Assembly (NCBI GenBank): GCA_027023025.1 | Contig: JALVXB010000023.1 | Coordinates: forward strand, 1-39,622 | Direction: 5' to 3' | Length of the DNA: 39,622 nucleotides | Origin: Caldisericaceae bacterium | GTDB lineage: Bacteria; Caldisericota; Caldisericia; Caldisericales; Caldisericaceae | Shown here: piece by piece, positions 1-39,622 of the stretch | Numbering within the stretch: the first letter of the stretch is position 1 | Layout of the letters: each line of letters begins with the position of its first letter | Translations under genes and position numbers: made by a program | The notes under the pieces: model-generated | What the model saw: the letters and a program-made list of their open reading frames with translations, nothing else | Told to the model about the DNA's origin: nothing | Databases searched by the model: none

Positions 1-1
1 C

Positions 2-29
2 TTGACATGAAAAAGAATATTCGTATTAT
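2..29 (+). promoter_or_regulatory. Sigma-70 promoter of the tRNA cluster
   Basis: A perfect -35 TTGACA (2-7) and a TATTAT -10 (24-29) are separated by 16 bases, about a dozen bases before tRNA-Lys. The predicted transcription start is near 36. This is the best consensus promoter in the window, as expected for a stable-RNA operon. It was identified by pattern only. Confidence 0.8.
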
Positions 30-41
30 AGTAAAGGCAAT

Positions 42-117
42 GGGCCGTTAGCTCAGCAGGTAGAGCATCTGCCTTTTAAGCAGAGGGTCACAGGTTCGAA
101 TCCTGTACGGCTCACCA
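42..117 (+). tRNA. tRNA-Lys (UUU)
   Basis: A full cloverleaf is visible. The acceptor arm GGGCCGT pairs with ACGGCTC, the D arm and the GGTTCGAATCC T arm are normal, and the anticodon loop CTTTTAA gives anticodon UUU. The 3' CCA is encoded. It is the first gene of the six-tRNA cluster, two bases before tRNA-Glu. Confidence 0.97.
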
Positions 118-119
118 AT

Positions 120-194
120 GCCCTCGTGGTCTAGCGGTTAGGACATCGCCCTTTCAAGGCGGCGGCAGGAGTTCGACTCTCCTCGAGGGCACCA
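120..194 (+). tRNA. tRNA-Glu (UUC)
   Basis: Acceptor GCCCTCG pairs with CGAGGGC, and the anticodon loop CTTTCAA gives anticodon UUC, which reads GAA and GAG. The T arm contains GTTCGACTC and the CCA end is encoded. It lies two bases after tRNA-Lys and seven before tRNA-Val, so the three are almost certainly one precursor transcript. Confidence 0.97.
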
Positions 195-201
195 ATGTTG
201 T

Positions 202-276
202 GGGCGGATGGCTCAGTGGTAGAGCACTTCCCTCACACGGAAGGGGTCACAGGTTCGAATCCTGTTTCGCCCACCA
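202..276 (+). tRNA. tRNA-Val (CAC)
   Basis: Acceptor GGGCGGA pairs with TTCGCCC. The anticodon stem CTTCC/GGAAG encloses loop CTCACAC, giving anticodon CAC, which reads only GUG. The 3' CCA is encoded. A C34 valine tRNA is optional in bacteria and normally supplements a UAC isoacceptor located elsewhere. Confidence 0.95.
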
Positions 277-286
277 CCTGTAATGC

Positions 287-315
287 TTGCAATATTGGGT
301 GAATTTTTATATAAT
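287..315 (+). promoter_or_regulatory. Internal promoter before tRNA-Asp
   Basis: TTGCAA (287-292) and a perfect TATAAT (310-315) are 17 bases apart in the 51-base gap between tRNA-Val and tRNA-Asp. The predicted start is near 322, six bases before tRNA-Asp. It may drive tRNA-Asp, tRNA-Gly, tRNA-Thr and, by read-through, hppA. Confidence 0.75.
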
Positions 316-327
316 ATCGCAAAGAGT

Positions 328-404
328 GGGGTCGTGGTGTAGCGGTTCAACACGCCGGCCTGTCACGCCGGAGACCGTGGGTTCAAATCCCATCGATCCC
401 GCCA
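328..404 (+). tRNA. tRNA-Asp (GUC)
   Basis: Acceptor GGGGTCG pairs with CGATCCC, with one G-T pair. The anticodon stem CCGGC/GCCGG encloses loop CTGTCAC, giving anticodon GUC. The T arm GGGTTCAAATCCC is canonical and CCA is encoded. It is the first gene after the internal promoter at 287-315. Confidence 0.97.
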
Positions 405-412
405 CTTTTAGA

Positions 413-487
413 GCGGGAGTAGCTCAGGGGTAGAGCACTGCCTTGCCAAGGCAGCTGTCGCGGGTTCGAATCCCGTCTTCCGCTCCA
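413..487 (+). tRNA. tRNA-Gly (GCC)
   Basis: Acceptor GCGGGAG pairs with CTTCCGC. The anticodon stem CTGCC/GGCAG encloses loop TTGCCAA, giving anticodon GCC, which reads GGC and GGU. The T arm is GCGGGTTCGAATCCCGT and the CCA end is encoded. It lies eight bases after tRNA-Asp. Confidence 0.97.
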
Positions 488-517
488 TTTTTATTTGAAG
501 ATTTACTTTTAGTGGGT

Positions 518-593
518 GCCGGCGTAGCTCAGTTGGTAGAGCAGCTGATTCGTAATCAGCAGGTCGTCTGTTCAAGTCAGATCGCCGGCTCCA
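518..593 (+). tRNA. tRNA-Thr (CGU)
   Basis: Acceptor GCCGGCG pairs perfectly with CGCCGGC. The anticodon stem GCTGA/TCAGC encloses loop TTCGTAA, giving anticodon CGU, which reads ACG. CCA is encoded. It ends only 24 bases before the hppA start codon, with no terminator or clear promoter between, so tRNA and hppA mRNA appear to share a transcript. Confidence 0.96.
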
Positions 594-617
594 TAATAAT
601 TTGTGAGGGAGGTTAAG

Positions 618-2618
618 ATGGAGAGTTTTGGTATTGTTTTTGTATTTGGTCTTTTATCCTTGATTGTCGCCCTATCTCTCGGTATTATCGTAATAAAGAA
701 AAGTTCTGGAAATGAAGTAATGGTTAAAATTTCTCGTGCTATTCAACATGGTGCATCTGCTTTCCTTATAGAAGAATATAAAACTATGTCGATCTGGGTT
801 ATAATTTTTGCCGCTATTATATGGTTTATTATATCTCCCTATGTAGCAATAAGTTTTGTTCTGGGAACTATACTTTCTGTCTTGTCTGGATATCTTGGAA
901 TGGCTATTGCAACCCGTGCAAACGGAAGAACTGCACAGGCGGCGCGCACGAGTCTTGGTGAAGCACTAAAGGTTGCGTTTTCTGGTGGTTCTGTTATGGG
1001 TTTGACTGTTACAGGACTCGGTATTTTAGGTTCTATTTCCACATATCTTTTTGCTCTCCACTTCTTATCTAAAACTATTAATCCCCTTATCGTAATTACG
1101 GGCTACTCGATGGGTGCAAGTTTTGTTGCTTTATTTGCACGCGTTGGTGGTGGTATATATACGAAAGCGGCCGATGTGGGAGCGGACCTCGTAGGTAAAA
1201 TAGAAGCGGGAATTCCTGAAGATGACCCGAGAAATCCTGCAGTAATTGCAGATAATGTAGGAGATGATGTAGGAGATACTGCAGGGATGGGCGCAGACCT
1301 TTACGAATCTTATGTAGGTTCTATCTTGAGTGGTGTAATTCTTGGGAGTTTTGCTTTTGGTATTTCGGGCGTAAAGTTTGTTTACCTTATTGCAGGTTAT
1401 GGCATACTTGCTTCGATAATAGGAGTGTTATCGGTACTTTTAATTGCGCGTGGAAATGTAAATCCACAGAAAGCACTAAACATAGGAACTATTGTTGCAA
1501 ATGCTATTGCAATTTTATTTATGTGGTACCTATCTGTTTCTGTTATTCACGATATTGGTACTTTCTTTGCGATTTTGTCAGGACTCGTAGTAGGGCTTGC
1601 AATTGGATTTATTACGCAGTATTATACGAGTGGTAACCCAATAAAAATTATAGCAAAGTCTTCTTCGGAAGGTGGTGCTGCTACTACAATTCTTTCCGGT
1701 ATGGCTGTAGGTTTGCAGAGTACATTTTTACCATTGATATTCATTGCAGTAGGGGTAGTAGTCGCCTATCTTACGGCAGGTTTGTTTGGTATTGCTCTTG
1801 CTGGAATAGGAATGCTGGCTACGCTGGGTATAAACTTAAGTGTGGATGCGTATGGTCCTATTGCGGATAATGCGGGTGGAATTGCAGAGATGTCTGGACT
1901 GCCTGAGGAAGTAAGGGAAAGGACTGACATACTGGATGCACTTGGAAATACGACCGCCGCAATGGGTAAAGGATTTGCAATTGGTTCTGCAGCGCTTACC
2001 GCACTTGCACTATTTTCTTCGTATGCAAAAGCGGTAAATCTTACATCAATTAATATGCTTTCTCCTTATGTCGTTGCAGGTGCCTTAATTGGAGGTGCTT
2101 TGCCTTACCTGTTCTCTTCGTTCTCTATTATGGCCGTAAGTGATACTGCCAATCTTATGGTTGAAGAAGTTAGAAGGCAGTTCCACGAAATTCCAGGACT
2201 TATGCTAGGAAAAGCAGATCCAGATTACAAGCGTTGTGTTGCAATTAGTACAAAAGGTGCTTTAAAAAATATGATTTTACCGTCTGCGATTGCAGTTATT
2301 GCCCCATTTGCGACATTTTTTGCTTTCTGGAAGTACGGAAAGAATGCGCTTGGAGGTTTACTCGTAGGTGCTCTTATTTCTGGTGTTCTTCTTGCTATTT
2401 ATATGGCAAATGCTGGTGCAAGCTGGGATAATTCTAAAAAGTTTATTGAGCAAGGAAATTTTGGAGGCAAGGGTTCTGAAGCACATAGAGCAAGTGTTGT
2501 GGGCGATACTGTAGGTGACCCATTAAAGGATACAGCAGGGCCTTCACTTAATATACTTATAAAGCTTATGGTTACTGTATCTCTTTTATTTATTCCTTAT
2601 TTAGTTAAACTTTTGTAG
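618..2618 (+). CDS. hppA: Membrane-bound K+-dependent ion-pumping pyrophosphatase
   Basis: This inner-membrane enzyme hydrolyses pyrophosphate and uses the energy to export Na+ and/or H+. The protein is 666 aa, almost wholly hydrophobic segments. Visible signatures are the pyrophosphate/Mg loop DVGADLVGK (186-194), DNVGDDVGD (212-220), an ion-gate Glu in LYESY (E230), GNTTAA (443-448) and the C-terminal DTVGDPLKDTAGPSLN. Alanine at 447 instead of lysine is the known mark of the K+-dependent subclass. The surroundings resemble the Thermotoga Na+ pump, but the ion cannot be settled from sequence. The usual DNVGDNVGD has Asp for Asn at 217. I chose ATG 618, preceded four bases earlier by AGGGAGGT; the in-frame GTG at 603 lies upstream of that site. 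It follows tRNA-Thr directly and is one base upstream of the LCP gene. Confidence 0.96.
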   Translation: MESFGIVFVFGLLSLIVALSLGIIVIKKSSGNEVMVKISRAIQHGASAFLIEEYKTMSIWVIIFAAIIWFIISPYVAISFVLGTILSVLSGYLGMAIATRANGRTAQAARTSLGEALKVAFSGGSVMGLTVTGLGILGSISTYLFALHFLSKTINPLIVITGYSMGASFVALFARVGGGIYTKAADVGADLVGKIEAGIPEDDPRNPAVIADNVGDDVGDTAGMGADLYESYVGSILSGVILGSFAFGISGVKFVYLIAGYGILASIIGVLSVLLIARGNVNPQKALNIGTIVANAIAILFMWYLSVSVIHDIGTFFAILSGLVVGLAIGFITQYYTSGNPIKIIAKSSSEGGAATTILSGMAVGLQSTFLPLIFIAVGVVVAYLTAGLFGIALAGIGMLATLGINLSVDAYGPIADNAGGIAEMSGLPEEVRERTDILDALGNTTAAMGKGFAIGSAALTALALFSSYAKAVNLTSINMLSPYVVAGALIGGALPYLFSSFSIMAVSDTANLMVEEVRRQFHEIPGLMLGKADPDYKRCVAISTKGALKNMILPSAIAVIAPFATFFAFWKYGKNALGGLLVGALISGVLLAIYMANAGASWDNSKKFIEQGNFGGKGSEAHRASVVGDTVGDPLKDTAGPSLNILIKLMVTVSLLFIPYLVKLL

Positions 2619-2619
2619 T

Positions 2620-3585
2620 ATGAAAGTTCTTAAAACTATAACGGTTTTAGTAATTATAGTAGCGATTCTCGTTGTAGGTGTCTATGTATTTCTTACGGCG
2701 AAGAATTTTAGTGGTATTAACGAAAATAGTAGAAGTGCAAACCACAATAAACCTAAAGTTAGTACCGTGCCTCTTGACTTCACAAAAACGATAAATATTC
2801 TTATATTAGGGAGTGATCAGAGATCTTGGGATGCTTCTGGCCGTTCAGATGTAATTATACTCGTTAATATCAATCCAAAAACTAAAAAAATCAATTTGAT
2901 ATCTATTCCTCGTGATTCACGCGTAGAAATCCCGGGGCATGGGTTTAATAAAGTTAACGCTGCGTATAATTCCCTCTTTTATAGCGACGGTGGTATAAAG
3001 CTCTCTATCAAAACGATAGAAAATTTACTTGGACTTCCTGACGGAAGCATTCCTTATTTTGTCGTTTTTAACTTTAACGGTTTTAAAAAGGTTATTGACG
3101 CATTGGGAGGTGTTACTATTGATGTTACTGAACCTATGCATTATCATTCTAAGTTGGGTGATGTAAACATAGATTTAGACCCTGGGGTTCAGCATTTAGA
3201 TGGAGAAAAGGCATTAGAATATGCTCGTTTTCGTTATGATCAATACGGAGACTTTACGAGAACGCCTGACGGTAAAATACACGGACGAGTAGCGCGACAG
3301 GAAAAACTAATAGAAGCGCTTATCAATCAAACAAAAAGTTTAAGGACGATCTGGAAGTTGCCGCAAATATCTAAGGCAATCAGCGAAGCAATTTATACAA
3401 ACATTACTCCCACGCAATTCACCAAACTTGCGCTGCTTCTTAAAAATGACACTTCAAAGGACTTAAATATTATCCCATTCCCTGGGGAAGACAAGTATAT
3501 AGACGGAATCTCTTATGTAGTGCCTGACTATGAGAAGCTAAGAGAAATAGGTAAAAAATATTTTTGGCCTAAAAGTGTTGAATGA
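2620..3585 (+). CDS. LytR-CpsA-Psr (LCP) family protein
   Basis: LCP proteins are membrane-anchored enzymes that transfer undecaprenyl-pyrophosphate-linked glycopolymers to peptidoglycan or other acceptors. The 321-aa product has one N-terminal transmembrane helix (about 5-27), a short linker, and an extracytoplasmic LCP domain from about 57. Conserved features are ILGSDQR (D66, R68), GRSD (74-77), IPRDS (97-100), FNKVNAAYN (109-117) and the later ALEYARFRYD and GRVARQEKL. These supply the arginines and acids that bind the pyrophosphate lipid. The start codon is one base after the hppA stop and lacks an evident ribosome site, so translation is probably coupled. The actual polymer and acceptor are unknown. 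Confidence 0.9.
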   Translation: MKVLKTITVLVIIVAILVVGVYVFLTAKNFSGINENSRSANHNKPKVSTVPLDFTKTINILILGSDQRSWDASGRSDVIILVNINPKTKKINLISIPRDSRVEIPGHGFNKVNAAYNSLFYSDGGIKLSIKTIENLLGLPDGSIPYFVVFNFNGFKKVIDALGGVTIDVTEPMHYHSKLGDVNIDLDPGVQHLDGEKALEYARFRYDQYGDFTRTPDGKIHGRVARQEKLIEALINQTKSLRTIWKLPQISKAISEAIYTNITPTQFTKLALLLKNDTSKDLNIIPFPGEDKYIDGISYVVPDYEKLREIGKKYFWPKSVE

Positions 3586-3614
3586 TAACGGATGTTTTTA
3601 TGAGAGATTGAAGT

Positions 3615-3643
3615 CACCGGTAAATGAGCCGGTGCTTTTTATT
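3615..3643 (+). terminator. Rho-independent terminator after the LCP gene
   Basis: The inverted repeat CACCGG (3615-3620) / CCGGTG (3629-3634) has an eight-base loop and is followed, after one C, by five T and an AT-rich tail. It closes the tRNA-hppA-LCP transcript. Confidence 0.75.
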
Positions 3644-3657
3644 TATGGGTACAAACC

Positions 3658-3666
3658 TGTTATAAT
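3658..3666 (+). promoter_or_regulatory. Extended -10 promoter for the HD gene
   Basis: TGT followed by a perfect TATAAT (3661-3666) is an extended -10 element; no good -35 stands 17 bases upstream. The predicted start near 3672 would begin the message at the AGGGAGGT ribosome site (3672-3679), giving a leader of only about 12 bases. Confidence 0.65.
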
Positions 3667-3683
3667 TAAATAGGGAGGTATTA

Positions 3684-4364
3684 GTGAAGGATTTATTTGA
3701 TAAAGTAAAAGATATTGTGGAAAAAGAACTTTCGTCTTCTGCACACGACCTTGACCACACATTCAGAGTTTTACAGAATGCGAAGTTGATTGCGCGGAGA
3801 ATGAAAGGCGTGGATCTGGAAGTACTTGAACTCTCAGCACTTTTGCACGACATAGCCCGTATGAAAGAGGATGAAGATAGAACGGGGAGTATAGACCATG
3901 CATTGCTTGGTGCTGAGATGGCGGCAAACATTCTGAGGGGCTTTAACTATCCAGAAGGTAAAATTGAAGTAGTCACAGACTCCATTCGCTCACATAGATT
4001 TCGTGCCGATAGAGAACCAAAGTACATTGAAGGCCGTATCCTCTTCGATGCGGACAAATTAGATGCGATAGGTGCAATTGGTATTGCTAGGGCATATATG
4101 ATTGCAGGGCAGATGGGGGAAAAGCTTTATATGCCTATAGAAGATCTGGATAAGTACGAAAAAGAAAACCTTGTAAATGGTAAAGCAACAGGTAGGATAA
4201 AGGATATTAGTAAACATTCCGTGAATATTGAATACGAGACTAAATTTAAAAAGATACCCAAAAGACTTTTTACGAAAGAAGCGAAACGGATTGCAAGAAA
4301 AAGGCTCCACTTTATGGAAGTTTACTTTGATAGGTTAGAAAAAGAAGTAAAAGGAGATGTATAG
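3684..4364 (+). CDS. HD-domain phosphohydrolase
   Basis: A 226-aa soluble protein of the HD superfamily, whose members cleave phosphate esters of nucleotides or related compounds with a bound metal. The expected ligands are visible: H25 in HDLDHT, the H55-D56 pair in LLHDIAR, and D124 in FDADKLDAIG; H72 and H104 could bind a second metal. No extra domain is present. The start is GTG at 3684, five bases after AGGGAGGT. The gene begins a run continuing into polX three bases downstream, so it may serve DNA repair or nucleotide clean-up, but this is only context. The substrate cannot be named. Confidence 0.85.
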   Translation: MKDLFDKVKDIVEKELSSSAHDLDHTFRVLQNAKLIARRMKGVDLEVLELSALLHDIARMKEDEDRTGSIDHALLGAEMAANILRGFNYPEGKIEVVTDSIRSHRFRADREPKYIEGRILFDADKLDAIGAIGIARAYMIAGQMGEKLYMPIEDLDKYEKENLVNGKATGRIKDISKHSVNIEYETKFKKIPKRLFTKEAKRIARKRLHFMEVYFDRLEKEVKGDV

Positions 4365-4367
4365 TCT

Positions 4368-6107
4368 ATGCGTAATAAAGAGGTTGCCGAAAAATTTTAC
4401 GAGCTTGCCAAACTTGCAGAAATTGCAGGTGAAAATCCTTTCAAGGTTCGTGCGTATCTTGAAGCAGCGCGTAGAATAGAGAACTTAACCGTTCCGATAG
4501 AGGACCTTGCAAAAGAAAACAAGCTTACCGAAATAAAAGGCATCGGTAAGAGTATAGCGGAAAAAATTGTACAGTACTTAAGTACGGGTAAAATCGAAAA
4601 GCTCGAGATGCTTAAAGAAAAAGTCCCGCCTTCTCTTCTTGAACTCGAAAAGGTGCCAGGGCTTGGTGCCAAACGAGCAAAAATACTTTACGAAACATTA
4701 GGTATAAAAACTGTAGACGAACTGAGAAAGGCAGCTGAATCTGGTAAAATAAGAAATCTTCCTGGTTTTGGAGAAAAAACTGAGAAAAAAATACTGGAAG
4801 GCCTGAAAAGTATGAGAGACAAGACGGTAGATAGAGTACTTTTAGGCATTGCGTATCCACTTGCACAAAGCATAGTGCAGAAACTGAGAGAAAATTCTCC
4901 AATAGATAAAATTCAAGTGTGTGGAAGCATCAGAAGGATGAAAGAAACAATTGGAGACATTGACATACTCGTTACATCTGAAAAACCCGATAAAGTAATG
5001 GACGCATTTGTAAAACTCCCTCAGGTAAAGGAGGTTATCGTAAAAGGCGATACGAAAACTTCAATTTTTACGCACGAGAATTTGCAGGTGGATTTGCGTG
5101 TAGTTGAACCTTCTTCGTTTGGTGCTGCTATACAGTACTTTACTGGTTCAAGGCAGCATAACATACACTTAAGAGAACTTGCAATTAAGAAGGGGTTAAA
5201 AATAAATGAGTACGGAGTATTTGATTTATCAACTAATAGAAAAATTGCAGGTGAAAGGGAAGAAGATGTTTACGAAGCATTGGGTCTTCAGTGGATACCA
5301 CCCGAGATGCGAGAGGATCGCGGAGAAATTGAACTTGCAGAGAAACACGAGATCCCAACACTTATAGAACTAAAAGATATAAAAGGCGACTTGCACATGC
5401 ATACTACATATTCAGATGGCACTGCTTCCATTGAAAATATGGCAAAAGAGGCAATGAAATTAGGGTATGAGTATATAGTAATTTCTGATCATGCGAAAGC
5501 GCTTGGCATTGCAAATGGTCTATCTATTGAGCGATATTTAGAAGAAAAAAAAGAAATAGAATCTTTGAATAAGAAGTATGCACCTTTTAAGATTTTTCTT
5601 GGTACGGAGCTTAACATTCTTACGGATGGAGAGCTTGATTTTTCTGACGAACAGTTAGGCATTTTTGACATTTGCCTTGCAGGCATCCACACTGCTTTTA
5701 ACCAGAGTAAAGAACAGATGACGAAAAGGATCCTTTCGGCGATAAGAAATCCGCATGTGAGGATTATTGTACATCCTACGGGAAGGATTCTAAACGGAAG
5801 AGGTGGTTTTGACCTTGACCTTGATAAATTATTTTCCGAAGCAAAAAAACGAGGAACTGTTTTTGAAATTAATTCGTCGCCAGAAAGGCTTGACTTAAGT
5901 GATTTAAATGCGAAAAAGGCAAAAGAAGAGTATGGTTTAAGGCTTTCTATAGATACTGACGCACATTCTACTGATTCGCTTCGTAATATGTTTTACGGCG
6001 TAGGAGTTGCGCGTAGAGCGTGGCTCACTAAGGAAGATGTGATAAACACAAAGTCGTTAAAAGAGTTTGAAGCATTTCTACAAGAAAGGAAAAACGAGAA
6101 AAAGTGA
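4368..6107 (+). CDS. polX: DNA polymerase X family with PHP domain (PolX)
   Basis: This 579-aa protein has the bacterial PolX layout: a gap-filling family-X polymerase fused to a PHP phosphoesterase giving 3'-5' exonuclease or 3'-end cleaning activity. Helix-hairpin-helix motifs lie near 55-70 (EIKGIGKS), 96-110 (VPGLGAKRA) and 131-145 (LPGFGEKTE). The nucleotidyltransferase active site has CGSIRR (185-190) and GDID (D197, D199), with a third acid at D242 (QVDLR). The PHP domain begins at DLHMHTTYSD (341-350) and continues through SDHAK, AGIHTAF, HPTGR and DTDAHS. All expected metal ligands seem present. AGGAG at 4352-4356 precedes the ATG. Its role is base-excision or gap repair; uvrB lies downstream. 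Confidence 0.95.
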   Translation: MRNKEVAEKFYELAKLAEIAGENPFKVRAYLEAARRIENLTVPIEDLAKENKLTEIKGIGKSIAEKIVQYLSTGKIEKLEMLKEKVPPSLLELEKVPGLGAKRAKILYETLGIKTVDELRKAAESGKIRNLPGFGEKTEKKILEGLKSMRDKTVDRVLLGIAYPLAQSIVQKLRENSPIDKIQVCGSIRRMKETIGDIDILVTSEKPDKVMDAFVKLPQVKEVIVKGDTKTSIFTHENLQVDLRVVEPSSFGAAIQYFTGSRQHNIHLRELAIKKGLKINEYGVFDLSTNRKIAGEREEDVYEALGLQWIPPEMREDRGEIELAEKHEIPTLIELKDIKGDLHMHTTYSDGTASIENMAKEAMKLGYEYIVISDHAKALGIANGLSIERYLEEKKEIESLNKKYAPFKIFLGTELNILTDGELDFSDEQLGIFDICLAGIHTAFNQSKEQMTKRILSAIRNPHVRIIVHPTGRILNGRGGFDLDLDKLFSEAKKRGTVFEINSSPERLDLSDLNAKKAKEEYGLRLSIDTDAHSTDSLRNMFYGVGVARRAWLTKEDVINTKSLKEFEAFLQERKNEKK

Positions 6108-6787
6108 TAATACAAATTTATGCAATAACGAATGAGCCTGATGCTTTGGCGCTATGTGGAATGGGAGTTGACCACATAGGAATTGTTGCAAGCGAGAAAG
6201 GAAATCCTCAGCGTGGTATCGTCTCCCGTGAAAAAGCAATGCGGCTTGCTTCAATTATTAAAGAATACGGTAAAATTGCTTCACTTATTGTGGATGCCGT
6301 TGAATTTAACGATATAATGTTATGGGTAAAGAGCGTCCACCCTAATATATTCCACTTATGCAGGGGACTTCCTATTGAAAAGCTCTCGACGCTTAAAAAA
6401 ATACTAAACGACGAAGGTGTAAGTCTTATGTATGCCGTTCCAGTAAAAGGTACTTTTTCTATTAAATACGCAGAAAGCATCCAAGAGTATGTAGACTTTA
6501 TAATGCTCGATTCTCCTTTTGAAAGTAAACAAATGCCAGGTTTTGTTGGAGCAAGTGGAAGAACGCACGATTGGACGATTAGTGCCAAAATTGTGCAGGC
6601 AGTTTATAAACCGGTCATATTGGGAGGCGGCCTTTCTCCGGACAATGTCCAGGATGCAATAAGGATCGTTCGTCCTTTTGGGGTGGATGCAAAAAGTTCG
6701 CTTGATCTTCCAAGTGGATATGGAAAAAAAGACCTTTCAAAGGTAAGGGAATTTGTTAAAAAGGTGAGAAGTGTTGAAAGCGCATAG
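6104..6787 (+). CDS. TrpF-like (phosphoribosylanthranilate isomerase family) protein lacking the catalytic Cys
   Basis: A 227-aa TIM-barrel protein. Its C-terminal half matches TrpF well: an Asp in FIMLDSP (D136, equivalent to the general acid), GASGRTHDW (149-157), ILGGGLSPDNV (172-182) and RPFGVDAKSS followed by YGKKD. The N-terminal motif, KICGIT in true TrpF, reads QIYAIT here, so the general-base Cys is replaced by Tyr (Y6), and the QLHG motif is changed to HLCRG. No other trp gene is nearby. GTG 6104 overlaps the polX stop, and the 3' end overlaps the PfkB gene by 17 bases. I infer a related Amadori-type or other sugar-phosphate activity rather than tryptophan synthesis; the actual substrate is unknown. 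Confidence 0.75.
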   Translation: MIIQIYAITNEPDALALCGMGVDHIGIVASEKGNPQRGIVSREKAMRLASIIKEYGKIASLIVDAVEFNDIMLWVKSVHPNIFHLCRGLPIEKLSTLKKILNDEGVSLMYAVPVKGTFSIKYAESIQEYVDFIMLDSPFESKQMPGFVGASGRTHDWTISAKIVQAVYKPVILGGGLSPDNVQDAIRIVRPFGVDAKSSLDLPSGYGKKDLSKVREFVKKVRSVESA

Positions 6788-7700
6788 CGTGCTCGTAATA
6801 GGAGATAATTGTTTTGACATCGCGGTAAAAGGTTCTCTGAGTTTTAAAGAAGATGGAAACTTTATTCCAGAATCCTTTCATACGACCCCGGCAGGAACCG
6901 GTATAAATTTTGCCGTAGCATTTGCCAGGCTTGGGGGCGCGGTTAAGTATGTAACGCCTATTTCAGAAGATAGTTTTGGAACCGAAATCAGGCGGTTTTT
7001 ATCTAAAGAAAATGTGTCTTTTGCTGATTTTAAAACCAATAAAAGAACGGCTATTATTATTGCATTTGTTGGTGATGAAGGTGAGAGGACGACTTTTGCA
7101 CTTATTAAAGACAGTGCTTATGCAGACATAAAGTTTGAGACATTTAAGAAATATTTTTCAAAAGAAAAAGATTTGATCGCAGGTGTTTACATAACTGGTG
7201 GAATACTTACTGAGCAATGTGTACAGGAAGAAGTGATTAAAGCAGTTGAATTTGTAAGAAAATCCAACATTAAAGTGTTTTTTGACCCACAGGTCCGAAT
7301 AGGAAGAAAAATTTCTCATTTTATAGAAGTTTCAAATAAAATTGCAAAGTTAAGCGATGTAGTACTCGGGAATAAAGAAGAATTAAAGTGCATTGATTTA
7401 CCTGAGGATGCTCTGGTCGTTGAGAAGCAGGGTAAAAGTGGAGCGTTGATAATGAAAAACAAAAAGGAGATAGATCGCGTTTCTGGCGTAAAGGTAAACG
7501 CCGTTGACACTACAGGCGCAGGTGATGTTTTTAATGCCGCATTTTTGTATACTTATCTAAAAAACACTGCTTTAACAAAAGCGTTAGAATTCGCAAATTT
7601 AACAGCTGCCTTTTCTGTAACGAAGTTAGGCGTCTATTTTCCAACTGTTCCTGAAATTAAAAGGTTCGCTTTGTTAAATGGAATTTCTACGATATTTTAA
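6771..7700 (+). CDS. PfkB/ribokinase family sugar or nucleoside kinase
   Basis: A 309-aa cytoplasmic ATP-dependent kinase of the ribokinase superfamily. The C-terminal signature DTTGAGDVFNAAF (246-258) supplies the anion hole and catalytic Asp252; the N-terminal GTGINFAVAFARLGG (42-56) is the substrate-side signature, and VLGNKEE (198-204) precedes the ATP site. The substrate cannot be read from the sequence. I used GTG 6771, four bases after AAGGTG; the next codon, TTG 6774, is equally possible. The 17-base overlap with the TrpF-like gene implies translational coupling and perhaps successive steps on one phosphosugar. Confidence 0.85.
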   Translation: MLKAHSVLVIGDNCFDIAVKGSLSFKEDGNFIPESFHTTPAGTGINFAVAFARLGGAVKYVTPISEDSFGTEIRRFLSKENVSFADFKTNKRTAIIIAFVGDEGERTTFALIKDSAYADIKFETFKKYFSKEKDLIAGVYITGGILTEQCVQEEVIKAVEFVRKSNIKVFFDPQVRIGRKISHFIEVSNKIAKLSDVVLGNKEELKCIDLPEDALVVEKQGKSGALIMKNKKEIDRVSGVKVNAVDTTGAGDVFNAAFLYTYLKNTALTKALEFANLTAAFSVTKLGVYFPTVPEIKRFALLNGISTIF

Positions 7701-7730
7701 TGTATTGTTTCTATATTAAAAGTTATAAAT

Positions 7731-9713
7731 ATGGATGAGAAATTCAAATTATTTTCAGACTTTAAGCCTACTGGCGACCAACCAGAGGCAATAGAAAAAT
7801 TAGTAGAGGGAATTAAAAAGGGATATAAGTTCCAGACGCTTCTGGGTGTTACTGGCTCTGGAAAGACTTTTACTATGGCAAATGTAATAGAAAAAGTTCA
7901 GAAACCTACTTTGATTATATCCCATAATAAGACACTTGCGGCTCAATTGTATTCGGAGTTTAAGCATTTTTTTCCGGAGAATGCTGTAAGATATTTTGTT
8001 AGTTATTATGATTTTTATAGGCCTGAGGCATATGTTCCGCAACTTGATTTACACATTGATAAAACTGCTGATGTAAATGAAGATATTGCAAGGTTAAGAC
8101 ATGCGACTGTCCGTGCGCTGCTTGAACGGAGAGATGTGATAGTCGTTGCTTCCGTTTCGTGTATATATGGGTGGGATTCACCAGAGGAGTATAAAGAACA
8201 ACTGCTTACTGTAAAAGTTGGCGAAAAGATAAAAAGAGCGACAATAGCGATAGGGCTTGCTCGTTTGCAGTACGAACGCAACGACTTTGATCTGCGTCCC
8301 GGTAGATTCAGGATGCGCGGCGATGTGATTGATGTATTTCCTAAAGAATCAGAAACTGCAATTCGAATTGAACTTTTTGGCGACGAACTTGATTCTATTA
8401 TTGAATTCGACCCACTTACAGGAAAAATGATTAAAAGCTATTCTTCTTTTACTTTTTTCCCTGCTTCACAATTTTTGACGACGATGGAAAGAATAAAGCG
8501 GTATGCTGACCAGATAAGGGAAGAACTGAAAATGAGAATAGAGTTTTTTAGAAGTAAAGGGCTATTCCTGGAAGCACAAAGAATAGAAGAAAGGACGAAC
8601 TACGATCTTGAAATGCTGGAGCATACAGGTTACTGTCCTGGGATAGAAAATTACTCAAGGTATTTTTCTGGTCGTAAGCCAGGCGAAGAACCTTACACAT
8701 TACTAAACTTTTTTCCTGACGATTTTTTGATGTTTATAGACGAATCGCACATTACTGTGCCTCAAATACGCGCGATGTATCACGGCGACCACCAACGAAA
8801 ACTTACGCTCGTAAAGTACGGATTTAGACTTCCGTCTGCTTTGGATAACAGGCCATTAAGATTTGACGAGTTCTTGAAGCACATTAATCAGTGTATTTTT
8901 GTCTCTGCAACTCCTGCTGATTTTGAAAAAAAAGTAAGTAGCCAGATAGTAGAACAGATTATTCGTCCTACTGGACTTGTGGATCCAGAAGTTGAAGTTC
9001 GGCCTGCCGAAAATCAGGTTGAGGATTTAATGAACGAAATTAAAAAACGGGCTAAGAAAAATGAACGGGTGTTAGTAACCACACTAACTAAAAAACTTGC
9101 AGAGGATTTCGCTATATTCTTAACCGAGCACGGAATAAAAGCCAAATATCTTCATTCAGAAATTAAAACATTAGAGCGTGTAAAAATACTCAAAGCATTG
9201 AGAGAAGGAAGGTTTGATGTACTTGTTGGAGTTAATCTTTTGAGGGAGGGGCTTGATTTACCAGAAGTCTCGCTCGTTGCCATATTGGATGCAGACAAAG
9301 AAGGATTCTTGCGTTCTGAGGTTTCTCTTATTCAAACGATGGGTCGTGCTGCAAGAAATGTATCTGGTAAAGTTATTATGTACGCCTCTGCGATAACAGA
9401 TTCAATGAAGCGGGCAATAGAAGAAACGGAGCGGAGGCATAAAAAACAGATTGCCTACAATAAAGCCCATAATATAAAGCCACAAACGATCAGGAAAGCA
9501 ATTTCGGATTTAATTGACCTTCCGTGGAAGAAGGAAGAAGAATTAGAAGAAACTGGCCTGAAAAATCTCACCGAAGAACAATTCAAAGCCCTTATTATGG
9601 ATCTCACTGAAGAAATGTATTCGAAAGCGGACCTACTGGAATTTGAAGAGGCAGCAAGAATCCGAGATAAGATAGAGAGCCTAAAAGCATTCTACAAGAG
9701 GAGAAAAAAATGA
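7731..9713 (+). CDS. uvrB: Excinuclease ABC subunit B
   Basis: UvrB is the damage-verifying helicase-like subunit of nucleotide excision repair, loaded by UvrA and used by UvrC. The 660-aa product is full length. Walker A is GVTGSGKT (39-46), the beta-hairpin region follows [13 protein letters not shown] (92-104), the DEAD-type box is DESH (337-340), helicase motifs V and VI include [13 protein letters not shown] and QTMGRAARN, and a C-terminal UVR motif lies near 615-650 ([11 protein letters not shown]). ATG 7731 agrees with the family N-terminus ([16 protein letters not shown]), but no clear ribosome site precedes it. Its stop overlaps the patatin-like start. Confidence 0.98.
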
Positions 9714-10510
9714 AAAAAGTTTGTGTTGCATTGGGAAGCGGTGGCCCACGAGGCCTTGCGCACATAGGAGTTTTAAAAGTTCTCAGTCGTTATGGGATTG
9801 ATATAGAGATGGTTGCTGGTTCAAGCATTGGTGCTCTGGTTGGTGGTGCTTATGTGGTGTTTAACTCTGTAGGTAAGGTGGAAGAAATTGCTCTATCTAC
9901 TGATATGAAAATGGTACTTGGGATTTTGTTTGACCCTGCTGTAAACCTTGGATTGGTAAAAGGAAAGAAAGTTAAAAAATTTATTGAAGAAAAACTAGGG
10001 AATCCATTGATAGAAAATTTGCCAAAGCCGTTTTTTCCTGTCGCAACAAATTTTTCTACTGGCGATCCAGTCGTTTTTACGAATGGAAGACTTTCTGACC
10101 TTATAAGGGCAAGTATTTCGATTCCATTTGTATTTCAACCTATAAGGTATAAAGCCATGCTCCTTACTGATGGTGGACTTTCCATGCAAGTTCCAGTTAT
10201 GCCACTAAAAGAACGGGGATGTGAGGTTGTAATTGCAGTAAATCTTGCAGAAAACGCATTTGATAAGAAAGATTACTTTGTTAATGGTTTGGTTCGTTCT
10301 CCTGTAGGAATTTACAAAGTTGCATTTAACTCTATAGGTATACTTGAAATAAACCTGGCTCGCGAAAATTGCAAATATGCGGATGTAGTAATTTCTCCAG
10401 ATGTGAGAAATGTAGGATTGAATAGTTTCTGGAAACCTAAAGATGTAATTGAGCAAGGGGAGATTGCAACTAAAAAAAGCATTGAGAAAATTTTGTCTAT
10501 TATTGAATGA
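9710..10510 (+). CDS. Patatin-like phospholipase (RssA/YchK type)
   Basis: A 266-aa patatin-family serine hydrolase. The oxyanion loop is GSGGPRG (9-15), the nucleophile Ser39 lies in GSSIG (37-41), and the catalytic Asp154 in DGG (154-156) completes the Ser-Asp dyad. The family deacylates phospholipids or other lipid esters. There is no signal peptide, so it should act in the cytoplasm or at the membrane's inner face. ATG 9710 overlaps the uvrB stop by four bases and has AAGAGGAG just upstream, so it is cotranscribed with uvrB. The physiological substrate is unknown. Confidence 0.9.
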
Positions 10511-10537
10511 TTTTGTAGAGTTTAATTTTAAGTATAC

Positions 10538-10566
10538 TTGATTTTTTCAGGATATTTCGTTACAAT
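10538..10566 (+). promoter_or_regulatory. Promoter of the rpsB operon
   Basis: TTGATT (10538-10543) and TACAAT (10561-10566) are spaced by exactly 17 bases. The predicted transcription start near 10573 gives a leader of about 91 bases before the rpsB start codon. Confidence 0.75.
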
Positions 10567-10572
10567 ACAAAA

Positions 10573-10663
10573 GATAACACACTCTCTGGATTCTACGGAT
10601 GGTGCACTAAGTGTCTCCGAGAAGTTGAAGGAGAGGAGGAGAAAACTATACAGGAGGTATAAC
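10573..10663 (+). promoter_or_regulatory. rpsB 5' leader, possible S2 autoregulatory RNA
   Basis: About 90 bases lie between the predicted start and rpsB, far longer than the other leaders in this window (about 10-30 bases). Possible pairings are ACACT (10579-10583) with AGTGT (10610-10614), or alternatively TCTGGA with TCTCCGAGA around 10616-10622 with a bulged G. A purine tract resembling a ribosome site (10628-10642) precedes the true site AGGAGGT (10652-10658). Ribosomal protein S2 controls its own leader in several bacteria. A match here is inference; the pairings are short. Confidence 0.35.
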
Positions 10664-11443
10664 ATGGCAGTAGTGACTATGAAAGAACTGCTTGAAGCAG
10701 GAGCTCATTTTGGGCATCAAACGAGAAGATGGGATCCGCGTATGAAAGAATACATTTATGCGGAAAGAAACGGAATCCACATTTTCGATCTCAGAATTAC
10801 AGTAAAAAAAGTAGAAGAAGCGTACAATTTTGTTTCCAATCTTTCCAGGCAAGGTGGCAAGATTATTTTTGTAGGTACGAAGAAAGCCGCCCAGGACATT
10901 ATCAGAGAAGAAGCAGAACGCTGTGGTATGTATTATGTCAACCAGCGCTGGGTAGGCGGGCTACTTACAAATTTTGCTACCATCAGGACACGCATTAACA
11001 AACTAAAAGAACTCGAAAAACTTGAAGAGGAAGGTTATCTTGAAACTATTCCCGTAAAGGAAAAAGTAAAAATTCAGAGAGAACTTTCTAAGTTAAGAAA
11101 GTTATTTGAGGGCGTAAAGGATATGACTTCTATTCCGGATGCCGTCTACATTACTGATACTCATAAGGATAGAAGCGCTTTGCTTGAAGCAAGAAAGCTT
11201 CGCATTCCTGTAATTGCTATAGTGGATTCAAATTCTAATCCGGAAGAAGTTGACTATCCGATGCCAGGGAACGACGATGCGATTCGCTCTATCCGTTTGT
11301 TTACATCGATCATCGCAAATGCCGTGATTGAAGGAAGGGAAGGAAGTATTGAGGACGAAAAGGAAAAGAGATCCGAAGAAAATCCAGAAGAAGTCCTCAA
11401 AGAAGAACTTAAAGGTAGTTTAAAAGAAAAATTTCAAGGTTAG
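10664..11443 (+). CDS. rpsB: 30S ribosomal protein S2
   Basis: S2 is a late-assembling 30S protein on the back of the small subunit near S1 and the mRNA exit. The 259-aa product opens with MAVVTMKELLEAGAHFGHQ, followed by RRWDPRMKEYIYAERNGIHI, the classic S2 N-terminus, and carries FVGTKKAAQ, RWVGGLLTNF and PDAVYITDTHKD. The C-terminus is a charged Glu/Lys tail. The start is ATG 10664, five bases after AGGAGGT; the frame is open upstream to 10538, but that stretch contains the promoter. It heads the operon with tsf, the usual pairing. Confidence 0.98.
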   Translation: MAVVTMKELLEAGAHFGHQTRRWDPRMKEYIYAERNGIHIFDLRITVKKVEEAYNFVSNLSRQGGKIIFVGTKKAAQDIIREEAERCGMYYVNQRWVGGLLTNFATIRTRINKLKELEKLEEEGYLETIPVKEKVKIQRELSKLRKLFEGVKDMTSIPDAVYITDTHKDRSALLEARKLRIPVIAIVDSNSNPEEVDYPMPGNDDAIRSIRLFTSIIANAVIEGREGSIEDEKEKRSEENPEEVLKEELKGSLKEKFQG

Positions 11444-11454
11444 AGAGGTGGGAT

Positions 11455-12042
11455 ATGGATTTAGAACTTATTAAAGAATTAAGGGCAAAAACAGGTGCTG
11501 GAATTGTTGATTGTAAAAAGGCACTTGCGGAAGCAAATGGAAACATTGACAAAGCAATTGAGATATTACGAGAAAAGGGGATCGCGAAAGCAGTTAAAAA
11601 AGCAGGTAGAGCAACGAACCAGGGGATTGTTTCTGCTTACATTCATCCTGGTGCCCAGCTTGGAGTACTCATAGAACTCGATTGCGAAACCGATTTTGTT
11701 GCAAGAACAGAAGAGTTCAAAAAACTTGCTAACGAAATTGCATTACAAATAGCAGCAACTGACCCTGATTATGTGGATAGAGAAGAAGTACCCGAAGAAG
11801 TAATCGAAAAAGAGAAGGAAATTTACAGGAAGCAACTCGAAGAACAAAAGAAACCAGCTCACATTATTGACAAAATCATTCAAGGAAAAATCGAAACTTT
11901 CTATAAAGAGCATTGTTTGCTGGACCTTCCCTACATAAGAGATGAAAAAATCACGATAAAAGATCTTATAAAGGAATACATTGCAAAATTCGGTGAAAAC
12001 ATTACGGTAAGGCGTTTTGCACGCTTCAAGGTAGGTGAATAA
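11455..12042 (+). CDS. tsf: Elongation factor Ts (short form)
   Basis: EF-Ts exchanges GDP for GTP on EF-Tu. At 195 aa it is the short Thermus-like form rather than the roughly 280-aa E. coli form. The N-terminal UBA-like domain has LRAKTGAGIVDCKKALAE, and the core has a TDFVARTEEFKKLANEIALQ region carrying the EF-Tu contact. The second core subdomain is largely missing; the C-terminus has the conserved GENITVRRFARFKVGE. GAGGTGGG lies just before ATG 11455. It is 11 bases after rpsB and 3 bases before pyrH. Confidence 0.97.
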   Translation: MDLELIKELRAKTGAGIVDCKKALAEANGNIDKAIEILREKGIAKAVKKAGRATNQGIVSAYIHPGAQLGVLIELDCETDFVARTEEFKKLANEIALQIAATDPDYVDREEVPEEVIEKEKEIYRKQLEEQKKPAHIIDKIIQGKIETFYKEHCLLDLPYIRDEKITIKDLIKEYIAKFGENITVRRFARFKVGE

Positions 12043-12045
12043 TAT

Positions 12046-12759
12046 TTGAATTCTTACAAGCGAGTGCTGCTAAAACTCAGCGGAGAGGCACTGTTAGGCA
12101 AAAAAGAATTCGGAATAGATGTTGATGTATTAAAAGACATTGCCCGCCAGATAAAAGTTTTGCGTGAAAACGGTATCGAAATTGGTATTGTAATTGGTGG
12201 AGGCAATATTTTTAGAGGAAATGAAAGTAAAGAGTTAAAAATTGATAGGGCCACAGCAGACTATATGGGTATGCTTGCTACTGTGATAAATGGTCTTGCC
12301 TTGCAGAGCATGTTAATGAGTTACGGTATAGACGCAAGAGTAATGTCTTCTTTAAGCCTTACACAGGTTGCGGAGCCCTACATACTGGCAAAGGCTATTA
12401 CTCATCTCCAGAAAGGTAGAGTAATTATTTTCGCGGGAGGTACAGGCCTCCCGTTTTTTACGACGGATACGACGGCTGCTTTGCGGGCAATAGAAATTAA
12501 AGCAGACGCCCTATTTAAGGCAACTAAAGTAGATGCAATTTATTCAGCAGACCCTACAAAGGTTAAAAATGCCAAGAAGTATAGTACTATCACTTATACA
12601 GAGTTCCTTGCAAAAAATTTAAAAGCGATGGATTCAACCGCTGTTTCCCTTTGCAGGGATTTTAAAATGCCGATAATTCTTTTTAACATGACGAAAAAAG
12701 ATAATTTAATTAAAGCGGTTTTAGAAAGTGGAATAGGAACTTTTATAAAGGAGGGATAG
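12046..12759 (+). CDS. pyrH: UMP kinase
   Basis: A 237-aa bacterial UMP kinase of the amino-acid-kinase fold, converting UMP to UDP with ATP. Landmarks are LLKLSGEALLG (8-18), VIGGGNIFRG, the UMP site TADYMGMLATVINGLALQ, FAGGTGLPFFTTDTTAALRA and DAIYSADP. Length and motifs are complete. The start is the rare TTG at 12046, three bases after the tsf stop; the protein begins exactly where the family does, and AGGTAGGTG lies upstream. UDP production links it to uppS and cell-wall or lipid carriers in the same operon. Confidence 0.97.
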   Translation: MNSYKRVLLKLSGEALLGKKEFGIDVDVLKDIARQIKVLRENGIEIGIVIGGGNIFRGNESKELKIDRATADYMGMLATVINGLALQSMLMSYGIDARVMSSLSLTQVAEPYILAKAITHLQKGRVIIFAGGTGLPFFTTDTTAALRAIEIKADALFKATKVDAIYSADPTKVKNAKKYSTITYTEFLAKNLKAMDSTAVSLCRDFKMPIILFNMTKKDNLIKAVLESGIGTFIKEG

Positions 12760-12761
12760 TT

Positions 12762-13325
12762 ATGGAAATTGAAAAGAAACTTTACAGTGAAGTAGAAGAA
12801 GAAATGAAAAAGGCAATTGAAGCATTAGAGAGGGATTTTGCCAAGGTGCGTGCGACGCGTATTACTCCGGAGATCCTTGATCCTGTAAAGGTTGAGGCTT
12901 ACGGCACACTTATGCCTTTAAAACAGGTTGCAAATATAACTGCTTCAAAGGGGAGAACACTCACTGTAGAGCCGTGGGATAAGTCACTTCTTAAAGAAGT
13001 AGAGAGGGGAATTCTTAAGGCTAATTTAGGTGTTACTCCGCAAAACGACGGAAGTGCCATCAGGCTTAACTTTCCAAAATTGGATGAAGAAGAAAGAGAA
13101 CGCATAGTTAATCAGGTAAAGAAAATGGCAGAAGAATTCAGAGAAGAAATAAGAAGTATTAGGAGAAGAGCTATTGATAAAGTAAAAGAGTGGGAGAAAA
13201 GCAAAGAGATCTCTGAAGACGATAAATTCAGAATGCAGGATAAAATTCAGGAGATTACTGATAAGTACATTAAGATTATAAACGAACATCTTGAGAGAAA
13301 AACTAAAGAAATTCTTGAGGAGTAA
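12762..13325 (+). CDS. frr: Ribosome recycling factor
   Basis: RRF splits post-termination ribosomes together with EF-G. The 187-aa product is standard length. The three-helix domain begins with the amphipathic N-terminal helix, followed by the conserved FAKVRATRITPEILDPVKVEAYG (domain II hinge) and IRLNFPKLDEEERERIVNQVKK. AAGGAGGG precedes ATG 12762. Its stop shares one base with the uppS start (TAATG), so the two are translationally coupled. Confidence 0.98.
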   Translation: MEIEKKLYSEVEEEMKKAIEALERDFAKVRATRITPEILDPVKVEAYGTLMPLKQVANITASKGRTLTVEPWDKSLLKEVERGILKANLGVTPQNDGSAIRLNFPKLDEEERERIVNQVKKMAEEFREEIRSIRRRAIDKVKEWEKSKEISEDDKFRMQDKIQEITDKYIKIINEHLERKTKEILEE

Positions 13326-14023
13326 TGGAAGATAGTAATACCGTTCCTGTCCATGTGGCTATTATTATGGACGGGAACGGAAGGTGGGCAGAACAGCGTG
13401 GCCTTCCCAGAACTGCAGGACACAAAGAGGGTGTAAAAACCGTAAAACGCATTACGAAGTGTGCTGCAAACGCCGGAGTAAAGTATCTTACGCTGTATGC
13501 TTTCTCTACTGAAAACTGGAAGAGAAGTAGAGAAGAGGTTGATTTTTTGTTTCGTCTTTTTGTCGAGGCAATTAACGGTTACATTGGAGAATTGAAAGAA
13601 AATGGTGTAAGATTAAATTTCATAGGCGATTTTGGCCCTTTACCTTATTTTTTAAAAAAAGCAATGGAACTCTCTAAACGCGAAACGAAGAATAGAAAAA
13701 AAATGATGTTGAATATAGCACTTAATTATGGAGGAAGAAGGGAAATTATCCAGGCAGTAAAAGAGATTTGTAAAGAAAAAATTAATCCAAAAGACATAAA
13801 CGAGGAAATGTTTAAACAATTTTTATATACAAAAGATATGCCAGACCCGGATATGATTGTAAGAACGAGTGGAGAAAAAAGATTAAGTAATTTTCTGCTT
13901 TATCAATCTTCGTATTCTGAATTATTCTTTACTGATACACTATGGCCAGACTTTTCTGAGGAAGAGTTTCTTGCTATACTAAAAGAATTTTCTTTAAGAA
14001 AAAGAAGGTTTGGAAAGGCTTAA
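13325..14023 (+). CDS. uppS: Undecaprenyl diphosphate synthase (cis-prenyltransferase)
   Basis: UppS condenses farnesyl diphosphate with isopentenyl units to make the C55 lipid carrier for peptidoglycan and other envelope polymers. The 232-aa protein has IIMDGNGRWA (14-23, catalytic D16), GHKEG, LYAFSTENWKRS, and the C-terminal IVRTSGEKRLSNFLLYQSSYSE and LWPDF. The frr stop and the dxr start each overlap it by one base. In most genomes cdsA follows uppS; here dxr follows directly. Confidence 0.97.
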   Translation: MEDSNTVPVHVAIIMDGNGRWAEQRGLPRTAGHKEGVKTVKRITKCAANAGVKYLTLYAFSTENWKRSREEVDFLFRLFVEAINGYIGELKENGVRLNFIGDFGPLPYFLKKAMELSKRETKNRKKMMLNIALNYGGRREIIQAVKEICKEKINPKDINEEMFKQFLYTKDMPDPDMIVRTSGEKRLSNFLLYQSSYSELFFTDTLWPDFSEEEFLAILKEFSLRKRRFGKA

Positions 14024-15174
14024 TGAAGAAGCGCATTTTTATTTCCGGTGCAACGGGAGCTCTTGGCAGTGAAGCTATAAAAGTAGTCCGGGATTATTCT
14101 GACCGTCTTGAACTCGTGGGATTTAGTGGACATAAAAATATTCAAAGAGTTTTGGATTTGTGTAGGGAATTTCATCCTCGATTCGTAGGTGTGCATCCAG
14201 ATTTTGTGAAGTATACTTCTGAAAGATGTAACGACGAAAACATTCAAGTATTTGATGTATCAACTGAATTACGAGAAGTTGTTCTTAATACAAATCCTGA
14301 TCTTGCACTGTTTCTTGCTTCTGGAATAACTTCTTTGTCTGCAATTTACGCGGCACTCAAGTACGGAATAAGCGTTGGTATTGGAAACAAAGAATCTATT
14401 ATTGCGGGTGGACACATCATATTTTCTTCAAATTTTTTAGATAAAATCATTCCTGTGGATAGTGAGCCTTCCGCAATATTTCAATGCCTGATTGGCGAGA
14501 AAAAATCTACCGTAAGAAGGCTTATTATTACTGCTTCTGGCGGTCCTTTTTTAAATACGGAAAGTTCAAAGTTACAATTTGTAACGCCGGAAGAAGCACT
14601 AAAACATCCAAATTGGAAAATGGGCAAAAAAATTACAATAGATTCTGCTACTATGGCTAATAAGGCATTTGAGGTAATTGAAGCACACTTTTTATTTGGT
14701 TTGCCGTACGAAAAGATTAATGCGTTGATACATAGAGAGAGTATAATACATTCAATGGTAGAATTTAGTGACGGGAACATTAAGGCACTTTTAAGTCCCA
14801 CGAGAATGTACTATCCTTTACAGTTTGCGATGTTTTATCCTGATAGAATAAAAAATAAAGCAAAGTCATTAGACTTAACGAGTGTTGGAAAATTTACATT
14901 TAAGAATTTGGATACGGGAAAATTCCCTTTATTCCCGTTTATTTTAAGAGTTGCAAAGAACGAGAATAATTTGCCTGCTCTTGTTGCTGCTGATGAAGTT
15001 GCGGTGAAGGCATTTCTGGATAAAAAAATACGCTTTACAGAGATATACACTGTAATGTCCGAAGTTTTTGAGGTGTATACCCCAATGCCTGTTAGTTCTT
15101 TAAAAGAAATAGAAGAAGAATATGAGCGGTCGTTACAGATAACGAATGATGTGGTGAAAAGGAGAGCTTTATGA
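14023..15174 (+). CDS. dxr: 1-Deoxy-D-xylulose-5-phosphate reductoisomerase (divergent)
   Basis: IspC/DXR makes 2-C-methyl-D-erythritol 4-phosphate, the committed MEP-pathway step, using NADPH and Mg2+ or Mn2+. The 383-aa length is normal. The NADPH loop GATGALGSE (9-17), metal site PVDSE (144-148), ITASGGPF (169-176), MGKKITIDSATMANK (200-214) and SIIHSMVEFSDG (240-251) are present. Three sites differ from the family: SEH is SEP (P149), HPQS is HRES (237-240), and the GxPDMRxPI region reads SPTRMYYPL. The position between uppS and rseP-ispG supports the assignment. Confidence 0.9.
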   Translation: MKKRIFISGATGALGSEAIKVVRDYSDRLELVGFSGHKNIQRVLDLCREFHPRFVGVHPDFVKYTSERCNDENIQVFDVSTELREVVLNTNPDLALFLASGITSLSAIYAALKYGISVGIGNKESIIAGGHIIFSSNFLDKIIPVDSEPSAIFQCLIGEKKSTVRRLIITASGGPFLNTESSKLQFVTPEEALKHPNWKMGKKITIDSATMANKAFEVIEAHFLFGLPYEKINALIHRESIIHSMVEFSDGNIKALLSPTRMYYPLQFAMFYPDRIKNKAKSLDLTSVGKFTFKNLDTGKFPLFPFILRVAKNENNLPALVAADEVAVKAFLDKKIRFTEIYTVMSEVFEVYTPMPVSSLKEIEEEYERSLQITNDVVKRRAL

Positions 15175-16196
15175 GTATATTTTGGGAAATTGTAATTGGT
15201 ACATTTGCTATTGGCATACTTGCTTTAGTGCACGAATTAGGCCACTTTGGTGCTGCAAAACTTTCTGGTATTGCAGTAGAAGAACTCAGTGTCGGCTTTG
15301 GTCCTACAATTTATAAGAAAAAAATTGGAGAAACCGTTTACAAAATTGGTGCACTACCAATATTAGGATATGCAAAAATAAAAGGAATGGAAGACAACTT
15401 CGACGCCCCAGATGGATACTATAGTAAAGGCTTTTGGGCGCGGTTCTTTACTATTTTTATGGGGCCTGGAATGAACTTTATTTTAGCAATTCTTATTTTT
15501 GCATTCGTGTTTTCGATCTTTGGAAACCCATTTGTTCCAAGCACACGGATAGGCGGAGTAATTGAGAATTATCCTGCGTATGAAGCGGGGATAAAGACTG
15601 GAGATAAAGTTATCTCGATAAACGATCATAAAATTAAACAATGGAGTGACATTTTAAGTATTGTTCATTCAAGCAATGGCAATCCTATAAAAATCGTTGT
15701 TGAGCGAAATGGTAAAGATCTTACTTTTACCGTTAAGCCTAAAAAAGATCCAAATAGTGGTTCGTGGGTTGTGGGCATATATCCTTCCGGTAAGAAATAT
15801 CCGTTCATAACTGCGATGTGGGAAGGTACCGTTTGGACTGGGAAACTTCTTTACAAAATGACTGTATCTCTTCCTGTATTGTTCACGAGAAAAGGAGTTT
15901 CTTCTATAGTTGGTCCTGTAGGTATTATTGCAATGACTGGACAGGCGGCGTCGGGAGGATTTCTTAATTTACTCTGGTTTGTTGCTTTTATAAGTATTGC
16001 ATTAGGGTTTACTAATTTATTACCCATTCCTGCTTTGGATGGGAGCTGGATAGTTCTTCTATTATGGGAGGCAATTACTCGCAAAAAGATCCCTCCTGAA
16101 AAACAGATGTCCATACAGGGTACGGGTTTTCTAATACTTTTGGGACTTATGGCTGTATTTACGGTTCACGATATCTTGAGGCTGATGGGCAAGTGA
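15171..16196 (+). CDS. rseP: Site-2 zinc metalloprotease RseP
   Basis: An intramembrane protease of family M50B that cleaves anti-sigma factors or other single-span membrane proteins after a first cut. The 341-aa protein has HELGH (21-25) in the first helix, a single PDZ domain around 125-200 (GGVIENYPAYEAGIKTGDKV), and the third metal ligand Asp290 in LPIPALDG. E. coli RseP has two PDZ domains; one is common elsewhere. ATG 15171 overlaps the dxr stop, and its own stop overlaps ispG (GTGA). No anti-sigma factor gene is in this window. Confidence 0.95.
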   Translation: MSIFWEIVIGTFAIGILALVHELGHFGAAKLSGIAVEELSVGFGPTIYKKKIGETVYKIGALPILGYAKIKGMEDNFDAPDGYYSKGFWARFFTIFMGPGMNFILAILIFAFVFSIFGNPFVPSTRIGGVIENYPAYEAGIKTGDKVISINDHKIKQWSDILSIVHSSNGNPIKIVVERNGKDLTFTVKPKKDPNSGSWVVGIYPSGKKYPFITAMWEGTVWTGKLLYKMTVSLPVLFTRKGVSSIVGPVGIIAMTGQAASGGFLNLLWFVAFISIALGFTNLLPIPALDGSWIVLLLWEAITRKKIPPEKQMSIQGTGFLILLGLMAVFTVHDILRLMGK

Positions 16197-17257
16197 GAAG
16201 AAAATCTCGTCCAATTCGAATTGGAACAGTTACAATTGGAAGTGAGTATCCTATCGTCGTCCAATCTATGACAAAAACAGATACGCGTGATGTATCTGCC
16301 ACTGTGAATCAAATCCTTGAATTAGAGGATGCGGGTTGTGAAATCATTCGTGTCGCCGTGCCTGATATGGAGGCTGCAAAAAGTATTTCTGAGATCAAGA
16401 AAAGGATTCACATCCCACTCGTTGCAGATATCCATTTCGATCCAAGGCTTGCAGTGGAATCAATTTTACAAGGTGCGGATAAAATCAGATTAAATCCCTC
16501 TAATATAAGTGATCAAGAGTGGATAAGAAAGATTGCGCGCCTCGCAAAAGAGCGTGAGGTGCCAATTCGGGTTGGTGCAAACTTAGGTTCATTCCGCAAT
16601 CGTCCCGTTAATGTAGTGGATGCATTAGTCAATACTGCTCTTGACGAGATTAGGATTTTGAACGGTGCGGATTTTGATAACATTGTCATTTCTATAAAAA
16701 CTTCGGATGTTCTTACCACAATACGAGCAAATGAAAAGATTGCTTCTATGACTAATTATCCTATTCATCTTGGGGTGACGGAGGCTGGCCCGCTTGAAGA
16801 ATCATTAATTAAAAGTAGTGCAGGAATAGGTTACTTGCTGATGAAAGGCATCGGAGATACGATCCGCTATTCTATTAGTGATGTACCCGTAAAAGAGGTA
16901 GAGGCAGGATTCGCCCTGCTGAAGAGTTTGCACTTGAGGGAGAGTGGCCTTATGATCGTTTCGTGTCCTACATGCGGTCGGTGCGAAATTGATTTATTTT
17001 CTTTAATTAAACGAGTAAAGGCTGATTTTGGAAGAGTTAAAGTCCCGGTGAAGGTTGCCATAATGGGGTGTGTAGTAAACGGTCCGGGTGAAGCACAGGA
17101 TGCAGACATTGGGCTTGCGGGCGGTCGGAAAATGGGTGTTATTTTCAAGAAAGGAAAGATTATAAAGACTGTTAGCGAGAATAAACTTTACGAAGAGTTT
17201 AAAATTGAACTTCAAAAGATAATTGCGGAAAAGAAAAATACTGAAAATGCTGATTAA
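16193..17257 (+). CDS. ispG: 4-Hydroxy-3-methylbut-2-en-1-yl diphosphate synthase
   Basis: IspG is a 4Fe-4S enzyme of the MEP pathway making HMBPP from methylerythritol cyclodiphosphate. The 354-aa protein has the short bacterial form: a TIM barrel (IVVQSMTKTDTRDV near 21-34, ADIHFDPRLA, RVGANLGS) and the C-terminal cluster domain with C258, C261, C293 and E300, matching the known three Cys plus Glu ligands in SCPTCGRC and MGCVVNGPGE. It starts at GTG 16193, overlapping rseP by four bases. It is the last gene of the operon; the next gene converges 13 bases away and I see no hairpin terminator between them. Confidence 0.97.
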   Translation: MRRKSRPIRIGTVTIGSEYPIVVQSMTKTDTRDVSATVNQILELEDAGCEIIRVAVPDMEAAKSISEIKKRIHIPLVADIHFDPRLAVESILQGADKIRLNPSNISDQEWIRKIARLAKEREVPIRVGANLGSFRNRPVNVVDALVNTALDEIRILNGADFDNIVISIKTSDVLTTIRANEKIASMTNYPIHLGVTEAGPLEESLIKSSAGIGYLLMKGIGDTIRYSISDVPVKEVEAGFALLKSLHLRESGLMIVSCPTCGRCEIDLFSLIKRVKADFGRVKVPVKVAIMGCVVNGPGEAQDADIGLAGGRKMGVIFKKGKIIKTVSENKLYEEFKIELQKIIAEKKNTENAD

Positions 17258-17270
17258 CTTTAATTACCGT

Positions 17271-18527
17271 TTATATATTTTTTCTAATTTCTCTTGGCTC
17301 TTTTAATGTGAATGCAATTATAACACCAATTAGAACAAAAATAAATGTAATTTCAAATATAGTTCTATAAGAAACCACTTTTGCAAGTAGTCCGCCTATG
17401 AGGGAGTAAGTAAGTACTGGAAATGTAAGTGTGCCATTTAGACCTATGTAAGTGGGCCTTTCTTTAGGTATTGCCTGGTCCAGCATAAAGTTCTGGAAAC
17501 CTACGCTCATACCAGAAAACATAAAGCCTATGAATAAGAAAGTTAGTGAAAACATGGCAAAGTTATTTTTACTTAAAAGTGCTATGACAGGAATAAATAA
17601 TCCGGTAATTGCAGTAAGTAATACGACAAGTCTATTTCCTTTGTAATCTGATATGTACGCCCAGAGCAGATTTGATAGGACAAAACCGATCATTTGGATT
17701 GTAAGGAAAGTTCCTACTGCTGCATTTGAAAAGTGTAAAACATTTTTTGCATAAATGATGTAGAAAGGCAAAGAGAGTGAACTTGCACCTACAAATATTT
17801 GCATAATTAAGAAGTTTCTAAAGTTTCTATCCTGCTGCAAGATTTTGTAAGCTTTTTTGAGAAATACACTAAACGGTAAAGTCTTTTTGTGAACTTCCTC
17901 CTCTGGTTCTTTAACCATTGATAGAAAAATATAAGATGCGGTGACAAAAATAAATGATAGAAAAAATATCAACGCAAAGTTTTTAGGAAAGGGTATTCTA
18001 CTTGTCTGAAGTATTTTTTTAACTATAATTCCGGCTATAATTGCCAGTATCCCTCCCAGAAGTCCTCTTAGTCCAAAAAACCTTCCTCTTAGTTCTGATG
18101 GAATTGCTTTACCAAAAATATCCGAGAACGGTATTGCTGCAACGCCGCCCATAAAAGTGAATAGACCGAGAAGTGAGATTAGGATCCATACCATCATGGT
18201 GGGATGCGTTTTTGCAAACAAAGCAGTGGATAGAGCAAGAAGTCCCCAGCTTAACGCACGCACCATAATTGCTTTTATTAGTAACGGTTTCTTAAATTTG
18301 CTTGCCTCGAGCTTGTTTGCTACGAAAAGCTGGGGAATTACACCTAAAATGCCTCTGCCTTTTCCCATGATCATGTAAGAGAAGCCTATAACGATACTGG
18401 ATGGAGTAAGCATATTTAAAAATGCGGGAATTACGGTTGTCGTGCTGCTGAATGCAACGCCGCCGTTAAACAAAATTCCGTGCATTAAGCCCACAAAGAA
18501 GTTCCACTTCAGGTCTTTTTTGTTCAT
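17271..18527 (-). CDS. Major facilitator superfamily transporter
   Basis: A 418-aa polytopic protein with about 12 predicted hydrophobic segments in two halves and a polar central loop (near 205-220, EPEEEVHKK). The loop SELRGRFFGLRGLLGG is the MFS-type inter-helix motif. Substrate specificity is not evident; the architecture resembles uncharacterised or drug/sugar MFS proteins. The ATG has no ribosome-binding site, and the promoter places the 5' end at the start codon (see the promoter entry), so the message may be leaderless. It lies downstream of the M20 peptidase gene on the same strand but has its own promoter. Confidence 0.85.
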   Translation of the reverse strand: MNKKDLKWNFFVGLMHGILFNGGVAFSSTTTVIPAFLNMLTPSSIVIGFSYMIMGKGRGILGVIPQLFVANKLEASKFKKPLLIKAIMVRALSWGLLALSTALFAKTHPTMMVWILISLLGLFTFMGGVAAIPFSDIFGKAIPSELRGRFFGLRGLLGGILAIIAGIIVKKILQTSRIPFPKNFALIFFLSFIFVTASYIFLSMVKEPEEEVHKKTLPFSVFLKKAYKILQQDRNFRNFLIMQIFVGASSLSLPFYIIYAKNVLHFSNAAVGTFLTIQMIGFVLSNLLWAYISDYKGNRLVVLLTAITGLFIPVIALLSKNNFAMFSLTFLFIGFMFSGMSVGFQNFMLDQAIPKERPTYIGLNGTLTFPVLTYSLIGGLLAKVVSYRTIFEITFIFVLIGVIIAFTLKEPREIRKNI

Positions 18528-18532
18528 GGGAT

Positions 18533-18560
18533 ATTATACGAAAAATACAAACTAGTTCAA
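18533..18560 (-). promoter_or_regulatory. Promoter of the MFS gene, predicting a leaderless mRNA
   Basis: On the minus strand TTGAAC (18560-18555) and a perfect TATAAT (18538-18533) are 16 bases apart. Only five bases separate the -10 from the ATG at 18527, so transcription should begin at or within one base of the start codon. Confidence 0.65.
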
Positions 18561-18561
18561 C

Positions 18562-19734
18562 CTATTTTAATAGTCCTAATGCAATACTTACATGCATCTC
18601 AACACCTATAGGAAGAACATCTTCGTCAAAGTTAAAGTATGCAGAATGGTGTGGTTTATCTAACCCTTTTTCTTTATTCATGGAGCCAAGCCAGTAGAAT
18701 GCACCTTTTGCTTTTTCTAAGAAGTATGCCATGTCCTCCCCTCCCATAGATACGGGAACTGTAACAACGCGTTTTTCTCCAACGACTTGTTTTGCAATTT
18801 TTATTACATATTGAGTTTCCTCTTTGCTGTTTACGAGAGGAGGATATCCGAAGTGGTATTCAAGTTGCGCTTTTCCTCTATAAGCTTCTGCAATGTGTTT
18901 TGCTATTCTTTTCATTCTTTCTGGTATAGACTTTGCTACATTCTTATCGAGTGTGCGCACTGTTCCTAAAAGTTCTGCAGTTTCTGGTATTACATTAAAG
19001 ACATCGCCAGAATTTATTTTGCCTACAGTTACCACGATAGGTTGCACGGGATCTGTTTCTCTTGATACGATTTGTTGCAGTGCAAGTACTGTATGGGAAG
19101 CAATTATTACTGGATCTACTGATGTATGGGGATACGCACCGTGACCACCTTTGCCTGTAATGTTTATTTTAAAGCGATCTGCTTCTGCTGTTAGTACCCC
19201 TTCTTTAATACCTATTATTCCTGCTTCTATCATATTTCCAAGGTGGAGTCCAAATGCTTTATCAACATGAGGATTTTCCATCACTCCTTCCTCGATCATT
19301 TTTATTGCACCACCTGGATCCTTTTCTTCGGAAGGCTGGAATACGAACTTTACATTTCCTTTTATTTCTTCCCTATGGTGAGATAATACTTTTGCTGCAA
19401 CGAGAAGCATAGCTGTGTGTCCGTCGTGTCCACAGGCGTGCATTACGCCTTTATTTACCGACCTGTAGGGAATGTCGTTTAATTCTTCTATAGGGAGTGC
19501 ATCCATGTCAGCCCGCAAAAGAATTGTAGGTCCTTTGTTTTTTCCTCTTAATAAACCTACGACTCCGGTTTTTGCTACGCGGGTTTTTACTTCCAGGTTG
19601 AGTTCTTTTAAGTAATTTTCTACGATTTGAGAAGTTCTTTTTTCTTCAAATGCAAGCTCTGGATGCATGTGAAAGTCTCTTCTTAAACGGACTACTTCAT
19701 CTTTTAGCTCTTTTACTTCATCTTTTATATTCAT
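18562..19734 (-). CDS. M20 family amidohydrolase/peptidase
   Basis: A 390-aa cytoplasmic metal enzyme of the M20D group (hippurate hydrolase, IAA-amino-acid hydrolase, N-acyl amino acid amidohydrolase). Metal and catalytic residues are visible: DMDALP (76-81), HACGHDGHTA (99-108, C101 and H103), the general-base pair E136-E137 in QPSEEKDPGG, H164 in GLHLGN, and a C-terminal His in KPHHSAYFNFDE. The dimerisation domain lies in the middle (GKGGHGAYPHTSVDP). AGGAGGTGG precedes the ATG at a normal distance. The exact acyl-amino acid substrate is unknown; the following MFS gene may import or export a related compound. Confidence 0.92.
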   Translation of the reverse strand: MNIKDEVKELKDEVVRLRRDFHMHPELAFEEKRTSQIVENYLKELNLEVKTRVAKTGVVGLLRGKNKGPTILLRADMDALPIEELNDIPYRSVNKGVMHACGHDGHTAMLLVAAKVLSHHREEIKGNVKFVFQPSEEKDPGGAIKMIEEGVMENPHVDKAFGLHLGNMIEAGIIGIKEGVLTAEADRFKINITGKGGHGAYPHTSVDPVIIASHTVLALQQIVSRETDPVQPIVVTVGKINSGDVFNVIPETAELLGTVRTLDKNVAKSIPERMKRIAKHIAEAYRGKAQLEYHFGYPPLVNSKEETQYVIKIAKQVVGEKRVVTVPVSMGGEDMAYFLEKAKGAFYWLGSMNKEKGLDKPHHSAYFNFDEDVLPIGVEMHVSIALGLLK

Positions 19735-19755
19735 TAATAATCCACCTCCTGTCGT

Positions 19756-19761
19756 ATTGTA
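19756..19761 (-). promoter_or_regulatory. Probable -10 of the M20 gene
   Basis: TACAAT on the minus strand lies about 22 bases before the ATG and just upstream of the AGGAGGTGG site. No convincing -35 is seen, so this is a tentative call. It is divergent from the surface-protein promoter in the same 92-base gap. Confidence 0.4.
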
Positions 19762-19797
19762 ATAGATTTTACGGTTTTAAAAATCACATATTGAATG

Positions 19798-19803
19798 TAT
19801 AAT
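19798..19803 (+). promoter_or_regulatory. Probable -10 of the surface-protein gene
   Basis: A perfect TATAAT lies 24 bases before the start codon, with AAGGAGGG (19815-19822) between. The -35 position holds only TTTTAA. The divergent M20 promoter lies about 40 bases away. Confidence 0.5.
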
Positions 19804-19826
19804 TTAAAAAATGTAAGGAGGGAAAT

Positions 19827-22613
19827 ATGAAAAAGTTATTAACCTTTTTTCTAACGCTTGTATTATTATTTAGTTTTGTTTTTCCGATAAACAGTTATGC
19901 AGTAAATAATTTTACCGTAGTTGCTTTTGTTCCTTCTCCGCCTTCTGTAGATTCTTTTGCAAGCTATCTCTTAGATTTAAATCTTTCGGCCGACTTTAAA
20001 ACAAATGATTTTATCTCTATAACATTTCCGTCAGATTTTGCTCTACCTTCGGTAATTCCTACAGATCTCGTTAAGATAAACGGCTCCAATGCTTCTAAGG
20101 TAGAAGTTAACGGCAGTGTAGTTAGAGTATATCCTGCTTCAACGATTCCAAGTGGTAGTGAAGTAATATTAAAAATAGACAGACGGGCTAAAATTAAGAA
20201 CCCGTCAAATCCGGGAAATTATAACTTTACTATAGGAATCTCCAGCGAAACAGGCACTCAGACTGTTTCAGTAACGATTACTAAAGGTATTTCTCACCTT
20301 TCTGTTCTCGTTACTCCCGATAGAACTTCTACCAATGCGATGTATATAATTTCTTTTTATACATCGGAGAATGGAGGGCTAAGTGGGGTAAACGGAGACA
20401 ATATTACGGTTATTTTCCCTCAGGGAACAATTTTTACCAAAACAAGCATACCAAATTCTGCTATCACTGTAAACGGATATGCTATATCTGGTTTAGTGCT
20501 TACGGAAAATGTTTTAAAAATTCTACTTCCACAGGGTCTTAACATTCCTAACAATGGGTTTGTGTCTATTCAAATTTCTGAAAGTGCAGGTATTAAAAAC
20601 CCAGCACAGCCTGGAGATTATTTTTTGTCTGTCTTTACAGATAAAGATCCTGTCGTTACTAATACAATGATTACAATAAAGGGAACTGCCGTAAGTGATT
20701 TTTATGTATCTGTTGTTCCAAATACACAAAATGCCAATTCTGAAATCAGACTCCACTTCATAACTTCCGAAAATGGAAGTTTGAAAAAGGATAAAGATAA
20801 AATTCTAATCAAGTTTCCTGGAGGTTTCACACTTCCGCAGCATCCAGATTTTTCTTTTGTATCTATAAATAGTATCAAAGTAAAAGATGGTTCTATTTCA
20901 AAAAATGGCCTCATCTCACTCTTAGTTCCGCTTGACATTGCCTCGAATAGTTCTGTAAATGTGCTAATACAAAAGTCTTTTGGAATTAAGAATCCAAACC
21001 AGAAAGGTATCTACGAGTTTGTACTTTATACAACTAAAGATGTAATGCCAGTATCGTCAAATGTTCAGATTAATCCTTCTCACATATCTGCACCGCTTTT
21101 TACTCTTTCTGTTCCGCAGATTTCAGCAAGTTCGGACTATAAGGTAATATTTTTTACAGGGCCGGGAGGTTCATTAACACAAAATGTTGGCAAGATTTAT
21201 ATAGTTTTCCCGGAAGGATTTTCACTGCCTTCCACGATAAATCCTTCTAATATTTTTATAGATAAACAGCCTGTGCGGAAACCAATAACTGTTCAACAAA
21301 ACAAAATTATTATACCAGTTCCGTTAAACATATCTGGAAATTCGGGTGTAGTAATAGAGCTTTCTAAAAAATGTGGTATTAGAAATCCTGCAATTAGTGG
21401 TGTATACACATTAACTGTATATACGAGTGCAGAGCAACTACCTGTTATTTCTACTGGCATTTATATTAATGATCTTCCTATTTCGAGCGCTGTCGTTACG
21501 CCAGAGAAACCTGATGGTAAAAATGGCTTTTATAAAACTCATCCTAAGATAACCCTTTCCGTTATCAGCCCGTATAGTGACACTAAAATTTATTATTACT
21601 TTGACAATAGTGAGAAGGTTTTGTATAACGGTACTCCTGTGGTTGTTCCTGATGGTATTCATAAGTTTTATTTTTATGCGAAAAACAAAAATGGAGAAAT
21701 AGAAGAGAGGCTTCACGAAATAGACTTCAAGGTAGATACAGTTTCACCTTTTATAACAATTACTTCCCCAAAGAGTGATCAGGTAAATAGCAGTTATACG
21801 GTGTTGTCCGGAAGTACAGAAGCAGGTGCTACTATTACTATAAATGGTGATTATGTACCTGTTGATAAGAACGGTAATTTCTCTGTTGTTGTAAGTGGAA
21901 GTGGAAGCAAAACATTTAAGATAGTTGCTGTTGACCCTGCTGGTAATAGTGCTTCAAAAACGATAGTGTTGAATTTTAATACAACACCTCAAAATCCCCC
22001 CAATCTTGATGTTATATCCCCCCAGGATGGAACTACCGTTTATATGGCGAACCTTGTGGTAAGTGGAAAAACGGATCCAGGTGCAACTGTAACTGTTAAC
22101 GGGAAGGGTGCAGATGTTGATTCTAATGGTTCATTTACTGTGAGTTTAACTTTACAACCAGGCCAGAATAAAATTACAGTTACTGCTGAGAAAAATGGTG
22201 CAAAGTCTGAAAAGGTAATTTATATAAAGTACATTAAAAGCATTGCAATGAAACTCCAGATCGGTAACAGTAATGCAATCGTTAACGGAGTCGTGGTGTC
22301 GCTTGATGCACCACCCGTCATAATTAACAACAGGACATTAGTGCCGCTGCGGTTTATAAGCGAATCTTTTGGTGCTAATGTAGAATGGGATCCTGTGCTC
22401 AGAATTGTAGAAGTTTCCTTTAATGGTACTACCATAAAACTTCAGATAGATAATAAATTGGCTTCTGTTAACGGCAAAAAGGTTATTTTGGATTCTCCTC
22501 CTCAGATTATAAATGGAAGAACTATGGTTCCTTTGAGATTTATTGTTGAATCCTTTAATGCCCATGTAGAATGGGATGAGGGCACTCAAACAATAACTAT
22601 TACTTATCCTTAA
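19827..22613 (+). CDS. Secreted repeat protein with Ig-like and copper-amine-oxidase-N domains
   Basis: A 928-aa exported protein. A Sec signal peptide is clear (MKKLLTFFLTLVLLFSFVFP, cleavage probably after NSYA). Four repeats of about 130 residues follow (about 26-545), each with a FP..F.LP strand motif and ending in a G-I-K/R-N-P...G-x-Y motif (KIKNPSNPGNY, GIKNPAQPGDY, GIKNPNQKGIY, GIRNPAISGVY). Next come a chitobiase-C-like segment (about 550-640, KIYYYFDNSEKVLYNG), two Ig-like repeats (each with ...GATxTxNG) and two copper-amine-oxidase-N-like repeats at the C-terminus (TLVPLRFISESFGANVEWD and MVPLRFIVESFNAHVEWD). It has no membrane anchor or sorting motif. Attachment to a cell-wall or S-layer polymer is likely but unproven. 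Confidence 0.88.
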   Translation: MKKLLTFFLTLVLLFSFVFPINSYAVNNFTVVAFVPSPPSVDSFASYLLDLNLSADFKTNDFISITFPSDFALPSVIPTDLVKINGSNASKVEVNGSVVRVYPASTIPSGSEVILKIDRRAKIKNPSNPGNYNFTIGISSETGTQTVSVTITKGISHLSVLVTPDRTSTNAMYIISFYTSENGGLSGVNGDNITVIFPQGTIFTKTSIPNSAITVNGYAISGLVLTENVLKILLPQGLNIPNNGFVSIQISESAGIKNPAQPGDYFLSVFTDKDPVVTNTMITIKGTAVSDFYVSVVPNTQNANSEIRLHFITSENGSLKKDKDKILIKFPGGFTLPQHPDFSFVSINSIKVKDGSISKNGLISLLVPLDIASNSSVNVLIQKSFGIKNPNQKGIYEFVLYTTKDVMPVSSNVQINPSHISAPLFTLSVPQISASSDYKVIFFTGPGGSLTQNVGKIYIVFPEGFSLPSTINPSNIFIDKQPVRKPITVQQNKIIIPVPLNISGNSGVVIELSKKCGIRNPAISGVYTLTVYTSAEQLPVISTGIYINDLPISSAVVTPEKPDGKNGFYKTHPKITLSVISPYSDTKIYYYFDNSEKVLYNGTPVVVPDGIHKFYFYAKNKNGEIEERLHEIDFKVDTVSPFITITSPKSDQVNSSYTVLSGSTEAGATITINGDYVPVDKNGNFSVVVSGSGSKTFKIVAVDPAGNSASKTIVLNFNTTPQNPPNLDVISPQDGTTVYMANLVVSGKTDPGATVTVNGKGADVDSNGSFTVSLTLQPGQNKITVTAEKNGAKSEKVIYIKYIKSIAMKLQIGNSNAIVNGVVVSLDAPPVIINNRTLVPLRFISESFGANVEWDPVLRIVEVSFNGTTIKLQIDNKLASVNGKKVILDSPPQIINGRTMVPLRFIVESFNAHVEWDEGTQTITITYP

Positions 22614-22650
22614 AAAGTAATTAAACGCTGTTTTAAGTTTGGTTTAACAA

Positions 22651-22681
22651 ATAAAATAAGGGGGTGTGAGTCACCCCCTTA
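22651..22681 (-). terminator. Terminator of the two-component operon
   Basis: A 10-bp stem, TAAGGGGGTG / CACCCCCTTA (22657-22666 and 22672-22681), has a five-base loop. On the minus strand it is followed by TTTTAT and more T, so it ends the regulator operon. On the plus strand it is followed by A, not T, so it is not a good terminator for the surface-protein gene. Confidence 0.85.
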
Positions 22682-22692
22682 AAAATAGGATT

Positions 22693-24132
22693 CTATAGTA
22701 TTTTATCAAGGTCTATTTTGTAGTCCCTTATTTTATTAAATAACGACTTTCTTGATATGCCAAGTATTTTGGCTGCTTTAGTTTTATTTCCTCCGCATTT
22801 TTTAAGGGCTTTTATTATCATGTCTTTTTCTATTCTTGCAATCACTGTGGGTAGCGGTTCTATTTTTCCTGTTTCTTCGGAGCGCGTAGAACTATTACCG
22901 TTTAGAGTATTTGAGTTTTTATTGGTAGCCTCCTCTGTGTGTTGTTCGCTTTTATACTTGGTTAAAAGTTCCGGAGGCAAATGCTCTTTCATTATTAAAG
23001 GAACAGATGTAATAATAACTCCTCTTGCAATAGCATTTTCCAGTTCTCTTACATTTCCGGGCCAGTTGTAGTCCATAAATATCTTCATTACTTCTTCTGA
23101 AACTCCCTGAACGACTTTTCCATACTTTCTCGAATATTTTGAAATAAAGTATGCAACGAGTTCTGGAATGTCTTCCTTCCTTTCCCTGAGAGGCGGTATG
23201 GAAATTGTCACTACATTTAACCTGTAGTAAAGGTCTTCTCTAAATTTTCCTTCTGTTACGAGTTTTTCCAGGTTTCTGTTTGTAGCAGCAATAATCCTGG
23301 CGTTTGAAACGAGAGTTTCGTGTCCGCCTACGCGTTCAAAAGTTTTCTCTTGAAGCACTCTTAAGATTTTTGCCTGTAAAGGTAAGCTCATATCACCAAT
23401 TTCGTCCAGGAATATCGTTCCGTCTTTTGCCTGTTCAAATTTGCCTATGTGTTTTGAAACTGCATCTGTAAAGGCACCTTTTTCGTGTCCAAATAATTCT
23501 GATTCAAGCAAATTTTCTGGTATTGCAGCGCAGTTAACTGCAATGAAAGGTTTATTTCTTCTATTACTGTGTAAGTAGATGGCTCGTGCCACGAGTTCTT
23601 TACCCGTACCACTTTCGCCTCTTATCAGGACTGTTGCGTCTGAATCTGCTACTCTGCCTATTGACTTGTAAACTTCCTGCATCTTTGGAGAATCGCCTAT
23701 TATTTCATCTTGTTTATATTGCTTTCCAAAATTGGAGGATGTGAGACTTGACGATAATTCTTTAAGTTCTATTGCCTTCTTAATTTTTATTTTTATTTCG
23801 TCTATGTCAAATGGTTTTGTTAAATAGTCATATGCGCCTTTCTTCATTGCTTTTATCGCGATGTCAGAACTTCCGTATGCAGTAATAAATATTACGGGTA
23901 GGTCTGGTGCGATGTCGCGAATTTTTAAGAACGCTTCCATTCCGTCCATAACTGGCATGCGGACATCTAACAATACGCAATCAGGATATTTTTCATTTAC
24001 TGCTTTTACTGCTTCAAGTCCGTTCTGTGCCTCTATTACATTGTAGTCTTCCTCTTCCAGAATTTCGTGTAATAAACTCCTTACATTTTCTTCGTCATCT
24101 GCTACGAGTATAGTATACTTTTTAAGTTTCAT
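22693..24132 (-). CDS. NtrC-type sigma-54-activating response regulator
   Basis: A 479-aa three-domain regulator. The receiver has D12, D13, phospho-acceptor D56, T84 and K106. The AAA+ domain has Walker A GESGTGKE (172-179), GAFTDA (219-224) in the place of the canonical GAFTGA, FLDEIGD (Walker B), RVLQEKTFERVGG and a WPGNVRELEN sensor region. The Fis-type HTH is at the C-terminus (about 430-479, KTKAAKILGISRKSLFNKI). The family remodels sigma-54 RNA polymerase. GAGGTG precedes the ATG, 10 bases after the kinase stop. It is the last gene of the pncC-PFK-PFK-kinase operon; its targets are unknown, and I did not find a clear -24/-12 promoter in this window. Confidence 0.93.
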   Translation of the reverse strand: MKLKKYTILVADDEENVRSLLHEILEEEDYNVIEAQNGLEAVKAVNEKYPDCVLLDVRMPVMDGMEAFLKIRDIAPDLPVIFITAYGSSDIAIKAMKKGAYDYLTKPFDIDEIKIKIKKAIELKELSSSLTSSNFGKQYKQDEIIGDSPKMQEVYKSIGRVADSDATVLIRGESGTGKELVARAIYLHSNRRNKPFIAVNCAAIPENLLESELFGHEKGAFTDAVSKHIGKFEQAKDGTIFLDEIGDMSLPLQAKILRVLQEKTFERVGGHETLVSNARIIAATNRNLEKLVTEGKFREDLYYRLNVVTISIPPLRERKEDIPELVAYFISKYSRKYGKVVQGVSEEVMKIFMDYNWPGNVRELENAIARGVIITSVPLIMKEHLPPELLTKYKSEQHTEEATNKNSNTLNGNSSTRSEETGKIEPLPTVIARIEKDMIIKALKKCGGNKTKAAKILGISRKSLFNKIRDYKIDLDKIL

Positions 24133-24142
24133 TTTTCACCTC

Positions 24143-25516
24143 TTATGTAGGCAAGTAAATCTCAAATGTCGTACCTTTACCTTTTTCACTCTGGACATCT
24201 ATTCTTCCACCGTGTTCTTTCACGATTCTATAGACTATTGCAAGGCCAAGGCCTGTGCCTTCTGCTTTCGTCGTGTAAAATGGAACGAATATGTGTTCTA
24301 ATTGATTTTTATCCATTCCTTTTCCTGTATCTGAAAGTACTATTTTTGTATATTCCCCTTCCTTTTTGCACCGTATTTTGATGTCGCCGTCTTTTTCAAT
24401 TGCTTGTATACTATTTATAAGTAAGTTTAAGAAGAGTTCTTCGCACTTCTTTTCGTCTGCGTAGAGTTCAATATCGTCACACTTTACATCGAAGTTAATA
24501 TTTTTGTTTGTTGCAAATTGTTTTGCCAATCCTACTACGATACCGAAAAATTTGTTTATGTTGAATTTAGTTTTATTTAGCGGGGTTGGTTTTCCGTAAT
24601 TTAATAAGTCTTTTACGATTCTGCTGAGCCTATCTGTTTCTCTGAGAATTGGCTTTATGTACTTTTCTTCTGGTTTACCACTAAGCTTTTTTTCCAGTAT
24701 TTGTGCAAATCCTTTGATTGAGGTAAGTGGATTCCTTACCTCGTGAACTACTCCAGCCGTAAATAATCCAAGTGTTCTTAGCGCCTCGTTTCGCTGAGAT
24801 TCTTCTATGTTCTTTTTCAGGCTTTCTGCCATTGCATTTATAGATATTGCGATGTCTCCAATTTCTCCTGAAAAACGGGGCAATCTGTAATCAAGGTCTT
24901 TTTCCAGTACCTTTAGTCCCTTCTTGATCTTAACTATTTTGAAAGTGAATATTGAAGTAACTATTAATACAAATAAGGCAGCAAGTAATGCGGAATATAC
25001 GGTAACTCGGTTAGACTCTTCTCTTATTTCGTTCACAGGCCTCATGATTATTGGGTACGGTTCGTCGACGAACACATACCCTTTTTGCATTTTTTTTGTA
25101 TATATAGGCTTTATTATGGTGAGTTTTTTGCTGAGTTTATACCTGGGATTACTAAGATATACTACCTTATTGTCGATAGGTGGTATGTAATACCCCATTT
25201 CCAATTCTGGGAAACTTTTTTTAAGATTTTTGAAGTATTTGTCAAAGGCAGGTTTCAGAAACTTTTGTAAGTAAAACTTTTGCTTATCCAGTGTAAGGTG
25301 TCCAAAATCCCACTGAAGTGCATTTCCCTCGTATAACTTTTGATACTTGTCAACGAGCTGGTCTGCTACTACCTCTATGCGTTTTGTTTCTACGGAAAAA
25401 ATTTCGTTTCTTACGCTATTAATTACTACAGAGGTAACAAATACCATCGTTAAAACGACGAATAATACGAGCACCGTAGTAAGCTGAAACCTTATTGACT
25501 GGAAAAAGCGCTTCAT
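24143..25516 (-). CDS. Membrane sensor histidine kinase
   Basis: A 457-aa kinase. Helix one spans about 11-33, an extracytoplasmic sensor domain of roughly 135 residues follows (34-170), and helix two spans 171-194; then a HAMP-like linker, a HisKA domain with phospho-His258 in VVHEVRNPL, and an HATPase with N box NLLINSIQAI, SDTGKGM and GTGLGLAIV. All key residues are present. The sensor domain resembles nothing I can name. The start directly abuts the ATP-type PFK stop with GGAGG upstream. It pairs with the adjacent NtrC-type regulator. Confidence 0.93.
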   Translation of the reverse strand: MKRFFQSIRFQLTTVLVLFVVLTMVFVTSVVINSVRNEIFSVETKRIEVVADQLVDKYQKLYEGNALQWDFGHLTLDKQKFYLQKFLKPAFDKYFKNLKKSFPELEMGYYIPPIDNKVVYLSNPRYKLSKKLTIIKPIYTKKMQKGYVFVDEPYPIIMRPVNEIREESNRVTVYSALLAALFVLIVTSIFTFKIVKIKKGLKVLEKDLDYRLPRFSGEIGDIAISINAMAESLKKNIEESQRNEALRTLGLFTAGVVHEVRNPLTSIKGFAQILEKKLSGKPEEKYIKPILRETDRLSRIVKDLLNYGKPTPLNKTKFNINKFFGIVVGLAKQFATNKNINFDVKCDDIELYADEKKCEELFLNLLINSIQAIEKDGDIKIRCKKEGEYTKIVLSDTGKGMDKNQLEHIFVPFYTTKAEGTGLGLAIVYRIVKEHGGRIDVQSEKGKGTTFEIYLPT

Positions 25517-26479
25517 CTATACGGATACTTCCTCCGCAAGTTTGTATAATGATTTATCGATTGTTTTCTGCTTCGTTACGGCATCTTTTAAGGGGATCAG
25601 CGTGATTTTATTATCTTTTATTCCGACGAGCTTCCCTTTTTCTCCGGATAGTAGTGCGTCTACTGCATGTTGGCCAAATTCTGAGGCGATAATCCTGTCA
25701 AATCTCGTAGGGGCTCCTCCTCTCTGTATGTAACCAAGCACCGAAACCCTTGTTTCTACATTGGGCATATATTCTTTAATTTTTTTCTCTAAGTCTCTCG
25801 CGTGAATTGCGCCTTCTGCACATACGATAAGGTGATGCATTTTCCTTTTTTTAAATGCTTCTCTCATGTTATCCGTTATTTTTTTAATGTCGAACTTAAC
25901 TTCGGGGACGAGAATGAAGTCTGCACCTCCTGCAAGTCCTGCATCGAGTGCAATAAATCCTGCTTCGCGTCCCATGACTTCTACAATAAATGTGCGTCCG
26001 TGTGAAACTGCAGCGTCTCTTATTTTGTCAATTGCATTAATTGCCGTATTTACTGCTGTGTCGAATCCAATTGTATAGTCTGTTCCCCAGAGGTCATTGT
26101 CTATCGTGGAAGCAATTCCTATAGTCGGAAAACCTTTTTCAAATAATGCAAGGTTTCCACTTTGAGATCCGTTCCCACCGATTACTATAAGGCCTTCAAT
26201 TTCTTCTTCTTTCATGTTCTTAATTGCCTTTTCTTGATTTTCCGTTAACTTAAAGTCTGGCACTCTGCTTGTTCTGAGAATTGTACCTCCTCTTTCCAAA
26301 ATACCACTTACATCTCTTGGAAGTAATGGGTGGAAGTCTTTCGTGAGAAGCCCTCTGTATCCGTAATAAACGCCAATAATTTCTACTCCCCTTACATATC
26401 CAACTCTTACTACACTTCTGATTGCTGCGTTCATTCCGGAGGCATCGCCTCCGGAAGTAAGTACGGCTATCCTTTTCAT
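25517..26479 (-). CDS. pfkA: 6-phosphofructokinase, ATP-type paralogue
   Basis: A 320-aa group-A PFK converting fructose 6-phosphate to the 1,6-bisphosphate. N-terminal SGGDASGMN (9-17), GGNGSQSG (101-108), STIDNDLWGTD (124-134, catalytic Asp127) and VEVMGREAGF are visible, as is YIQRGGAPTRFD. Gly104 and the absence of Lys at the PKT position point to ATP rather than pyrophosphate. Oddly, Asn103 replaces the Mg-binding Asp of E. coli GGDGS. The start overlaps the PPi-type PFK stop by four bases (ATGA), with GAGGTG upstream. It could be catalytically altered or regulatory. Confidence 0.9.
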   Translation of the reverse strand: MKRIAVLTSGGDASGMNAAIRSVVRVGYVRGVEIIGVYYGYRGLLTKDFHPLLPRDVSGILERGGTILRTSRVPDFKLTENQEKAIKNMKEEEIEGLIVIGGNGSQSGNLALFEKGFPTIGIASTIDNDLWGTDYTIGFDTAVNTAINAIDKIRDAAVSHGRTFIVEVMGREAGFIALDAGLAGGADFILVPEVKFDIKKITDNMREAFKKRKMHHLIVCAEGAIHARDLEKKIKEYMPNVETRVSVLGYIQRGGAPTRFDRIIASEFGQHAVDALLSGEKGKLVGIKDNKITLIPLKDAVTKQKTIDKSLYKLAEEVSV

Positions 26480-27492
26480 TTTAAAAACACCTCTAATAAG
26501 TCAATCCATTCTTTAGTAACGAGTTTTAGTTTTCCTGTGGCATCCTTAAGAGGTACGGAAACAATTTCATTTCCTTTTAGTGCGGCCATTTTTCCAAAAT
26601 CTCCATCGTGAATCATGTCTACGGCTTTCACGCCTACTCTTGAGCCAAGCATTCTGTCAAATACGGTTGGCGAACCTCCCCTTTGCATGTGTCCGATCAC
26701 GGCAGAGCGGGTCGGTATTCCTGTTTTCTTTTTTATAAGGTTTGCTACATAGTCTGCTACTCCTCTCTTTTGTAGCAACTTGTGGCCGAACTGATCTACT
26801 TCGCTTTCTGCATCAATGGGAAGTTCAGTGCCTTCGGAGACTACGACCAGTGCATATCCTTTTCTGTCAAAGTCTTTTTCAAGATGCTTGCACATTCTTT
26901 CAAAGTCTGGTTTTACTTCTGGTATTAAAACCCAGTCTGCACCTCCTGCGATACCCGTATAAAGTGCTACCCATCCTGCTTCTCTTCCCATAACCTCGAG
27001 TACAATTATTCTTTTGTGGGAACGGGCCGTGTCTCTTAGCCTATTTAATGCATCTACCGCTACATTTACCGATGTGTCAAATCCAAATGTGAAGTCAGTA
27101 CCTGAAAGGTCGTTGTCCATCGTCTTTGGCACACCTACTACTTTTACACCCTTCTCGTAAAGTTTAGAAGCCACTCCAAGTGTGTCGTCTCCACCGATTG
27201 CGACGAGTGCGTCAAGTCCCAATTCTTTCATATTTTCTATAGCTCTTTCGGCACCGCCCTCTATGGAAAAGGGGTTCGTTCTGGATGTGAAAAGTATCGT
27301 TCCCCCGAAATTGATAATTTCATCTACTTCATTTAAAGAGAGCGGCCTGGTGATTTTTTCTAGAAGACCTTTCCATCCCTGTTCAATACCTATTACTTCG
27401 TCACCAAAATCCATTGCCCTAAATACTATGCCTCTGATAGCAGGGTTTAATCCGGGGCAGTCTCCGCCCCCAGTAAGCACACCTATTTTCAT
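26476..27492 (-). CDS. pfp: Phosphofructokinase, pyrophosphate-type
   Basis: A 338-aa PFK-fold enzyme. TGGGDCPGLN (8-17), GGDDTLG (100-106), VPKTMDND (121-128) and VEVMGREAGW are visible, with HMQRGGSPTVFD near 275. Asp at the second position of the GGDD motif (E. coli Gly104) and Lys in PKT (E. coli Gly124) are the established markers of pyrophosphate-dependent phosphofructokinase, which runs reversibly with PPi. AGGAGG precedes the ATG, three bases after the pncC stop. It lies next to the ATP-type paralogue, so the cell would have both. Confidence 0.88.
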   Translation of the reverse strand: MKIGVLTGGGDCPGLNPAIRGIVFRAMDFGDEVIGIEQGWKGLLEKITRPLSLNEVDEIINFGGTILFTSRTNPFSIEGGAERAIENMKELGLDALVAIGGDDTLGVASKLYEKGVKVVGVPKTMDNDLSGTDFTFGFDTSVNVAVDALNRLRDTARSHKRIIVLEVMGREAGWVALYTGIAGGADWVLIPEVKPDFERMCKHLEKDFDRKGYALVVVSEGTELPIDAESEVDQFGHKLLQKRGVADYVANLIKKKTGIPTRSAVIGHMQRGGSPTVFDRMLGSRVGVKAVDMIHDGDFGKMAALKGNEIVSVPLKDATGKLKLVTKEWIDLLEVFLK

Positions 27493-27494
27493 CT

Positions 27495-27962
27495 TTAACC
27501 TCCTAATAGTTTTATTATTTTTTTAATACCAAAATTGGACGCTTCTTCTCTTATTTTTTCTCTACTGCCTTGAAAGTGTTTTTCTTCAACTTCTTTCATA
27601 TCGTTAACAATAATGCCTATAAATACTGTGCCAACATCTTTATTTTCCTGCTTTTCTGGTCCAGCAACTCCAGTAAAACTTATTGCAATATCCGAATTAA
27701 AAAGCAATTTTACATTTTCAACCATAGCGAGTGCCGTTTCTTTACTTACCGCACCAAATTTATTTATTATGCCGTGTGGCACTTTTAGGATGTGCTCTTT
27801 TGCAAAGTAACTGTAAGCAATTATTCCGCCTAAAAAGTACTTTGAACTTCCGGGGACATCTGTTATTAGTTTACAAAACAATCCCCCGGTAAGTGACTCT
27901 GCAGCAGCAACTGTTAACTTCTTTTCTATTAGTATTTTACCTAATTTTTCTTCGTTTTTCAT
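27495..27962 (-). CDS. pncC: CinA C-terminal domain protein, probable NMN amidohydrolase
   Basis: A 155-aa stand-alone CinA-C/PncC domain. Family members deamidate nicotinamide mononucleotide to nicotinic acid mononucleotide, recycling NMN from NAD use. Seen are AAAESLTGGL, DVPGSSKYFLGGIIAYS, GAVSKETA and ISFTGVAGP, the conserved Ser/Lys catalytic regions. The frame is open 18 codons further upstream, but I chose ATG 27962: a good promoter (27986-28013) ends between the two ATGs, and an AGAAGG sits before the second. It heads the PFK and two-component operon. Confidence 0.82.
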   Translation of the reverse strand: MKNEEKLGKILIEKKLTVAAAESLTGGLFCKLITDVPGSSKYFLGGIIAYSYFAKEHILKVPHGIINKFGAVSKETALAMVENVKLLFNSDIAISFTGVAGPEKQENKDVGTVFIGIIVNDMKEVEEKHFQGSREKIREEASNFGIKKIIKLLGG

Positions 27963-27985
27963 TTTACTTGAAACCTTCTGTGAAA

Positions 27986-28013
27986 ATTTTACACATTTTT
28001 TTATTAAATGCAA
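27986..28013 (-). promoter_or_regulatory. Promoter of the pncC-PFK-kinase-regulator operon
   Basis: On the minus strand TTGCAT (28013-28008) and TAAAAT (27991-27986) are 16 bases apart. The start near 27979 gives a leader of about 17 bases to ATG 27962. It falls inside the longer open frame, supporting the shorter pncC start. Confidence 0.55.
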
Positions 28014-28054
28014 CATTTAATTTCTCGTTGCCGTTTCTTAAATTATTGCTGATG

Positions 28055-28063
28055 TGATACAAT
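28055..28063 (+). promoter_or_regulatory. Extended -10 promoter of the PH-like gene
   Basis: TGA followed by TACAAT (28058-28063) is an extended -10 with no good -35. The predicted start lies near 28069, about 23 bases before the ATG. It is divergent from the pncC promoter. Confidence 0.55.
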
Positions 28064-28092
28064 TTAAAAAACAAATACATTAAGGGGGGATT

Positions 28093-28566
28093 ATGCAAGA
28101 AGAAAAAGTTTTAGGTGTTATACCTAACGCGAGTTTGAGTACGGGTTTTTTGCGATCAAAACTTTATACACTAGTCGTTACCAACAGGCGTATTATTGCA
28201 GCAAGGGTAACAAAGGATCTTATAAAGAAAGAAAAGTTAAAGAGAAAAGCTGAGGCGTCAAAGGAAGGTCACGGAAAATTTAGGCAAATGTTTAGAAGTT
28301 TTATGGCAAATTTTACTTTTTCAGATAGATATTTAGATATGTCACCAGAGGAAATTTTATCTGAAACACCGGAGAATTTCTTCGTTGCTCCAGAAAATGT
28401 AATTGAAACAAAACTCACCGAAGGTATCGTTACTGAAGACGAAGACGGCAATACGAGCCAGTACCCTCACTCTCTATACATCAAAACGAATAAAAGCAAG
28501 TACAAGTTCTCGTTTAACGGTAACTTTGCAGAAATTAAAAATTTGTTAAATCGTATTGAGGCGTAG
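28093..28566 (+). CDS. Uncharacterised protein with a PH-like N-terminal strand pattern
   Basis: A 157-aa soluble protein that I do not recognise by name. The segment LYTLVVTNRRIIAARVT (24-40) has the strand-turn pattern of bacterial PH/GRAM-like domains, and the C-terminal SLYIKTNKSKYKFSF with a final helix fits the end of such a fold. A basic helix-rich insertion (about 43-75, rich in Lys/Arg) separates them. It has no signal peptide or membrane segment. GGGGGGA precedes ATG 28093. It lies 19 bases upstream of the YgjP-type peptidase gene, probably in one transcript. Confidence 0.6.
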   Translation: MQEEKVLGVIPNASLSTGFLRSKLYTLVVTNRRIIAARVTKDLIKKEKLKRKAEASKEGHGKFRQMFRSFMANFTFSDRYLDMSPEEILSETPENFFVAPENVIETKLTEGIVTEDEDGNTSQYPHSLYIKTNKSKYKFSFNGNFAEIKNLLNRIEA

Positions 28567-28585
28567 CTTTTAGGAAGATAATTGA

Positions 28586-29260
28586 GTGCAAGAGCTAACA
28601 GACTTAACGATCGTATATTCTAAAAGAAAAACAGTTTCTATCCAAGTGACAGAAAAAGGTAATCTTATTGTAAGAGCTCCGTTTTTTATGAATTACGGCG
28701 AAATTTGGCATATCGTTTTGAAACACGAGAAGTGGATTAAAGACAAGATTAATCATGTAAAAATGCTTCAGCAGGTTAGCGAAAAGAAGTTTATTAAAGG
28801 TGAGCGATTTTGGTATCTGGGTGGCACTCATAAGTTAAATATCGCGCACAAGCAAAAAGAAGAACTAGCTTTTAAGAATGGCGAATTCTATCTGCTGAGT
28901 GATGCAAGGAATCGAGCAAAAAGTGTTTTTATTAATTGGTATAAAGAAAAAACACTAAAAATAGTTCAGGAAAGATCTAATTTTTACGCAGCTCAGTGTG
29001 GTGCATCTTTTAAAAGTATAAAAGTTACATCTGCAGAAAAGAGGTGGGGTTCTTGTTCTGGAACTAATAATATTAACTTCTCCTACAGAGTAGCAATGAC
29101 ACCTGTTTTTGTGATTGATTACATTGTTGTCCACGAACTTTGCCATACCCTGGAACATAACCATTCTCAAAGCTTCTGGAATTGCGTAATTGGTGTTGTA
29201 CCATACTATAAGAACGCAAAGGAATGGCTTAAGTTAAATGAGTTTATGCTGCATATATAA
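28586..29260 (+). CDS. YgjP-type zinc metallopeptidase (DUF45/WLM family)
   Basis: A 224-aa protein of the SprT-like/YgjP family of Zn-dependent peptidase-like proteins. The motif HELCH (183-187) with NHSQSFW (192-198, third ligand H193) is preceded by the family hallmark RWGSCSGTNNINFSYRV (153-169) and VIDYIVVHEL. The N-terminal half is the family's usual beta-rich region (VRAPFFMNYGEI). The start is GTG 28586, eight bases after AGGAAG. The function of this family is poorly established. Confidence 0.88.
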   Translation: MQELTDLTIVYSKRKTVSIQVTEKGNLIVRAPFFMNYGEIWHIVLKHEKWIKDKINHVKMLQQVSEKKFIKGERFWYLGGTHKLNIAHKQKEELAFKNGEFYLLSDARNRAKSVFINWYKEKTLKIVQERSNFYAAQCGASFKSIKVTSAEKRWGSCSGTNNINFSYRVAMTPVFVIDYIVVHELCHTLEHNHSQSFWNCVIGVVPYYKNAKEWLKLNEFMLHI

Positions 29261-29288
29261 TTGTAGTTTTTATTTTTAATTGATTGTG

Positions 29289-29294
29289 TATAAT
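29289..29294 (+). promoter_or_regulatory. Probable -10 of the proS transcript
   Basis: A perfect TATAAT lies about 33 bases upstream of ATG 29328. The -35 position is weak. The predicted start near 29301 precedes AAAGGAG (29314-29320). Confidence 0.5.
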
Positions 29295-29327
29295 TTGAAA
29301 AAATGCAGAATATAAAGGAGTGTGATT

Positions 29328-31058
29328 ATGCGATTAACTAAGACTTTTGTTCCTACACTTAGAGAAGCCCCGCAGGATGCGGAAATTATAAGCCATAAAC
29401 TCTTATTAAAAGCAGGAATGATTAGAAAAGTAGCTTCAGGCATCTATTCCTTTTTACCTCTTGGGCTTCGTTCCCTGGAGAAAGTTAAGAAAATTATTAG
29501 AGAAGAAATGGACAAAACTGGCGCCCTGGAAGTTCTGTTCCCTGCTATTTTACCAAAAGAAATCTGGGAAGAGACTGGGCGTTGGAACATATATGGTAAC
29601 GAAATGTTTAAATTGAAGGATAGGAAAGGAAGGGAATTTTGCCTGGGTCCAACCCACGAAGAGGCTGTGGTGGACCTTGCAAGAGGTGAACTTCGCTCAT
29701 ATAAGGAACTTCCAAAAACATTTTATCAGATCCAAACAAAATATAGAGACGAATTACGTCCCCGTTTTGGACTTATGCGCGCAAGGGAATTTATAATGAA
29801 GGACGCATACTCTTTCGATGCTTCTATGAGAGGTTTAGACAAAAGCTACGAGAAAATGTTTAATGCATATAAGCGCATTTTTAAGCGTTGCGGTCTTACC
29901 ACTATTCCTATTGAAGCGGATTCTGGAGCAATCGGTGGAAAAGTTTCGCACGAGTTTGTGGTGATTTCTGAAAAGGCAGGGGAGAGTGAATTCGTGTATT
30001 GTCCAAAATGCGGATATGCGGCGAATATTGAAGCTGCAAAGTCTGCAAAAGAAGGTGAAGTAGAAAAGGAAGAATTCAAGGCTATTAATAAGGTTTCTAC
30101 GCCTGATGCAAAGACGATAAACGAGGTTTCAGAGTTTTTAAATATTCCAAAAGAGAAATTAGTTAAATCTTTATTGTATAAAATTGACGGAGAATTTGTG
30201 CTTGCGCTCGTAAAAGGCGATGACGAGTTAAACGAAGTTAAGTTGAAGAATCTTTTAAACGGCAAGTTTATTTTTCCTGCAACTGCTGAGGAAGTTAAGT
30301 CTGTTATGGGTGCTTCTGTCGGATCTGTAGGACCTGTAGGCGTAAAAAATGTAAAGATTATTGCTGACTATAGGATTAAAAATATGTTCAATTTTGTGAC
30401 AGGAGCCAATGAAGACGGCTACCACTTCGTTAATGTAAATTTAAATAGAGACTTTTCTGTTGATGCGTTTGGAGATATCCGGACGGTAAAGGCTGGAGAC
30501 TCCTGTCCAAAGTGTGGTGCGAGACTTGAGGTTTATGAAGGCATAGAAGTTGGACAGACTTTTAAGTTAGGAACAAAGTATTCTGAAAAGATGAATGCGA
30601 AGTTCCTTGATAAAGACGGTAAAGAAAAGTATTTTATAATGGGTTGTTACGGTATAGGAGTTGGGAGAACTCTTGCAGCTATTATAGAAGAACATAACGA
30701 CAAGTATGGTATTAAGTGGCCTATAAGCGTTGCTCCATTTGAGGTAGAAGTCGTTCCATTGAATATGTCTGATAAAACAATCGTAGAAGTGTCGGAAAAA
30801 ATTTATAACGACCTTACGAGCTCAGGAATAGAAGTGCTGATAGACGATAGAAACGATGTAAGTGCGGGTGTAAAGTTTAATGATGCTGACCTTATAGGTA
30901 TTCCTGTCCAGATTATCGTAGGTAGGGCTTTGAAAAGAGAAGGTAAGTTAGAAATTAAAAATAGAGATAGTGGAGAGAAAGTGCTTATTGAGCCTGAAAG
31001 TGCTCTAAAATATGTGAAAGATATAATAGAGGCAAAGTATAATGCTCTTAATGAGTAA
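29328..31058 (+). CDS. proS: Prolyl-tRNA synthetase
   Basis: A 576-aa class II synthetase of the bacterial type with the editing insertion. N-terminal TLREAPQDAE and GIYSFLPLGLR (motif 1 region), PTHEE, RPRFGLMRAREFIMKDAYSF (motif 2), GCYGIGVGRTLAAIIEEH (motif 3) and an INS/YbaK-like editing insert (about 240-380, VSTPDAKTINEV to GVKNVKI) are visible. The C-terminal anticodon-binding domain closes the protein. I chose ATG 29328, seven bases after AAAGGAG; the GTG at 29322 is only one base after it. In many bacteria proS ends the rseP-ispG cluster; here it is 12 kb away, beside pilus genes. Confidence 0.97.
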   Translation: MRLTKTFVPTLREAPQDAEIISHKLLLKAGMIRKVASGIYSFLPLGLRSLEKVKKIIREEMDKTGALEVLFPAILPKEIWEETGRWNIYGNEMFKLKDRKGREFCLGPTHEEAVVDLARGELRSYKELPKTFYQIQTKYRDELRPRFGLMRAREFIMKDAYSFDASMRGLDKSYEKMFNAYKRIFKRCGLTTIPIEADSGAIGGKVSHEFVVISEKAGESEFVYCPKCGYAANIEAAKSAKEGEVEKEEFKAINKVSTPDAKTINEVSEFLNIPKEKLVKSLLYKIDGEFVLALVKGDDELNEVKLKNLLNGKFIFPATAEEVKSVMGASVGSVGPVGVKNVKIIADYRIKNMFNFVTGANEDGYHFVNVNLNRDFSVDAFGDIRTVKAGDSCPKCGARLEVYEGIEVGQTFKLGTKYSEKMNAKFLDKDGKEKYFIMGCYGIGVGRTLAAIIEEHNDKYGIKWPISVAPFEVEVVPLNMSDKTIVEVSEKIYNDLTSSGIEVLIDDRNDVSAGVKFNDADLIGIPVQIIVGRALKREGKLEIKNRDSGEKVLIEPESALKYVKDIIEAKYNALNE

Positions 31059-31812
31059 TATTCTTTTCTCTTTGTTTAATTTTATTCTTGGGGCAGTTGT
31101 TGGAAGCTTTCTTAATGTTGTGATTTACAGAGTCCCGCGGAATGAGTCGATCATAAAACCTCCTTCTCATTGCCCGGTGTGCGGCCATACACTACAGTGG
31201 TACGACATGATTCCTATCGTAAGCTATATTTTGTTAAAGGGAAAGTGCAGATATTGTGGGGCAAAAGTTTCTATTAAGTATCCCTTAATAGAAGCGCTTA
31301 CTGGTTTTGCTTTCGTAGGTGTAGGGCTTCGGTTTGGATGGTCACTTCAATTTTTTGAATACATTACATTTTCTGCTTTACTTATAGCCATTGGATTTAT
31401 AGATTTATTTGACGGAGTTGTGCCTGATGTTATTGTTATTCCGGGTGCTATTGTAGGATTAGTTTTTTCGGCATTACAGGGAAAAGCAGCCCTGTTCAGT
31501 TCTATATTTGGTTTGCTGTTTCTTTTTGGTGTTTTTGCGCTCATTATTGTCGTTACTCGTGGTGGGATGGGCCAGGGAGATGCCACATTTGGTGCAATGA
31601 TTGGAAGTTTTGTAGGATTTAAATTTTCTGTAGTCGTGCTCGTTTTGTCTTTTATTCTTGGCGCAATAATAGGCGTGATCCTTATGTCTACTTCACGCAA
31701 AAGTGGAAAAGATGCAATACCGTTTGGCCCTTATCTTGCGATTGCAGCGTATATTGTGGCACTTTACGGGTATAAGATTTTGTTGTGGTATACGAGAATA
31801 TTTGCATTTTAG
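31042..31812 (+). CDS. pilD: Type IV prepilin peptidase (A24)
   Basis: An aspartic membrane protease that cleaves the leader of prepilins and usually N-methylates the new end. The 256-aa protein has about eight membrane helices, the opening GSFLNVVIYRVPR, and the cytosolic zinc-type loop CPVCG...CRYCG. The catalytic Asp pair is seen in FIDLFDGVVPD and MGQGDATFGAM (GxGD). Its start overlaps the proS stop by 17 bases, or, if the second ATG (31051) is used, by eight. It is followed by the pilM promoter. Confidence 0.93.
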   Translation: MLLMSNILFSLFNFILGAVVGSFLNVVIYRVPRNESIIKPPSHCPVCGHTLQWYDMIPIVSYILLKGKCRYCGAKVSIKYPLIEALTGFAFVGVGLRFGWSLQFFEYITFSALLIAIGFIDLFDGVVPDVIVIPGAIVGLVFSALQGKAALFSSIFGLLFLFGVFALIIVVTRGGMGQGDATFGAMIGSFVGFKFSVVVLVLSFILGAIIGVILMSTSRKSGKDAIPFGPYLAIAAYIVALYGYKILLWYTRIFAF

Positions 31813-31829
31813 GGTTACTATGGTATACT
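31802..31829 (+). promoter_or_regulatory. Promoter of the pilMNO operon
   Basis: TTGCAT (31802-31807) and TATACT (31824-31829) are 16 bases apart, and TGG immediately precedes the -10 (extended -10). The predicted start is near 31836, just before AAGGAGG (31841-31847). The promoter overlaps the end of the pilD gene. Confidence 0.7.
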
Positions 31830-31854
31830 TTAAAAACGGTAAGGAGGAACTATT

Positions 31855-33033
31855 GTGTGTGCACTTTTTGGCAGTAGCAAAAAGACTCCAGTAATAGGCA
31901 TTGATTTAGGTTCTGGCTTTATAAAAATGGCCCAGTTCAAAAACAGTCCTAAAGGCCTGGAGTTGCTAAACTTTGGCCTACTTCCTATAGGTGAAGGACT
32001 AATTCAGGAGGGTAAAATTCTTCGCCAGAAGGAAGTTGCAGATGGTGTTAAAGAACTTTTAAAATTTCATAATTTTTTAGGTAACCGAGTTGTAGCGGCA
32101 GTTTCAGGACAGCTCGTTCTGGTCAAAGAACTTTTAATGGAAGATCTTCCGGAAAACGAAATGGAAGAAGCAATAAAATGGGAGATGGAAAAATTCCTGC
32201 CTTTTCCTATCGATCAAGCAATTTTCGACTTTCAAATTTTAAAGAAAATAGTCGTTGAAGAAGATAATACTGAAAAGTTAGATGTTCTTGCCGTTGCAGC
32301 ACCACTCGATGCTGTACAATCTATAGTGAATGTTTTAAAGAGTGCGGAATTAGAGCCTGTTGCAATTGAAGTAGAAGCTTTTTCAGAGTTGCGTCTGCTT
32401 CGTTTTATTCCTAACTTTAACTTGGAGGAGAATGACATTTTGTTGGTCGTAGTAAATGCTGGTCATACCTATACTTCTCTAAATATGATTGATAAAGGGT
32501 TTGTGAGGTTCTCAAGAACACTCCCTATGGGTGGTAAAAAAATTACCGAAGCAATCTCCCAATTTACTGGGAAAGACTTTGACTCAGCGGAAGAATATAA
32601 AAAGAACGAACTTAGTCTATTGAATGAAAATGACCCTATTGTTCAGGTAGTAGAACCCCTTGCAAACTCACTTGCTATTGAAATACAGCGTTCCGTAAAT
32701 TATTATTTTAAAAAATTTAACGACGGTAAAGTTATGAAGACAATTTTATTGCTCGAAGGCGGGACTGCAAACTTAAAAGGATTGAAAGAGTACCTCGAAG
32801 AGAAAACTTCGCTTCCTACGGGTATCAACCGCCTATTTACTGACATTGCTCATTACGATCCTAATTTATTTACGAAGGAGTATCTGGAGGAAATGGCACC
32901 TATTTTCTCTGTTGCTACCGGGCTTGCTTTAAGAGAGCATCCTGAAAGTTCTATTGAAAAAGTGCGTAAGTCGAAGACTATAAAGAAGCCCAAAAAAGAA
33001 AGTAAGAATATATTTAGGTATAAAAAGGGGTAA
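31855..33033 (+). CDS. pilM: Type IV pilus assembly ATPase-like protein PilM
   Basis: PilM is an actin/FtsA-fold cytoplasmic protein that binds the N-terminus of PilN and links the inner-membrane pilus complex to the machinery. The 392-aa protein opens with VIGIDLGSGFIKMAQ (phosphate-1 loop) and has LEGGTANLKGLKEYL and a VNAGHTYTSLNMID-type phosphate-2 loop. The C-terminus is basic (SKTIKKPKKESKN). The start is GTG 31855 after AAGGAGG. It is followed two bases later by pilN. Confidence 0.93.
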   Translation: MCALFGSSKKTPVIGIDLGSGFIKMAQFKNSPKGLELLNFGLLPIGEGLIQEGKILRQKEVADGVKELLKFHNFLGNRVVAAVSGQLVLVKELLMEDLPENEMEEAIKWEMEKFLPFPIDQAIFDFQILKKIVVEEDNTEKLDVLAVAAPLDAVQSIVNVLKSAELEPVAIEVEAFSELRLLRFIPNFNLEENDILLVVVNAGHTYTSLNMIDKGFVRFSRTLPMGGKKITEAISQFTGKDFDSAEEYKKNELSLLNENDPIVQVVEPLANSLAIEIQRSVNYYFKKFNDGKVMKTILLLEGGTANLKGLKEYLEEKTSLPTGINRLFTDIAHYDPNLFTKEYLEEMAPIFSVATGLALREHPESSIEKVRKSKTIKKPKKESKNIFRYKKG

Positions 33034-33035
33034 GT

Positions 33036-33608
33036 ATGGAAATTATCGACATTAATTTATTGCCAGGAAGGAAAAGAAAAAAACACTTAAGAAAAGAGGA
33101 CAAGCAAATTATTTTTATTGGATTTTCCATTTTCTTTCTGCTTATGGCTATGTATGGCGGGGTATGGTACATAAAGAAGCAAAAAACGGATCTTTTGAAC
33201 AGACTGAATAATCAGATCGCCGCCCTTAAAAGCGTTCAGGACTTACTCAACAAAAGAAGCGCTCTGGACTCAAAACTTCTGTACTACGAAACGAACATTA
33301 AAAATTACACACTAAAGCAAACTGATTGGAACGAATTAATTAAACAGTTAGCAGTTTCGTTGCCAAAAGAAACCACTCTTTCATCTATCTCTGCTGATAA
33401 GAAAACCATGACTATTACATTAGAAGGTAAGACAAAAAATGTCCAAACTCTTGCCTGGACAGTTTATGGGCTGCAAAACAACAAGAACTTTTCTAATGTT
33501 ACTGTTACTAATTATTCGGTCCCTTATGCTAAAAAAGCTGTGAATAATAAAGGTCCTCAATATACTACTTTTACTATTACTCTTAAGTGGAAAGGGATGA
33601 AGAAATGA
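33036..33608 (+). CDS. pilN: Type IV pilus assembly protein PilN
   Basis: A bitopic inner-membrane protein. The first residues MEIIDINLLPGRKRKKH carry the conserved INLLPG motif that docks into PilM; one transmembrane helix follows at about 28-46, then a periplasmic coiled coil (about 47-85) and an alpha-beta domain. The 190-aa length is typical. AAGGGG precedes ATG 33036. It partners PilO, whose start overlaps its stop. Confidence 0.9.
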   Translation: MEIIDINLLPGRKRKKHLRKEDKQIIFIGFSIFFLLMAMYGGVWYIKKQKTDLLNRLNNQIAALKSVQDLLNKRSALDSKLLYYETNIKNYTLKQTDWNELIKQLAVSLPKETTLSSISADKKTMTITLEGKTKNVQTLAWTVYGLQNNKNFSNVTVTNYSVPYAKKAVNNKGPQYTTFTITLKWKGMKK

Positions 33609-34192
33609 ACGATCTTAGCATGAGTAATCCGAAAACAAAAATTACCGTTTGGAGTCTCGTATTTGTTCTTATTGCTGGAGCATTTTACTGGTACTTAATA
33701 AAACCACAGTTTAATGCAGTAAAAGAGCTTGAAAGCCAGATTCAGAAACAACAACAAAAACTTGCAACTTTGCAACTTGCCCTTCAAAGGGAAAAAGTTC
33801 TTTTAGCTGAGAATGAACAGATGGAAAATAGAATTAAGCAACTCGAAAAAATTTTACCACCAGAACGGAATGAATTTTTGTTTAGCGAAGAGTTCCAAGC
33901 AGTTGCTAAACTGTGTGGAGTTACAATTAATGATCTGCAGTTTAGTTCGAGAAGGCTTAAGGGAGCGCCTGCAAATACAGTTCCTTTCACTATACAAATC
34001 TCTTCCAGCAAAATTGATAATATTTACTACTTTTTTACGCATTTAGCGGAGTTTCCTCAAATAGTTAATGTGAGTAAACTTTCCATATCAAAAGGAGGGA
34101 ATGCAGGTGGTGGTTTTTCACCTGTTTTGAACAAGTCGAAAAATTATAGTGTGAATGTGAGCGGTATAATTTATCTTTCACAGAGAAAGTAA
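33605..34192 (+). CDS. pilO: Type IV pilus assembly protein PilO
   Basis: A 195-aa bitopic protein: short cytoplasmic N-terminus, one helix (about 13-33, TVWSLVFVLIAGAFYWYL), a coiled coil (ELESQIQKQQQKLATLQLAL) and a periplasmic ferredoxin-like domain with NIYYFFTHLAEFPQIVNV. It forms the alignment complex with PilN. I chose ATG 33605, whose ATGA overlaps the pilN stop; a GTG at 33587 in the same frame lies inside the end of pilN and is less likely. Confidence 0.9.
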   Translation: MNDLSMSNPKTKITVWSLVFVLIAGAFYWYLIKPQFNAVKELESQIQKQQQKLATLQLALQREKVLLAENEQMENRIKQLEKILPPERNEFLFSEEFQAVAKLCGVTINDLQFSSRRLKGAPANTVPFTIQISSSKIDNIYYFFTHLAEFPQIVNVSKLSISKGGNAGGGFSPVLNKSKNYSVNVSGIIYLSQRK

Positions 34193-34201
34193 GGAGATGA
34201 T

Positions 34202-34507
34202 ATGATGCCAGAAAATAATAAGAAAAATTTACAAAAAAAGAAAACTAAAAAACTGCGTAAAATTAAAGTTTCAAAGTTTACAATAGTTACACTTGTCATG
34301 GTAATTTTGCTGTTTGCAATATGGCAGTTACTCTTTGTTCCTTACATGGTAGGGCAAATTACCGTTCCTCCAGTAGGCCAAATTCCTCAAATAAAGAGGG
34401 GCGATGTAAAGTTTGTTGACGAACAACTTACAAAAAGAACTCTTAAAAATGTTCCGTCTCTGGTTCCACCGCCGAGTGAGATCGGCAAGAAAAATCCTTT
34501 TGAGTAG
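34202..34507 (+). CDS. Small single-span protein, possible minimal PilP-like subunit
   Basis: A 101-aa protein encoded immediately after pilO. It has a very basic cytoplasmic N-terminus, one transmembrane helix (about 30-49, IVTLVMVILLFAIWQLLFV), then about 50 periplasmic residues, proline-rich, ending in KKNPFE. The position and the terminal NPF resemble the early part of PilP, which is normally a lipoprotein with DPF motifs and a larger beta domain. That domain and the lipobox are absent, so the identity is inferred. AAGGAG precedes tandem ATGs at 34202 and 34205. Confidence 0.6.
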   Translation: MMPENNKKNLQKKKTKKLRKIKVSKFTIVTLVMVILLFAIWQLLFVPYMVGQITVPPVGQIPQIKRGDVKFVDEQLTKRTLKNVPSLVPPPSEIGKKNPFE

Positions 34508-34523
34508 GGAATAATTACCCACT

Positions 34524-35588
34524 ATGGATAAAATTAGAAGATTTTTAAAAGAGATAAGTTCAAATAACGTAGATGCTTTTCTGGTTACTGCTGTTCCTAA
34601 TATCCGCTATCTTACGGACTTTACTGGAGAGGATGCTTTTCTTATTGCTGCAAGTGAAAAGTTACTTCTCATTGTTGACTCTCGTTTCACAACTCAAGCA
34701 AAAAGTGAAGTACATAAAGATGTTGAAGTCCTTGAGTACAGCGGAAGTATCGTTGAGTTTATAAAAAATATCTTACTTAAGTATCGTATCCACTGGCTTG
34801 GCATAGAAAGGAATAGGTTAAATCTCGACTTATATTTATCTTTAAAAGAAATTTCATTTATTAATTTAGTGCCTCTAACTAATGTAATTGAACTTCTACG
34901 AATTATTAAAGACGAAGAAGAAGCTGACACTATAAGAAAAGCATGTGAAATTTCTTCTAAGTCCTTCCTTGAAACACTACCGTTTATTAAAGAGGGCGTG
35001 ACGGAGAAGGATATTGCTGCAGAGCTAGAGTATCGTTTTAAAAAGAACGGTGCAGACAAACCATCCTTTAACACTATTGTTGCTGCAGGGGAGAGAGGTG
35101 CACTCCCCCATGGGACACCGAGTGAAAGAAAAATTAAAGCGCACGAATTAATCGTAATGGACTTTGGAGTATTTTATAATGGTTATGCTTCTGATACGAC
35201 TCGGACTGTTTGCGTTGGCGAGCCGGATGAGGAAAGTTTAAAGATTTATAACATAGTTGAAGAAGCCCAAAAAGTTGGTAGAGAAGCAGTAAAAGAAGGT
35301 ATATATTGTAGAGAATTGGATAGTAGGGTTAGAAATTTTATAAAAGAAAATGGCTACGGCAAGTACTTTATACATGGGCTTGGGCATGGAGTAGGACTTG
35401 AAATCCACGAACTTCCATTCGTTAACAGTAGATCTCCGTTCGAACTTATAGAAAATATGGTTATTACTGTAGAGCCCGGCGTATATCTTCCCAATAAGTT
35501 TGGTGTCCGGATAGAAGACACTATTCTCGTTAAAAAAGATAAGGGTGAGATTTTAACAAATTTGCCTCACGATTTAATTAAATTGTGA
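34524..35588 (+). CDS. pepQ: Xaa-Pro aminopeptidase/dipeptidase (M24B)
   Basis: A 354-aa creatinase-fold metallopeptidase that cuts N-terminal bonds before proline. The dinuclear metal ligands are visible: the Asp of VMDFG, the Asp of SDTTRT, the His of GLGHGVG, the Glu of VEPGVY and the Glu of RIEDTIL, in order. The N-terminal domain is a typical creatinase-N. There is no signal peptide, so it is cytosolic. No convincing ribosome site precedes ATG 34524. The 3' end overlaps the tail of the convergent cation-transporter gene by 11 bases. Confidence 0.93.
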   Translation: MDKIRRFLKEISSNNVDAFLVTAVPNIRYLTDFTGEDAFLIAASEKLLLIVDSRFTTQAKSEVHKDVEVLEYSGSIVEFIKNILLKYRIHWLGIERNRLNLDLYLSLKEISFINLVPLTNVIELLRIIKDEEEADTIRKACEISSKSFLETLPFIKEGVTEKDIAAELEYRFKKNGADKPSFNTIVAAGERGALPHGTPSERKIKAHELIVMDFGVFYNGYASDTTRTVCVGEPDEESLKIYNIVEEAQKVGREAVKEGIYCRELDSRVRNFIKENGYGKYFIHGLGHGVGLEIHELPFVNSRSPFELIENMVITVEPGVYLPNKFGVRIEDTILVKKDKGEILTNLPHDLIKL

Positions 35589-36813
35589 AGGATACCTTAA
35601 TAACTAATAAGAGAATAAGGACACCTGTAACATCTCCTATACTCGTTATAAGTGGTATTACGATGTTGCTGGGGTCTAAGTTTAATTTAAACGAAACGAA
35701 TGCAATATAAATTGAAATAATACTCGTAAAAAGTGACAACAAAAACAAAGAGATCGTAGATATCATAAATATTTTTGTAAATGATACAATAGGCGTTTTA
35801 GTTATTATTGCAGCAAACAGTGTAATAATTGCTATTGCGGGTCCAACGATAATTCCCATGATTATTCCGGATAGGAAGTTTTTTGAGACTTCATTATTCC
35901 ACACAAGCGGTCTTGCAGTACCTAAGTATAGAGCAGTTGAAATCCTTGAACCGATGATACCTCCTATTGCACCTCCCTGGGCAATCACTTGAGGCACAAT
36001 TGAGAGTAGTATGGGGAATAGTTTAAAGGTTGATTCTGCATTTTGCAAGAACATTCCAGATGTAATTCCTATTGAAATGCATATAAGGAGTACTGGTGTG
36101 CTTTGAATTACTATGTATAAATAATGGTATCGCTGTGGGAATTTAGCATATTTCCTTTTTGCACCTATCAGAAATGTTATTGCAGCAAATAATGAAAATA
36201 GAGATATTAAACTGCGCAATTTGACTGCTATCATAGCACTGAGGTATATTGCCGTTATAGTAACGATGTCGCCTACTACTGGAAGCGCAGGCGCAACTAT
36301 GTTATCAGGATCTATGTGGTGCCTAAAAGAATAAAACACCATTAAAAATACGAGCGGAATAAGAATTACTGAAGAAATAATACCTGCAGATTCTGATATA
36401 AAAGATAGAATAATGGGACTGTCACTTTTTATCTTAAAGAGCAGTGCAAATATTGGAGAAATAATTCCGATAATTAGTGCTATGCCTGCGGTTAGAGAAA
36501 ATGATGCGTAAATGTTGGATTTTATTACAGGGTTAATTTCTATTTTAGGTTTTACTATGCCAAGGTGTAATAATGTGCTTAATCTTTCCCCGAATGCAGC
36601 ACCTACATTTCCACGCAAGTCTGTTAGAGCGGGTATTATGAGTAATATACCAGCTATGTCTACGAGTTTTGCTTTCATACTTACGAGAATACTTCCCGTT
36701 ATACTTTCGCCTATTATCGAAATAAACAGGATGGTGAGTGACTGTTTAAGAATTGTCAGTATCGTATCGTTACTGTGAAAATGCTTCTTTGACTTCTTCT
36801 TCTTTCTCTTCAC
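35578..36813 (-). CDS. MgtE-type divalent cation transporter (tandem SLC41-like domain)
   Basis: A 411-aa membrane protein made of two MgtE-family membrane domains. The first carries DLRGNVGAAFGERLSTLLHLG and HIDPDNIVAPALPVVGDIVT; the second carries AQGGAIGGIIGSRISTALYLG and LDPSNIVIPLITSIGDVTG, so the duplication is visible in both conserved blocks. The cytosolic MgtE-N and CBS regulatory domains of standard MgtE are absent. It overlaps the PhoU/TrkA-C-like gene by 44 bases if GTG 36813 is the start; no ribosome site is obvious and no better start was found. The cation is probably Mg2+ but unproven. Confidence 0.82.
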   Translation of the reverse strand: MKRKKKKSKKHFHSNDTILTILKQSLTILFISIIGESITGSILVSMKAKLVDIAGILLIIPALTDLRGNVGAAFGERLSTLLHLGIVKPKIEINPVIKSNIYASFSLTAGIALIIGIISPIFALLFKIKSDSPIILSFISESAGIISSVILIPLVFLMVFYSFRHHIDPDNIVAPALPVVGDIVTITAIYLSAMIAVKLRSLISLFSLFAAITFLIGAKRKYAKFPQRYHYLYIVIQSTPVLLICISIGITSGMFLQNAESTFKLFPILLSIVPQVIAQGGAIGGIIGSRISTALYLGTARPLVWNNEVSKNFLSGIIMGIIVGPAIAIITLFAAIITKTPIVSFTKIFMISTISLFLLSLFTSIISIYIAFVSFKLNLDPSNIVIPLITSIGDVTGVLILLLVIKVSFTI

Positions 36814-37348
36814 TCGTTTTGATTAAAACTACATCTTCTGGGCCAAGTGTCCGTCGTTCTGCCTCTCTGCCAAGAATGTATTCGTCCGACTTCCTTATAA
36901 AGAGTATCTGGAAAGGTGGTGTTTCTTCCCCGAATGTACTTATTATTTTATGAAGATTCGACCCTATAATTTTGCTGTTTTTGTTTATAGTCAACTTTAT
37001 AATTAACTCATTATTCCTGTATATGTCCCTTAAAAGAGGATGTGCACCCCCTCCGCGTAGTACAATTTCTACGAGGTCGTCAACTCCGTCGCTTATTTCT
37101 TTAGATGCGACACCTACCTGTAAAAGTGACGCTAATTGTGTAACTTCTTTTGCTGAATTTCTTGAACTTCTTACTGCATATATCGTTGCTATACGCATTT
37201 CGTAGCTTAGTGTACGTATTTTGTTTTTGATGTTTTGTGCTTCCAGTGCAAGTTCTGGATCGTTTTGAAGTATTGCTGCATATCCAATGGTTACGACGAG
37301 TTCCGAAAATGATTTTAGTTCAGTTAAAACTTCTTTTATACTTTTCAT
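36770..37348 (-). CDS. PhoU-like plus TrkA-C-like regulatory protein
   Basis: A 192-aa soluble protein from the chosen ATG. The N-terminal half is all-helical and PhoU-like (ELKSFSELVVTIGYAAILQ, SYEMRIATIYAVR). The C-terminal half resembles a TrkA-C (RCK-C) domain (about 115-185, NKNSKIIGSNLHKI, FIRKSDEYILGREAE). Such domains gate or regulate ion channels. The longer GTG at 37381 lies inside surE; ATG 37348 is eight bases after the surE stop and was preferred. The transporter gene follows, overlapping, so I infer a regulatory subunit for it. Confidence 0.75.
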   Translation of the reverse strand: MKSIKEVLTELKSFSELVVTIGYAAILQNDPELALEAQNIKNKIRTLSYEMRIATIYAVRSSRNSAKEVTQLASLLQVGVASKEISDGVDDLVEIVLRGGGAHPLLRDIYRNNELIIKLTINKNSKIIGSNLHKIISTFGEETPPFQILFIRKSDEYILGREAERRTLGPEDVVLIKTSEEKEEEVKEAFSQ

Positions 37349-37356
37349 TCGTATCG

Positions 37357-38121
37357 TTACCTTTTTATATCTATGTTCCACTGAGAAATTCTCTTGAGCA
37401 TGTCGTAGTCGGTCATGTCAATTTTCATTGGTGTGATAGATATATATCCTTTATGCACGACACCGTTGTCCGTTTCGTCATTTTCACTATCTACGGGCTT
37501 CCCTCCGATCCAGTAGTATACCTTTCCGAATGGGTCCTTCCCGATCATTACTCTATCGACATATCTTCTCTTTCCCTGTCTTACAAACCTTACTCCTTTT
37601 ATTGCTTTCCATTGTAAGTTTGGTACATTGACATTGAAGTAGATTTCACCCTTTATTTTTTCTTCAACTATCTTTTTTACGAATATTTTTGCAAATAGCG
37701 CGGCACTTTCGTAGTGTGGATTTTCGAACGCATCAATAGAGAAAGCGATAGAGGTTATACCGTTAAGTGCTCCTTCCCGTGCACCCGCCACCGTTCCTGA
37801 ATATATTACATCATCCCCTAAATTTGGCCCCTGGTTTATTCCAGATAAAACTAAATCTATTTTTCCTTTTACGAGTACATCTACTGCAAGTAGAACACAA
37901 TCTGCTGGCGTACCTGAAACTCTATAGGCTTTTTTCTCTCCAACATTTAATGGAAATTCGTCTGCCCTCAGAGGTTTATGAAGAGTCGTTGAATGGCTGC
38001 CAGCACTTTGTTGTTCCCACGGTGCAACTACATACACATCTGCAGCATCCGATAAAGCTGCCGTCAAAGCTTTTATGCCTTTTGCTTCAATTCCGTCGTC
38101 ATTTGTTATTACTATTCTCAT
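37357..38121 (-). CDS. surE: 5'/3'-nucleotidase SurE
   Basis: A 254-aa divalent-metal-dependent phosphatase acting on nucleoside monophosphates and some polyphosphates. The metal site uses NDDG (7-10), Ser39 in APWEQQSAGSHS and Asn of SGINQGPNLGDD, all visible, with the nucleotide loop RVSGTPADCV. Length is standard. The start has GAGGTGA just upstream. It is the first of a three-gene minus-strand unit with the PhoU/TrkA-C protein and the cation transporter, and is divergent from alr. Confidence 0.96.
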   Translation of the reverse strand: MRIVITNDDGIEAKGIKALTAALSDAADVYVVAPWEQQSAGSHSTTLHKPLRADEFPLNVGEKKAYRVSGTPADCVLLAVDVLVKGKIDLVLSGINQGPNLGDDVIYSGTVAGAREGALNGITSIAFSIDAFENPHYESAALFAKIFVKKIVEEKIKGEIYFNVNVPNLQWKAIKGVRFVRQGKRRYVDRVMIGKDPFGKVYYWIGGKPVDSENDETDNGVVHKGYISITPMKIDMTDYDMLKRISQWNIDIKR

Positions 38122-38151
38122 TAGATCACCTCTTTTTAATACACTTTTTTA

Positions 38152-38179
38152 ATGATATACTTAATTAACATTTTTTCAA
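38152..38179 (-). promoter_or_regulatory. Promoter of surE, overlapping the alr -10
   Basis: On the minus strand TTGAAA (38179-38174) and TATCAT (38157-38152) are 16 bases apart. Its -10 shares bases with the alr -10 on the other strand. Confidence 0.5.
38153..38161 (+). promoter_or_regulatory. Extended -10 promoter of alr
   Basis: TGA followed by TATACT (38156-38161) is an extended -10 with a weak -35. The predicted start near 38167 lies about 11 bases before AAGGAGGG (38178-38185). Confidence 0.55.
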
Positions 38180-38188
38180 GGAGGGCAC

Positions 38189-39328
38189 ATGAATCTGATT
38201 CGCCCTACATGGGTAGAAATAAATTTGGGCAATGTTATCTATAACTTTTTAAAGATCAAAGAAACAGTGGGGAATAAAAAAGTTATAGGTGTAGTAAAGG
38301 CAGATGCTTATGGCCACGGAGCCGTAGAGGTTTCTAAAATTCTTGAACATTACGGTGCTTATGCACTTGCAACGGCTTCCCTTGAAGAAGCGCTTAACTT
38401 GCGTGAGGCAGGGATTTCCCTTCCAATACTCGTCCTTGGATATGTAGATCCTTCTGCACTGGAAGTTGCTTCAAGTCAGAATATTGCAGTAACACTATTT
38501 GATAAGAATTTTATTAGAAGATTAAAAATTTACGATAGTAAGGCAAAATCTGTGTTAAATGTCCACATAAATGTGGACACAGGAATGGGCAGGATAGGTA
38601 TTTCTCCTGAAGAACTTCTTTTTGTGGCTAAATCTATTGAGAATTTAAATAATGTTCACTTTCAAGGTTTGTATACGCACTTTGCAACTGCTGATAGTGA
38701 CCTTCAATTTGCAGAAGAACAATTGGGCATATTCGATGAGCTAATAAAAAATTTACACCTCCATAAAATTAATCCTGATCTTATACATTGTGCAAATAGC
38801 GCTGCGATATTAGCACTTGGAAAGAAAAGCCATTTTAATTCGGTGCGCCCCGGGATAATTTTATATGGACTCCCTCCATCTCCTATTTTGAAGAGTTTTA
38901 CTTTGAAACCTGTTTTGTCGTTTAAAACGCGCATAATATACGTTAAGAAAATTAGTCCTGGAAGGAGTATAAGCTATGGAAGAACTTTTGTTGCTGAAAA
39001 GGAGATGCTCGTTGCAACGATTCCCGTTGGATATGCCGACGGGCTGCCGAGAAAATTGTCCAATATAGGAGAAGTACTCGTTAAAGGAAGGAGGGCAAAA
39101 ATAGTTGGGAATGTAACAATGGACCAAACTATAATTGATGTAACTGGTTTTCCAAACATTCATCCAGGTAATGAGGTCGTTCTGATTGGCAAGCAGGGCA
39201 ATGAAGAAATTACTGCTACAGAGGTAGCCGACAAAGTCGATACAATAAACTACGAAATTGTTTCGAGGATAGGAAAACGCGTTAAAAGAATATTTATCAA
39301 AGGAGGACAAAGTGGAACAAAAGTTTAA
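38189..39328 (+). CDS. alr: Alanine racemase
   Basis: A 379-aa PLP enzyme making D-alanine for peptidoglycan. The PLP-binding Lys37 is in VVKADAYGHG (35-44); the second catalytic residue Tyr263 is in SISYGRTF; NVHINVDTGMGRIGI (124-138), VRPGIILYG and GNVTMDQTIIDV are also present. Full length and intact. AAGGAGGG (38178-38185) precedes ATG 38189. It overlaps the next gene by 17 bases and should be cotranscribed with it. Confidence 0.97.
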   Translation: MNLIRPTWVEINLGNVIYNFLKIKETVGNKKVIGVVKADAYGHGAVEVSKILEHYGAYALATASLEEALNLREAGISLPILVLGYVDPSALEVASSQNIAVTLFDKNFIRRLKIYDSKAKSVLNVHINVDTGMGRIGISPEELLFVAKSIENLNNVHFQGLYTHFATADSDLQFAEEQLGIFDELIKNLHLHKINPDLIHCANSAAILALGKKSHFNSVRPGIILYGLPPSPILKSFTLKPVLSFKTRIIYVKKISPGRSISYGRTFVAEKEMLVATIPVGYADGLPRKLSNIGEVLVKGRRAKIVGNVTMDQTIIDVTGFPNIHPGNEVVLIGKQGNEEITATEVADKVDTINYEIVSRIGKRVKRIFIKGGQSGTKV

Positions 39329-39622
39329 GCTGGGCAAAACATTTGTATTGGGTTTCGGTTTTTTAGGAGTTTCAATAATCTGGGCATTGTACAACGCGTA
39401 TGTGCCAATATTTTTGAAAAGCGGATTTCATCTCTCTTCTTTCGTAATAGGCTTGATAATGACGATTGATAATGTGTTTGCAATTCTTTTATTGCCTTAT
39501 CTTGGTGCAATGAGTGATAGAACTCGCACGAGATTGGGTAGGCGTAGGCCTTACATTTTGGGAGGTGCGCCCTTTGCGGCACTTTTCTTTATACTTATAC
39601 CTTATGCAACGCTTACAAAAAG
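39312..39622 (+). CDS. MFS transporter, sugar-type (partial, runs off the window)
   Basis: The first 103 codons of a membrane transporter. GTG 39312 is preceded by AAAGGAGGA and overlaps the alr end. About three hydrophobic segments are visible, and the loop GAMSDRTRTRLGRRRPYILGGAP is the MFS motif typical of SLC45/sucrose-transporter-like proteins. The rest is outside the window, so the substrate is unknown. Confidence 0.8.
   Translation, partial: MEQKFKLGKTFVLGFGFLGVSIIWALYNAYVPIFLKSGFHLSSFVIGLIMTIDNVFAILLLPYLGAMSDRTRTRLGRRRPYILGGAPFAALFFILIPYATLTK

Follow-up and report, generated by a model that had tools for sequence, protein, structure and literature searches.

Two adjacent genes for 6-phosphofructokinase (PFK), one resembling PPi-dependent and the other ATP-dependent enzymes, lie within the 39,622-nucleotide stretch of Caldisericaceae DNA analysed here (the window). 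Why should one bacterium keep both side by side: as two enzymes for one glycolytic step, as subunits of a mixed complex, or as enzymes for the two directions of that step? The reading that we think probable is that of two separate active PFKs, made from one transcript and splitting the interconversion of fructose 6-phosphate (F6P) and fructose 1,6-bisphosphate (FBP) by phosphate donor, the PPi-type enzyme being used for the reverse step. The single transcript, the donors, the directions, the regulation and the role of a linked two-component system are all predictions from sequence.

Layout of the locus

ORF calling gives the pair exactly the interval 25517-27492 on the minus strand. Transcription runs from right to left, so the gene of the PPi-type PFK (26476..27492, 338 aa) is the upstream member and that of the ATP-type PFK (25517..26479, 320 aa) the downstream one. 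The two share an ATGA stop/start of 4 bp (26476..26479, minus strand), read directly from the sequence. A gene with a cinA-type PncC domain (27495..28016, minus strand) lies 2 bp upstream of the PPi-PFK gene and would be the first of the likely transcription unit. On the other side, a sensor histidine kinase gene (24143..25516, minus strand; a weak HAMP domain, HisKA and HATPase) begins one base past the ATP-PFK stop, and is followed by a gene whose domain profiles are those of an NtrC-type response regulator (22693..24132, minus strand; receiver, sigma-54 AAA and Fis HTH domains). With successive spacings of 2 bp, a 4-bp overlap, 0 bp and 10 bp, the genes from the cinA-type one to the regulator are most simply read as a single transcription unit.

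The likely end of this unit is a terminator-like hairpin of 10 pairs with a T tail, 3' of the regulator gene (22657..22681, minus strand); the scan found 6 terminator-like sites vs 5.1 expected in shuffled sequence, and only strength and place favour this one. A promoter scan gave 17 sites vs 14.6 expected, nothing clear of chance. The gene hppA, for a membrane pyrophosphatase of the sodium-translocating family (603..2618, plus strand; PF03030), is about 23 kb off and on the opposite strand, and therefore outside the PFK operon, in a separate transcription unit. The cinA-type gene adjoins the PFK pair in 11/11 neighbourhoods compared in the window's family, and was not seen beside the pair in a second family in the same comparison. 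Past the operon end, on the opposite strand, 19827-22613 encodes a protein of 928 aa in which Ig-like domains occur together with a stalk-type Cu_amine_oxidN1 domain.

Donor and effector residues of the two enzymes

Both proteins match PF00365 (355.6 and 345.5 bits for the pair, cut-off 30.9) and have close relatives of known structure; residues of all PFKs are numbered as in G. stearothermophilus. The upstream PFK, apparently of the group III or PFK_mixed kind, scores best with TIGR02483 (PFK_mixed), yet under its cut-off (425.1 vs 430.55 bits), and passes the broader NF002872 (389.8 vs 253), a family named as ATP-dependent. We assign its putative donor by residues and claim no membership of TIGR02483.

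The donor residues of the upstream enzyme are D103, D104, T105, V108 and K124 (GGDDT, PKT). Published work gives GG(D/E)D(S/T)xxx as the donor motif of PPi-PFKs (PMC11609450) and, as the rule for the PPi type, Lys at 124 (PKT) with a residue bigger than Gly at 108 (PMC12203962). The upstream PFK fits, having Asp at 104, Lys at 124 and a non-Gly residue (Val) at 108. The earlier note had recognised the PPi type by GGDD and PKT, and the match of D103, D104 and K124 to the published motifs argues that it was right. Residue 25 is Phe, so that the effector-site Arg25 is missing. Bacterial PPi-PFKs are described as reversible and generally non-allosteric, ATP-PFKs as effectively irreversible in vivo (PMC12203962).

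The downstream PFK passes TIGR02482, PFKA_ATP (380.8 vs a cut-off of 371.35). Its donor residues are N103, G104, S105, G108 and S124 (GGNGSxxG). The usual GGDG and PGTID motifs are not matched, N103 replacing Asp and S124 replacing Gly; in GGDG the invariant residue is reported to be Gly rather than Asp (PMC12203962). Thus the earlier note, which had pointed to the ATP-type Gly and a GGNGS loop, was right about Gly104, but Asn at 103 and Ser at 124 make the site atypical. Both substitutions are fixed in the ATP-type PFKs of four families of the phylum (f1, f3, f4 and f6; see below), and N103 is common in relatives from Bacteroidota and Lachnospiraceae among the best 80 of 559 confirmed loci. 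The enzyme also has Tyr at 249, where most relatives compared have His. Asn103 as the mark of a dead enzyme was ruled out, GGNGS/T being present in many relatives among those best 80 of 559 loci. The closest named match to the window, again among the best 80 of 559, is the Caldisericaceae isolate AUK232, with 89% identity in the ATP-type protein.

We regard as unlikely that this GGNGS enzyme uses a donor other than ATP, either GTP or, as in cyanobacteria, ADP. The unusual N103 and S124, fixed as they are in four families, would agree with another donor, and C. thermosuccinogenes has an ATP/GTP-PFK (PMC7029132); against it stands the match to the NCBIfam equivalog PFKA_ATP. For ADP, the published PFK-A motif is GGDGSxxI, with Ile at 108 (PMC11609450), and the Gly found there led us to reject ADP dependence.

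In the effector site the downstream PFK keeps R21, R25, R154 and K213, and E187 is replaced by Asp. The E187D mutant of E. coli PFK is reported to lose its response to PEP and to keep activation by GDP (PMC10339645). We therefore predict from D187 that the enzyme is activated by NDP and is insensitive to PEP or weakly inhibited by it.

The alignment shows T125, D127, D129, R162, M169, R171, E222, R243 and R252 retained in both PFKs; in the downstream enzyme G104 and G108 complete the set. Full catalytic residues in both, and the occurrence of each without the other elsewhere in the phylum (below), predict two working enzymes. Against this two-enzyme reading, N103 and S124 of the ATP-type protein are not the textbook Asp and Gly, and the genome also has a pyruvate kinase.

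Conservation of the pair within the phylum

PF00365 was searched over 54 genomes of the phylum, of which 53 matched; types were assigned by motif and BLAST. Families are labelled f1 to f7, f1 being the window's family (Caldisericaceae) and f3 the second family mentioned above. The PPi-type gene followed by the ATP-type gene was found in 16/18 f1 genomes (in one of them, G020, the PPi-type gene is truncated by a contig end); the two f1 genomes lacking it, G010 and G011, are 55-56% complete. The same pair occurs in 12/15 f3 genomes, including G024, with the PPi-type gene truncated at a contig end, and G034, with a gapped one; in the remaining 3/15 that gene runs off the contig end where the ATP-type gene would begin. 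All 15 f3 genomes thus have a PPi-PFK gene, some as contig-end fragments. The gapped protein of G034 (L121) is shorter by about 24 residues, the PKTMDND loop among them, through either an assembly error or a real deletion.

The other families differ. The five f2 genomes have the PPi type only; the five of f6 have no PPi type, and carry the ATP type plus a third paralogue (in G048 the ATP type alone); f4 and f7 (five genomes each) have both types at separate loci and no pair; the single f5 genome has a fragment of an ATP-type gene.

The earlier note took the overlapping start as a sign of tight coupling. Order and the 4-bp overlap are identical in 15/15 complete f1 pairs, so that the pairing is not a matter of chance, and retention of the tandem in relatives, which the note had left as a point to check, holds in both families. 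The paired arrangement is old within Caldisericota. In a maximum-likelihood tree of 95 rows, built on selected genomes and outgroups and lacking resolution in the branching order of the PPi types, the ATP types of f1, f3, f4 and f6 form one clade (100/94) apart from the PPi types. Recent tandem duplication is ruled out as the origin of the pair, the two types being deeply separated in the tree.

Among the best 80 of 559 confirmed loci from named genomes, besides L004 of the f1 family, at least one co-directional neighbour pair (L025, Clostridia) and at least one convergent one (L014, Bathyarchaeota) were found, an undercount since the flanks of many loci are short. These ATP-type and PPi-type neighbours lie at L025:5998-8241 (Clostridia MAG, same direction) and L014:6001-7988 (Bathyarchaeota MAG, convergent). 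Open-access titles and abstract beginnings yielded no tandem pair of bacterial PPi- and ATP-PFKs; PPi-dependent and ATP-dependent phosphofructokinase together with operon gave no match in the open-access literature, and Caldisericum exile with phosphofructokinase only an unrelated co-mention in the text available.

Could the two proteins form one hetero-oligomer and modulate each other, like the alpha and beta chains of plant PFP? The tight coupling and the fixed order in 27 pairs read (two with an incomplete or gapped PPi-type gene) would suit such a complex. So would the presence in both proteins of R162 and R243, residues that extend into the neighbouring subunit's site when PFK assembles as a tetramer. 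Neither protein, however, has a degraded active site, and the types occur separately: the PPi type alone in f2, the ATP type without it in f6, both at separate loci in f4 and f7. We consider a complex of this kind quite improbable, and the earlier note's suggestion of subunits as in plant PFP is not upheld: all catalytic residues examined are intact in both proteins, which belong to separate deep parts of the tree and are each found alone in other families. A facultative mixed tetramer of the two is possible.

The reverse step and its metabolic context

The genome that holds the window is 99.89% complete. It has no match to any of the fructose bisphosphatase (FBPase) families PF01950, PF03320, PF00316, PF06874 and PF00459 in a profile search in which positive controls matched for each. 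This leaves the PPi-PFK as the candidate for the reverse step, and it may be the sole route for running the F6P/FBP step backwards.

Over the 54 genomes, PF01950 and PF00316 were found in none and PF03320 in 2, both of f7; PF06874 gave 0/54 above cut-off, with one weak sub-threshold match. The broad family PF00459 is present in 15/54 genomes, from one f1 genus, f4, f5 and f6. A PPi-PFK is present in 36/37 genomes lacking all five families, the exception being G046. The full classes are PPi-PFK without any of the five families, 36; with one, 7; no PPi-PFK with one, 10; and neither, 1 (Fisher 7.6e-6, counted over related genomes, 2 of the 10 being half-complete members of a genus that otherwise has PPi-PFK). 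For the 29 genomes at least 90% complete they are 19, 6, 3 and 1 (p 0.076). This anticorrelation mostly reflects shared ancestry and is suggestive only.

For the three PF00459 members tested, the best-scoring models are those of inositol monophosphatase or HisN, and all three proteins lie below every cut-off, that for FBPase included. Thus f4 and f6 may manage without a known FBPase, and often without PPi-PFK, and the argument from absence loses force accordingly. The correlation as strong proof was rejected, the genomes being related and the tested PF00459 members passing no FBPase cut-off.

The earlier note proposed a PPi-centred energy economy. In favour are hppA, a pyruvate phosphate dikinase (TIGR01828, 1262.9 vs a cut-off of 843.45) and the lack of a match to the family-I soluble pyrophosphatase (PF00719) in this genome, a family found in 4/54 genomes. 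The pyruvate kinase speaks against an economy so centred: the cell seems equipped for ATP glycolysis too, and that proposal stands in part.

The same dikinase and pyrophosphatase would also serve two redundant glycolytic isozymes chosen by energy state, PPi-PFK at low ATP and ATP-PFK at low PPi, with no special reverse role. Coexisting PFK types have been discussed in such terms in thermophilic clostridia (PMC7029132, PMC10339645). We hold this to be rather unlikely here, since, with none of the five FBPase families present, there is no second candidate for the reverse step. The earlier note assigns both enzymes to one glycolytic step. This is probably too restrictive; the PPi-type PFK makes a good candidate for running that step backwards.

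In the division of labour that we favour, the ATP-type PFK would drive F6P to FBP irreversibly and serve glycolysis. The PPi-type PFK, without the effector-site Arg25, would work near equilibrium; it is the most probable catalyst of FBP + Pi -> F6P + PPi during gluconeogenesis. Either the membrane pyrophosphatase or pyruvate phosphate dikinase could then consume the PPi so made. PPi may also choose the working enzyme, as substrate of the PPi-PFK and inhibitor of the ATP-PFK: C. thermocellum PfkA is reported to be inhibited by PPi already at 0.05 mM, and T. maritima PfkA likewise to be PPi-inhibited (PMC10339645). In cellulolytic clostridia PPi-PFKs act on sedoheptulose 7-phosphate in place of transaldolase (PMC7029132). 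The transaldolase family PF00923 occurs in 33/54 genomes overall and in 0/15 of f3, where the PPi-PFK probably phosphorylates sedoheptulose 7-phosphate as well. The genome of the window has a PF00923 protein, a putative transaldolase or F6P aldolase (L219:1046-1873, 275 aa, closest to TIGR00875 and below every NCBIfam cut-off), so that this use is not required here. It is from the published reversibility, sedoheptulose 7-phosphate use and PPi inhibition that we infer the division of labour. With its near-complete sequence, its lack of the five FBPase families and its coupling of PPi-PFK to ATP-PFK, this genome allows the gluconeogenic side to be tested directly.

An NtrC-type two-component system beside the PFK genes

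A histidine kinase gene directly follows the PFK genes in 16/16 f1 genomes with the pair, and the ATP-type gene in 13/13 f3 genomes with sequence beyond it (partial in G025); the NtrC-type regulator is also present in all f1 and f3 neighbourhoods compared that extend far enough. The order PPi-PFK, kinase, regulator was found in 3/3 f2 loci read, and ATP-PFK, kinase, regulator in 3/5 of f7. Thus an NtrC-type two-component system (22693-25516 here) lies directly downstream of a PFK gene in four families, whichever donor type is kept, a linkage that the earlier note had missed. None of the ATP-type loci read in f4 (0/2) and f6 (0/4) has the adjoining kinase and regulator. The sigma-54 DNA-binding family is present in the genome of the window and above cut-off in 0/5 f6 genomes. 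A PAS domain was seen in one f2 kinase and one f7 kinase scanned, and is absent from the f1 kinases scanned. No PFK/NtrC pairing appeared in open-access titles and abstract beginnings.

A further reading, which we hold to be very improbable, would give the F6P/FBP step a sigma-54 two-component system of its own: a PFK or its product pools would feed the kinase, the regulator would set the balance of glycolysis and gluconeogenesis, and a third PFK (below) would be a non-catalytic, effector-binding partner. Should the conserved linkage prove functional, upper glycolysis would here be regulated in an unfamiliar way.

A third, divergent PFK

The genome encodes a third PFK, likewise missed by the earlier note, away from the pair and outside the window (L003:1492-2517, contig C5), between a PmbA/TldD peptidase gene on one side and a DUF4388 and small GTPase pair on the other. 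In f1 these proteins have R103 next to D104 (GDRDT), K124 and I108, with Y249 in the copy of this genome; those of f3 have A11, R103 and mostly N124. The orthologues in two other families, f4 and f6, lose R171 (to Gly) and change E222 to Asp; they also depart from the others at G11, R72 and the donor loop. Third PFKs of f1, f3, f4 and f6 form one clade with mixed support (99/65), and all five scanned are still named PFK by NCBIfam, via NF002872. On these residues the third PFK may be in the course of losing its donor site, and its f4 and f6 forms may be pseudoenzymes.

Comparison with known systems

The enzymes appear to be of known kinds, and what seems new is their arrangement. The upstream PFK resembles the short, group III enzymes of TIGR02483 (PFK_mixed), its best curated match, in its short subunit, GGDD and PKT, and differs in lying 5.5 bits below the curated cut-off. 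Plant PFP offers the other likeness, two homologous PFK-type polypeptides produced together. One of its two subunits is regulatory, and heterotetramer formation is reportedly named in the title of one study. Here, in contrast, neither active site is degraded, and each lineage is also found alone.

The clostridia C. (Acetivibrio) thermocellum and C. thermosuccinogenes resemble the present case in having Pfp and PfkA, a PPi-PFK and an ATP/GTP-PFK in one anaerobe, together with a membrane pyrophosphatase and pyruvate phosphate dikinase, and in the inhibition of PfkA by PPi; they differ in that a gene overlap in one operon is not mentioned in the excerpts of these papers (PMC10339645, PMC7029132). 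The PPi-PFK of the Caldisericota, for its part, has a short subunit and TIGR02483 as its nearest family. Chemosynthetic symbionts and Methylococcus share the absence of an FBPase gene and a reversible PPi-PFK, with a membrane pyrophosphatase proposed to recover PPi, and the idea of a PPi-PFK standing in for FBPase, already put forward for the symbionts, is therefore not itself new (PMC4287430). Those organisms differ in being carbon-fixing or C1-using, their PPi-PFK being set in the Calvin cycle (PMC4287430), whereas in the Caldisericota the ATP-PFK gene overlaps that of the PPi-PFK in the same putative operon.
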